Origin: a virus
Strand: one strand, 5' to 3'
DNA: 36,437 bases
Virus record (IMG/VR): IMGVR_UViG_3300044615_001192
Location: 1 to 36,437 of that record
The notes under the pieces were generated by a model that made no database searches, was not told the DNA's origin, and saw only the letters and a program-made list of their open reading frames with translations. The position numbers were made by a program, and so were the translations under genes. Positions 1 to 36,437 of the stretch are shown here, piece after piece. Within the stretch, counting starts at the first letter, position 1; each line of letters begins with the position of its first letter.

Positions 1-120
1 GCGTCGATCGCCACCGCTCGCGCCGTGCTGCGTCGCCTCAGCGCTGCCGCACGGCTGGAGGGCGGGGTCTGGACTGGTCAGTGGCTCGATCGGCAGGCTA
101 CTGCGGAGGTGGCGGATTGA
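1..120 (+). CDS. C-terminal fragment of an unknown protein
   Basis: The first frame is open from the window edge to a TGA at 118-120, giving the last 39 residues of a protein that starts outside the window. The fragment is Ala- and Arg-rich and predicted helical, with no motif I recognise. Its stop overlaps the TTG start of the next gene (TTGA), the overlap style used throughout this phage, which supports it being a real gene end. Function unknown. Confidence 0.6.
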   Translation, partial: ASIATARAVLRRLSAAARLEGGVWTGQWLDRQATAEVAD

Positions 121-458
121 CCGACCACGATCCAAACGGCATCGATCAGCACCAGCCGGGCAGCAAGCTCGACGCCCTCAAACCACGCCCGGCCCTGGTG
201 CTGGGCGGCTTCTCGCGGGCGCTCATGGCGGTCACGCACGTCGGGACCTACGGGGCGATCAAGTACACCCCGGACGGCTGGCGATGCGTGCCTGAGGGCC
301 ACCGGCGCTACTCGGAGGCCATGGTCCGCCACCAGTTGGCTGAATCCATGGGTCAGGCCCTCGACAGCGAGTCAGGCCTGCACCATGCGGCCCACGTTGC
401 ATGGAACGCCCTGGCGCGGCTTGAGCTGATGCTTCGAGCGGATGAGGGGGATCAATGA
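117..458 (+). CDS. dATP/dGTP diphosphohydrolase N-terminal-domain-like protein (DUF5664 type)
   Basis: The protein has 113 residues. It matches the pattern I know for the phage domain called dGTP_diPhyd_N: KPR near residue 22, a THVGTYGAIKY segment (40-50), YSEAMVRH (65-72), then ESGLHHAAH (85-93) and a helix. Conserved His, Glu and Asp in such helices usually bind metal in nucleotide pyrophosphohydrolases. I chose TTG 117 because GGAGGT lies six bases before it and the start overlaps the upstream stop. The family would hydrolyse purine dNTPs, altering the nucleotide pool. Related domains occur in MazZ of phages with 2-aminoadenine DNA, but no purZ-like gene is in this window, so that link is speculative. 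Confidence 0.65.
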   Translation: MTDHDPNGIDQHQPGSKLDALKPRPALVLGGFSRALMAVTHVGTYGAIKYTPDGWRCVPEGHRRYSEAMVRHQLAESMGQALDSESGLHHAAHVAWNALARLELMLRADEGDQ

Positions 459-841
459 CCACCCCGATCTACCGCTTCGAGAACTGCAGCCTGGTTCGCG
501 TCATCGACGGTGACACCTTCATCGCCACCCTCGACGTGGGCTTCAACTTCACCACCACCCAGCGCATCCGGCTCATGGGCTGCGACATGCCCGAACGGCA
601 CCAGCCAGGGGGCAGGGAAGCCACCCTGCACCTGAAGAACTACCTCGAGCTGGCGCAACGGCTGGTGATCACCACCGTGAAGCAGGACAGCTTCGGGCGG
701 TGGCTGGCCTGGGTGCATCGCGATGGCGAAAGGGGCCCCAGCGCCACCGTGGAGATGGTGCAATGGCATGGGGACTGGCAAGCGCGGCAGGCCGCCGCCC
801 AGCCGGCAGGCCCCAGCCCCCTGCCGCAGGAGGCCCCGTGA
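455..841 (+). CDS. Thermonuclease-like (SNase fold) nuclease
   Basis: The 128-residue protein contains the staphylococcal nuclease signature: VIDGDT (16-21, metal-binding Asp), RLMGCDMPE (39-47, giving the Arg, Asp and Glu of the active site) and DSFGRW (78-83, the second catalytic Arg). All key residues are present. It would cleave DNA or RNA in a calcium-dependent way. No signal peptide is visible, so it probably acts inside the cell. The C-terminal 30 residues are Ala/Pro-rich and outside the fold. The start ATG overlaps the previous stop (ATGA), so translation is probably coupled. Confidence 0.8.
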   Translation: MTTPIYRFENCSLVRVIDGDTFIATLDVGFNFTTTQRIRLMGCDMPERHQPGGREATLHLKNYLELAQRLVITTVKQDSFGRWLAWVHRDGERGPSATVEMVQWHGDWQARQAAAQPAGPSPLPQEAP

Positions 842-1170
842 AGCACCTGCTCAACGTGCACGCGCACCGCGACGGCACCGCCGCCCGTGACCGCGCCATC
901 CTCGACCTGCTCCACCTCCAGCAGCTGGGCATCGCCCCCGGCTCCGCGCCCGTTGCCCTGCTCCGCAACCTCTGGCACATCACCCAGCCCCAGGTGTCCC
1001 GCCGCATGGCAGCCATCGAGGCGCTGGGGGTCTATCACGTCGAGAACCGCTGGGGCCGGTACCTGCTGGTGGAGCTCACCGAGCAGCGCTCCCGCCGTTA
1101 CGTCGATCACCGCACCCGCAAGGAGCACTGGGCCGATGTGTGCCGCCAGCTGCAGGATGTAGTCGGATGA
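838..1170 (+). CDS. Winged-helix DNA-binding protein
   Basis: The protein has 110 residues if GTG 838 is used. That start overlaps the upstream stop as GTGA and has AGGAGG seven to twelve bases upstream. Residues about 15-80 look like a MarR/winged-helix domain: helices, then a recognition segment ITQPQVSRRMAAIEALGVY (about 43-61), then a wing-like GRYLLVELT. It probably binds DNA as a small regulator of this early-type cluster. Target unknown; the fold is inferred from pattern only. Confidence 0.65.
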   Translation: MKHLLNVHAHRDGTAARDRAILDLLHLQQLGIAPGSAPVALLRNLWHITQPQVSRRMAAIEALGVYHVENRWGRYLLVELTEQRSRRYVDHRTRKEHWADVCRQLQDVVG

Positions 1171-1655
1171 GCTGGTACACACCCCCTGCGGTGCTCCGGG
1201 CCCTGGCGATTGAGCCCGCCGCCGGCACCGGTCAGTTCCTGGTCACCGCCGGCCACCTGCTCGTCAATCCACCCTTTGCGGTCGCCACCGTCGATCACGC
1301 ACCCGCCGACGCATCCCCCTCACCTCGATGCACGACGACCTGCGCGGTGTCCTTGATGCCCTGCTCGCCATCACCATCTCCGAGGCCCTCGCCAAGCCCA
1401 TCGCCCGCCGTTTCGGGCGCTGGATCCTTGCCCACGCTGATCGCCGCTGGCACTGGATCCCCGACTGGCTCCACACACCACCACCTGATGCCTGATCCCA
1501 ACCACGCCAGGGCCTGCGCCATTCGCCGCGCCCACCTCGCTGCCCATGACGGCGATCGCCCCCGGTACTGGCGGGAGCTGGCCACCGCTGAGCGCCTGGG
1601 CCCCGCAGATCCCGCCCTGCTGGCCCACTACGACCGCCTGGGGGGTGCCGCATGA
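1167..1655 (+). CDS. ORF starting with collapsed adenine-methyltransferase motifs (degenerate or chimeric)
   Basis: ATG 1167 overlaps the upstream stop as ATGA, so the start is credible. The first 40 residues contain WYTPP (3-7), EPAAGTGQF (16-24, SAM-binding motif I) and NPPF (34-37, catalytic motif IV), which are the hallmarks of DNA N6-adenine methyltransferases. They are only about ten residues apart, where the family needs roughly 70 or more, so a normal Rossmann fold is impossible. After residue 52 the frame becomes Ser/Pro-rich and is shadowed by a better-coding frame (1328-1495). Most likely this is an internally deleted remnant, and the open frame to 1655 may be accidental. Confidence 0.4.
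   Translation: MSWYTPPAVLRALAIEPAAGTGQFLVTAGHLLVNPPFAVATVDHAPADASPSPRCTTTCAVSLMPCSPSPSPRPSPSPSPAVSGAGSLPTLIAAGTGSPTGSTHHHLMPDPNHARACAIRRAHLAAHDGDRPRYWRELATAERLGPADPALLAHYDRLGGAA
1328..1495 (+). CDS. Small protein of unknown function (55 aa)
   Basis: This frame runs inside the longer methyltransferase-like frame, but its codons end in G or C far more consistently, so it is the better coding candidate here. The product starts MHDDLRGVLDALLAIT and ends HTPPPDA. It has an amphipathic helical N-terminal half and a Trp-rich stretch (RRWHWIPDW). Its stop overlaps the next start by eight bases. I do not recognise it. Confidence 0.5.
   Translation: MHDDLRGVLDALLAITISEALAKPIARRFGRWILAHADRRWHWIPDWLHTPPPDA
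1488..1655 (+). CDS. Small protein of unknown function (55 aa)
   Basis: ATG 1488 overlaps the end of the preceding small gene. Codons are strongly GC-ending and the product (MPDPNHARACAIRRAHL...) is a plausible helical, Arg/His-rich small protein. It lies in the same frame as the methyltransferase-like ORF, so a gene caller may fuse them. The ATGA overlap with the next gene supports its end. Function unknown. Confidence 0.5.
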   Translation: MPDPNHARACAIRRAHLAAHDGDRPRYWRELATAERLGPADPALLAHYDRLGGAA

Positions 1656-1990
1656 CCTGGGCCCAGCTGCTCGCCGCTGGTGGCATCCCTGATTCACCCG
1701 GCCGTGAGGTCGCCATCGTCAGGCCCCAACCACTGCCAACGCCCTCGCACCTCACCGTCGATCAACCCTGCTGCGTCTGGTTCTGGGGTGGCATCAGTGA
1801 TGGCCCGCACTGGGAGCCCGGCTTCCGCATCGAGGCCCTTGCCCCAGGTGGCGCCACGGTCGGTGACAAGCACAAGGGCTCCGGCAGTCGCTTCTACTCG
1901 ACCACCCTGCCCGCCTGGCGCATCTCCCCCGGCCCCGTGCCGCCCGCGTTCCCGCCTGCTGCTGCTGCTCGCGGGCGGTTCCAGTCCTGA
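1652..1990 (+). CDS. Hypothetical protein (112 aa)
   Basis: The start overlaps the upstream stop (ATGA). The middle is rich in aromatic residues and Gly (CCVWFWGG at about 40-47) and the C-terminal 30 residues are Pro/Ala-rich, suggesting a small beta-rich domain with a disordered tail. No family recognised. It sits in the leading cluster of small genes before the DNA-binding proteins. Confidence 0.55.
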   Translation: MTWAQLLAAGGIPDSPGREVAIVRPQPLPTPSHLTVDQPCCVWFWGGISDGPHWEPGFRIEALAPGGATVGDKHKGSGSRFYSTTLPAWRISPGPVPPAFPPAAAARGRFQS

Positions 1991-2008
1991 CCCGAACCGC
2001 ACCCCTTC

Positions 2009-2617
2009 ATGGGCTACCCCTGGTCCACCGCAGCGCATGACCAGATCACTGAGCTGATCGGTGACTACCCCGTCAGCCAGGCGCACGCCCGCTTCAACAC
2101 CTGGGCCCGCAAGCACGGTGAGCACACCCGCACCCTCAACGCCGTCCGCAACTACATGAAGCGGCTCGGCTACTCGGTCAAGCCCACCGGCGCCTTCCTT
2201 CAGGTGCCCGCCGTCGCGCAGATCATCGGCCGGCATCGCAAGACCATCTACCTCTGGGTGGTCAACGGCTGGATCTGCCATGAGTTCCTCGCCCGCGAGG
2301 GCTCCAACTGGTTGATCCACCGCGATGGCCTCCGCGCCCTCGCCGCTGAGCGCCCCATCCTGTTCCTCGGCACCCATCCCGATGCCCTGTTCCAGCTGCT
2401 CGAGGATCGCCGGCTGGTCGCAGACGTGCTGAGCGTCAGCACCCACCACCCCAACCGCAAACGGCCCGTGGTCTGCCTCAACGACGGCAGGCGCTCACCA
2501 TCCATCGCCCATGCCGCACGCCACTACCGCGTCACCTACCAGGTGCTCCGCCGCGCTGTTGCAACTGGCAAAACCGTCGTTGCACCCATGGGCATCCTCG
2601 ACTTTCGCCCCCTCTGA
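2009..2617 (+). CDS. Multi-domain helix-turn-helix DNA-binding protein
   Basis: The protein has 202 residues. Residues 63-89 (LQVPAVAQIIGRHRKTIYLWV) resemble the MerR/excisionase-type helix-turn-helix. Residues about 151-190 (RPVVCLNDG...SIAHAARHYRVTYQVLRRAV) resemble NUMOD1-type DNA-binding modules of homing endonucleases. The N-terminal 55 residues look like another small helical domain. No HNH or GIY-YIG catalytic motif is visible, so it is more likely a regulator or a nuclease-less relic. The start is ATG, 19 bases after the preceding stop and without a Shine-Dalgarno. Confidence 0.6.
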   Translation: MGYPWSTAAHDQITELIGDYPVSQAHARFNTWARKHGEHTRTLNAVRNYMKRLGYSVKPTGAFLQVPAVAQIIGRHRKTIYLWVVNGWICHEFLAREGSNWLIHRDGLRALAAERPILFLGTHPDALFQLLEDRRLVADVLSVSTHHPNRKRPVVCLNDGRRSPSIAHAARHYRVTYQVLRRAVATGKTVVAPMGILDFRPL

Positions 2618-2619
2618 GC

Positions 2620-2913
2620 ATGTTCATCACCGAACCCCAGGTCGCTGAGATCCTCACCGACCCCGATACCCACGCCGCCGTCGCCCGCCGGCTTGGCGTC
2701 AACCGTCAGACCGTGCTCGACATCCGGCGCGGGCGCACTCACAAGGCCGTCCGCCCTGACCTACCCCGCTGGGGCGCCACCGGTCAGCGCACCTGCCGCC
2801 GGTGCATCCACTGGGATGAGGACCGCTGCGGCTTCGCCTTCCCCGAACCGATGGGCATCGACGGGCCTGGTCTGGCCTTTGCCCTGGAGTGCATCTGCTT
2901 CCGTCCCGCATGA
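2620..2913 (+). CDS. HTH protein with a Cys-rich, probably zinc-binding tail
   Basis: The protein has 97 residues. Residues 17-43 (HAAVARRLGVNRQTVLDIRRGR) form a helix-turn-helix like those linked to HNH phage proteins. The C-terminal half carries Cys59, Cys62, Cys70, Cys91 and Cys93 in a CRRCIHW...C...CIC arrangement, probably a zinc site. It starts two bases after the preceding stop and ends in an ATGA overlap, so it belongs to the same coupled set. Its role is inferred to be DNA binding. Confidence 0.6.
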   Translation: MFITEPQVAEILTDPDTHAAVARRLGVNRQTVLDIRRGRTHKAVRPDLPRWGATGQRTCRRCIHWDEDRCGFAFPEPMGIDGPGLAFALECICFRPA

Positions 2914-3146
2914 AGGACACTCACCGCACCATCCTGCACCTGATCCGCGATGCCCAGGCCGCTACCGGCACCGGGCCGTCCATCCGTGACCTGCAGGCCG
3001 CCCTGGGCTACAGCTCCCCCTCGCCGGTGCAGCATCACCTTCGCGCCATGCAGGCCGCTGGCATCATCCACCGGCCCCGTGGTTCCGTGCGGTCGTTCCT
3101 GCTGCTGGGCGACTCTGAACCCTTCGATCCTGAAGGGCACTTCTGA
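2910..3146 (+). CDS. LexA-type winged-helix DNA-binding protein without protease domain
   Basis: The 78 residues match the N-terminal DNA-binding domain of LexA: an ILHLIRDAQ helix, GPSIRDLQAALGYSSPSPV (recognition region, 22-40), LRAMQAAGII and a wing RPRGS. The Ser-Lys autoprotease half of LexA is absent, so it could not self-cleave. It may be a regulator acting at phage or host sites. The start overlaps the upstream stop (ATGA). It is the last gene before the terminase promoter. Confidence 0.7.
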   Translation: MKDTHRTILHLIRDAQAATGTGPSIRDLQAALGYSSPSPVQHHLRAMQAAGIIHRPRGSVRSFLLLGDSEPFDPEGHF

Positions 3147-3177
3147 GCCAATCAGTGCGGTGGCGTATCGCTGCCGC

Positions 3178-3194
3178 TAGAATTGCGGTATCAT
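3178..3194 (+). promoter_or_regulatory. Putative promoter upstream of terminase
   Basis: TAGAAT (3178-3183) is a five-of-six match to a bacterial -10 box and TATCAT (3189-3194) is a second candidate. Both lie in the 69-base gap before the terminase small subunit. No good -35 box is visible at the expected distance. Confidence 0.4.
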
Positions 3195-3215
3195 CCCGCC
3201 GCTTTGCAGCGGATC

Positions 3216-3710
3216 ATGCCAGCAGGTCGCCCGTCGAAGCTCACCCCTGAGATGGTTGCAATGGCTGGCGAACTGGCGACCGCTGGGCTCACCATCAGCA
3301 AGATTGCGGTCGGCATCGGCGTAACGGAGAGAACTGTTTACGACTGGATGAAGGAAGGGAAGACAAGCCCTGAAACGGATTTAAGGGCGCAATTTGTTCA
3401 GGCCATCCATGAGGGATGGATCAACACCGGAAAAAATTACCTCCAGAACCTGAAGGTTCACGCCGCTAGCCAGGGAGGCATCCCGGCAGCCACGTGGTTC
3501 CTCACTCATCACCCCTTCTTCCGCGACGACTTTTCCGACGCCGCTGCTGATCGCAGGGTCGAGAAGCGCACCGTCGCATCTGTCATTGACGCCATAGCAG
3601 CTGCCGGCCTGCCGCCTGATCAGGAGCGTGCCGTGCTGCTGCAGATCCAGGCACGTGGGCTGGCTGGTGATCAGTCGGTTGGGGGTGGTGATGCCGACAC
3701 GCTGCCCTAA
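3216..3710 (+). CDS. terS: Terminase small subunit
   Basis: The 164-residue protein begins MPAGRPSKLTPE, a typical small-terminase opening. It has a helix-turn-helix around residues 20-48 (ISKIAVGIGVTERTVYDW), the fold that recognises packaging sites. It sits directly upstream of the large subunit and overlaps it by 20 bases. A TTG at 3183 would lengthen the frame, but it lies inside the predicted -10 region, so ATG 3216 is preferred. The first 300 bases are more AT-rich than the surrounding genes, suggesting a different recent origin. Confidence 0.75.
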   Translation: MPAGRPSKLTPEMVAMAGELATAGLTISKIAVGIGVTERTVYDWMKEGKTSPETDLRAQFVQAIHEGWINTGKNYLQNLKVHAASQGGIPAATWFLTHHPFFRDDFSDAAADRRVEKRTVASVIDAIAAAGLPPDQERAVLLQIQARGLAGDQSVGGGDADTLP

Positions 3711-5295
3711 CGCCACCGCACGCATCGCCCAGCTGGACGCGCAGGCGGATCAGCACGCTCACCAGCCCCAGGCCCCCTACACCGGCACCCTCGAGGACTA
3801 CATCCGCTCGGTCTGCCCCTCGTTCCCCTGGAGCCCCCACACCCATCGCCTGGTGGGCCTTGCGCAGCGCGTGGCCGATGGCGTGATCCGCCGCCTGATG
3901 GTGGAGCTGCCCCCGCGACACTTCAAGAGCACGATCTTCTCGATCTTCCTGCCGGGCTACTTCCTGCGGCGCTACCCCAACCGCTCGGCCGGCATCGGCT
4001 GCCACACCGCCACCCTGGCCGAGGGGTTCAGCCAGGATGCCCGCGATTACTTCACCGCCTCAGGTGGTGCCCTGTCCCCCACCTCCGGTGGCGTCAAGAA
4101 GTGGGGCACCAGCGGCATCGGCGGCCTGTGGACCGCAGGGGTCGGCGGCGGCACCGGCAACCCCGGCGACCTGATCGTGGTGGATGACCCGATCAAGTCC
4201 CGCGAGATGGCGGAATCAGCCGCCTGGCGCCGACAGGTGCACAGCTGGTGGGATTCAGTGCTGAGCACCCGGGAGGAGCCCGGCAATGCCGTCGTGATCG
4301 TGCACACCCGCTGGCACAGCGCAGACCTGATCGGTTACCTGCTGGCCAAGAACGAGGAGCTGGAGAGGGAGGGCCTGGAGGCGCAGTGCGAGCCCTGGCA
4401 TGTGGTCTCCATGCCGATCCAGGCGGTGCCCGCCAACAACATCAAGCCCCTGCCCCGCACCGTCACCCGCGAGGCTGACGACCGCACCCCGGGCCAGGCC
4501 CTCGACCCCAGCCGCTTCGATGAGCCCTGGATCGAGCGCAAGCGGGCCAACTTGCCCAGCCGCGACTGGGAAGCGCTCTACCAGCAGGCGCCCACCGAGG
4601 CATCCGGCACGATCTTCAGCCGCGACAGCATCCGGCACTACGTGCTGCCGGGTCAGGAGGGTCAGGACGGCGACCTGCTGCTGCCGGATCGCGGCATCCG
4701 CCGGCTCGCATCCGTCGACGCGACGTTCAAGGACAGCGCCGGGTCAGACATGGTTGGCATCGGTCTGTGGCTGCAGACCCAGGAGGGCATGTTCCGGCTG
4801 GATCAGATCAACCGCCGCATGGGGTTCCACGACACGCTGCAGACCCTGCGGCAGCTGCACCCGGTCTGGGCGTTCACCGAGCTGCTGATCGAGGACAAGG
4901 CCAACGGCCCCGCGATCATCGACACCCTCAAGCGCGAGGCCGCCGGCTTCATGGTTCATGCCGTCAACCCCATGGGCGGCAAGGTTGCCCGGGCTGAGGC
5001 CGCCGCCGTTCAGTTCCGCCAGGGCCGCGTGTTCCTGCCCCGCCATGCGCCATGGCTCGGCGAATACACCACCCAACTACTGGCCTTCCCGTCGGGCACG
5101 TTCGATGACCTGGTGGACGAAACCAGCCAGGCCCTGAACTTCTGCGCCGGCACCGGACCGATGCGGGTGACCACCGTGTCCCATGGCCGTGGCGCATCGG
5201 GCCCGGAGGAGCAGCTGAACCCGCTCGACACCACCGACACGACCGGTGCGGTCGAGTGGCGCCGGCCGGAACCCAAGCCGCTGGCGTTCCGATGA
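3691..5295 (+). CDS. terL: Terminase large subunit
   Basis: The 534-residue motor protein couples ATP hydrolysis to DNA packaging and cuts the concatemer. The ATPase half shows a Walker A-like PPRHFKST (74-81) and Walker B LIVVDD (161-166), followed by VHTRWHS (205-210). The RNase H-like nuclease half shows SVDATFKD (341-348), IEDKANG (400-406) and FDDLVDE (471-477), giving the acidic metal-binding residues. The pattern fits the terminase subfamily with the psiM2-type C-terminal domain. ATG 3691 was chosen over upstream in-frame codons because it gives the usual N-terminus. Confidence 0.93.
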   Translation: MPTRCPNATARIAQLDAQADQHAHQPQAPYTGTLEDYIRSVCPSFPWSPHTHRLVGLAQRVADGVIRRLMVELPPRHFKSTIFSIFLPGYFLRRYPNRSAGIGCHTATLAEGFSQDARDYFTASGGALSPTSGGVKKWGTSGIGGLWTAGVGGGTGNPGDLIVVDDPIKSREMAESAAWRRQVHSWWDSVLSTREEPGNAVVIVHTRWHSADLIGYLLAKNEELEREGLEAQCEPWHVVSMPIQAVPANNIKPLPRTVTREADDRTPGQALDPSRFDEPWIERKRANLPSRDWEALYQQAPTEASGTIFSRDSIRHYVLPGQEGQDGDLLLPDRGIRRLASVDATFKDSAGSDMVGIGLWLQTQEGMFRLDQINRRMGFHDTLQTLRQLHPVWAFTELLIEDKANGPAIIDTLKREAAGFMVHAVNPMGGKVARAEAAAVQFRQGRVFLPRHAPWLGEYTTQLLAFPSGTFDDLVDETSQALNFCAGTGPMRVTTVSHGRGASGPEEQLNPLDTTDTTGAVEWRRPEPKPLAFR

Positions 5296-5307
5296 GCACA
5301 ACCACCA

Positions 5308-5317
5308 CCGGCAACCT
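5308..5317 (+). promoter_or_regulatory. Start-associated element, copy 1
   Basis: CCGGCAACCT is a one-base variant of the recurrent element. Its last base lies 23 nt before ATG 5340, which has no Shine-Dalgarno and no overlap with the gene upstream. Confidence 0.5.
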
Positions 5318-5339
5318 CCCATGATCCTCACCGCCACCG

Positions 5340-5564
5340 ATGGCCCAGCAGCCCCCGACCGCCGATCCCCTGGAGGCCCTGCAGACCGTGACCAGCGAGC
5401 AGCTGAGGGGCTGGCCAGTGGGGGGCTGGTGGCGGATCCACCAGGGGATGCTGCAGCTGCGGGCCTACGGGGGCGAGTGGCAGCAGCCGAACCCGGCCCA
5501 GCTCGCCGCCGGTCCCGGCGGGCTGATCGCCTGGCAGGGGCGGGTGATGGTGCGGGAGCACTGA
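5340..5564 (+). CDS. Hypothetical small protein (74 aa)
   Basis: The product is MAQQPPTADPLEALQ... with a Trp/Gln-rich middle (GWPVGGWWRIHQG, about 24-36). Codons are strongly GC-ending, unlike the competing longer frame that reads through the same bases. It follows the large terminase after a 44-base gap carrying a start-associated element, and its stop overlaps the sigma factor frame as CTGA. Function unknown. Confidence 0.65.
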   Translation: MAQQPPTADPLEALQTVTSEQLRGWPVGGWWRIHQGMLQLRAYGGEWQQPNPAQLAAGPGGLIAWQGRVMVREH

Positions 5565-6379
5565 GCGAGCGGCTCAGGCCCTGGCGCATCGTCCACCCTG
5601 AAACCGGGGAGGTGATCGACAGCGAGGACTTGATCAGCCGCAACCTCGACCTGGCCCGCTCGGTTGCCTGGCGCTGGTCGCGCAAAAGCGGCATGGCCTA
5701 TGACGACATGGAGGCCCTGGCGTTCATGGGCCTGGTCAAGGGCGTGCGCCGCTACGACCCGCTGCGCATCAATCCCCGCAGCGGCCGGCCCTACAGCCTG
5801 AGCACCATCGCCTGCCCCTTCATTCAGGGCGAGATCCTGCACTGGTTCCGGGACAAGGGCTACCACGTGCGCTACCCCAGCCGCTGGCGGGAGGTGGGCC
5901 CCAAGGCCCGGCGGATGCTGGAGCAGGGCGCACCGGTCGATGCGGTCTGCGAAGCCTGCGGGATCAGCGCGGAGGAGCTGGAGGAGATGCTGGGCGCCAT
6001 GGCCGGCACCACCGAGCTGCAGGACCACCTGCAGGGCCAGCCCGATGCCGAGGTGGAGGAGGACGTGCTGGCGCCGCTGTGGGGCCTGCTGCAGCGTGCC
6101 TGGGGTCTACTGCATCCGGGTGATCGCGGCCTGATCGAGCGGTACTGGGAGGGGCTGAGCCGCGACGGGTTCCCCCATCGATCGCTGCGGGCCCTCCACA
6201 ACTGCGTCGCCATGGCGGCCGGCAACCGCCCGGTCATCACCTACCGGCAGCAGGAGCTGGCGCTGACCGTTGCCAGCGTGACCCCCAAGAAGCGGGAACG
6301 GCAGCCCCGTGGTCGCAGCCGCGATGAACTGGAGGCCCTGCCGGCGGTGCAGCTGGCGCTGCTGGTGCCGGGCCTGTAA
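5561..6379 (+). CDS. SigB/SigF-like sigma-70 family RNA polymerase sigma factor
   Basis: Residues about 28-108 match sigma region 2: NLDLARSVAWRW, YDDMEALAFMGLVKGVRRYDP (core binding) and IQGEILHWFRDKGYHVRYPSRW (-10 recognition). The last part resembles the SigB/SigF group motif. Region 3 is plausible at about 110-150; region 4 is divergent and ends in a basic segment KKRERQPRGR. It probably redirects host RNA polymerase to phage genes. The start is unsettled: CTG 5561 would fit the NTGA overlap habit of this genome, while GTG 5612 would remove 17 plausible residues. The open frame upstream of 5561 is a shadow of the 74-aa gene. Confidence 0.75.
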   Translation: MSERLRPWRIVHPETGEVIDSEDLISRNLDLARSVAWRWSRKSGMAYDDMEALAFMGLVKGVRRYDPLRINPRSGRPYSLSTIACPFIQGEILHWFRDKGYHVRYPSRWREVGPKARRMLEQGAPVDAVCEACGISAEELEEMLGAMAGTTELQDHLQGQPDAEVEEDVLAPLWGLLQRAWGLLHPGDRGLIERYWEGLSRDGFPHRSLRALHNCVAMAAGNRPVITYRQQELALTVASVTPKKRERQPRGRSRDELEALPAVQLALLVPGL

Positions 6380-6435
6380 CCTGTGCGCGGCTGGTTCTGG
6401 TACGGATCAGCAGCAGATCAGCCCCGGTTCGCACC

Positions 6436-7347
6436 ATGGCCCAGATCACCACCCAAGGCGCCTGGTTCGAGCACGGTGGCGAGCGCCTGCGGCTGATCGG
6501 TAGCCACAGCTGGCACGGCCCCCAGTCAATCGGCGGCGCCCGGATCCAGCAGCAGCAGCTGGTGGGCAACTTCACCGCCGCCTGGCTCTGGGAAGCCCCC
6601 GTCTGGGACACAACAGGCAGCAAGTACGCCGGGGGCGAGGGCCGGCCCATGGCGGTGGAACCGATGGCCTGGCAGCGCCGCGATGGCCGCTTCGACCTCA
6701 GCCGGCCCAACCCGGAGCTCTACCGCCGCCTGCGCCAGTTCGTGGTCGCATCGAACCGCGCCGGGCGCATCTGCAACGTGATCCTGTTCGAGGGCACCCA
6801 GCCCGCCTATGCCAACAGCTGGCACGGGCATCCGTTCCGCAGCGGGAACAACCACCAGGGCATCGCCCACAGCCGGCCGGAGCAGGTCCACCAGCTGGGG
6901 CGCCACAACCGGTACCAGCGCGAGCACGTCGACCGGGTGATCGCTGCGGTCGAGGGCCTGCAGGTGGTGCTGGAGGTCGGCAACGAGCTGCGGCCCAGCA
7001 GCCATGCCTGGCAGCGGGCGATGGTGCGGCACATCAAGACGCAGACCCGGATTCCGGTCGGCGTCAGCTTCACCCCCGGCGCCGGTGATGGGTGGATGGC
7101 CACCACGGGGGCGGACTGGTGGAGCCCCGGATGGCACGAGGGGCCGGTGACGGGCGCCCGGGTGCCCCAGGTGATGAACACCGACCACGGCATCGCGCTG
7201 CGCAACGACCCCGCAGGGGTGGAGCGCCACCACCGGGCCGGCCACAGCGTGCTGGTGATGGATGCGCTGAGCGAGACGGTCCTGAAGAACTTCGGCAGCC
7301 TGCAGCCCACCCGCGACCTGATCACCGGCCTGGTGCGCCGCTTGTAG
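6436..7347 (+). CDS. Putative TIM-barrel glycoside hydrolase
   Basis: The 303-residue protein begins with a WFEHGGERLRLIGSHSWHG segment typical of cellulase-like (clan A) hydrolases. It carries VLEVGNEL (178-185), in which Asn183-Glu184 matches the acid/base Asn-Glu pair. VMDALSE (274-280) could hold the nucleophile Glu. The family cleaves polysaccharide glycosidic bonds. No signal peptide or membrane segment is visible, so it could be a virion depolymerase or a lysis enzyme. It begins 56 bases after the sigma gene. The catalytic assignment is pattern-based. Confidence 0.6.
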   Translation: MAQITTQGAWFEHGGERLRLIGSHSWHGPQSIGGARIQQQQLVGNFTAAWLWEAPVWDTTGSKYAGGEGRPMAVEPMAWQRRDGRFDLSRPNPELYRRLRQFVVASNRAGRICNVILFEGTQPAYANSWHGHPFRSGNNHQGIAHSRPEQVHQLGRHNRYQREHVDRVIAAVEGLQVVLEVGNELRPSSHAWQRAMVRHIKTQTRIPVGVSFTPGAGDGWMATTGADWWSPGWHEGPVTGARVPQVMNTDHGIALRNDPAGVERHHRAGHSVLVMDALSETVLKNFGSLQPTRDLITGLVRRL

Positions 7348-7378
7348 CGCCCCAGGACTGCACCGTCACCACGCCACC

Positions 7379-7954
7379 ATGCCCAAACCCGACCACTGGA
7401 TCCGCGAGCGCGGGGGCCAGATGATCCACCCCTTCGCGGATGGCAAGATCCGCCAGGCGCCGGACGGCCGGCCGGTGCTCAGCTATGGCCTGAGCAGCTA
7501 CGGCTACGACCTGCGGCTGAGCGACCATGACTTCCGCGTGTTCCGGCACATCCCGGGCCACGTCGTGGACCCCAAGGCGTTCGATGACCGGTGCCTGACG
7601 CAAGCCGAGCTGCACACCGATCCGGCCGGGCAGTTCTTCATGCTGCCGGCCCACACCTACGGCCTGGGCGTGACCGTCGAGCGGCTGTGCATCCCCACCA
7701 ACGTGACGGTGGTGTTCATCGGCAAGAGCACCTACGCCCGCAGCGGCATCATCATCAACACCACGCCGGGTGAGGCCGGGTGGGAGGGCAACCTGACGCT
7801 GGAGATCAGCAACAGCAGCGACAGCGACTGCCGGATCTACGCCAATGAAGGCATCTGCCAGGCCCTGTTCTATGAGGGCGAACCCTGCGACCAGCCCTAC
7901 GGGGACGGGAAATACCAGGGCCAGGGCTCTGGCGTGACGCTGGCCCGCGTTTGA
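7379..7954 (+). CDS. dcd: dCTP deaminase
   Basis: The 191-residue length is normal for the family. Signature segments are LSSYGYDLRL (38-47), IGKSTYARSGI (114-124), and GWEGNLTLEISN (134-145) with the catalytic Glu at 142, followed by the C-terminal lid (YQGQGSG, 179-185). It converts dCTP to dUTP, feeding dTTP synthesis. With the dGTP-hydrolase-like gene at 117 it indicates phage control of the dNTP pool. The start ATG is 31 bases after the hydrolase stop, without a start-associated element. Confidence 0.9.
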   Translation: MPKPDHWIRERGGQMIHPFADGKIRQAPDGRPVLSYGLSSYGYDLRLSDHDFRVFRHIPGHVVDPKAFDDRCLTQAELHTDPAGQFFMLPAHTYGLGVTVERLCIPTNVTVVFIGKSTYARSGIIINTTPGEAGWEGNLTLEISNSSDSDCRIYANEGICQALFYEGEPCDQPYGDGKYQGQGSGVTLARV

Positions 7955-7956
7955 TT

Positions 7957-7966
7957 CCGGCAACCT
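7957..7966 (+). promoter_or_regulatory. Start-associated element, copy 2
   Basis: CCGGCAACCT, identical to copy 1. The last base is 25 nt before ATG 7991, in the gap after the dCTP deaminase stop. Confidence 0.5.
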
Positions 7967-7990
7967 CCACCGACCACCTGCACCACACCC

Positions 7991-8194
7991 ATGACCAGCA
8001 ACAACACCGCACCCGACGCACCTGAGGCCCCCACCCTCTACGACGACCTGCTGGCCGTTGTGGAGCGCCACCTCGAGGCCGAGAGCTGCAACGTCTTCGA
8101 GGCCATCGGAGCGCTGGAGATGACCAAGGCCGGCGTGCTGGCCGAGGCCCTGGAGCCCGAGCTCGACGAGCCTGAGTTCATCTTCGACAACTGA
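7991..8194 (+). CDS. Small acidic protein (67 aa)
   Basis: The product is strongly acidic (many Glu/Asp, C-terminus EPELDEPEFIFDN) with a predicted helix in the middle. Its stop overlaps the next start (TGATG). Acidic small phage proteins can be anti-restriction or host-takeover proteins, but nothing specific is visible here. Function unknown. Confidence 0.6.
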   Translation: MTSNNTAPDAPEAPTLYDDLLAVVERHLEAESCNVFEAIGALEMTKAGVLAEALEPELDEPEFIFDN

Positions 8195-8736
8195 TGAGTG
8201 AGCTGCTGATCCGTGCCCAGTGGCGGGTTGGCGAGCGCGGCGCAGGCTTCGTCCCCGCAGGGGATGCGGCCCGCGCCGCTTGCTCGCGCATGGGCGACCG
8301 CGAGGTGGTGGTGCTTGAGGTGCGCCGGGGTCGATCGGGCCGGTCCCATCGGCATCAGTTCGCCGAGATCCACGACGCCTGGCTGCAGCTGCCGGAGCAG
8401 CTGGGCGAGATGCCCTGGGCGGCCAACCCCGAGACGTTCCGCAAGCACCTGCTGGTGGTGTGCGGCTACAGCGATGTGCGCACCGTGGTGGCGGGCAGCA
8501 AGGCTGAGGCCGGGCGGATCGCTGCCCTGCTGACCCAGCTGGCCACCGAGGCCCACGGCTACGCCCTGGCGGACGTGAGAGACAACGTGGTGACCCTGCG
8601 CACGCCCTGGAGCCAGAGCTACCGGGCCATGGGGCGCGAGGTGTTCCAGCAGAGCAAGGACGCCATCCTGGGTGCCGCTGCGGAGCTGCTTGGGGTCGAG
8701 GCGGCGGCCCTGCGGCGCCACGGCGAGCAGGCATGA
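8194..8736 (+). CDS. DUF1367-like / NinB-like phage protein
   Basis: The 180-residue protein has RSHRHQFAEIHDAW (48-61), reminiscent of the HxxxWA segment in NinB and DUF1367 proteins of lambdoid phages. Its C-terminal SQSYRAMGREVFQQSKDAI resembles the S-x-x-x-x-M-x-x-x-x-F signature of the same group. Such proteins are associated with phage recombination. The similarity is by eye and modest. It is the last plus-strand gene before a minus-strand block and ends in the A-run of that block's terminator. Confidence 0.5.
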   Translation: MSELLIRAQWRVGERGAGFVPAGDAARAACSRMGDREVVVLEVRRGRSGRSHRHQFAEIHDAWLQLPEQLGEMPWAANPETFRKHLLVVCGYSDVRTVVAGSKAEAGRIAALLTQLATEAHGYALADVRDNVVTLRTPWSQSYRAMGREVFQQSKDAILGAAAELLGVEAAALRRHGEQA

Positions 8737-8756
8737 AAAAGGGCCCCGCAGGGCCC
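8736..8756 (-). terminator. Rho-independent terminator of the first minus-strand unit
   Basis: Read on the minus strand, GGGCCC TGCG GGGCCC is followed by five T. It lies 21 bases after the last minus-strand stop. The T-run overlaps the stop of the convergent plus-strand gene. Confidence 0.85.
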
Positions 8757-8777
8757 GATGCGCTGGCCAGGGTGGGC

Positions 8778-8924
8778 CTACCAGTCCCCCTGTCGCCATG
8801 CCCGGGCGATGGCGCCGCCCAGCAGGTACAGGGCCTGGCTGACCGCGTGGGCCTCGCCGGTGGCCAGGCAGTCCAGCCGGCGGCCATCGGTGGTGATCAC
8901 GGCCCACGGGGCGAGGGGACCCAT
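8778..8924 (-). CDS. Small protein (48 aa), last gene of a minus-strand unit
   Basis: The ATG at 8924-8922 overlaps the stop of the upstream minus gene (TGATG on the minus strand), and the frame closes with TAG at 8780-8778. The product begins MGPLAPWAVITTDGRRLDC and ends ARAWRQGDW. It looks like a beta hairpin (WAVITTDGRRLDCL) followed by a helix, and codons are GC-ending. A terminator follows 21 bases downstream. Not recognised. Confidence 0.65.
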   Translation of the reverse strand: MGPLAPWAVITTDGRRLDCLATGEAHAVSQALYLLGGAIARAWRQGDW

Positions 8925-9148
8925 CAGGCCACCTCCACGCCGTTGAGCACAACGCCGAGGTCGAACAGGCGGCGGCGGATCGCCGTCACATCGGCTTCAG
9001 GGATCGTGCGGGGCTCGAAGTCGCCGGCCAGGCTGGTGGCGCTGGCCAGGCTGCGGGTCTCGCGCAGCAGATCGTTCAGCAGCGCGTCGATGCGCTGGAG
9101 GCGGGCGGCGGCGGCCTCAGGGGCCAGGGGGCGGGTGGTGGTGGTCAT
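8924..9148 (-). CDS. Small helical protein (74 aa)
   Basis: It begins MTTTTRPLAPEAA and is mainly helical, with a RLQRIDALLNDLLRETRSLA helix. Its C-terminal RRRLFDLGVVLNG resembles LRKLFDLRAGLAS of the next upstream minus gene, so the two may be distant paralogues. It is the third of four genes in one minus-strand unit. No membrane segment. Function unknown. Confidence 0.65.
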   Translation of the reverse strand: MTTTTRPLAPEAAAARLQRIDALLNDLLRETRSLASATSLAGDFEPRTIPEADVTAIRRRLFDLGVVLNGVEVA

Positions 9149-9186
9149 GGTGCGGGGGGTGATGGTGGGGTGCTGGGTCTGAGCCG

Positions 9187-9453
9187 TCAGATCCCGTAGG
9201 TGTCCTTTTCATGGGCAGCGCTGGCGAGGCCGGCGCGCAGGTCGAACAATTTGCGCAGCATTACCGAGGTGGCGCCGTCCGGCAGGTAGCGCACGGTGCT
9301 CATGTCGGTGCCGTTGCCGCCCCAGGTGGCATCAACAAGGGTCTCGATGGCCGAGCCCAGGGCGACGATCTGGTCCCACACGGCATCAAGCAGCTTCTCG
9401 GCCTGTTGCTGATCCATTGGCTGGGGCGCCGCTTGGGTGGTGGTGCTGGTCAT
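9187..9453 (-). CDS. Small helical protein (88 aa)
   Basis: It starts MTSTTTQAAPQPMDQQQ (ATG at 9453; another in-frame ATG lies 9 bases upstream). It has two helical stretches around a Gly/Asn-rich loop (TWGGNGTDMS). A shared LFDL motif and similar Thr-rich N-terminus link it to the following minus gene. Function unknown. Confidence 0.65.
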   Translation of the reverse strand: MTSTTTQAAPQPMDQQQAEKLLDAVWDQIVALGSAIETLVDATWGGNGTDMSTVRYLPDGATSVMLRKLFDLRAGLASAAHEKDTYGI

Positions 9454-9504
9454 GGCGTGCATGCGGTGGTTAGGGGTGCCGGGTGAGCCCGGGGGGTGTG
9501 CTGG

Positions 9505-9816
9505 TCAGTACCGGGACCAGAACTGGCCGGCGAAGCCGATCAGGTCGTCCTCGACCTCATCCCAGCGCTGCGGCTCGGAGGGAGCGGGGAACAGCTCGAC
9601 TACGAAGCGGAGCCCGTCGCGGATGTAGCTGGCGGCCAGGGTGGACAGGTCACCGTCGCTGTGGCCCCCGTCGAAGTCGTCGCGGTTGTCGGCGGCGAAC
9701 AGCAGGTGCCGGTAGTCGTGGTCGGCGGCGGGCCCTTCGTGGCAGATCACGCCCGCGCAGAGCGGGTGGTCGGTGATCTGCTCCAGGCTGAGCAGCTCGG
9801 TGGTGGCGGTTGCCAT
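9505..9816 (-). CDS. Hypothetical protein (103 aa), first gene of a minus-strand unit
   Basis: It begins MATATTELLSLEQIT. A His/Asp-rich segment (DHDYRHLLFAADNRDDFDGG) is followed by a Trp- and Phe-rich C-terminus (LIGFAGQFWSRY). It is the first gene after the promoter at 9855-9860 and leads four genes ending at the 8736-8756 terminator. Not recognised; the His/Asp segment might bind metal, but no family pattern supports that. Confidence 0.65.
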   Translation of the reverse strand: MATATTELLSLEQITDHPLCAGVICHEGPAADHDYRHLLFAADNRDDFDGGHSDGDLSTLAASYIRDGLRFVVELFPAPSEPQRWDEVEDDLIGFAGQFWSRY

Positions 9817-9831
9817 GGGTTGCGTGTGGCC

Positions 9832-9860
9832 GGGGTTCCTGCCCCGACAACCGGATCGTA
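9832..9860 (-). promoter_or_regulatory. Minus-strand promoter with 5'-end hairpin
   Basis: On the minus strand a -10-like TACGAT (9860-9855) is followed ten bases later by GGGG CAGGAA CCCC (9845-9832), which would fold at the start of the RNA. Upstream lies GCGGATCGGT, also found before the promoter at 14020-14025. No clear -35 box. Confidence 0.55.
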
Positions 9861-9908
9861 GCCCCTACCGATCCGCACTGGAACCGGCAGCAGCAACAAT
9901 CCGCAACT

Positions 9909-10355
9909 TCAGCGCATCCCCCAGCGCAGTGCAGGCATCAGCAGCGCCAGCCAGCGCTCCAGCGCAGCCCGCAGCGCTTCGATGGTGGCGGTTGCAGGGC
10001 CGGCGATCGTGGCGACCGGGGCCAGGGCCGGCGGCAGCACGGCTGACAGGGTGGCCCCTGCGGCGCTCAGCTGCTCCAGCCACCGGCGGCAGGCGATGCC
10101 AGCGCGGTGGGTCCGCAGGCCCAGCAGCCAGGCCAGGGCGATGACGCGGATCAGGCCCTCGCGGATCTGGTCCCGATGGGCCCAGACCAGGCTGGCGGCC
10201 AGCGCCAGGGCCATGGCCAGCAGGCGGGCGACGTCGGCGCAGAGCTGGGCACCGGCGGCGGTGCGGTGGCCCACGGCGGGCCAGTCAATGCTGCGGATGG
10301 TGCGGTTGGTGGTGCCGGCCCGGCGGCCGGCAGCGGCGGGGATGGTGGTGGCCAT
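9909..10355 (-). CDS. Small membrane protein (148 aa)
   Basis: ATG 10355 is preceded by GGAG at good spacing, so I prefer it to the longer frame from 10484. It has a basic N-terminus and three hydrophobic stretches (about 41-59, 69-80 and 99-120). These are separated by short Arg-rich loops, suggesting an inner-membrane protein with two or three spans. Holins can look like this, but no endolysin neighbour supports that. Function open. Its promoter diverges from the portal gene. Confidence 0.55.
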   Translation of the reverse strand: MATTIPAAAGRRAGTTNRTIRSIDWPAVGHRTAAGAQLCADVARLLAMALALAASLVWAHRDQIREGLIRVIALAWLLGLRTHRAGIACRRWLEQLSAAGATLSAVLPPALAPVATIAGPATATIEALRAALERWLALLMPALRWGMR

Positions 10356-10425
10356 CGTGTTCTCCGTGGTGTGGTGGGTTGTGGTGGCTCGGCCGCTCAT
10401 GCGGTGGGGAGCCTGTGAAGTGCTG

Positions 10426-10461
10426 CGTCCGGGGCGGTGCCCTGCGGACGTGCGGATCATA
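10426..10461 (-). promoter_or_regulatory. Minus-strand promoter with strong 5'-end hairpin
   Basis: TATGAT (10461-10456) is followed six bases later by a hairpin: CGTCCG (10450-10445) pairs with CGGACG (10431-10426), enclosing GGGC ACC GCCC. It matches the layout of the other two minus-strand promoters. Confidence 0.6.
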
Positions 10462-10509
10462 GCCCAGGGGATCACGAGCGGCATCAGGGGCGCGGGCGAT
10501 GCGCTGGCG

Positions 10510-10519
10510 CCGGAAACCT
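10510..10519 (+). promoter_or_regulatory. Start-associated element, copy 3
   Basis: CCGGAAACCT. The last base is 21 nt before the portal start GTG 10540. It lies in a divergent intergenic region, so it heads a new plus-strand unit. Confidence 0.6.
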
Positions 10520-10539
10520 GAAGGGAGCAGGGCGCAGGC

Positions 10540-12174
10540 GTGCAGCGACTCGATCACCCCACCAAGGACCCCAAGCTGCCCAGCTACGTGGGGCCGGCCC
10601 TGCGCCGGGTGATGGCGGACCTGGAGGTCACCCACGACTGCTGGAACCTGCTGCGCACGCCCGGTGCGGCCAAGGGCCAGGAAGATGCCCTGCTGCGCCG
10701 GTATCTCCCCAAGGAGCCCCGCGAGCCACCCGAGGCCTACCGGGTGCGGCTGGCCTACAGCCGCTACCCCAGCTTCTTTCCGGATGCCATTCGGTCGTTC
10801 AGCGGTGTGCTGAGCCGGTTCCAGCTGGCCAGCCCGCCCCCGACCCTGGAGGCCGCCGCCAGCAACATCGACCGGCAGGGCAACAGCCTGAAGGCCCTGC
10901 TGACCGCAGCAGACCAGGGCGTGATGCGTGACGGCGGCTGCTACCTGATGGTCGACATGCCGGCAGGGCGGCCCGGATCACTGGCCGAGGAGGTCGCCTC
11001 CGGCCGCCGGCCCTACCTGACCCTGGTCGATCGCGCTGATGTGCTGAGCTTCCGGGTCGCCATGGTCGGCACCGCCCAGGTCGCCACCCAGGTGGTGGTG
11101 CGCGAGTGGGTGGAAGTGCCGGACGACGACGGCGCCTATGGCACCACGATCGAGGCCCGGTACCGGGTGATCACCACCCAGGCTGGTGTCACCAGCTGGC
11201 AGGTGCTGAAGCTGACCAAGGACGGCAACGGCACCTACGGGGCGGCGGTGGACACCGATGAGCAGGGCCAGCCCCGTGAGGCCAGCTACGAGGCCGCTGG
11301 CGGCAGGCCGTTCCCCAGGCCACCGATCGTCTGGTATCCGAGCCGGATCGCGGAGGGCTTCGGGCAGGGGGCGGTGCCGCTGATCGGCCTGGCGCTCGAC
11401 ACCCTTGATCACTTCCGCACCCGGGCGGACCAGAAGGAGCTGATGCGCAAGCTGGCCATGCCGGTGCCCGTGCGGACTGGGATGCCGCCGCCGGCACCGG
11501 GCCAGCCACAGCCCGTGGTGACCCTGGGGGCCAACACGTTCCTGGATCTCCCGCAGGGCAGCAGCTTCGATTTCAAGGGCCCGCCCAGTGACAGCCTGGC
11601 GCCACGGGCGGCCGAGGTGGAGCACATCGAGGGGCTGATCCGCGAGCAGACCCTGGCGTTCATGTACGGCACTGGCGGCGGGGCCAAGACCGCCACCCAG
11701 GCCGACCTGGAGGGCGTGAGCAGCCAGGCCAATATCCGCACCATGGCTGAGGCCAAGGTCAACGCGGTTCAGCAGCTGCTCGAGCTGTGGACCCTGTTCA
11801 CCGGTGAGCCGCTGGAGCCTGATGCCGGGATCGTGATGGATGCCAACCTGCACGATCGGCCCCTGGGCCCGCAGGACACGGCGCAGCTGTCGGCGCTGGC
11901 CATGAATGAGCTGCTGAGCCAGCGCAGCCTGACCGAGATCCTGATTCGCGGTGGGGTGAACACGGCGGCCACGTCGCCAGAGCAGGAGCTGCAGCGGCTG
12001 GAGGCTGAGCGGCAGGCCCGTGAGGCCGCGATGGGCGACCTGGCACCAGACGACCCGAGCCTGATCGATGACGCCGAGCTGCCGGTGAGTGAGCTGCAGG
12101 CCACCCCTGACGGGGCGAACGGCACCGGCGGCACTGACGGGGGACAGATCGGACAGGGTGGGGCCGACGCATGA
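10540..12174 (+). CDS. Portal protein (DUF4055-like)
   Basis: The 544-residue protein fits the DUF4055 portal family. It shows the YLPKEPREPPEAYRVRL opening (about 50-66), a FPDAIRSFSGVLSRFQ segment, NIDRQGNSLKALL, and GCYLMVDMPAG (about 130-140), then the clip/stem and a variable Glu/Asp-rich C-terminus. Twelve copies form the DNA channel at the capsid vertex. The GTG start follows a start-associated element. It overlaps the MuF gene by four bases (ATGA), as expected for a head module. Confidence 0.8.
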   Translation: MQRLDHPTKDPKLPSYVGPALRRVMADLEVTHDCWNLLRTPGAAKGQEDALLRRYLPKEPREPPEAYRVRLAYSRYPSFFPDAIRSFSGVLSRFQLASPPPTLEAAASNIDRQGNSLKALLTAADQGVMRDGGCYLMVDMPAGRPGSLAEEVASGRRPYLTLVDRADVLSFRVAMVGTAQVATQVVVREWVEVPDDDGAYGTTIEARYRVITTQAGVTSWQVLKLTKDGNGTYGAAVDTDEQGQPREASYEAAGGRPFPRPPIVWYPSRIAEGFGQGAVPLIGLALDTLDHFRTRADQKELMRKLAMPVPVRTGMPPPAPGQPQPVVTLGANTFLDLPQGSSFDFKGPPSDSLAPRAAEVEHIEGLIREQTLAFMYGTGGGAKTATQADLEGVSSQANIRTMAEAKVNAVQQLLELWTLFTGEPLEPDAGIVMDANLHDRPLGPQDTAQLSALAMNELLSQRSLTEILIRGGVNTAATSPEQELQRLEAERQAREAAMGDLAPDDPSLIDDAELPVSELQATPDGANGTGGTDGGQIGQGGADA

Positions 12175-13250
12175 CCCGCAGCGGCCCATCCGTGGGCGCC
12201 GCATCCCTGCAGCTGGCGGAGGACTATGCCGCGCAGCTGGACGCCCTGGGGCGCCGGTCTGAGGCCGCCACCTACCGGGTGCTGGTGCGCAGCCTGAGGG
12301 GCATCCTGGGCGAGCTGCGCCGCGCCTATGGCCGCTACCTGGACGTGGAGCAGCCCGATGCGATCGACCCGGCCGGCAATGCCATCCAGCGCAGCGGGGC
12401 AGCGGTGGTGCGCGAGGCCTCGACCCGGTTGCTGACCGTGCTCAATGCCGCCGAGGGGTTCATGCCCGAGCGGGAGCTGGGCGAGTGGGAGGAGCAGTTC
12501 AGGACCGACCTGGAGGCTGCGCAGCGGCTGGGCGGCGACCTGGGTGTGCAGCTGGCGCAGCTAGTGGCCGATGCACCGAGCGCTGTGCAGGGCGGGTTCA
12601 ACGCCCCGGCGGTGGAGGCCGCCAGCCGCTCGGCATCGGCCTACATCCGTAACGTGAGCACGGACTTCCGCCAGCAGATCGTGCAGATCACCGGCGAGGC
12701 GGCCAGCCGGGGGTGGGGCCCCAGCCGGATGGAGCTCCAGGTCAGGCGGGCGCTGGCGGGGGAGGGGCAGACCGCAGGGCTGCGGCAGCGTGCGGCGCTG
12801 ATCGCCCGCTCCGAGCTGGCCAATGCCTATGTGCAGGGCCAGATCGACAACGCCCGCCGCAACCGGTTCGACTATGTGCGATGGATCGCGGTGCGCGACG
12901 AGCGGACCTGCCCGTTCTGCGTCTCCCGCCATGGGCAGATCTACCCGGTGTCAGCCGTGGTGATGCCGGCCCATCCACGCTGCCGGTGCGTGGCATCACC
13001 GGTGCCGCAGGAGGCGGTGGAGGGCGACCCCGAGGTCCGCAGGGCCCTGACGGACGAGGCCTACTGGGAGGACAGCCAGAAGCAGGCCTGGAGCGAATAC
13101 GCCGAGGCCAAGGGCAAGACCCTCGACGAGGTGCGGGGCGAGCTGGTGCGTGCCCAGCGGCAGCCCACGGCCAGCGAGCGGCGCCGCTACCCGGGAATCC
13201 CGAGCAGCCTGCCGCCGAGCCTGGCGGTGCGGTGGTACGGAGGAGAGTGA
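12171..13250 (+). CDS. MuF-type minor head protein
   Basis: The protein has 359 residues. The Mu F domain lies at about 165-276: FRQQIVQIT...RGWGPSRMELQVRRAL, AALIARSELANAYVQGQ, WIAVRDERTCPFCVSRHGQ (238-256) and MPAHPRCRCV (265-274). These include the paired CxxC and HPRCRC metal-like motif. MuF proteins sit with the portal in the procapsid and may be injected. No toxin domain is fused; the C-terminal 80 residues are charged and helical. Confidence 0.88.
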   Translation: MTRSGPSVGAASLQLAEDYAAQLDALGRRSEAATYRVLVRSLRGILGELRRAYGRYLDVEQPDAIDPAGNAIQRSGAAVVREASTRLLTVLNAAEGFMPERELGEWEEQFRTDLEAAQRLGGDLGVQLAQLVADAPSAVQGGFNAPAVEAASRSASAYIRNVSTDFRQQIVQITGEAASRGWGPSRMELQVRRALAGEGQTAGLRQRAALIARSELANAYVQGQIDNARRNRFDYVRWIAVRDERTCPFCVSRHGQIYPVSAVVMPAHPRCRCVASPVPQEAVEGDPEVRRALTDEAYWEDSQKQAWSEYAEAKGKTLDEVRGELVRAQRQPTASERRRYPGIPSSLPPSLAVRWYGGE

Positions 13251-13277
13251 GCCTCAGGTGAGGGCCTGGGCGGCCTG

Positions 13278-13478
13278 TCACGCAACCCAGAAGCCGTCCT
13301 CGGGATCCCAGGTGATGAGCGCTGCCCAGTCGGGCATCATCGGGTCGTAGGCCAGCTCCAGGGCCCTCCGCAGCTGATCGGCGTCAACCGTGATGGCGCC
13401 ACCGTCGACGCTCCAGCTGTGCAGGCCATTGCCGATGGCGGTCTGGGCCATCAGGTCGTCAACGGTGGGGGCGGTCAT
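13278..13478 (-). CDS. Small acidic protein (66 aa)
   Basis: It begins MTAPTVDDLMAQT and includes GGAITVDADQLRRALELAYDP and a C-terminal WAALITWDPEDGFWVA. It has an acidic, Trp-rich end and looks like a small alpha/beta domain. It is the last gene of the third minus-strand unit and converges on the MuF gene. No clear terminator is visible in the 27-base gap. Function unknown. Confidence 0.6.
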   Translation of the reverse strand: MTAPTVDDLMAQTAIGNGLHSWSVDGGAITVDADQLRRALELAYDPMMPDWAALITWDPEDGFWVA

Positions 13479-13533
13479 GGGACTGGGAGAGGGGATGGGT
13501 TGCCGGCTTTTCGGCGCCCGGCGGGCCGTGTGG

Positions 13534-13761
13534 TCAGGTCAGGGCATCAATCGCGGCTTCGATGGCCCGCTGCTCCTGCTCGATCTGATCGAGCTCCTGG
13601 CGGCCCAGCTCCATCTGTAGCGCCAGGTCGGTCAGCCGGACCGCCACACTGCCGGTGCGCAGCAGCGCCTCTATGCGGGCGTCGGTCTCGGCCGCTTCCG
13701 CAATGAGGGTGTTCACCTCCGCCAGCAGGGCGTCAGCGTCAATCGTGGTGGGGTGGTCCAT
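13534..13761 (-). CDS. Small coiled-coil protein (75 aa)
   Basis: Nearly the whole length is predicted helix with heptad-like spacing (LLAEVNTLIAEAAETDARIEAL and LGRQELDQIEQEQRAI), suggesting a dimeric coiled coil. It is the middle gene of the third minus-strand unit. Function unknown. Confidence 0.6.
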   Translation of the reverse strand: MDHPTTIDADALLAEVNTLIAEAAETDARIEALLRTGSVAVRLTDLALQMELGRQELDQIEQEQRAIEAAIDALT

Positions 13762-13784
13762 GGCGGTGGCGTGTGGCCTGGTGG

Positions 13785-13979
13785 TCAGTCGTTGCGCTCG
13801 AGCTCGAACTCCAGATCACAGACCGAACTGATCAGGCTGGCGACCAGTGGGTGCTGCTCCTCGAGCCGCTCATAGGCGTCATCCGTGTAGCCGTCGCGGA
13901 TGGCCTGCAGGGCCTCGACCACCTCAGTTGAGGCGGCGAGGACGGCGGCGAGCTGCTTGATCGCGGTGGCGATGCTCAT
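13785..13979 (-). CDS. Small acidic helical protein (64 aa), first of a minus-strand unit
   Basis: ATG 13979 (MSIATAIKQLAAVLAAS) is chosen over a longer frame because the promoter at 14020-14025 and its hairpin lie inside the extended version. The product is helical and ends in an acidic stretch CDLEFELERND. Function unknown. Confidence 0.6.
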   Translation of the reverse strand: MSIATAIKQLAAVLAASTEVVEALQAIRDGYTDDAYERLEEQHPLVASLISSVCDLEFELERND

Positions 13980-13996
13980 GGGTCCGTGCGTGTGCC

Positions 13997-14025
13997 GGGG
14001 TCTCACCCCCGATGCGCAGATCATA
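13997..14025 (-). promoter_or_regulatory. Minus-strand promoter with 5'-end hairpin
   Basis: TATGAT (14025-14020) is followed about ten bases later by GGGG TGAGA CCCC (14010-13997). Sequence around it parallels the region at 9832-9876, including GCGGATCGGT upstream and a CCGGC-ACACGCA leader before the ATG, suggesting a duplicated control region. Confidence 0.6.
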
Positions 14026-14063
14026 CCCCATCGCATCGCCCCCGCCACCGATCCGCTCCAGAA

Positions 14064-14073
14064 CCGGTAACCT
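14064..14073 (+). promoter_or_regulatory. Start-associated element, copy 4
   Basis: CCGGTAACCT, a one-base variant. The last base is 22 nt before GTG 14095. It is divergent from the minus promoter at 14020-14025. Confidence 0.5.
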
Positions 14074-14094
14074 GCCGGCAACCGCCGCGCCACC

Positions 14095-14292
14095 GTGCTG
14101 CCGACAGACCTGGGCCTGCGGTCGTTCCTGATGCTGCACATGACCGTGGAGGCCCGCGACGACGTGGCCACCCGGCAGGCGCTGCGCGAGGTGGCTGAAA
14201 CCATGCCTGACCGCGAGGGGCACCGGATCGTCAATACGCTGCGCCAGACCCTGCCGCCGGAGGGCCAGCGGTGGCTGGCGAGCCTCCGGTGA
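14095..14292 (+). CDS. Small hypothetical protein (65 aa)
   Basis: It begins MLPTDLGLRSFLMLHMTVEARDD under GTG 14095 and is helical, with mixed charge. It follows a start-associated element and overlaps the next gene as GTGA. Located between the MuF gene and the MARTYKRD paralogues; function unknown. Confidence 0.6.
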   Translation: MLPTDLGLRSFLMLHMTVEARDDVATRQALREVAETMPDREGHRIVNTLRQTLPPEGQRWLASLR

Positions 14293-14468
14293 CCGGGCGG
14301 GCTGATCGGCTGGGGTACTTCCCGGACCCCCCGGCACCGCCGCGCCGGGGGCGATGGGCGGAGCAGCAGCGGGACCGGGAGCGCGACCGTGCGTGGCTTG
14401 ATGAGCTGACCCGGCGGCGGGGCCTGGAGGCCTGGCTCCTGGCGCGGCGGGGCGAGCGGGAAACCTGA
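14289..14468 (+). CDS. Small Arg-rich protein (59 aa)
   Basis: GTG 14289 overlaps the preceding stop. The product contains FPDPPAPPRRGRW and then a highly charged helix (EQQRDRERDRAWLDELTRRRG). Its last three codons and stop form part of the next start-associated element. Possibly a small head-associated or nucleic-acid-contacting protein; not recognised. Confidence 0.55.
   Translation: MTGRADRLGYFPDPPAPPRRGRWAEQQRDRERDRAWLDELTRRRGLEAWLLARRGERET
14457..14466 (+). promoter_or_regulatory. Start-associated element, copy 5
   Basis: CGGGAAACCT. The last base is 21 nt before GTG 14487. The element overlaps the last codons and stop of the preceding gene. Confidence 0.6.
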
Positions 14469-14486
14469 GTCAGACGCACGGCGACG

Positions 14487-15152
14487 GTGGCCCGAACCTA
14501 CAAGCGCGATGCCAATGGTCGCTTTGCCGGCGGCGGCGGCAGCGCATCACGCAAGGCACCGGCCCCACGTCAGCGGGGTACCAACAGGATCACCAGGGAC
14601 AACGCCGGCAGGATCACCTCGGTGGGCGGCCAGGGTGCCACCGCCAGGGGCGGGCGGTTGCGAACGGCATCAGGCAACCGCCGCACTGCTGTCACGGCCA
14701 AGGCGGCCGGGCGCATCGATGGCACGGTCAGGAAGGGCGGCAGCAGGCTGCCGAAGGGGCAGCGGAACGAGGGCACCGCGATTCCGAGGCCCACCACGGG
14801 TGGCGCGGCGTCTCGGCCTGGATCGATGACCGCGACGTTGCGAGGCGCGATGCGAGCACTGGCGCAGGCTGACGCCAGGTTCATCAGGGAGGTCGAGGGA
14901 ATCACCGGTCAGCCACTGCGTGCGTCCCGTGGTGGCGGCAGCGCTGCAGCAGGGCGGGTGCGGGCGACTGCTCGAAGCGGCAGGGTGACCGATACGCTGC
15001 GGGCCGGGCTGCGCGAGCTGGCGCAAAGCGACGCACGGATGGCAAGGGGCTTGGCCGAGATCGCCAGGGACGCCACCCCCAGGCTGAGCGGCAGCAGCAG
15101 GAGCGGCGGCAGGCGGATCGGTGCCAGCAGGCGGCGACTGGCGGGTGGTTGA
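14487..15152 (+). CDS. MARTYKRD paralogue 1: basic, low-complexity protein (221 aa)
   Basis: It begins MARTYKRDANGRFAGGGGS and carries a second module, RDNAGRITSVGG followed by GATARGGRLRTA (about residues 32-57). The remainder is Gly/Ser/Arg/Ala-rich with a few helical pieces (LRAGLRELAQSDARMARGLA), and is very basic. KRD-x-x-GRFA tags occur in phage head proteins, but the function of this group is not known to me. It is first of three tandem paralogues lying where capsid genes usually sit. Possible roles are an internal capsid or DNA-binding protein (inference). Confidence 0.65.
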   Translation: MARTYKRDANGRFAGGGGSASRKAPAPRQRGTNRITRDNAGRITSVGGQGATARGGRLRTASGNRRTAVTAKAAGRIDGTVRKGGSRLPKGQRNEGTAIPRPTTGGAASRPGSMTATLRGAMRALAQADARFIREVEGITGQPLRASRGGGSAAAGRVRATARSGRVTDTLRAGLRELAQSDARMARGLAEIARDATPRLSGSSRSGGRRIGASRRRLAGG

Positions 15153-15153
15153 C

Positions 15154-15163
15154 GCGGAAACCT
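15154..15163 (+). promoter_or_regulatory. Start-associated element, copy 6
   Basis: GCGGAAACCT, then GATTCAGATCCCC. The last base is 24 nt before ATG 15187. Similarity with copies 5 and 7 extends beyond the core. Confidence 0.65.
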
Positions 15164-15186
15164 GATTCAGATCCCCTCCCCGCCCC

Positions 15187-15747
15187 ATGGCCCGCACTTA
15201 CAAACGCGACACCTTCGGTCGTTTCGCAGGAGGCGGCGGCGGCGGAGGCAAGCTGGGCAAGTCGGCCAAGAACAGCGGCGCCAGGGCCAAGTTCAAGGCA
15301 GCAGCCAGCCAGCTGCGTGATGCCACCAAGACTGCCCAGAAGCAGGCCGCAAAGGCTGGCGCACCGAACGCCATGGGTCGCGGGTACCTGAAGACCGCAC
15401 GGGCGAACATGACCCGGACCACGAACAAGCTGACCGGTCGTGGTGCTGCCAGCCGACCGGCGGCAGGCCCTGTTGCGGCTCGCTCCGCGTCAGCACCCGC
15501 GTCAGCACCCGCGTCAGCACCAGGCAAGCGGATGCGCCAGAGCCGGGACAATGCCGGGCGGATCACCGCAACGGGGCAGGGCGCAACGGCCCGTGGCGGG
15601 CGGCTGGCGACTGCCAGCGGCAAGAAGCGGGCGGCCCAGACCAGCAGGCTGCGCGGCGGCGGGGCCAACACGATCGCCAAGGGCGGCAACGGCATCAGCG
15701 GCAGCGTGGCCAGGAGCCTGCGGTCGATGAGGGCGAAGCGGGGCTGA
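15187..15747 (+). CDS. MARTYKRD paralogue 2: basic, low-complexity protein (186 aa)
   Basis: The N-terminus MARTYKRDTFGRFAGGGG is shared with its two neighbours. The second module (SRDNAGRITATGQGATARG...LATASGKKRA) lies near residue 120 instead of near residue 32, with a Lys/Ala-rich insert between, so the modules have been separated. DNA repeats encode SAPASAPASAP near residue 105. Very basic and probably disordered. Function unknown. Confidence 0.65.
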   Translation: MARTYKRDTFGRFAGGGGGGGKLGKSAKNSGARAKFKAAASQLRDATKTAQKQAAKAGAPNAMGRGYLKTARANMTRTTNKLTGRGAASRPAAGPVAARSASAPASAPASAPGKRMRQSRDNAGRITATGQGATARGGRLATASGKKRAAQTSRLRGGGANTIAKGGNGISGSVARSLRSMRAKRG

Positions 15748-15748
15748 G

Positions 15749-15758
15749 GCGGAAACCT
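15749..15758 (+). promoter_or_regulatory. Start-associated element, copy 7
   Basis: GCGGAAACCT, then GAGCTAGATCCCC. The last base is 23 nt before ATG 15781. Confidence 0.65.
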
Positions 15759-15780
15759 GAGCTAGATCCCCCGTAGCCCC

Positions 15781-16692
15781 ATGGCCCGCACATACAAGCG
15801 CGATGCGCTCGGTCGCTTTGCCGGCGGAGGTGGTGGCGGTGGGCGACCGAAAGCCAGATCGGTTGCGCGTGGCGCCAACCGGCTGACCAGGGACAACGCG
15901 GGGCGGATCACCAGCGTCGGTGGCGATGGTGCGACCGCCAGGGGTGGCAGGCTGCGCACGGCCGGGGGCAAGCAGCGGGCCGTGCAGACGGCGCGACTCA
16001 AGGGGCGCGGAGCGATCGGCAGGGCGAACGGTGCGACAGGGGTTCGCGCTGTGGCCAAGGCATACGGTCGCGGAGTTAATGCCCAAAAAGTGGAGAGGAT
16101 GCTGGGGAGACTGCAGAAAAGCCCTTCCTATCAAGGAAAAACCCGAAGATTGATTTCCTCTAAGGAGTCTGCCGGAAGCAAAACACGGCAACGCGCTGCA
16201 GACTTTCTGAGTAAACAGGCTGGTCTTCAGCCTGACGGAACGAGTATGGGGCGCAAGCGCTGGAAGTCGCCTGAAGGCATGACGCGGCAACGGATGGTGC
16301 AGAACCTTGCCGACAGCCTTCCGAATCAGCCTCGAAGAAGCACGGCAAAAACAGGCAATAAGAAGCTAGTTACAAGAGCCCAGAAACGTGAACAAAGGAT
16401 TCAGGAAAGGCTTAATCCGCCGCGAGCTAGCTATGCGTTTGGCAAGAATGAGCCCAAGCCGAGAGGCCCTAAGCAGCTGTCGCAGCGCTACGACGGCGGC
16501 ACCGCTCGTGCCAGTCGAAGTCTTGCCGGCGCCGCCGCTCGTCAGCGTGACCGGCGCCGGACGGTTGAGTCGCTTGTCGGCACGGGTCGCCTAATGCGGC
16601 AAGGGGCGATGCTGCAAAGAGGCAGAGCTGAGCAGGTAAATCTGCTCGGAGGCCGCACCACTACTTACGGTCGCCTGCTGCGTCGCTCCTGA
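15781..16692 (+). CDS. MARTYKRD paralogue 3: basic protein with an AT-richer middle (303 aa)
   Basis: It shares MARTYKRDALGRFAGGGG and the RDNAGRITSVGG / GATARGGRLRTA module (about 39-64) with paralogues 1 and 2. From about base 16075 to 16480 the composition becomes clearly AT-richer, and the protein changes to a Lys/Arg/Ser-rich domain (KVERMLGRLQKSPSYQGK, KKLVTRAQKREQRIQERL). It then returns to the GC-rich style. This looks like a foreign segment inserted in the common frame. Function unknown. Confidence 0.65.
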   Translation: MARTYKRDALGRFAGGGGGGGRPKARSVARGANRLTRDNAGRITSVGGDGATARGGRLRTAGGKQRAVQTARLKGRGAIGRANGATGVRAVAKAYGRGVNAQKVERMLGRLQKSPSYQGKTRRLISSKESAGSKTRQRAADFLSKQAGLQPDGTSMGRKRWKSPEGMTRQRMVQNLADSLPNQPRRSTAKTGNKKLVTRAQKREQRIQERLNPPRASYAFGKNEPKPRGPKQLSQRYDGGTARASRSLAGAAARQRDRRRTVESLVGTGRLMRQGAMLQRGRAEQVNLLGGRTTTYGRLLRRS

Positions 16693-16860
16693 CCCGCGCC
16701 CAGACGGCCCAGGCGTGCCCTGTGGGCAGCGGCCTGGGCTCTGTCGCCACGGTTGCCAGATGGGTCCCCGCGTGGCTGGCGTTGAAGCTGCCCGCAGGCA
16801 ACCGCTCGGCCGTTCCTGGTGATCCGCAACCGACGGCGGGCCAGGCCGCCGGACAGTCAC
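16591..16860 (-). CDS. Possible small antisense gene predicted from element spacing (89 aa)
   Basis: GTG 16860 lies 21 nt after a minus-strand copy of the start-associated element. The product begins MTVRRPGPPSVADHQ and is Pro/Ser/Arg/Gly-rich, a composition also typical of antisense shadows in high-GC DNA. It overlaps the end of the plus-strand paralogue by about 100 bases. Only the element supports it. Confidence 0.22.
   Translation of the reverse strand: MTVRRPGPPSVADHQERPSGCLRAASTPATRGPIWQPWRQSPGRCPQGTPGPSGRGSGATQQATVSSGAASEQIYLLSSASLQHRPLPH
16707..16739 (+). terminator. Stable hairpin after the third paralogue, possible terminator
   Basis: GCCCAGGC pairs with GCCTGGGC, enclosing TGCCC TGT GGGCA with a small internal loop. 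It lies 15 bases after the stop at 16692. No T-run follows, so termination is uncertain; it could be an RNA-end or processing structure. The rest of 16740-16880 shows nothing clear. Confidence 0.45.
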
Positions 16861-16880
16861 GTGACCGCCGGCGCTGACCC

Positions 16881-16890
16881 AGGTTTCCGC
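16881..16890 (-). promoter_or_regulatory. Start-associated element, minus-strand copy
   Basis: GCGGAAACCT on the minus strand. With the plus copy at 16896-16905 it makes a 10-base inverted repeat (16880-16889 with 16897-16906) separated by seven bases. The last base is 21 nt before a minus-strand GTG at 16860. Confidence 0.5.
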
Positions 16891-16895
16891 TCGAC

Positions 16896-16905
16896 CCGGA
16901 AACCT
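16896..16905 (+). promoter_or_regulatory. Start-associated element, copy 8
   Basis: CCGGAAACCT. The last base is 22 nt before ATG 16927. It forms an inverted repeat with the adjacent minus-strand copy. Confidence 0.6.
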
Positions 16906-16926
16906 GAGCCGCACCGCACCACCGCC

Positions 16927-17106
16927 ATGACCGCCCCCACCTACGCCAGCTCCGTCACCGCCGTGGGCCGGCTGCTGCGCCCCCGTGACAACGAGCCCCG
17001 CGTCCACCGCGTGCTGGCGGTCTCCCCCGCTGGCACGGTGCGGCGGGTGGTGGATCGGCGCCTGACGGGCGGGAAACCTGAGGGCAGCAAGCCGGCCGCC
17101 GGATGA
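16927..17106 (+). CDS. Small basic protein (59 aa)
   Basis: It begins MTAPTYASSVTAVGRLLRP and is Arg/Val-rich with a probable beta-strand core (HRVLAVSPAGTVRRVVDRR). The end of the gene (GGKPEGSKP) is encoded by the next copy of the start-associated element. Its stop overlaps the next start (ATGA). It lies at the head of the connector block; function unknown. Confidence 0.6.
   Translation: MTAPTYASSVTAVGRLLRPRDNEPRVHRVLAVSPAGTVRRVVDRRLTGGKPEGSKPAAG
17070..17079 (+). promoter_or_regulatory. Start-associated element, copy 9 (inside a gene)
   Basis: CGGGAAACCT, in the coding end of the preceding small gene. The last base is 24 nt before ATG 17103. Confidence 0.5.
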
Positions 17107-17591
17107 TCCCTGCACTGAACAGCCTCTGGCGCGAGTCTGACCGGCAGGCGGTGATGCGTTACGCCGGCATCGCCTTCACCGAGAGCCAGCTGACGCACAT
17201 CACCAGCGGCATGAACAGCGTGGCCGGGTTTTCCCCGGCTGCGGTGACTCAGTGCCGGGGGTGGATCGACGAGGCCGATGCGCTGGAGGCCACCTACGCG
17301 GGCCGAGTGGCGGCGGGTGATGCGCACCTGGATTCGGCCAAGAGCTACGAGGGCCTGCGGCCTGGGGCCAGCGTGACCCGCGAGGACATGCTGAGTCAGG
17401 CGGACGTCCTGCAGTGGGACACGCAGACCCAGTACCGCGTGCGGTTCGAGGCGGGCGAGGGCGCCAGCGGCACCGCCAACGGCATCAGCGGCGCCAGGAT
17501 CGCTGACCTGCAGGGCCGGGTGCTGCGTGCGCTGGGCCTCGAGGACGGCGCCTACGGGGGCTACGGCCAGGGCCAGCTGGTGAGGGGCTGA
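17103..17591 (+). CDS. Probable head-tail connector protein (162 aa)
   Basis: The protein is mainly helical (LNSLWRESDRQAVMRYAGIA, WIDEADALEATYAGRVAAGD) with a Gly-rich C-terminus. Position after the portal and MuF genes and before a gp10-like protein is where the helical adaptor that docks on the portal ring is normally encoded. The assignment rests on position and helical content, not on a recognised motif. It overlaps the next gene by TGATG. Confidence 0.45.
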   Translation: MIPALNSLWRESDRQAVMRYAGIAFTESQLTHITSGMNSVAGFSPAAVTQCRGWIDEADALEATYAGRVAAGDAHLDSAKSYEGLRPGASVTREDMLSQADVLQWDTQTQYRVRFEAGEGASGTANGISGARIADLQGRVLRALGLEDGAYGGYGQGQLVRG

Positions 17592-18070
17592 TGGCATCGC
17601 CGTTTGCCGGGTTCCAGGACATGCGCATCCGGCTGGTGCAGGCGCCAGCGGTGATGACCCTGCGCGATGGGCCCAGCGGTGGCGGACCACCGGAGGTGGT
17701 GGTGGTGGAGCTGTTCGCCAAGGGGCAGGGCAGCAGCGGTAGCGACCGGCCAAGCATCGAGATTGGCAGCGGCGCCATGGGCGGGTTCATCGTGCGGTGG
17801 GCGGCGCTGGAGCAGGGCCAGGACTGGCTGACCCATGCGGACCACCTGAGCTGGGACGACACGGGCCTGCGGCCTGCTGCGCTGCGACCCGGGGCGACGT
17901 GCCAGGCGTACCTGGGCGACCTGACGATCCTGCCGTTGCGTGACGGGGGGCTGCTGGGGGAGCTGGAGATGGCGGAGCTGGGCCAGCCGTTCGGTGTGGG
18001 CGGCATCGGGAAGCTGATCCGTGAAGCGGCGGGGGACAAGTGGGCGGGGACGTTCAAGCTGTCGCGCTAA
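17591..18070 (+). CDS. Probable head-tail stopper (159 aa)
   Basis: The protein is beta-rich, with many short strands and Gly turns (EVVVVELFAKGQG, GAMGGFIVRWAAL, GATCQAYLGDLTILPL). This fits the small beta-barrel stopper that closes the connector in long-tailed phages. It lies between the helical adaptor candidate and the gp10-like protein, the usual stopper position. The assignment is positional. Confidence 0.45.
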   Translation: MASPFAGFQDMRIRLVQAPAVMTLRDGPSGGGPPEVVVVELFAKGQGSSGSDRPSIEIGSGAMGGFIVRWAALEQGQDWLTHADHLSWDDTGLRPAALRPGATCQAYLGDLTILPLRDGGLLGELEMAELGQPFGVGGIGKLIREAAGDKWAGTFKLSR

Positions 18071-18073
18071 CCC

Positions 18074-18586
18074 ATGAGCATCCGCATCCAGGCCGGCTTC
18101 ACCACCCCCACCACCACCGGCCAGGCCGAGGCAGCAGCGGTCGAGGCCACACGGATCGTGTTCAGCGAGCTGAACGGCCGGTTTCAGGATGCGATCGGTG
18201 CCAAGGTGTGGGACTGGCCCCGCAACCTGCCCACCAGGGGCCTGCCTGGCGCCACCCTGCGCGAGAAGCTGGCCGCCTACAACCGGGGCCAGGGCACGGC
18301 ACCGGGCAGCCCGCGCAACATCGTGGACAGCGGCAGCCTGCGGCAGTCCAACCTGTTTCGCCTGCAGGGCTTCACCGGTGAGTTCAGCTGGTCCGCCAAG
18401 TACGCCGGCTATGTCCATGAGGGCGCCAGGATCTTCCCCTGGGGTGACCGCTCCCGCCGCGTCTACCTGCCCGGCAGGCCATGGACATCAGCGGTGCTGG
18501 GCAGCGAGCTGATCAGTGGCGTGCCGGTCCACCCCACCGCCGACCGGTTGCGGGATGTGTGGCTGGCTCTGATCCGCAACCGCTAA
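18074..18586 (+). CDS. HK97 gp10-like neck/tail completion protein (170 aa)
   Basis: The protein shows YAGYVHEGARIF (about 115-126) and LPGRPWTSAVLG (about 134-145), resembling the Y-A-x-Y-V-H-x-G and RPW/RPF pattern of gp10-like completion proteins. The N-terminal half has two helices. The family joins the neck to the tail tube. Four bases separate it from the preceding stop. Confidence 0.65.
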   Translation: MSIRIQAGFTTPTTTGQAEAAAVEATRIVFSELNGRFQDAIGAKVWDWPRNLPTRGLPGATLREKLAAYNRGQGTAPGSPRNIVDSGSLRQSNLFRLQGFTGEFSWSAKYAGYVHEGARIFPWGDRSRRVYLPGRPWTSAVLGSELISGVPVHPTADRLRDVWLALIRNR

Positions 18587-18592
18587 GCCGGG

Positions 18593-18602
18593 GCGGAAAC
18601 CT
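18593..18602 (+). promoter_or_regulatory. Start-associated element, copy 10
   Basis: GCGGAAACCT, then CCAGCGC. The last base is 26 nt before ATG 18628. Confidence 0.6.
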
Positions 18603-18627
18603 CCAGCGCACCACCACCGCTGCACCC

Positions 18628-19326
18628 ATGGCCAAGCCGCTGCCGTTCAAGGTCCAACCCAAGGCCGATACGGTCGAGATCGGGGATGAGGCCATCGGTG
18701 TGCTGGTGTTCCCTCGCTACGGCTACCTGCTGACCGGTGAGCGGAGCGCCATCGACGAGGGGGACTACCAGGGGGCGATGCAGGAGCACCTGGGCAGCCT
18801 GCAGGCCGCCCTGCGGGAGCAGGGCACAGCGGAGGACGAGGTGGACCAGACGGCGGTGCGGCTGCTGGCCCCCGGCATCGGCATCCCCGTGGTGCCGACC
18901 GAGGGCGAGCGGGTGCTGCGCTCACTGCTGATCCGCCAGATCACCGCAGCTGAGCGCGACCTGGCCGGGCGGTTCCGGCGGCAGGTCACCCGCACCGTGA
19001 CCGCCCTGATCCGGTTTCGACTGGAGGGCTGCGGCGACTGGGGTGACAGCGACAGCGAGGAGCTGGGCGAACCACTGCGGGGGGCGATCTTCGGGTTCGC
19101 GCAGCGCGAGGGCGGCACGGCGGACGACCGCGATCCGGCGGTGGTGCTGCAGGAGCTGGCTGACCGCCTGGGAAAGACGCCTGGCCCGAACCCGTCGACT
19201 GGGGAGGCCTCTACTGGCGATGCCGCAGCCTCTGGCCTGCTGCCCCCGAGTTCGGACCCGACCGCTTCGCCTGGCAGCCCGAGCACGTCGTCTACCAGGC
19301 CATCGAGGAAGGGGAGCGCCGACTGA
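18628..19326 (+). CDS. Tail assembly chaperone, short form (232 aa)
   Basis: The protein begins MAKPLPFKVQPKADTVEIGD and is helical from about 85 to 183. After residue 183 it changes abruptly to a Ser/Pro/Thr/Gly-rich tail of about 49 residues, which looks like an out-of-use frame. A G GGA AAG heptamer (19170-19176) sits exactly at this change. By analogy with lambda gpG, this would be the abundant product made without frameshifting, which helps tape-measure folding. Its place before the major tail protein gene is unusual. Identity is inferred from the frameshift and the tail context. Confidence 0.6.
   Translation: MAKPLPFKVQPKADTVEIGDEAIGVLVFPRYGYLLTGERSAIDEGDYQGAMQEHLGSLQAALREQGTAEDEVDQTAVRLLAPGIGIPVVPTEGERVLRSLLIRQITAAERDLAGRFRRQVTRTVTALIRFRLEGCGDWGDSDSEELGEPLRGAIFGFAQREGGTADDRDPAVVLQELADRLGKTPGPNPSTGEASTGDAAASGLLPPSSDPTASPGSPSTSSTRPSRKGSAD
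19170..19176 (+). other. Probable -1 ribosomal frameshift site (GGGAAAG)
   Basis: GGGAAAG is in the correct phase (G GGA AAG) in the 18628 frame and is the same heptamer used by lambda G/GT. The -1 frame has a TGA at 19161-19163 and is then open to 19838, so the frames overlap only from 19164 to 19326, with the heptamer at the upstream edge. Confidence 0.75.
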
Positions 19327-19838
19327 GGGAGCAGCTGCAATGGGCCGAGCTGCCGGTGGCGCGGCAGACCATGTGGGTGGCGGACCTGCACCGCCTGCTG
19401 CTGGCAAAGGTCACCGGCGCTGAGCGGCTGGAGCCCAGCCAGCTGGAGCTGCGCGACTTCCTGTGCTTCGGTGAGCCGGGCGAGCAGGACCACGGCCCAC
19501 CACCGGCTGCCGGTGCGGCGATGCTCGAGCTCAACCGCCTGGGCCTGCTGCCGGGCTTCACGCTGGTGTTCTGGCCCGCGCTGAGCGAAGCGGGCAAGGG
19601 GCAGCCGCCGCCGCAACTGCTGGCGCTGCTGGCCGATGACGCGGTGCTGCTGGCGCCACGGATGACCGGCGGGGGCTGGTCGGGCCTGCTGCTGGCGGAG
19701 GACACCGCAGCGGGGCAGGTGCGGGCGTTCAGCTCGGTGGACGGCGATCCGGCGGGTGAGCTGCTGGTGCCGCTGCCGTCGGATCCGGGGGCGGTGGTGT
19801 GGGCGGAGGAGGTGCTGCTGCTGCCGGTGATTCCCTGA
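19176..19838 (+). CDS. Frameshift extension of the tail assembly chaperone (GT-like)
   Basis: Read in the -1 frame after the heptamer, the bases encode DAWPEPVDWGGLYWR... and then FAWQPEHVVYQAIEEGERR and LPVARQTMWVADLHRLLLAK, a well-formed sequence of about 220 residues. An in-frame GTG at 19356 could be called as a separate gene (160 aa), but it lacks a Shine-Dalgarno, and credible coding begins well before it. The fusion with residues 1-183 of the short form would be about 403 residues. In lambda the equivalent extension recruits tail-tube subunits to the tape measure. Confidence 0.65.
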   Translation, partial: DAWPEPVDWGGLYWRCRSLWPAAPEFGPDRFAWQPEHVVYQAIEEGERRLREQLQWAELPVARQTMWVADLHRLLLAKVTGAERLEPSQLELRDFLCFGEPGEQDHGPPPAAGAAMLELNRLGLLPGFTLVFWPALSEAGKGQPPPQLLALLADDAVLLAPRMTGGGWSGLLLAEDTAAGQVRAFSSVDGDPAGELLVPLPSDPGAVVWAEEVLLLPVIP

Positions 19839-20001
19839 GCAGCCGGCGTGCGCGGTTCAGCGCGATCTCAGCCTCCAGCACCGAGCGGAAGTAGCCCAGC
19901 GACCGGCGGCGGCCACCGGACTGCAGGCGGGCCTGGTACGGCCTGCGGGGGCTCTGGGGGGCGTAGCTGACGCCACGGGGTAACCACTGGGGGCCGGCCA
20001 T
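19729..20001 (-). CDS. AP2-domain DNA-binding protein (90 aa), antisense
   Basis: Residues 9-52 fit the AP2 fold: RGVSYAPQ, RPYQARLQSGGRRRSLGYF and S-x-x-EAEIALNRA, with the expected basic three-strand sheet and helix. The last 35 residues are Pro/Ala-rich and antisense to the chaperone extension, overlapping it by about 110 bases. AP2 domains bind DNA and in phages often accompany HNH nucleases; none is seen here. It is a lone minus-strand insertion among tail genes, so probably a moron. Confidence 0.65.
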   Translation of the reverse strand: MAGPQWLPRGVSYAPQSPRRPYQARLQSGGRRRSLGYFRSVLEAEIALNRARRLLRESPAAAAPPPPTPPPPDPTAAAPAAHPPDRRPPS

Positions 20002-20076
20002 GCACCAGCTTGCCGAAGTGGCTTAGGCGACCGGGCAACCCATGGGGTCACTCCCGGGCGATGCCCGGCATCGTCC

Positions 20077-20916
20077 ATGGCACAGAACTGGAAACAGGCC
20101 TACGGCTACAAGTTCTGGATCAGCCCGATCCTCAAGGACTCGATCAACTTCGCCACCCTGCTGCCGACCGCAGGCCTGGGCACCGGCAAGTTCATCGACA
20201 ACAGCACCCCGCTGGCCAACAACCTGGCGGTGATCAAGGCCGGCACCGGCGCCACCCTGGGCCTGGGCGTGGGCACGCTGAAGGTGATCACCAACGCGGC
20301 GCTGGCCACCAACGAGGTCACCCTGACCTTCGCGGCGGCCCATGGGTTCACCGTGGCGCAGCGGATCGTGGTGGCCAACCTGCCGGCCCCGTTCACCAGC
20401 CTCAACGGCACCTACACCGTGAAGGCGGTGACCACCAGCTCGCCGTTCACGCTGACCTACGACAAGACCGGCAGCAACATCGCCTCGGCGGCGGTCGCTG
20501 CCGGCGGTGTGCTGCCGGCCCTGGTGCTTGACGGCACCGCCAGCCCGATCCGGCTGCTGGGCCTGAGCAACGCGGCGCCGGAGGAGGGCGAATCGGAGGA
20601 GACCGTCGACACCTACGACGACGAGCTCCAGGGCTTCGATGCCAGCCTGGCCACGAAGAAGACCTTCAGCTGGACCCTGGAGGGGGTGAGCGATCACAAC
20701 GACACCGCCTACAAGCTGCTGCGCCTGTGCTCGAAGGAGTCGGTGCGCGAGGGCCTGATGGTCAAATACGCGCGTGTGGGCCCCACCGGCGTGAACGAGG
20801 TGACCTATGGCTTCGGGCGGTTCACCGGCTTCAGCGAAACCCCGCCGGCTGCTGGTGTGGTGCGCTGGAGCAGCACGCTCAAGGCCTACGGCCCCTATGA
20901 GCTGGAGTTCGCCTGA
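20077..20916 (+). CDS. Major tail protein with inserted Ig-like module (279 aa)
   Basis: The C-terminal half reads as a tail-tube protein: ETVDTYDDELQGFDASLATKK, FSWTLEGVSDHNDTAYKLL, VTYGFGRFTGFSETPPA and a final KAYGPYELEF strand. Residues about 68-146 form an extra beta-rich module (HGFTVAQRIVV, LNGTYTVKAVTT, FTLTYDKTGSN) also found inside the major capsid protein. The tube domain polymerises around the tape measure, while the module probably decorates its surface. A weak element variant lies at 20032-20041, but 36 nt from this ATG. A strong terminator follows the gene. Confidence 0.75.
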   Translation: MAQNWKQAYGYKFWISPILKDSINFATLLPTAGLGTGKFIDNSTPLANNLAVIKAGTGATLGLGVGTLKVITNAALATNEVTLTFAAAHGFTVAQRIVVANLPAPFTSLNGTYTVKAVTTSSPFTLTYDKTGSNIASAAVAAGGVLPALVLDGTASPIRLLGLSNAAPEEGESEETVDTYDDELQGFDASLATKKTFSWTLEGVSDHNDTAYKLLRLCSKESVREGLMVKYARVGPTGVNEVTYGFGRFTGFSETPPAAGVVRWSSTLKAYGPYELEFA

Positions 20917-20945
20917 TCGGCAAACTGAGCTGATCGCATGGGACC

Positions 20946-20966
20946 GGCCCCTTCGGGGGCCTTTTT
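20946..20966 (+). terminator. Rho-independent terminator after the major tail protein
   Basis: GGCCCC TTCG GGGGCC followed by five T: a six-base stem with a stable TTCG loop. The T-run overlaps the stop codon of the convergent minus gene. Confidence 0.9.
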
Positions 20967-21208
20967 CATGGCGTCGGCTCGATGCCGCAGCGCCTGATCG
21001 CATCGTCCATCCCGCCCAGCCTGGCGGCCCGTGCCTCCCAGGTGTCGCCGCCGTCCATGCCACGCAGGGCGTTGACGCAGGCTGGGTCCTTCACCCGGTT
21101 GCAGACCAGGCCGGCGAGGTCGAGGTCACTGCCTGGCTTGCCGGTGGCCCAGTAGAGCTGCCCATTGATCCAGCGGGCGCCGCAGCGCGGGCACGTTCGG
21201 CAGGACAT
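20966..21208 (-). CDS. Small Cys-rich, probably zinc-binding protein (80 aa)
   Basis: It begins MSCRTCPRCGARW, with Cys3, Cys6 and Cys9 plus Cys36 and Cys44, forming one probable zinc ribbon or knuckle. The rest is helical (DTWEARAARLGGMDDAIRR). ATG 21208 is 23 nt from a minus-strand start-associated element, which supports this start over longer frames. It is antisense between the major tail protein and tail terminator genes. Function unknown. Confidence 0.65.
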   Translation of the reverse strand: MSCRTCPRCGARWINGQLYWATGKPGSDLDLAGLVCNRVKDPACVNALRGMDGGDTWEARAARLGGMDDAIRRCGIEPTP

Positions 21209-21230
21209 GGCGGCGCTCGGCGGTTGCGGG

Positions 21231-21240
21231 AGCTTTCCGG
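21231..21240 (-). promoter_or_regulatory. Start-associated element, minus-strand copy
   Basis: CCGGAAAGCT on the minus strand, 23 nt before the minus-strand ATG 21208. It abuts the plus-strand copy at 21241-21250, so the two point away from each other to divergent genes. Confidence 0.65.
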
Positions 21241-21250
21241 GCGGAAACCT
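21241..21250 (+). promoter_or_regulatory. Start-associated element, copy 11
   Basis: GCGGAAACCT, then ACGGC. The last base is 20 nt before ATG 21270. Confidence 0.65.
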
Positions 21251-21269
21251 ACGGCAGTGAGGCTGGCCC

Positions 21270-21710
21270 ATGGCACTCCCGGCGACCGCTGGCGCCATCT
21301 ACGACCTGCTGGTGTCCGACGCGGAGCTGCTGCGGTTGCTGGGTGTGTATCAGCTGCCGGATGGGCAGTCGCTGCCGGCGATTGCGGCCCTGAAGCGCAA
21401 TGAGCGGCTGCCGGAGGGCACGGCGATCGGTGGGGTTGAGGTGGTGATCACCACGCCTCGGCTGTCGCCGGAGTGGCTGCTCGATGGCGGTTACCGGTCC
21501 CAGCCGACGTTTCGGATCTACGTGAGCGAGTGGCCCGGTGCTGATCGTGACCAGCTCCAGGCGGTGGCCGAGCGGGTGATCGGCTGGCTGCCGGGGGCGA
21601 CGACGACGCAGATCGACGGCGACCCGCCAGGGGAGGGGCTGGGCCTGCTGGATCAGTTCGTGATCCGGTGGGTCAACCCTGAGGCGCACGTCAGCGGGGG
21701 TGCGGGCTGA
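21270..21710 (+). CDS. Probable tail terminator protein (146 aa)
   Basis: The protein has the alpha/beta layout of tail terminators: an N-terminal helix (AGAIYDLLVSDAELLRLLG), strands (GGVEVVITTPRLSP, QPTFRIYVSEW), a helix (RDQLQAVAERVIGWL) and a C-terminal strand (DQFVIRWVNPEAHV). It lies between the major tail protein and the tape measure. It would cap the tail tube at the correct length. No decisive motif; position and fold pattern only. Overlaps the tape measure start (TGATG). Confidence 0.5.
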   Translation: MALPATAGAIYDLLVSDAELLRLLGVYQLPDGQSLPAIAALKRNERLPEGTAIGGVEVVITTPRLSPEWLLDGGYRSQPTFRIYVSEWPGADRDQLQAVAERVIGWLPGATTTQIDGDPPGEGLGLLDQFVIRWVNPEAHVSGGAG

Positions 21711-24700
21711 TGGCGGATCGTGAGTTCAGGGTTGTTGGCACAGCGGACTTCCGGGCAATCCTCGAGGGGTTCAAGCAGGTGCAGGCCGGCGGAGTGCAGG
21801 CCGGCCGACAGGTTGAGGACTCGCTGAAGCGGGCGGGCGAGGCGGCACCCGGGGCTGGCGCCAAGGTCGGACAGCTGGGCGAGGCGCTCGGGAAGATTGG
21901 CGCAGCGGCAGGGGGAGCCGGCGAGCGACTGCGGGGGGCCACCGGGCAGTTCCTGAGGGTGGGGCAGGACGCGGCGCAGGTCAATTCCAAACTGGGTGCC
22001 ATGTCTGCGTCGCTGGGCATGGTCAGCCAGGGGCTGGCCGGGCTTGGCATCGGCGTGTCGGCATCAGCGGCCCTGGCCTACTCGTTCCGGCAGATGACGG
22101 CGGCCGACGATGCGGCGGCGGCGGTGCGGACGCTGGGGATCAACAGTGATGAGCTGTCCGCACGGCTGGCCGATGTGTCCAGGGAGCTGGGCAACAACTA
22201 CAGCCAGATCGAGCTGACGACCGCTGCCTATGACGTGGCGTCGTCTGGCTTTGCAACGGCTGCGCAGGCCAGTGACATCCTCAAGGCTGCAGCGTTCGGC
22301 GCGAAGGGCGGCTTCTCTGATCTGGGGACGGTCGCCAATGCGCTGACCTCCGTGATCAACGCCTACGGGCTGACCAGCGCAGATGCCGCCAAGATCGTGG
22401 ACGGGTTCATCCAGACCCAGAACGACGGCAAGATCGTGCTGGCCGAGTACGGCAGGGAGATCGGCAACGTGGCGGCCATCGCCGCCGCTGGTGGAATCAG
22501 CATCGATGAGCTGAACGCCGCGATCTCAGCAGCAACCGCAAACGGCGTGCCGGTCAACCAGACCTTCACCGGCCTGCGGCAGGCGATCAGCGCGGTGCTC
22601 AAGCCGACCGCAGAGGCGACCGCGCTGGCCAGCAAGCTGGGGATCCAGTTCAACGCTCAGGGGCTGAAAGCGAAGGGCCTCGGCGGGCTGCTGGAGGAGG
22701 TGGCGCAGAAGACCCGGGGCAATGTGCAGCAGAACTCGGTCCTGTTCAGCTCGGTTGAGGCCCTGGCGGCGGTTCAGCCGCTGTTGAATGACGGACTGGC
22801 GAAGTACAACGACTTCCTGGAGAACCAGGCCAGCGCATCAGGCGCCGCTGCCAAGGCATCGGATGAAGTCGGCAGGACCATCAGCGGCAGCCTGACCAGG
22901 ATCAAGAACGCAGCATCGGACACCACCGTTGCGCTGACGAAGCTGTTCTCGCCGGAGCTGGAGGCATCAGCCACGGTGATCGCCAAGGCGTTCGGACTAC
23001 TGGCCAACGCAGCCCAGCGCAACGGCGGGCTGCTCAAAGGCGCGATTGAGTCGGCAATCCCCGGCCTGTCGGGCGCAAGCGTGCTGCTGAAGTTCATCGC
23101 TGATCGCTTCAAGGAAAGCGGCAAGGAGGCGGGGAAGACCGCAACAGAAGCGGGGCGACTCGGCCAGGAGAGCGGCAAGGCGGCTGGCGGACTGACGCAG
23201 GCCGAGGTGGCGTCAAGGGCGCTGGCCGCGCAGATGCAGACCGCCACGGCGGAGGGCGTGCGGCTTCAGGACCAAGCCTCCCGCAGCGCGGTGGCACTCG
23301 ACACCGCAGCGCTTGCCGGCCAGCGGCTTCAGCTGTCGCTGCAGATCGGTGACAGCCTGATCAAGCTGGCCCAGGCCAGCCAGGGGCTGGAACAGAGCCG
23401 CTTCGACATCGCCAAGGCCCGCAACCAGTACGAGCTCCAGGCAGCGCAGCAGCGCGGGGCATCGGAGACCGAGATCGAGGCGATCAAGCGCAACGGGCAG
23501 CTGATCGAGGCCCAGGCGCTGCAGGCCCGTGCGCAGTCCCTGCTGTCAATCCAGGAGCTGGAGCGGCAGTCGCTGTCGCTGACGCAGGAGCGAGCGCGGA
23601 TTGATGCCGATCTGGCGGTGCAGGGCGCCCGGGTGAAGCAACTGGAGGCTGAGGCGGCGGTGCAGGAAGCGATCGGCAAGGGGGATGAGCGAGCGACGGC
23701 GCTGGCCCAGCAGAAGCTGGAGCTCGCGCAGCAGGTGGTGCAGCTGGAGATCCAGCGCCGCGAGACCCTGGCCCAGACCCAGCCGATCGAGCAGCAGATC
23801 GCCGCCGCCGGCGCCGAGACGGCCCGCAATGCCCTGCAGGCGCAGGCGGCGGCCATGGGCCTGCGGCTGGAGGCCAACGGCACGGTCGCGGCCATGCAGG
23901 GGGTGAACCAGAGCTTCCAGGTGCTGGCCACCAGCCAGGGGCTGACGGAGGGCGGTCAGCGGCGGTTGCGTGAGCTGGCTGCCGCGACCGGGCTGGAGGT
24001 GCGCCAGGCGGCTGATGGGACGATCCAGATCGGCCGATCGCTGGGCGCTGCGGGCACGCCAGCGGGGCAGCTGGTCGAGGCCCTCAAGAACGCGGCCGAT
24101 CCAGCGGGAGCGATCAGCGGCAGCTTCGTCAAGCTGGGCGAGAAAGCCCCGGCGGCGGTGCAGGGCAGCCGGGACTTCGCCGGCTACCTGTCGTCCGCTG
24201 CGGGCTACAGCAAGCAGGTGTCAGATCCCAGGATCGCCGGGGAGGTGCGCAATGCAGCCACCCAGGCCGGCAGTCTGGCCGACAAGATGCGCACCAGCGC
24301 CAGCTCCGCCCAGTCCTTCTATCAGTCGCTCCTGCAGGCCTCCGCCCTGCCCGGCTCCCGGTGGACCGGCGGCCCGGTGGAGGCCGGCACGTCGTACCGG
24401 ATCAACGAGCTGGGCCAGGAGTCGCTGCTGGGCCCCGGCGGGCGGCTCAGCCTGATCAATGCACCGGCGAACAGCCTGTGGCGGGCGCCCCGTCCGGGTG
24501 TGGTGCTGCCCGCTGGGGTGACCGCCCAGCTCAAGGAGCAGGGGGTCTTCGGCGGCGGCGCCGGGGCCAGCCTGCGGGGCGCGGGGGCGGCGGTGGCCGG
24601 CGGTGGTGCGGCCGAGGTGCTGGCGCAGCAGGCGGTGGAGATCGGCCGGTTGCGGCAGGCGATCAGCGAGCTGGCCCGGAAAACCTGGAACGTGGGCGTG

Positions 24701-24760
24701 AAGGTGCGATCCGATGGCAGCGCCGTGTCGTTCCTGAACCAGATGGGGAGGATGCGCTGA
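21710..24760 (+). CDS. Tape measure protein (1016 aa)
   Basis: It is the longest gene in the window. The N-terminal 100 residues are an Ala/Gly-rich helix, then a hydrophobic stretch (SLGMVSQGLAGLGIGVSASA). Residues about 120-380 match the TP901-type tape-measure domain (LADVSRELGNNYSQIELTTA, AYGLTSADAAKIVDGFIQTQ, VNQTFTGLRQAISAVLKPTA). Residues about 500-700 are long Gln/Glu/Ala coiled coil. A Gly/Ala-rich segment precedes the C-terminus. It sets tail length and is probably ejected with DNA. By the usual relation, about 1,000 residues suggest a tail near 150 nm (rough inference). Confidence 0.9.
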   Translation: MADREFRVVGTADFRAILEGFKQVQAGGVQAGRQVEDSLKRAGEAAPGAGAKVGQLGEALGKIGAAAGGAGERLRGATGQFLRVGQDAAQVNSKLGAMSASLGMVSQGLAGLGIGVSASAALAYSFRQMTAADDAAAAVRTLGINSDELSARLADVSRELGNNYSQIELTTAAYDVASSGFATAAQASDILKAAAFGAKGGFSDLGTVANALTSVINAYGLTSADAAKIVDGFIQTQNDGKIVLAEYGREIGNVAAIAAAGGISIDELNAAISAATANGVPVNQTFTGLRQAISAVLKPTAEATALASKLGIQFNAQGLKAKGLGGLLEEVAQKTRGNVQQNSVLFSSVEALAAVQPLLNDGLAKYNDFLENQASASGAAAKASDEVGRTISGSLTRIKNAASDTTVALTKLFSPELEASATVIAKAFGLLANAAQRNGGLLKGAIESAIPGLSGASVLLKFIADRFKESGKEAGKTATEAGRLGQESGKAAGGLTQAEVASRALAAQMQTATAEGVRLQDQASRSAVALDTAALAGQRLQLSLQIGDSLIKLAQASQGLEQSRFDIAKARNQYELQAAQQRGASETEIEAIKRNGQLIEAQALQARAQSLLSIQELERQSLSLTQERARIDADLAVQGARVKQLEAEAAVQEAIGKGDERATALAQQKLELAQQVVQLEIQRRETLAQTQPIEQQIAAAGAETARNALQAQAAAMGLRLEANGTVAAMQGVNQSFQVLATSQGLTEGGQRRLRELAAATGLEVRQAADGTIQIGRSLGAAGTPAGQLVEALKNAADPAGAISGSFVKLGEKAPAAVQGSRDFAGYLSSAAGYSKQVSDPRIAGEVRNAATQAGSLADKMRTSASSAQSFYQSLLQASALPGSRWTGGPVEAGTSYRINELGQESLLGPGGRLSLINAPANSLWRAPRPGVVLPAGVTAQLKEQGVFGGGAGASLRGAGAAVAGGGAAEVLAQQAVEIGRLRQAISELARKTWNVGVKVRSDGSAVSFLNQMGRMR

Positions 24761-25509
24761 TGGCGGTCACCGTTGGGGCGCTGACCCTGAAGCACCTGCA
24801 GGCGCAGCCGTTCGGCTGGAGTGCCAGCGATGAAACCCAGGGCCGCAGCGTCCGGCTGTGGTCCGTGCAGGGCCTGGCCAGCCCGGCGCAGTGGTTGTCG
24901 CTACTGAGCATCTACGAGGCCTGGCGGGCGGTCAGGATCACGGAGGCGCCGACGATCGCCAGCCGGGTGGTGGGCACCACGGTGGCGTTCACGGGCAGCG
25001 CCTACGGCAAGACCTGGAGCAATGTCGGCTGCTGGTTCGCCCAGGCGCCGGAGGGATCAGCGGCCGGGGCCTATGTGTCCGTCAGCTTTCAGCTGGTGGA
25101 TGCGGCGCAGTCGCTGGCGGTGCTGCTGGCGGACGAGGAGGCCGGCCGGCTGGCGGGCGATGCGTTCACCCCGGTCTATGGCACCTGGTCGCTGGGCAAT
25201 GCGAACCTGACCCTGCTGGACCAGCCAGAGGGCTTCGATGACGGGCCCACGATGAGCCTGACGGCCACCGGCACGGGTTACATCAGCGGCCCCCTGGCGG
25301 CCACGGAGGTGCGCAACCTGCGGGGCTGGACGACCAGTGCAGGGTGGACGGCGGTGAAGAACTGGTACCGGACGACCATCAGCAGCAAGCCGGCATCAGG
25401 GGTGTGGTTCCCGGTGACCGGGCCCAGCCTCGAGCGGGACCAGATCGTGAGCAATGGCGCGGTGGTGGAACGCTACATCGTGTCGATCACCCTGAAGCAG
25501 ACGCCATGA
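24760..25509 (+). CDS. Distal tail protein candidate (249 aa)
   Basis: It starts MAVTVGALTLKHLQAQPFGW directly at the tape measure stop (TGATG). It is beta-rich, with a long Trp- and Ser-rich C-terminal half (GTWSLGNANLTLLD, ERYIVSITLKQ). The gene after the tape measure in long-tailed phages usually encodes the distal tail protein that starts the tip. No specific Dit motif was recognised. Confidence 0.5.
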   Translation: MAVTVGALTLKHLQAQPFGWSASDETQGRSVRLWSVQGLASPAQWLSLLSIYEAWRAVRITEAPTIASRVVGTTVAFTGSAYGKTWSNVGCWFAQAPEGSAAGAYVSVSFQLVDAAQSLAVLLADEEAGRLAGDAFTPVYGTWSLGNANLTLLDQPEGFDDGPTMSLTATGTGYISGPLAATEVRNLRGWTTSAGWTAVKNWYRTTISSKPASGVWFPVTGPSLERDQIVSNGAVVERYIVSITLKQTP

Positions 25510-26261
25510 CCGTTGACATCAGGGCGCGGGTGTTCTGCAGCCTGGGGCCGGTGATCAGCGGTGAGCTGAGCGACAGCTTCGTGCAGGAGGACGGGGTGGT
25601 GCGGACCCGTGGCCAGGTGGTGCTGAATGGGATCTACCAGCCGAAGCGCGGCAGCCTGGTCAAGCTGGGCTACCTGCGCAACGGCAAGGCCACCCGGTTT
25701 CCGCGCACGGTGCGGGCCCTGTCGTTCTCGGCTGACCCCCTCGACGGGGTGACCACGGTGCAGCTGGGGTGCAAGCTGACGATGGGCGAATCGGTGCGGC
25801 TGGCGGATCAGCTGCAGACCCTTTCGGTGGCGCCGCAGTGGTGGCTGGACCTACCGGAGACCATGAAGGGACAGATGGTGATCCCAGCCCGTGCGCAGGA
25901 CGTGGTGGCCTACTGCATGACGAAGCTGGGCGTCAGCATCGCCGGGAGCGGTTACACCCTGGCGCATCGGTACGTGCGGGCCCGGTACGACCTGACGCGG
26001 GGCTACCTGGCGGTGGCGGCGGAGATGATCCGCAGCGAGAGCTGCTTCGCGTTCCTGAACCCTGCTGAGCAGCTGGTGATCAGGAAGGTGCGCAGCACGG
26101 GCGGCAAGCGGGGGCCGGTACTGCGGCGCAACCGGCTGATCGACATGGAGCCGATCGTGACCAGCCCGCAGGAGATACAGGGCATGAAGGTGATGTATCA
26201 GGCGCTGACGGCACCGAAGAACTGGCAAGCTAGGTCGATCGCTGTATCGCAGGGCGGGTAG
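25506..26261 (+). CDS. Tail tip/hub protein, N-terminal part candidate (251 aa)
   Basis: The protein begins MTVDIRARVFCSLGPVISGE. It has beta-rich segments, a RARYDLTRGYLAVAAEMIRS helix, and ends MYQALTAPKNWQARSIAVSQ. It overlaps the upstream stop (ATGA). The next gene starts five bases after its stop, in another frame and in AT-richer DNA. The pair may therefore be the two halves of one larger hub protein, or naturally separate subunits. Role inferred from position between distal tail and fibre genes. Confidence 0.5.
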   Translation: MTVDIRARVFCSLGPVISGELSDSFVQEDGVVRTRGQVVLNGIYQPKRGSLVKLGYLRNGKATRFPRTVRALSFSADPLDGVTTVQLGCKLTMGESVRLADQLQTLSVAPQWWLDLPETMKGQMVIPARAQDVVAYCMTKLGVSIAGSGYTLAHRYVRARYDLTRGYLAVAAEMIRSESCFAFLNPAEQLVIRKVRSTGGKRGPVLRRNRLIDMEPIVTSPQEIQGMKVMYQALTAPKNWQARSIAVSQGG

Positions 26262-26266
26262 AAGGC

Positions 26267-27637
26267 ATGGCGCTGCGGGATCGCACGGTTGAGAAAGTTG
26301 TTGCCCTGACCAAGCACGCTGTGCAGTATCAGGCCACGGTGAACGGCGCCAAGGTTACACGTGTCGCTGAAGTCAGCCACGTTGGCGAATCGGAATCAAT
26401 CACCGAATACGTGACGATGGTGTTCATCGAGTTTCCGGGCGTTGGCTTTGCCAAGGCAGAGGACTGGGACAACTACAGGGTCAAGCAGACCACCTTCGGC
26501 GAGGCCGGCAACATCACCAAGACCGAGTACCTGCTGGGCGTATTCTCGGGTCCACCGGGCGGGCAGCAGTTCGTGCAGGGCACCTGGCGGACGCAGGACG
26601 TGGCCGCGAAGCGAACGACCAAGAGCACGAAGTGCATCGGTGAGGCCAACCCCAGCCGGTGGCGCAGCAAGCTGGAGGTGCCGGAGCAGGCGCGGGCCGG
26701 TGATTCGCTGACCTACATCAGCACCACGGAGTATTTCTACGACATCGACCCGCTGACGGGCCCCTACGTGTCGCGGGAGGTCACGGAGGAGCGCGAGCCC
26801 CGGATCTCGTTTGCCGGGAAGCTGGGCATCAAGTCCTACAAGGGGATCTCACTGGGCTACGACGACCTGCTGGTGAGCCGGGTCGTGGTGACAACGGTGC
26901 CGGACAGCTCCAGGGACATCAGCCAGGTCACCACCGAGCGCTACGCGGCGATCGGCGCCACCCAGGAGGGCGCGGCGGCCGGTGCGCTTGTGATGGAGGC
27001 CATCAGCAAGCTGCCGGATGCAGACCGGGTAACCGAAACCATGGCGCTCGTTGACCTGCAGTCCCGATTGGTGTTCGACGGCATCGAGGTCCGCACCAGC
27101 GTCGGCCGTGGCCGTGCTGAAACGGCGCCGGACCCCGAGCGGCAGCAGCAGGAGGAGTACAACGACGTCAACAACCAGCTGGACGACGAATACGACGGCA
27201 GCGGCGAGGAGGCCGACACCGGCGGGCTGGACTACGGGATCACCAACGAGTACACGTTCGACGCCTCGGTGAATGACGAAACGGTGGGCACCGCCTCGTT
27301 CGGTGCGTCGACCATGCTGGCCCCTGCGGACTGGCTGGAGGGCAGCATCAGCGGCAACGAGCTGATCCGGGTGCTGAACCGTGGCAATGCCACTGCGGCG
27401 GTGCGGGAGTATGCGCAGACCCAGTACGAGCTGGAGATCGGCACCCTCTACGGCAAGAGCCTGCAGATGGAGGTCGAGAACCTCCCGACCGAACCGCTGA
27501 GCACGCTCTACATCGAGGCGGCGGGCGTGACCGGTGCGTTCCGGGTCAACGGCAGCACCTGGGCGTTCACCGACCAGGGCATCGTGGCCGGGTGCGATGC
27601 GGTGCTCAACGGCGGGATCGGGAGGCCGCCGGAATGA
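26267..27637 (+). CDS. Tail tip/hub protein (456 aa)
   Basis: The protein is long and beta-rich: TEYVTMVFIEFPGVGFAKAED, LTYISTTEYFYDIDPLTG, and repeated ISQVTTERYAAIG-type strands. An acidic linker follows (QQQEEYNDVNNQLDDEYDG, about 285-303), then a C-terminal beta domain ending INGSTWAF-type strands. The first 250 bases are AT-richer than flanking genes. It probably forms part of the tail tip that contacts the host. It overlaps the next start (ATGA). Exact role unproven. Confidence 0.5.
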   Translation: MALRDRTVEKVVALTKHAVQYQATVNGAKVTRVAEVSHVGESESITEYVTMVFIEFPGVGFAKAEDWDNYRVKQTTFGEAGNITKTEYLLGVFSGPPGGQQFVQGTWRTQDVAAKRTTKSTKCIGEANPSRWRSKLEVPEQARAGDSLTYISTTEYFYDIDPLTGPYVSREVTEEREPRISFAGKLGIKSYKGISLGYDDLLVSRVVVTTVPDSSRDISQVTTERYAAIGATQEGAAAGALVMEAISKLPDADRVTETMALVDLQSRLVFDGIEVRTSVGRGRAETAPDPERQQQEEYNDVNNQLDDEYDGSGEEADTGGLDYGITNEYTFDASVNDETVGTASFGASTMLAPADWLEGSISGNELIRVLNRGNATAAVREYAQTQYELEIGTLYGKSLQMEVENLPTEPLSTLYIEAAGVTGAFRVNGSTWAFTDQGIVAGCDAVLNGGIGRPPE

Positions 27638-28407
27638 CCGCCGCGTGGTTCAAGCTGCCGGTTCCGATCGAGAACCTGCCGGTGCTGCCGGCCCCCGCGG
27701 CACCAGCGGACCCGGCCCCCGCGAACAGCATCGCCGCACCGGTGGGCTTTGACCCGGCCAGTCCGGGCAACATCTGGGACAGCCTGCCGACCAACGGGAG
27801 CGACACGTACCCGCTGGAGCTGACGCCATCGCGGGTGGTGCTGCCGTATCAGGAGCGGATGGCAGCGGCGCTGGTGACCCGGCATCGGGTGATGCTGCTG
27901 GTGCGGGACTACCGGCTGGCGCTGCCGGTGATCAGCGCCACGGTGGTCAGCCGGCACGTGATGGTGGCCACCCAGGCGAAGGGCTGGCGGATCGGGGGGC
28001 AGCCGCTGGGGCTGGAGGTGACGGGCCAGGCGGGTGCGATTCAGCGCAGCTACTCGATCGTGAGCGCAGCGGGAGACGTGGACCTGGGCGGCATTGCGGC
28101 GGGCCTGCTGCGATCGGCAAGGGTGCAGGGCCAGCCGGGCGGGGTGGCGCTCCAGGGCGCTGCAGGGCGGCTGCTGGGCCCTGGCGATCGCGTGCTCTAC
28201 GGCCAGGCGGCCCAGCTGTCGGTCACCGGCCAGCAGGGGTCCCCGTCGAGGGGCTGGGCGATCGTGGGGCAGGCGGGCAGCGTGGAGCTGGAGGGCCGAA
28301 CTTACGGCATGGTCTACTTCGGTGACCTGGGCGAGTTCTTCCAGGACTGGGCGTTTCAGAACTACGACTACTTCGCGGAAATCATGCCGGAGGGCTGGGC
28401 AAACTAG
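27634..28407 (+). CDS. Repeat-containing tail structural protein (257 aa)
   Basis: The N-terminus is Pro/Ala-rich (PVLPAPAAPADPAPANS). From about residue 125 there are irregular repeats of a short beta unit built on G-x-x-GxVxLxGxxA (for example QAGAIQRSYSIVSAAGDVDL, QPGGVALQGAAGRLL, QAGSVELEGRTYG). This is a common layout in fibre or tip proteins. The C-terminus is aromatic (FFQDWAFQNYDYFAE). It lies in the tip/fibre block; host-binding role inferred. Confidence 0.5.
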   Translation: MTAAWFKLPVPIENLPVLPAPAAPADPAPANSIAAPVGFDPASPGNIWDSLPTNGSDTYPLELTPSRVVLPYQERMAAALVTRHRVMLLVRDYRLALPVISATVVSRHVMVATQAKGWRIGGQPLGLEVTGQAGAIQRSYSIVSAAGDVDLGGIAAGLLRSARVQGQPGGVALQGAAGRLLGPGDRVLYGQAAQLSVTGQQGSPSRGWAIVGQAGSVELEGRTYGMVYFGDLGEFFQDWAFQNYDYFAEIMPEGWAN

Positions 28408-28425
28408 GGGGCATCGCACGGCGGC

Positions 28426-28782
28426 ATGGCTGCTCCAAACCTCAGGGCACCGGGCTCAGTCATCGGCAAGACCGAGGGCTATGCGGTCGGCACCACCCTG
28501 GCGGCCACGCTGTCGAACGGTGCTGCCAGCGGCAAGGCGCTGAAGCTGACCACGATCCGGGCCTGCAACGTGGACACGGACAGCCGCACGCTGACCGTGA
28601 GTCGATACGTGGGCAGCACGCATCGCTACCTGGTGAAGGGGGTGAGCGTGCCGGCGGGGCAGGCGCTGATCGTGACGACCCGCGAGGACTACCTCTACCT
28701 GGAGGAGGGTCATGCGGTGTATGCGCAGACGTCTGCCGCCAATGCTTTCGACCTGACCATCGCCTACGAGGAGATCAGCTGA
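28426..28782 (+). CDS. Small beta-rich virion protein candidate (118 aa)
   Basis: The product contains regular strands (RTLTVSRYVG, HRYLVKGVSVPAGQALIVTT, EDYLYLEEGHAVYAQTS). It resembles phage proteins in fibre regions that carry a trimeric beta domain of about 100 residues. A weak element-like GGGCAAACT lies 21 nt upstream but overlaps the previous gene's end and differs at several positions. Function unknown. Confidence 0.5.
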   Translation: MAAPNLRAPGSVIGKTEGYAVGTTLAATLSNGAASGKALKLTTIRACNVDTDSRTLTVSRYVGSTHRYLVKGVSVPAGQALIVTTREDYLYLEEGHAVYAQTSAANAFDLTIAYEEIS

Positions 28783-28783
28783 C

Positions 28784-29671
28784 ATGGCCGTTGTCACTTC
28801 CGCGTTCACGACTGCTGCAAACCAGGTGTGGGCCAGTCCCACGTGGTCAGTGGACGACCCCAGCTACAAGCTGAACACGCAGCTGACTGCATGGATCACG
28901 GCGATCAATGATCCGGCGGTGATCGAGATGGTGGCGAATCCTGGCAATGCCACGGCTCGCGGATCAAGCGATGCGGTGCGCTGGCTGCTCAGGGCGCGGG
29001 CGGCTGGTGACACCGGCAGTGATTATGGTTTTAATTTTGCGACTAGAAACTCTGGCTCTGGTGGTGATGGATTTACGGGTGGCTGTTACTACGGGAGAAC
29101 AGCTGGATCGGCCGCCAATGGCTACGGATCCCTTAACTTAATCAACTCCAGCACCATGGATGGCAGCCTGTCACCTGGCAGGTCGCATTTTACGGCCTAC
29201 GAAGCGACAGGCGCTCTGCCTTGGTTTGTCTACTCAACCACGCAGTCGGCAAGCTCGGGCACGATGATGATGCTTGCCCGCCTGTCAACCGATGCAATGA
29301 AGGCCGGCAGCTACTATCCCGCCTCTGGGCTTGGTAAATGGCTGCTTTATCAGAGCAGCGCAAACTTTGGCAGTGATGCGTACCTATACACGCCGCAGTC
29401 ACGCAACACCGCACCCTTTATAGGGTTCTCCAACGGTGGATCCACTGCGCGCAGAATTATCACTCCAAATGAAAATTTCGGTGCTAACTATTTCTTTGAG
29501 TTGAGCGGCATCTATGGAGACTCCCACTACCTCGGCCGTGCAAACTCTGACATCCTGGTCAGCAGTTACAATACCGGCAGCTGGGGTGACACGGTGACTA
29601 TTTCTGGAGCTACCTATACCTGCCAGCGAGTGAGCAGCTCTGCTCCTGCAATCTGGGTCAAGACAAGCTGA
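28784..29671 (+). CDS. Probable tail fibre or receptor-binding protein (295 aa)
   Basis: The first 80 residues (VTSAFTTAANQVWASPTWS..., ALTAWITAIND-type helix) are encoded by GC-rich DNA. From about base 29025 the DNA becomes much AT-richer and the protein turns into Ser/Asn/Gly/Tyr-rich beta sequence (GRTAGSAANGYGSLNLINSS, LYQSSANFGSDAYLYTPQS). Conserved N-terminus with a foreign, Ser/Tyr-rich distal part is typical of fibre specificity domains exchanged between phages. Receptor unknown. Confidence 0.55.
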   Translation: MAVVTSAFTTAANQVWASPTWSVDDPSYKLNTQLTAWITAINDPAVIEMVANPGNATARGSSDAVRWLLRARAAGDTGSDYGFNFATRNSGSGGDGFTGGCYYGRTAGSAANGYGSLNLINSSTMDGSLSPGRSHFTAYEATGALPWFVYSTTQSASSGTMMMLARLSTDAMKAGSYYPASGLGKWLLYQSSANFGSDAYLYTPQSRNTAPFIGFSNGGSTARRIITPNENFGANYFFELSGIYGDSHYLGRANSDILVSSYNTGSWGDTVTISGATYTCQRVSSSAPAIWVKTS

Positions 29672-29904
29672 TGGCTGAAGTCACCTCCCTAGGACTCGCC
29701 GGCCACACCGAAGCCGCCATGGCTCTGTCCGAGCTGTCAGCGTTTCCGTCCCTGCTCGCCGGCCACACCGAGGCTGCCATGGCCCTGGCACCGGACGGGT
29801 CGGCCTTCGGGGCAATCTGGCAGAACCCAGCCTTCCGCGCGGCGCCCAGCTATCCCCAGTACCCAAGCTGGCGCCGGCCGGATCGAGTGATCGGCCCGGT
29901 CTAG
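29671..29904 (+). CDS. Small protein with an 11-residue tandem repeat (77 aa)
   Basis: LAGHTEAAMAL occurs twice (residues about 9-19 and 29-39), encoded by near-identical DNA at about 29695 and 29755. The C-terminus is Trp/Pro/Arg-rich (YPQYPSWRRPDRVIGPV). It starts at the previous stop (TGATG). Function unknown; likely a virion or fibre accessory protein by position. Confidence 0.5.
   Translation: MAEVTSLGLAGHTEAAMALSELSAFPSLLAGHTEAAMALAPDGSAFGAIWQNPAFRAAPSYPQYPSWRRPDRVIGPV
29695..29787 (+). repeat. Direct repeat inside a small gene
   Basis: Two copies of about 33 bases (CTCGCCGGCCACACCGA..., 29695 and 29755), 60 bases apart and differing at a few third codon positions. They encode the repeated LAGHTEAAMAL segment. 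Confidence 0.75.
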
Positions 29905-29905
29905 G

Positions 29906-29915
29906 CCGGAAACCT
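29906..29915 (+). promoter_or_regulatory. Start-associated element, copy 12
   Basis: CCGGAAACCT, then ACGGC. The last base is 23 nt before ATG 29938. A small hairpin (GGCACC...GGTGCC) lies between element and start. Confidence 0.6.
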
Positions 29916-29937
29916 ACGGCACCCCTGACGGTGCCCG

Positions 29938-30399
29938 ATGGCCACTGCCACGTTCACCCCCTTCCACTGCCTGCTGGAGAACCTGGCAGAGAAGGTCCAC
30001 AACCTGGGCAGCGACGACCTCAAGGTCTACCTGAGCAACGCTGCACCCAACCAGGCCACGCACACCGCCTACGACGGCGTGACGGGCACCACGGGCCCGG
30101 CGGAGATCGCCAACGGCAACGGCTACGTGACCGGGGGCAAGAGCTGCGCGATCACCAGCAGCAGCGTGGCTGCAGGCGTCTACAAGCTGGTGCTGGCTGA
30201 TCCAGCCACCTGGACCGGCACCGGTGCGGGCTTCGGGCCGTTCCGCTATGCGGTGCTCTACAACAACACGGCGACCGGCAAGAACCTGCTGGGCTGGTGG
30301 GACTACGGCAGCACGATCACGCTGGTTGCGGCGAACGAGACGTTCTTCCTTGACCTCGACCCGTCCGCTGGCGTGCTGACCCTGACGGTGGCCGCCTGA
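29938..30399 (+). CDS. Beta-rich virion protein candidate (153 aa)
   Basis: The product MATATFTPFHCLLENLAEKV... is Thr/Gly/Ala-rich with regular strands (FGPFRYAVLYNNTATGKNLL, STITLVAANETFFLDLDP). This resembles small proteins in fibre clusters of cyanobacterial phages. It overlaps the next gene (TGATG). Function unknown; probably part of the fibre or tip assembly. Confidence 0.5.
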   Translation: MATATFTPFHCLLENLAEKVHNLGSDDLKVYLSNAAPNQATHTAYDGVTGTTGPAEIANGNGYVTGGKSCAITSSSVAAGVYKLVLADPATWTGTGAGFGPFRYAVLYNNTATGKNLLGWWDYGSTITLVAANETFFLDLDPSAGVLTLTVAA

Positions 30400-30806
30400 T
30401 GACGATCGCGTTCACGATCACGCCGAAGGAGCTGGAGCGTCAGGCTGGCCTGGCGTTCGTGGGCCTGGCGTACCGGGTGAGCCTGCACTACAAGCAGGAC
30501 ACGGTGCTGACCGACGCGAGCACCGTTGCGGCCTGGGATGCGGTGAAGGTGGCGACCGCCAACGGCTACGCGGATGTGACCGGCACCATCGCGGCCGGGG
30601 CCTACAACGTGTCCACTGGGCGGTTCGAGCTGCCGGTGATCCAGGCGCTGTTCAGCTCCACGGGTGCGGGCTACAGCTACGACAGCGTGCTGATCCGCAT
30701 CGCGTCGGCCACCTACCCGCACAGCATCGGCCTGTTCACTGAGCAGCAGGTGCTGCAGTCGGGCCAGGAGCAGACCTTCACCCTGCTGCTGGCGAACGAC
30801 AACTGA
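30399..30806 (+). CDS. Beta-rich virion protein candidate (135 aa)
   Basis: It begins MTIAFTITPKELERQAGLAF and continues with alternating strands (YRVSLHYKQDTVLTD, YNVSTGRFELPVIQALF, HSIGLFTEQQVLQSG). Coupled to both neighbours by TGATG overlaps, it is probably made in fixed ratio with them. Not recognised beyond a general resemblance to fibre-adjacent proteins. Confidence 0.5.
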   Translation: MTIAFTITPKELERQAGLAFVGLAYRVSLHYKQDTVLTDASTVAAWDAVKVATANGYADVTGTIAAGAYNVSTGRFELPVIQALFSSTGAGYSYDSVLIRIASATYPHSIGLFTEQQVLQSGQEQTFTLLLANDN

Positions 30807-32017
30807 TGAGCCTGCTGCTCGACCTGCAGCTGGTGCCCGACCGGATCCTGTGGGCGGTCAAGGATCGGATCTTGGCGAACCGGGACGCGATGGAGAAGCG
30901 GCGCCAGCGCGAGCGGATCCTGGCGGAGGGCCGTGACGGCGCAACCGGGGGCCGGCTGCCGCTGTCGAGCGGATCAGGCGAGGGCTACAGCCAGCCACCA
31001 GGCCACAGGCCGATCGGCCGGCGAGGCGGTGCGCGGCAGGGCCGGTACGTGCGGCCGGAGCCGTTTGTGCCGGCCTATGGGGGCAGCAGCGCCAGCGTGC
31101 ACTGGATGGTTCACACCCGGCACCCGTTCAGCCAGCAGCAGCCGGAAGCCTGGCGGATCACCTCACCCTCGGGCGCATCGGCCAACGTCGTCCACGGCAA
31201 CCCGGTAGCGCCGACCAGCCCGCTGTCTGGGGTGATGATTCAGTCACACGTGGCGGAAAGACCAGACCTGACGGTTGACGCCGGCACGGTATCGGCGATG
31301 TCCTTCCCCATGGGTCAGACCGAATGGCGGACCCTGGTGCTGCCCGCTGGGGGAAGCGCGGCAATCTATGCCCGGGTCGCCCAGACGACAAGCGGCATCA
31401 TCTACGCCACCAGTTACACGTTCGTACCAGGTAGTCGGGCCGAAATTCGCAACAATTACTATTACGTGAACGACTGGGGCCTGGTTTATAACAGGATCGA
31501 AACTGTGCAGTGCTATCTGGTCACACCTTCAAGCGTTCGCAGTGTCGACACACCGAACGCGCTGAAGACCTACATGGCCGGTCGGATGCCGTGGCAGGCG
31601 GCATTGAGCGTGAATCAGCTCGGCAGTCCTCGCAGGATGTCAGACCCCAGGTGGATCTGGTGGAACGCGGAATCAGTGATCACCGACTCCAACACCGTCA
31701 AGCCTGGCTTCACGTACAACCCCGGCGGGCTGAACGTGCCAGAGGAAAGCCTGCCGACGAACAGCGGCTACCCGGAGTATGTACCGGCCTATCTCTACAC
31801 TCCAAGCGTCTTCGCAGCGATCGGTGACCCTGCCATCCCTGTCCCATCCGGTGGTGGTGACTTCGAGTACCCGCCGACGCAGCCTTACCCCCCTGGCGGG
31901 ATCATGCCGTCGTTCAGGTACGTGGAGACCCTCTGGTACACCGATGGCGGACTGCCGGGCCAGTGCTACGCCAGCCTGCGGGCGCTGGGCTTCTCTGATG
32001 CTGACCTGACCCCGTGA
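30806..32017 (+). CDS. Large hypothetical virion protein (403 aa)
   Basis: The N-terminal 45 residues are charged and helical (RILANRDAMEKRRQRERIL). A Gly/Arg/Pro-rich linker (about 50-90) follows, then a long aromatic beta-rich domain (NNYYYVNDWGLVYNRIE, RWIWWNAESVITDSN). DNA around 31410-31560 is AT-richer than its flanks. The layout, a helical anchor, a linker and a distal beta domain, would fit a spike or fibre. No family recognised. Confidence 0.45.
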   Translation: MSLLLDLQLVPDRILWAVKDRILANRDAMEKRRQRERILAEGRDGATGGRLPLSSGSGEGYSQPPGHRPIGRRGGARQGRYVRPEPFVPAYGGSSASVHWMVHTRHPFSQQQPEAWRITSPSGASANVVHGNPVAPTSPLSGVMIQSHVAERPDLTVDAGTVSAMSFPMGQTEWRTLVLPAGGSAAIYARVAQTTSGIIYATSYTFVPGSRAEIRNNYYYVNDWGLVYNRIETVQCYLVTPSSVRSVDTPNALKTYMAGRMPWQAALSVNQLGSPRRMSDPRWIWWNAESVITDSNTVKPGFTYNPGGLNVPEESLPTNSGYPEYVPAYLYTPSVFAAIGDPAIPVPSGGGDFEYPPTQPYPPGGIMPSFRYVETLWYTDGGLPGQCYASLRALGFSDADLTP

Positions 32018-32163
32018 CCGCCTCCACCCCCGCACCCGACCGCGACCCCTCGGCGCTGATCGAGGCCCTGGCGATCCGCCAGGCGGTCAACCGTGCGGCG
32101 TTCCTGGAGCGGCAGGAGCTGCGGCAGATCAAGGCCCGGCCGACGCCGCAGCGCCCCGGCTGA
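32014..32163 (+). CDS. Small helical protein (49 aa)
   Basis: GTG 32014 overlaps the preceding stop (GTGA) and the frame closes at 32161-32163, just before a start-associated element. The product begins MTASTPAPDRDPSALIEALA and contains one charged helix (NRAAFLERQELRQIKARP). Codons are GC-ending. Function unknown; it precedes the capsid block. Confidence 0.6.
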   Translation: MTASTPAPDRDPSALIEALAIRQAVNRAAFLERQELRQIKARPTPQRPG

Positions 32164-32166
32164 AGG

Positions 32167-32176
32167 CCGGAAAGCT
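32167..32176 (+). promoter_or_regulatory. Start-associated element, copy 13
   Basis: CCGGAAAGCT (GCT variant), then CCAGCGC, an extension shared with copy 10. The last base is 26 nt before GTG 32202. Confidence 0.6.
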
Positions 32177-32201
32177 CCAGCGCAACTATGGGGCGATCCC
32201 T

Positions 32202-32996
32202 GTGCGACTTCGATTCAACAACTTCCCCGAACTCAGCGCGACGCTGATGGGGGTTACCAGCACCGTCGAGCCCGGCACGGATGACGCTGCCGGCGGCGGT
32301 GGATCTGGCGGCAGCGGTACCGATGAGCAGCTGGGTGATGCGGGCCTGCGGGCGCTGCAGGCCGAGCGCGACCGGGCCAAGGCGCTCGACAGGGAGCTCA
32401 GCACCCTGCGCACCCAGATGAAGGCCCTGGAGGGCCGCATCGACCCGGAGACGTTCGCCCAGGTCAAGGCCGAGGCTGACGAGGCCCAGCGCAAGCTGGC
32501 GGAGCAGCAGCAGGCGGTCGAGCGGGTCAAGGCTGAGGCTGAGGCCACCTATGGGCAGCAGCTGCGCACGGTGCAGGAGCAGCTGAACGCCGAGAAGCAG
32601 GCGCGGGTCGAGGAGCGTCGCCGGGTCGTCCTCGAGCGTGTGTTCCAGGCGGCCAAGGGCCGGAATGGCGCGGACGAGCTGGGCACCAGCTACTTCGACC
32701 TGTTCTATGGCCAGCGGGCCAGCAGCTACGCCCTGGCGGACGACGGCAGCCCCTATGTGGTCGATCCCACGGGCCAGCCCGTGATCGACAGCGAGACGGG
32801 CAAGCGGGTGGACCCGATCGCCTGGACCCGGACGGTGGCGCAGCGGTCGCCGGTGCTGGGGATCCTGTTTGAGCCGGAGCAGGGCACCGGTGGCGGCTTC
32901 AACAGCAGCCGAGGTGCCGCCCTGTCTGACGGGCAGGACCTGTCGAAGCTCAGTCCGTCTCAGCTGATGACAGCGGCCTACCAGCGGGGCAGCTGA
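32202..32996 (+). CDS. Capsid scaffolding protein (264 aa)
   Basis: A Gly/Asp-rich N-terminal part is followed by a long charged coiled coil (about residues 45-150; LQAERDRAKALDRELSTLR, LAEQQQAVERVKAEAEA). A C-terminal domain ends with LSKLSPSQLMTAAYQRGS. Length, coiled coil and position just before the capsid gene match scaffolds of HK97-fold phages. GTG 32202 is preferred on element spacing, while an ATG at 32247 is an alternative. No protease motif seen. Confidence 0.75.
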   Translation: MRLRFNNFPELSATLMGVTSTVEPGTDDAAGGGGSGGSGTDEQLGDAGLRALQAERDRAKALDRELSTLRTQMKALEGRIDPETFAQVKAEADEAQRKLAEQQQAVERVKAEAEATYGQQLRTVQEQLNAEKQARVEERRRVVLERVFQAAKGRNGADELGTSYFDLFYGQRASSYALADDGSPYVVDPTGQPVIDSETGKRVDPIAWTRTVAQRSPVLGILFEPEQGTGGGFNSSRGAALSDGQDLSKLSPSQLMTAAYQRGS

Positions 32997-33024
32997 TCAG
33001 CGGCGGGCTGGTTGGTGATCATCA

Positions 33025-33049
33025 GGGGCTGCGGATGCGGCCCCTTTCT
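33025..33049 (+). terminator. Rho-independent terminator after the scaffold gene
   Basis: GGGGCTGC GGAT GCGGCCCC followed by TTTCT: an eight-pair stem with one T-G wobble and a short T-run. Confidence 0.75.
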
Positions 33050-33074
33050 CGTGCGCAGGCGGCGCAACACGGGG

Positions 33075-33084
33075 CCGGAAAGCT
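33075..33084 (+). promoter_or_regulatory. Start-associated element, copy 14, upstream of the capsid gene
   Basis: CCGGAAAGCT. It lies after a terminator and 81 nt before the capsid ATG, but 19 nt before ATG 33103 of a 23-codon leader ORF. Confidence 0.5.
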
Positions 33085-33102
33085 ACAGCGCCAGGCGGTG
33101 CG

Positions 33103-33174
33103 ATGCCCCGGGCAAACCGGCGCGAGGCCGTCTTCCCAACCCTTCCCCCTCTGGAGACCCTGACATGGGTATGA
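33103..33174 (+). CDS. Possible leader peptide before the capsid gene (23 aa)
   Basis: ATG 33103 opens a frame MPRANRREAVFPTLPPLETL... ending at a TGA that overlaps the start of the capsid gene (33165). The start is 19 nt after a start-associated element, close to the usual spacing. A short ORF whose stop lies in the next start region could couple or regulate capsid translation. It is too short to judge by coding content. Confidence 0.3.
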   Translation: MPRANRREAVFPTLPPLETLTWV

Positions 33175-34337
33175 CCCTGCTGGAGGCGGCCAAATACGTT
33201 CAGGACCCCCTGACCCTGGCCACCATCCGAACCATCGCCGAAGGCCCGATCATGGGCGTTCTGCCGTTTGAGAACACCCCTGGCGCCGGCCTGTTTTACA
33301 ACCAGGAAGGCATCCTGCCCAACGTCGGCTTCCGTGGCATCAATGAAGCCCACGGCAAGAGCTACGGCGTGCTGAACCCGATGAGCGAGGCCCTGCGCCC
33401 GTTCGGCGGTGACATCGACGTGGACAAGTTCATCGTCGAGACCCGTGGCGAAGGTGCCCGCACCAGCCAGACCCTGCAGCAGGTCCGCAGCGCCCGCAAG
33501 GCGTTCGAGGATCTGTTCGTCAACGGCAACAGCGGCACCGATCCCCGCCAGATGGATGGCCTGCGGGCCCGGGTGACCAGCGCCACCAGCCAGTACTTCA
33601 ACAACGGCAACGGCGCCCTGTCCCTGTCCTTCCTGGACCAGGTGATCGGCGACGTGGAAGCCGATGGCGCCCAGAAGTACCTGGTGATGCCGAAGCGCCT
33701 GGCCCAGCGGTTCATCGCTGCCAGCCGCACCACCACCGTGACCGGTTTCGTGCCGCACCAGCGGGATGAGATGGGCCGGATGGTGGCGCAGTACGGGGAG
33801 TGCATCATTCTGGAGACCGACGTGAACGGTCAGAACCAGAAGATCCAGCCGTTCACCGAGGGCTCGGAGGTCGTCGCCACCGTGAGCAACGTGGCCCTGA
33901 CCAGCGACGTGGCCACGCTGACCATCAGCTCGGGTCACGGGATCGTGGTGGGCAACACCATCACGGTGGCTGGCGTGACCAACAACAGCAACCTGTTCAA
34001 CGGCAGCTACACGGTGACCGCCGTGACTGCCACCTCGGTGAGCTACGCCAAGACCAATGCCAACGTGACCTCTGCCGCTGCCACCGGCACCGGCCGGGTG
34101 AGCGTGGTCACTGGTGCCACCTGCTCGATCTACTGCGTCGCCTTCGGTGACCAGCTGACCACGGGCATCCAGGGCTCCATCGGCGGCCAGTTCGGCCCCG
34201 AGGTGCGTGACCTTGGCGAGGTCCACGACGCGCCGGTCTTCCGCACCCGGATGGACTGGAACGTGGGCATGGCCGTGCTGAACGGCAAGTCCGTGGCCCG
34301 GTACGCCGGCATCACCGACGCGGCCATCGTGGCCTGA
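33165..34337 (+). CDS. Major capsid protein with inserted Ig-like module (390 aa)
   Basis: The protein begins MGMTLLEAAKYVQDPLTLAT and follows the HK97-fold capsid pattern: an N-terminal arm, TFLVNGNS-type E-loop/spine region (RKAFEDLFVNGNSGTD, 111-126), KYLVMPKRLAQRFIA, and a C-terminal EVHDAPVFRTRMDWNVG...ARYAGITDA. Residues about 234-318 are an extra beta module (HGIVVGNTITV, FNGSYTVTAVTATSVSY) that also occurs in the major tail protein. ATG 33165 has GGAG about eight bases upstream, one of the few clear Shine-Dalgarno sites here, fitting high expression. Confidence 0.85.
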   Translation: MGMTLLEAAKYVQDPLTLATIRTIAEGPIMGVLPFENTPGAGLFYNQEGILPNVGFRGINEAHGKSYGVLNPMSEALRPFGGDIDVDKFIVETRGEGARTSQTLQQVRSARKAFEDLFVNGNSGTDPRQMDGLRARVTSATSQYFNNGNGALSLSFLDQVIGDVEADGAQKYLVMPKRLAQRFIAASRTTTVTGFVPHQRDEMGRMVAQYGECIILETDVNGQNQKIQPFTEGSEVVATVSNVALTSDVATLTISSGHGIVVGNTITVAGVTNNSNLFNGSYTVTAVTATSVSYAKTNANVTSAAATGTGRVSVVTGATCSIYCVAFGDQLTTGIQGSIGGQFGPEVRDLGEVHDAPVFRTRMDWNVGMAVLNGKSVARYAGITDAAIVA

Positions 34338-34374
34338 TCGCCCCCAACTCTGACCCTTCTCTGAGGATCCTCCT

Positions 34375-34860
34375 ATGTCTCTCCCCATTGGGATGGAGCG
34401 CCGGGGCTACGTCCCCGACGCCCAGGCCGTTCTGATCGGTGCGGTTCGCGCCGGCATCGAGCAGAACGCCGAAACCCGCACCGGTGCCGCCCGTGTGCTG
34501 AACGCCGATCTGGCGGCTCAGAACACCTACAAGCTGGTGCAGGTCGTGACCGACCCCACGGCAGTGGGCGGTTACGTGATCCAGGCCGCTCACCTGCCTG
34601 TCGGCTCGGCTGTTGGCAGCATCGCTGCTGGCGCCTGGGCCAACATCGCGGTGATCTCGGCCTCTGGCAAAGGCACCGATGAGCTTGCGCTGAGCGGGCT
34701 CCAGGTGCGTGATGCGGTGATGGCCACCACCACGCTGGCCTCCGGCGAGGCGCTGCGGGTGATGGCGGTGCGTGCGGTTGCCGGTGACGGCAGCAACGGC
34801 GCAGCTGCACCCAGCCCGGGCAGCGGCACCGACCGCTTCATCTACTTCAACCCTGCCTGA
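34375..34860 (+). CDS. Capsid decoration protein candidate (161 aa)
   Basis: It follows the capsid gene by 37 bases, with TGAGGA upstream of the ATG. The product is Ala/Val/Gly-rich with regular strands (NTYKLVQVVTDPTAVGGYVI, GAWANIAVISASGKGTDEL, EALRVMAVRAVAGDG), a composition typical of small head decoration proteins. A terminator follows. Assignment by position and composition. Confidence 0.5.
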   Translation: MSLPIGMERRGYVPDAQAVLIGAVRAGIEQNAETRTGAARVLNADLAAQNTYKLVQVVTDPTAVGGYVIQAAHLPVGSAVGSIAAGAWANIAVISASGKGTDELALSGLQVRDAVMATTTLASGEALRVMAVRAVAGDGSNGAAAPSPGSGTDRFIYFNPA

Positions 34861-34888
34861 GGGGCCGGCGGCAGCCGGTGAAGCGCTG

Positions 34889-34909
34889 GGGGCCCTGCGG
34901 GGCCCCTTT
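34889..34909 (+). terminator. Rho-independent terminator after the capsid block
   Basis: GGGGCCC TGCG GGGCCCC followed by TTT: a seven-base stem. The core matches the minus-strand terminator at 8736-8756. Confidence 0.8.
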
Positions 34910-34922
34910 CGCGTGAGTGGGT

Positions 34923-34932
34923 GCGGAAACCT
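34923..34932 (+). promoter_or_regulatory. Start-associated element, copy 15
   Basis: GCGGAAACCT, directly after the terminator. The last base is 21 nt before GTG 34953, and this spacing selects that start. Confidence 0.6.
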
Positions 34933-34952
34933 GCGGCAGCTGCAGCCTGCCC

Positions 34953-35177
34953 GTGCCTGGCATTGCGTTCAACACCCCAGAGCCGCCAATCCTGCCGGCG
35001 GCCGACCCGACCGAGGCGCCACCTGCCGCTGAGGTGCCTGCGGTGTGCCCTGCCCCGCTGGAGCGGCCGGCGGATCACCGCAAGCGGGCCCGCAAGCCGG
35101 CCGGCACTGCTGAGGGTGGCGAGTTCCAGGCCGACGACCCGGCGACACCGTTCGTCAACGAAGCGTGGGAGAGCTGA
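34953..35177 (+). CDS. Small Pro-rich protein with a DDPATPxVNEAW tail (74 aa)
   Basis: It starts MPGIAFNTPEPPILPAADPT and is Pro/Glu/Ala-rich, then basic (HRKRARKPAG), ending GGEFQADDPATPFVNEAW. I believe a similar DDP-x-TP-x-VNEAW ending occurs in other cyanophage virion proteins, but could not verify this. The start is chosen from the element spacing over a GTG at 34917 that would place the element inside the gene. Function unknown. Confidence 0.55.
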   Translation: MPGIAFNTPEPPILPAADPTEAPPAAEVPAVCPAPLERPADHRKRARKPAGTAEGGEFQADDPATPFVNEAWES

Positions 35178-35181
35178 AGGG

Positions 35182-35191
35182 CCGGAAACCT
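35182..35191 (+). promoter_or_regulatory. Start-associated element, copy 16
   Basis: CCGGAAACCT, then GAAGCAGC. The last base is 21 nt before ATG 35212. Confidence 0.65.
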
Positions 35192-35211
35192 GAAGCAGCG
35201 ATGAGGCAGCG

Positions 35212-35577
35212 ATGGCAACCGCCCTCGGGCTCCAGCCCGGCCGATACGACCTGGTGGTGCCACAGCGGGCCACGCTGCTGGAGCGGATCACGCTGCCGGT
35301 TGACCTGACTGGCTGCACGGTGCTGGCGCAGGTGTGGAACACGGCCAGAACCACGAAGCTGCTCGACCTGACCACGCTGGCCACCGACCCTGAAACCAGC
35401 GCCCCGGTGGTCGCGGCCTCTGGCGAGCTGATCCTGACCGCCACGCCAACCAATACGGCAGCAGTGGCCGCGCAGGGCGTGTGGGACCTGCGGGTGCGGT
35501 ACCCGGACAACACGGTCGACTACTGGCTGGAGGGGATCGCCTACCTCAACGAAGGCGCCACCAGGGAGGCGGCATGA
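35212..35577 (+). CDS. Fibre adaptor / N-terminal fibre domain protein (121 aa)
   Basis: The product (DLTGCTVLAQVWNTARTTK, GVWDLRVRYPDNTVDYWLEG, IAYLNEGATR) resembles the beta-sandwich found at the N-terminus of many phage baseplate and fibre proteins (BppU-like). It overlaps the collagen-like fibre gene (ATGA), so the two are probably made together, and it may dock the fibre. Moderate confidence, by pattern. Confidence 0.55.
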   Translation: MATALGLQPGRYDLVVPQRATLLERITLPVDLTGCTVLAQVWNTARTTKLLDLTTLATDPETSAPVVAASGELILTATPTNTAAVAAQGVWDLRVRYPDNTVDYWLEGIAYLNEGATREAA

Positions 35578-36437
35578 CGAGGCCTCTGATCGAACTGGAG
35601 CAGCGCGCGGTTCAGGTTGAGACCGTGCGCCGCAATGGCGTGAAGGTGGCGCAGGTGACCACCAGGGGAGCGCCGGGGCCTGCGGGACCTGCGGGGCCGC
35701 CGGGCGTGGGTTCGCTGTGGCGCCAGGGCGCGGGGGCGCCGGCCGCTGAGTTGGGAGGGGTGGGCGACTTCTACCTACGGACCAGCAATGGCGACATCTA
35801 CGGCCCGAAGACCTCAGGCGGCTGGGGCTCGGTGATCTTCAACATTGCCCAGGGCCAGCAGGGGCCAGCTGGTGCCACTGGCTCCCAGGGCCCAGCCGGT
35901 GCGGCGGGCGCTGATGGCAAGACGCTGCGATCGGGCGCTGGTGCGCCTGGGGCGGGCGTGGGGGTCGATGGGGACTTCTACATCGACACCGTGGCCACGG
36001 TGATCTACGGCCCGAAGGCCGCCGGTGCGTGGCCTGCGGGCGTGTCGCTGATCGGGCCCACGGGACCTGCGGGCGCCACCGGGCCAGCTGGACCGACAGG
36101 CGCGGCAGGTCCCACCGGGCCGCAAGGCGCAACCGGGCCACAGGGCGCCACGGGAGCCACCGGCTCAACAGGCCCTGCAGGACCCACCGGAGCAACCGGA
36201 CCCACCGGGGTCGTCACGGCAACGGCCCCTGCCACCTACGACGCGGGCACCCAGGCGGTTGGGGTGACACTGGGCACGACTGCGGGCACGGCGGCTGCGG
36301 GCAACGACGCACGGTTCCACAACGCTGTCACCCTCGCCGCCAGCGTTGCGGACATCCTGAACCTGTCGGGCCAGGAGCTGCAGGCGGACGACCCCGGCGG
36401 GGACCGGCTGTTGTTCTGGGACGACTCAGAAGGGAAG
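35574..36437 (+). CDS. Collagen-like tail fibre, 5' part (288 aa seen)
   Basis: ATG 35574 opens a frame with no stop to the window end. After about 35 residues comes GAPGPAGPAGPPG. Two copies follow of a module with RxGAGAP...GDFY...IYGPK...W (about 45-80 and 122-158). A long G-x-y collagen stretch (about 162-208, rich in GPTG, GATG and GPAG) comes next, then an Ala/Thr-rich region (ATAPATYDAGTQAVGV, NDARFHNAVT). G-x-y repeats form trimeric rods in phage fibres, and the DFY-YGPK module is, to my knowledge, frequent in cyanobacterial phages. The receptor-binding tip lies outside the window. Confidence 0.8.
   Translation, partial: MTRPLIELEQRAVQVETVRRNGVKVAQVTTRGAPGPAGPAGPPGVGSLWRQGAGAPAAELGGVGDFYLRTSNGDIYGPKTSGGWGSVIFNIAQGQQGPAGATGSQGPAGAAGADGKTLRSGAGAPGAGVGVDGDFYIDTVATVIYGPKAAGAWPAGVSLIGPTGPAGATGPAGPTGAAGPTGPQGATGPQGATGATGSTGPAGPTGATGPTGVVTATAPATYDAGTQAVGVTLGTTAGTAAAGNDARFHNAVTLAASVADILNLSGQELQADDPGGDRLLFWDDSEGK

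Follow-up and report, generated by a model that had tools for sequence, protein, structure and literature searches.

Three consecutive ORFs on the plus strand of an IMG/VR virus record, here termed P1, P2 and P3, encode proteins with a common N-terminus (MARTYKRDxxGRFAGGGG) and mutually unrelated C-terminal parts, which raises the question of what a constant protein start is doing on such different remainders. The window, that is, the whole stretch of 36,437 nucleotides analyzed, contains terminase, portal, MuF, scaffold, major head and tail genes, with the three paralogues placed between the MuF and connector-like genes (Table 1). The original prediction had put them in the usual capsid-gene position. 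They do lie within the head/tail block, but the idea that they stand in place of the capsid gene must be rejected because the major head protein was located elsewhere, at 33162-34337. Clues to the host are limited to a cyanophage-like portal (nearest cyanophages S-CBS2, PSS2 and S-CRES1-3, with 35-37% identity) and one cyanobacterial MAG contig described below. The major head protein and the major tail protein (20077-20916) were also seen to have an inserted domain in common; both match phrog_9998, and the head-protein query aligns with the tail-protein region at 38-41% identity.

Table 1. Positions of the genes and late-type elements of the window that are discussed in the text.
Feature	Position	Strand	Remarks
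Phage sigma factor	5246..6379	+	phrog_36098, E=9e-28
Late-type element before portal gene	10511..10521	+	
Portal protein	10540..12174	+	phrog_145, E=4e-65
MuF minor head protein	12171..13250	+	PF04233; 359 aa
Late-type element before P1	14458..14468	+	GGGAAACCTGA
P1	14487..15152	+	tagged protein, 221 aa, GTG start
Late-type element before P2	15155..15165	+	CGGAAACCTGA
P2	15187..15747	+	tagged protein, 186 aa; module shifted, starting at residue 120
Late-type element before P3	15750..15760	+	CGGAAACCTGA
P3	15781..16692	+	tagged protein, 303 aa
Late-type element before companion gene	16897..16907	+	bounds P3 cassette together with P3 element
Companion gene	16927..17106	+	59 aa; family TAVGRLLKPKxxEPRxxxVIAVxPDGTVxTVI
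Late-type element before connector-like gene	17071..17081	+	
Connector-like gene	17103..17591	+	preceded by element 17071..17081
Scaffold-like protein	32202..32996	+	phrog_1793, E=1e-4
Major head (capsid) protein	33162..34337	+	phrog_212, E=5e-57

The shared start and the RDNAGRIT and GATARGGRL motifs first noticed in the three paralogues are all present in the ORFs. In P1 and P3 alike, RDNAGRIT begins at residue 37 and GATARGGRL at residue 50, and in P2 they begin at residues 120 and 132, respectively; the downstream shift of this module in P2, put originally at about 90 residues, is thus real and measures 83. In P1, the N-terminus and the module are followed by two TLRxxLRxLAxxDAR-type helical repeats. 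Residues 1-80 of P3 match P1 far beyond chance (E=7e-25), and they also match both the displaced module of P2 (E=2e-11) and its N-terminus (E=7e-7). The similarity that had been thought to continue past the core is nevertheless limited in extent, since the C-terminal parts, which we call cargo, are unrelated among the three. The P1 cargo is also present in three other contigs (L028, L032 and G001), and L006:8001-8975 carries the same cargo as P3. As anticipated, the proteins are extremely basic and of low complexity (K+R 21-24%; G+A+S+R+K 56-68%; pI ~12), and the GC content, 69% for the window, is 53% in the middle part of the P3 cargo (16059-16450).

A scan based on P3 reached 35 viral loci, and reading these loci yielded 59 genes with the same N-terminus and unrelated C-termini. 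We refer to this N-terminus as the tag (consensus MARxYxRDxxGRF(A/S)xGGGG, with a 13-residue core). Among 57 aligned tagged proteins, a set that is itself partly tag-selected, M1, R3, R7, D8, G11, R12 and F13 are invariant, against a mean column identity of 12%. When searched for as a DNA pattern, in whose matches the pattern-fixed residues are necessarily invariant, the tag was found in at least 119 stretches of viral contigs versus 4 in 257 Gb of genome contigs, so the three paralogues are no local curiosity. Evidence free of this bias comes from where the tag starts, from the range of codons that encode it and from the loci that a search with the companion brought up. An ATG or GTG start codon, which the pattern did not demand, directly precedes the tag in 145 of the 150 distinct tagged ORFs among the matches listed, and the synonymous codons of the tag are saturated across these 150. 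The weight originally placed on a triple arrangement does not survive this survey: contigs of 17-65 kb carry from one to about six tagged genes (lower bounds, many contigs being fragments), and the number differs even among near-identical phages. Tagged genes are found before MuF, in the MuF-connector gap, between connectors and between tail genes, on both strands and at times as inverted clusters. All 58 non-redundant tagged proteins have a pI of 11-12 and a K+R content of 20-29%.

No model in Pfam, PHROG or NCBIfam covers the tag or the linker module, tblastn against cultured phages returned no match to the tagged proteins (low-complexity masking may hide the tag), and a literature search found no match to the tag sequence. 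These results bear out the initial statement that no such family had been described. Among genome contigs, a first scan gave zero confirmed tagged genes, and the four pattern matches include two tagged ORFs on L191 and only a chance piece on L189. The two L191 genes (L191:98-2318) lie on an uncultured cyanobacterium MAG contig and are the one clear example among the genome contigs; the contig may belong to a phage and have been binned together with the host genome.

The prediction that each paralogue has its own start-associated element also held up: with at most one mismatch allowed, CGGAAACCTGA has 9 matches in the window versus 0.34 expected. GGAAACCT occurs there in 12 copies, and the 11 on the plus strand lie 27-33 nt upstream of ORF starts, among them those of the portal, P1-P3, companion, connector and tail genes; for CGGAAACCTGA, the distance to tagged and structural genes is 27-34 nt. 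Related contigs have the same placement before ORFs, and in phages further removed TAGAAT/TAGACT-like boxes occupy the equivalent place. The CGGAAACCTGA element is probably a late promoter, with the phage sigma factor perhaps as its reader. An extra copy (CGGAAACCTGC, 34925-34934) precedes a short ORF between 34860 and 35212. Next to the sigma factor gene, before that for dCTP deaminase, is a 303-aa ORF (6436-7347) with no Pfam or PHROG match whose sequence looks glycoside-hydrolase-like by eye.

Comparison with close relatives reveals how the tagged genes come and go. The structural genes of G003 (L010) are mostly 87-100% identical to those of the window, yet this phage is without P3 and has one added tagged gene after MuF, at the start of the stretch equivalent to 13278-14234; in the window, that stretch between MuF and P1 holds small ORFs on the minus strand. 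L030 is without P1 and P3. The P3 cassette absent from both relatives is bounded by the elements in front of P3 and the companion gene, and the absence junctions fall inside the CGGAAACCTGA element; the junction element of L030 takes its left half from the P1 element and its right half from the P2 element. For L016-L025, a stretch of ~490 nt, made up of 120 nt of upstream sequence and the opening ~120 codons, is 94-100% identical, after which the cargo switches to other sequence. In T4-type phages, mobile regulatory cassettes made of a promoter and a stem-loop provide repeated promoters at which recombination adds or removes genes. The tagged genes are like these in that a repeated promoter-like element appears to be the recombination point, and unlike them in that the element is late-promoter-like and a coding tag is also common to the cassettes.

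Recognizable cargo domains number at most one per tagged protein, matches to known families are weak or partial only, and most cargos are basic helices without recognized function. An HExxH...E peptidase cargo is present in seven tagged proteins (G001, L008, L193/L194 as one protein, L089, L091, L179 and L093). The five members aligned have H112, E113, H116 and E166 in common, and all relatives found with this domain have the tag or a close variant, one of them with a different linker module. Single-sequence structure prediction of a whole tagged peptidase was unusable (pLDDT 45), and a prediction of the domain from a 5-row alignment was moderate (pLDDT 66), with a helix/strand order that agrees with the MPTase core of PMC5512222. 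In comparisons of this model with ArdC and minigluzincins, Foldseek gave E values of 0.6 or worse and VIA-align a Z of about 4; these are weak fold matches, and the likeness is no more than a hint. A sequence search of the PDB with the domain gave nothing significant. A DnaJ-like J-domain containing HPD was recognized in three tagged proteins, above the Pfam cut-off in one of them, and one tagged protein has an ADP-ribosyltransferase (ART) fold just above its cut-off. No nuclease or recombinase was found among the recognized cargo, and Phage_Mu_F had no match in the tagged proteins.

The companion protein has no Pfam or PHROG match, and its family ranges from 42 to 60 aa. When we searched with the companion only, a tagged ORF was found to end at most 300 nt upstream on the same strand in 62 of 77 loci; six of the other 15 have less than 360 nt of flank on the upstream side. 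Since the companion stays constant and the cargo varies, a role for it in immunity against a specific cargo is unlikely. One idea is that it is an adaptor for the tag.

The existence of the tag family, the N-terminal placement of the tag, the variety of the cargo, the element held in common with structural genes and the precise presence or absence of cassettes are thus directly supported. From these observations, and by analogy with known phages, we lean, without great confidence, toward a role for the tag as an N-terminal encapsidation signal on exchangeable cargo that is ejected with the DNA. Each gene would be an autonomous cassette built from a late promoter, the tag, an optional linker module (e.g. 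RDNAGRIT/GATARGGRL) and exchangeable cargo. Its product would be synthesized late, alongside the structural proteins, drawn into the prohead by the tag, held on the packaged DNA by its strong positive charge and carried out of the head with the DNA at ejection. Some cargos (peptidase, ART-like and J-domain) might then act in the cell, and the chief task of others may be to compact or protect DNA. By recombining at the promoter element and at their common 5' end, the cassettes would allow cargo to be gained, lost and swapped. The internal head or injected role suggested originally fits with the late-type element, the head/tail-block position, the constant N-terminus and the peptidase- and ART-like cargo.

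We favor the encapsidation-tag reading because the tag starts nearly all of the ORFs among the matches listed with its synonymous codons saturated, is nearly confined to viral contigs, and is invariant on unrelated cargo. It is further favored because the same element stands at a fixed distance before the portal, connector and tail genes; because cassettes sit variously, on both strands, within the structural block; because the absences of P1 and P3 are exact, with junctions in the element, and cargo switches after an identical 5' part; because the cargo includes HExxH...E peptidases, J-domains and an ART fold; and because N-terminal packaging signals on variable cargo have precedents in phages T4 (PMC3012670) and P1 (PMC9024508). 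Against it we count that the tag shows no established resemblance in sequence to known packaging signals and that most cargos have no recognized function. The prohead protease of T4-type phages cleaves the targeting sequence after a Glu. That the tag has no conserved Glu for such a site, and that a PHROG scan of part of the window genes gave no clear prohead protease (only phrog_530, E=0.047, on the scaffold), are likewise counted against it.

A further point against the encapsidation reading is the strongly basic nature of every cargo, even of the enzyme-like ones, since DNA binding by itself could account for much. The tagged proteins might instead be DNA-condensing virion core proteins of a protamine- or histone-like kind, in which the tag and the basic parts bind DNA and the differences in cargo are minor. 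The basicity of every non-redundant member and the low complexity of the proteins are what this would predict, but we consider it fairly unlikely because it leaves unexplained both a precise 13-residue N-terminal motif with conserved Y5, D8 and F13 and enzyme-like cargo with conserved catalytic-type residues. ART-like and peptidase cargo also better match effectors than late factors that stay unpackaged and serve in assembly or host takeover, for example head/tail assembly chaperones that the tag would direct to a common partner. Although the location among head/tail genes with a late-type element in common, the J-domain in three members and the tightly linked small companion protein would all suit such factors, the high turnover in near-identical phages is unlike that of essential assembly factors, and we judge this explanation to be quite unlikely. 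Cassettes that come and go exactly at a repeated element, and whose positions are scattered over both strands, might instead be selfish, with the promoter and 5' end serving chiefly as homology for recombination and the tag playing no part in targeting. This seems very improbable to us: the tag is kept as protein with its synonymous codons saturated, which argues that DNA homology is not what is conserved, and nuclease or recombinase cargo was not recognized.

If the tag does direct encapsidation, the tagged proteins invite comparison with several known systems. The capsid targeting sequence is the only constant part of the T4 internal proteins IPI-IPIII, and the tagged proteins are like these in having a short constant N-terminus on otherwise unrelated, highly diverse late proteins, with sets varying among related phages (PMC3012670). 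This likeness is one of layout; unlike its T4 counterpart, the tag is basic, has a GRF core and lacks a conserved Glu, and each tagged cassette, of which there are up to six, has its own element. For phage P1, 30 N-terminal residues of DarB suffice for packaging, and N-terminal stretches of 10-30 residues send large effector-type proteins to the capsid (PMC9024508); the Dar proteins are large, however, and have no tag family across dozens of cargos. Peptidase and ART domains are hub domains of injected polyvalent proteins (PMC5512222). The tagged proteins resemble these and MuF-fused effectors in their zincin-like peptidase domains (seven HExxH...E proteins, with weak fold matches of the modelled domain) and ART domain (one), and in their late region near MuF (PMC5512222). 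Polyvalent proteins nevertheless combine two to fifteen domains in one long chain, whereas tagged cargos are separate short genes with a common tag. Similarly, MuF polymorphic toxins join MuF and cargo in one polypeptide, whereas MuF is here a separate "bare" gene: no fused cargo domain was recognized in that of the window, and in those tag-bearing contigs in which MuF was measured it is likewise bare, with a stop-to-stop length of 356-425 aa. In the related cyanophage PSS2, the MuF of 1499 aa (L041:17516-22015) also contains a zeta-toxin domain (PF06414, E=1e-21) and is a fused alternative to separate tagged cargo.

In its broadest form, the encapsidation-tag reading would amount to a family-wide encapsidation code in uncultured phages, with a 13-residue tag loading the head with interchangeable effectors and the payload being reloaded by recombination of late-promoter cassettes; we put this forward as a tentative and still somewhat doubtful proposal. 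The reader of the tag is possibly a capsid component or the small companion protein. If this is correct, the tagged proteins would correspond to polyvalent proteins in unfused form, and the delivery signal would be separate from any single carrier. One short motif would then flag candidate injected proteins in many uncultured viral genomes that are unnamed in family libraries, thus providing a simple handle to find early-acting phage effectors, and the family would show how the payload of a phage changes with its capsid genes untouched.

Follow-up and report, generated by a model that had tools for sequence, protein, structure and literature searches.

Two forms of a putative tail-assembly chaperone very probably arise by ribosome slippage in a virus of cyanobacteria

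Analysis of a 36,437-base IMG/VR viral record (69% GC; the whole stretch is called the window here) indicates that some ribosomes of its cyanobacterial host very probably slip back by one base, so that two forms of a protein aiding tail construction arise. It is highly likely that one gene encodes two tail-assembly chaperones, which would be produced via a -1 slip at the heptamer G GGA AAG. The frameshift is supported as far as sequence comparison permits. The features of the candidate gene are the following.

18628..19326, plus strand: zero-frame ORF with a G-like product of 232 amino acids (translation; ATG at 18628, stop at 19324-19326)
19161..19163, plus strand: TGA closing the -1 frame just 5' of the slip site (sequence)
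19170..19176, plus strand: slippery heptamer G GGA AAG, predicted site of -1 ribosomal frameshifting (sequence; in-phase heptamer in 35/36 clusters of relatives)
19176..19838, plus strand: -1 frame extension, T-like, 220 amino acids past the shift (translation, family alignment A4, pLDDT of 91.9, phrog_34388, sub-threshold PF06223, dN/dS in relatives)
19356..19358, plus strand: GTG, first possible start in the -1 frame (3' of a conserved WRCRxLWPxxPEF block)

The candidate slip site and the two reading frames

The heptamer GGGAAAG at 19170-19176 is located near the 3' end of the 18628-19326 ORF and is read there as G GGA AAG, which is the phase given in the original prediction. No second copy of it is present on this strand of the window (36.4 kb). 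The -1 frame is shut by the TGA at 19161-19163 and runs open from 19164 to the TGA ending at 19838, also as described beforehand. The fusion comprises 404 amino acids counting the stop (183 + 220 residues plus stop), and the predicted shifted product reads ...ELADRLGK up to the site and DAWPEPVDWGGLYWRCRSLWPAAPEFGPDRFAWQPEHVVYQAIEEGERR... after it. The zero-frame tail past the site consists of 49 residues and is indeed Ser/Pro-rich.

When codon positions are considered separately, the base composition fits the zero frame up to the site and the -1 frame past it. GC contents at the three codon positions of the zero frame before the site were 0.78/0.46/0.90, and just past the site 0.76/0.54/0.84 was found for the -1 frame versus 0.54/0.84/0.74 for the zero frame. 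Of the Gly codons counted in genes of the window, only 5.7% are GGA, yet this codon is present at the slip site; codon bias is therefore not the reason for its presence. The first ATG, GTG or TTG of the -1 frame in the window is the GTG at 19356, and since it lies 3' of the conserved WRCRxLWPxxPEF block, it is probably a false start, as had been proposed.

Conservation of the heptamer and selection on the -1 frame

A profile search yielded 80 viral contigs and one contig of a cyanobacterial MAG. Loci with complete frames were grouped by the identity of their second halves (90%), resulting in 36 clusters; a locus search by first-half alignment was not usable, because this half shows too little conservation. 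In 35/36 clusters, the frame overlap contains one of the canonical heptamers GGGAAAG, AAAAAAG and GGGAAAA in phase, versus 3.6 clusters expected from codon shuffling within each ORF, and the same three heptamers were found at 0/6424 in-phase positions 5' of the site. The family thus exchanges GGGAAAG, AAAAAAG and GGGAAAA at the site, and in all relatives the partner frame is -1. Three near copies (97-100%) and two relatives at 34-35% (L005 and L006) have GGGAAAG in phase, and heptamer and overlap, whose conservation the original prediction had proposed to check, are both kept in relatives down to ∼15-35% first-half identity. As a control, the site of lambda itself was located, GGGAAAG in the same phase as in the window.

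Two observations had been named beforehand as contrary evidence, relatives with a single uninterrupted frame and loss of the heptamer with both frames kept. No relative with one uninterrupted frame was found among the contigs and the cultured isolates. The lone cluster outside the canonical set, L073/L075 (slip at 4974 in L073 and at 4283 in L075), has G GAA AAG and retains the A-AAG half of the heptamer.

Cultured phages could be identified by tblastn, with both halves in PSS2 and the second half in S-CBS2, S-CRES1, S-CRES2, and S-CRES3. It had been expected that annotation would split the pair into two genes, and in PSS2, S-CBS2, S-CRES1, and S-CRES3 the halves are annotated as separate genes, the second always in the -1 frame relative to the first. 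The in-phase heptamer at the overlap is GGGAAAG in PSS2 and S-CRES3, and AAAAAAG in S-CBS2 and S-CRES1.

In three long-overlap groups, dN/dS just past the slip was 0.038, 0.077, and 0.114 for the -1 frame and 1.38, 4.9, and 1.34 for the zero frame, respectively (from 3, 1, and 74 pairs, which are not independent). Two more groups, including that of the window, held too few differences to discriminate. These values indicate that after the heptamer the -1 frame is under selection at the protein level and the zero frame is not. The zero-frame residues past the site in the window are thus probably a side effect of coding in the -1 frame. In 24/36 clusters, the open -1 frame has no ATG, GTG or TTG ahead of a conserved PGDPEF block, so that a conserved stretch of ∼35 residues at the beginning of the -1 half precedes any such codon; in most of the other 12 clusters, the sole start is a TTG shortly 5' of this block. 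Together, the recurrence of the heptamer and the selection on the -1 frame in relatives bear out the programmed -1 frameshift of the original prediction. Site, phase, conservation, -1 relation and selection are all read from the sequences.

Stimulatory RNA structures 3' of the site are frequent at -1 frameshift sites, but are not required. No unusual downstream RNA structure was observed at the site of the window. In the near copy L002, the downstream RNA had less structure than its synonymous variants (z +2.5), and the same was observed for the 11 clusters outside the marine-type set (Stouffer +4.8). Marine-type sites had more structure than their synonymous variants (25 clusters, Stouffer -7.1, uncorrected for relatedness). 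At these sites, the zero frame mostly ends within a few bases of the heptamer and a stem often begins ∼6-8 bases past it. Striking single folds were obtained for L086, L078, L061, and S-CRES1. The long imperfect stems at L086:4963-5039, L078:737-813, and L061:4999-5075 pair with the FPGD-coding sequence. RNAalifold gave no consensus stem shared within the marine-type branch and covariation was weak; the marine-type stem is therefore taken as a lead only. A 3' stem-loop may possibly act as a frameshift stimulator restricted to this branch.

The tail module and the products of the two frames

Downstream of the pair, the following genes were identified in the window.

19729..20001, minus strand: antisense ORF, AP2-like by eye (no Pfam match), which overlaps the 3' end of the T-like frame
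20077..20916, plus strand: major tail protein gene (phrog_38654, 3.5e-41; phrog_1407, 1.8e-7)
21270..21710, plus strand: tail completion/terminator-like gene between the major tail protein and tape measure genes (weak PF11367)
21710..24760, plus strand: tape measure protein gene (phrog_991, 2.7e-48; PF10145, 2.7e-25)

The major tail protein (20077-20916) is 45-46% identical over ∼130 residues to S-CBS2 gp019 and S-CRES1 gp76, and the terminator-like gene (21270-21710) is homologous to S-CRES1 gp75, S-CBS2 gp018, and PSS2 CSPG_00063. The clusters share an order of neck-like gene, pair, major tail protein and then, where the contig extends that far, tape measure. In the branch of the window, the pair is followed by the antisense AP2-like ORF (where detected), the major tail protein, the terminator-like gene and the tape measure, and homologs of the antisense ORF occupy the same place in relatives. 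In the marine-type branch, the order is neck, pair, antisense HNH, terminator-like gene, major tail protein and tape measure. The antisense HNH endonuclease gene was present in this spot in every cluster of marine-type relatives examined and also in PSS2, which is unusually constant for a mobile nuclease.

A position between the major tail protein and the tape measure is the usual order for chaperone pairs and is not essential to the mechanism. The pair studied here does not occupy it. The original prediction regarded its placement before the major tail protein gene as unusual; this is correct, and the placement is conserved in 35/35 clusters in which the major tail protein is recognizable, which argues that the usual order is not needed. 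Such chaperone genes have been described immediately before the tape measure gene or a few genes upstream of it (PMC3556154, PMC12859696).

Beyond the tail genes and close to the end of the window, an ORF at 33012-34337 (plus strand) matched "major head protein" (phrog_212, 8.3e-57); it is distant from the portal (10540-12174) and the Mu-F-like gene (12171-13250). phrog_9998 matches the major tail protein at residues 61-140 and this capsid-like protein at residues 289-365, over ∼80 residues each, and the stretch shared by the 20077-20916 and 33012-34337 proteins is possibly an inserted domain.

In a family alignment of 32 members (A3), the conserved domain of the first half comprises residues 1-183 and ends at the slip site. 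This half was predicted by AlphaFold2 with a mean pLDDT of 91.5 as an N-terminal beta hairpin followed by helices. The second half (pLDDT 91.9) has a helical N-terminal half and a C-terminal beta domain in the predicted structure. phrog_34388 matches the -1 half in 32/32 members (best 1.1e-96), and in most members the match starts near residue 44 of this half, at profile position 2-4. Since the profile begins at about residue 44, the gene models underlying phrog_34388 seem to be truncated and to begin at a false start.

Several weak matches link the pair to tail chaperones. PF06223 (Phage_tail_T, the lambda gpT family) matched 8/32 members at E up to 1, all below the cut-off; the best match had 17.6 bits (E 0.0054) against a gathering cut-off of 25.9 bits, and the matches listed share one region. 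In the same region, phrog_5297 ("tail protein") matched 5/32 members (best E 1.6e-4); this family gave no match in the cyanophage and lambda records. Structure neighbors of the first half, at weak E-values, included a "pre-tape measure frameshift protein G" and several proteins annotated as tail assembly chaperones, and S-CRES gp73 and gp80 are already annotated as "tail assembly protein". Comparison of lambda G and T with the pair yielded no significant match with single sequences or profiles, and a profile comparison with relatives of lambda T gave a probability of 7%. Searches of the first half against PHROG and Pfam gave nothing consistent, the second half had no match in NCBIfam, and solved structures gave weak unrelated matches by sequence or fold, with no chaperone structure among the matches listed. 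The weak chaperone links all point in one direction and the direct lambda comparison is null; thus, a lambda-like way of working is supported and homology to G/T is not. It is well supported by the heptamer, the position and the weak gpT resemblance that the pair works like the lambda G/GT tail-assembly chaperones. The chaperone identity in the original prediction is therefore well backed by position and weak sequence resemblance, and stops short of proof.

The occurrence and frequency of slippage in vivo, as well as the role of the products as chaperones, are inferred from these data as follows. The majority of ribosomes would translate the zero frame from the ATG at 18628 to the stop at 19326, giving the G-like protein of 232 amino acids. 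A minority would slip one base back on G GGA AAG, with the P-site pairing moving from GGA to GGG and the A-site pairing from AAG to AAA, and would then read on in the -1 frame as far as 19838, which would yield a GT-like fusion of 404 amino acids. In the lambda model, the short form sits on the tape measure and the fusion recruits the major tail protein (PMC5009743). By analogy, the short form would coat the tape measure protein, the fusion would bring in the major tail protein, and neither product would be expected in the virion.

Frameshifting could also be real and the pair a virion component of neck or tail that gains a C-terminal domain by the shift, like Ig-like extensions. The predicted beta domain ending the -1 half has no counterpart in the shorter aligned proteins of the lambda gpT family, homology to lambda G/T is not significant, and domains added by frameshifting (Ig-like extensions) are known on phage virion proteins (PMC5009743). 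This reading is nevertheless improbable, given that the pair stands in the tail module before the major tail protein in 35/35 clusters and that matches to the gpT family and to chaperones, although weak, recur; moreover, in the annotation of S-CBS2 the flanking genes are labeled structural and the two halves are not. A somewhat less improbable, still doubtful reading is that of a lineage not descended from lambda G/T, with an independently acquired -1 frameshift. Its extra C-terminal beta domain would then serve tail building in a way of its own, and its slip sites would be of two types, one next to a stop and followed by an RNA stem in the marine-type branch, the other a GGGAAAG with little structure and a long overlap in the branch of the window.

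That the halves are two separate genes, the -1 frame being started at GTG 19356 or a non-standard start, perhaps coupled, with the heptamer incidental, would agree with the public records, which give both halves their own starts, and with the separate expression of two chaperone ORFs in some phages (PMC7302621). The presence of the heptamer in 35/36 clusters, with 3.6 expected, and the conserved residues ahead of any start, or of any start other than TTG, make it very improbable. Fusion by slippage of RNA polymerase at a run of A, for which the AAAAAAG in nearly half of the clusters could speak, is less probable still, as the window and ∼20 other clusters have only three (GGGAAAG) or four (GGGAAAA) A, short for polymerase slippage, and the X XXY YYZ phase is fixed. 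A one-base slip in a single record would look identical to the arrangement in the window; however, no relative with a continuous frame was found, and a sequencing error or a decayed, broken gene was rejected, since independent contigs and cultured isolates show the same two frames, with the -1 frame under selection.

Comparison with known frameshifted tail chaperones

A frameshifted chaperone is apparently unreported in cyanophages: no report of -1 frameshifting in cyanophages was found in the literature searched, which consisted mostly of non-subscription papers, so that an earlier report is possible, and frameshifting is unmentioned in a paper on freshwater cyanosiphoviruses (PMC6157547). 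The results would extend the G/GT type of frameshift to siphoviruses of cyanobacteria that form a broad family, in which the pair stands before the major tail protein, a conserved departure from the usual order. A function is suggested for genes listed as hypothetical, and gene models would be corrected in the cultured reference phages PSS2, S-CBS2, and S-CRES1/3 and in a PHROG family seemingly based on truncated starts. Because S-CBS2 and PSS2 are cultured, the fusion is directly testable there.

The closest counterparts include PSS2 CSPG_00060/61, S-CBS2 gp015/016, S-CRES1 gp72/73, and S-CRES3 gp79/80, which are homologs of the pair in the window. The pairs of PSS2, S-CBS2, and S-CRES1/3 have GGGAAAG or AAAAAAG in phase, follow a neck-like gene and have an antisense HNH neighbor. 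The zero-frame stop lies 3-6 bases from the site in the S-CRES phages and S-CBS2, whereas it is 150 bases on in the window. The pre-tape-measure chaperones of phiCbK and Colossus resemble the pair as a siphophage -1 frameshift chaperone pair, but their heptamers AAAAAAC and GGGAAAC end in C, the pair is ahead of the tape measure and the hosts belong to another group (PMC3556154). Lambda G/GT shifts at GGGAAAG, the same heptamer as in the window. The lambda order is V-G-T-H, with the pair between the major tail protein and the tape measure, whereas the pair in the window stands before the major tail protein. Its halves are longer, with 183 amino acids to the site and 220 past it compared to 140 for G and 144 for T as annotated, and compared to lambda it has an extra C-terminal beta domain and a long frame overlap, with no significant sequence similarity.
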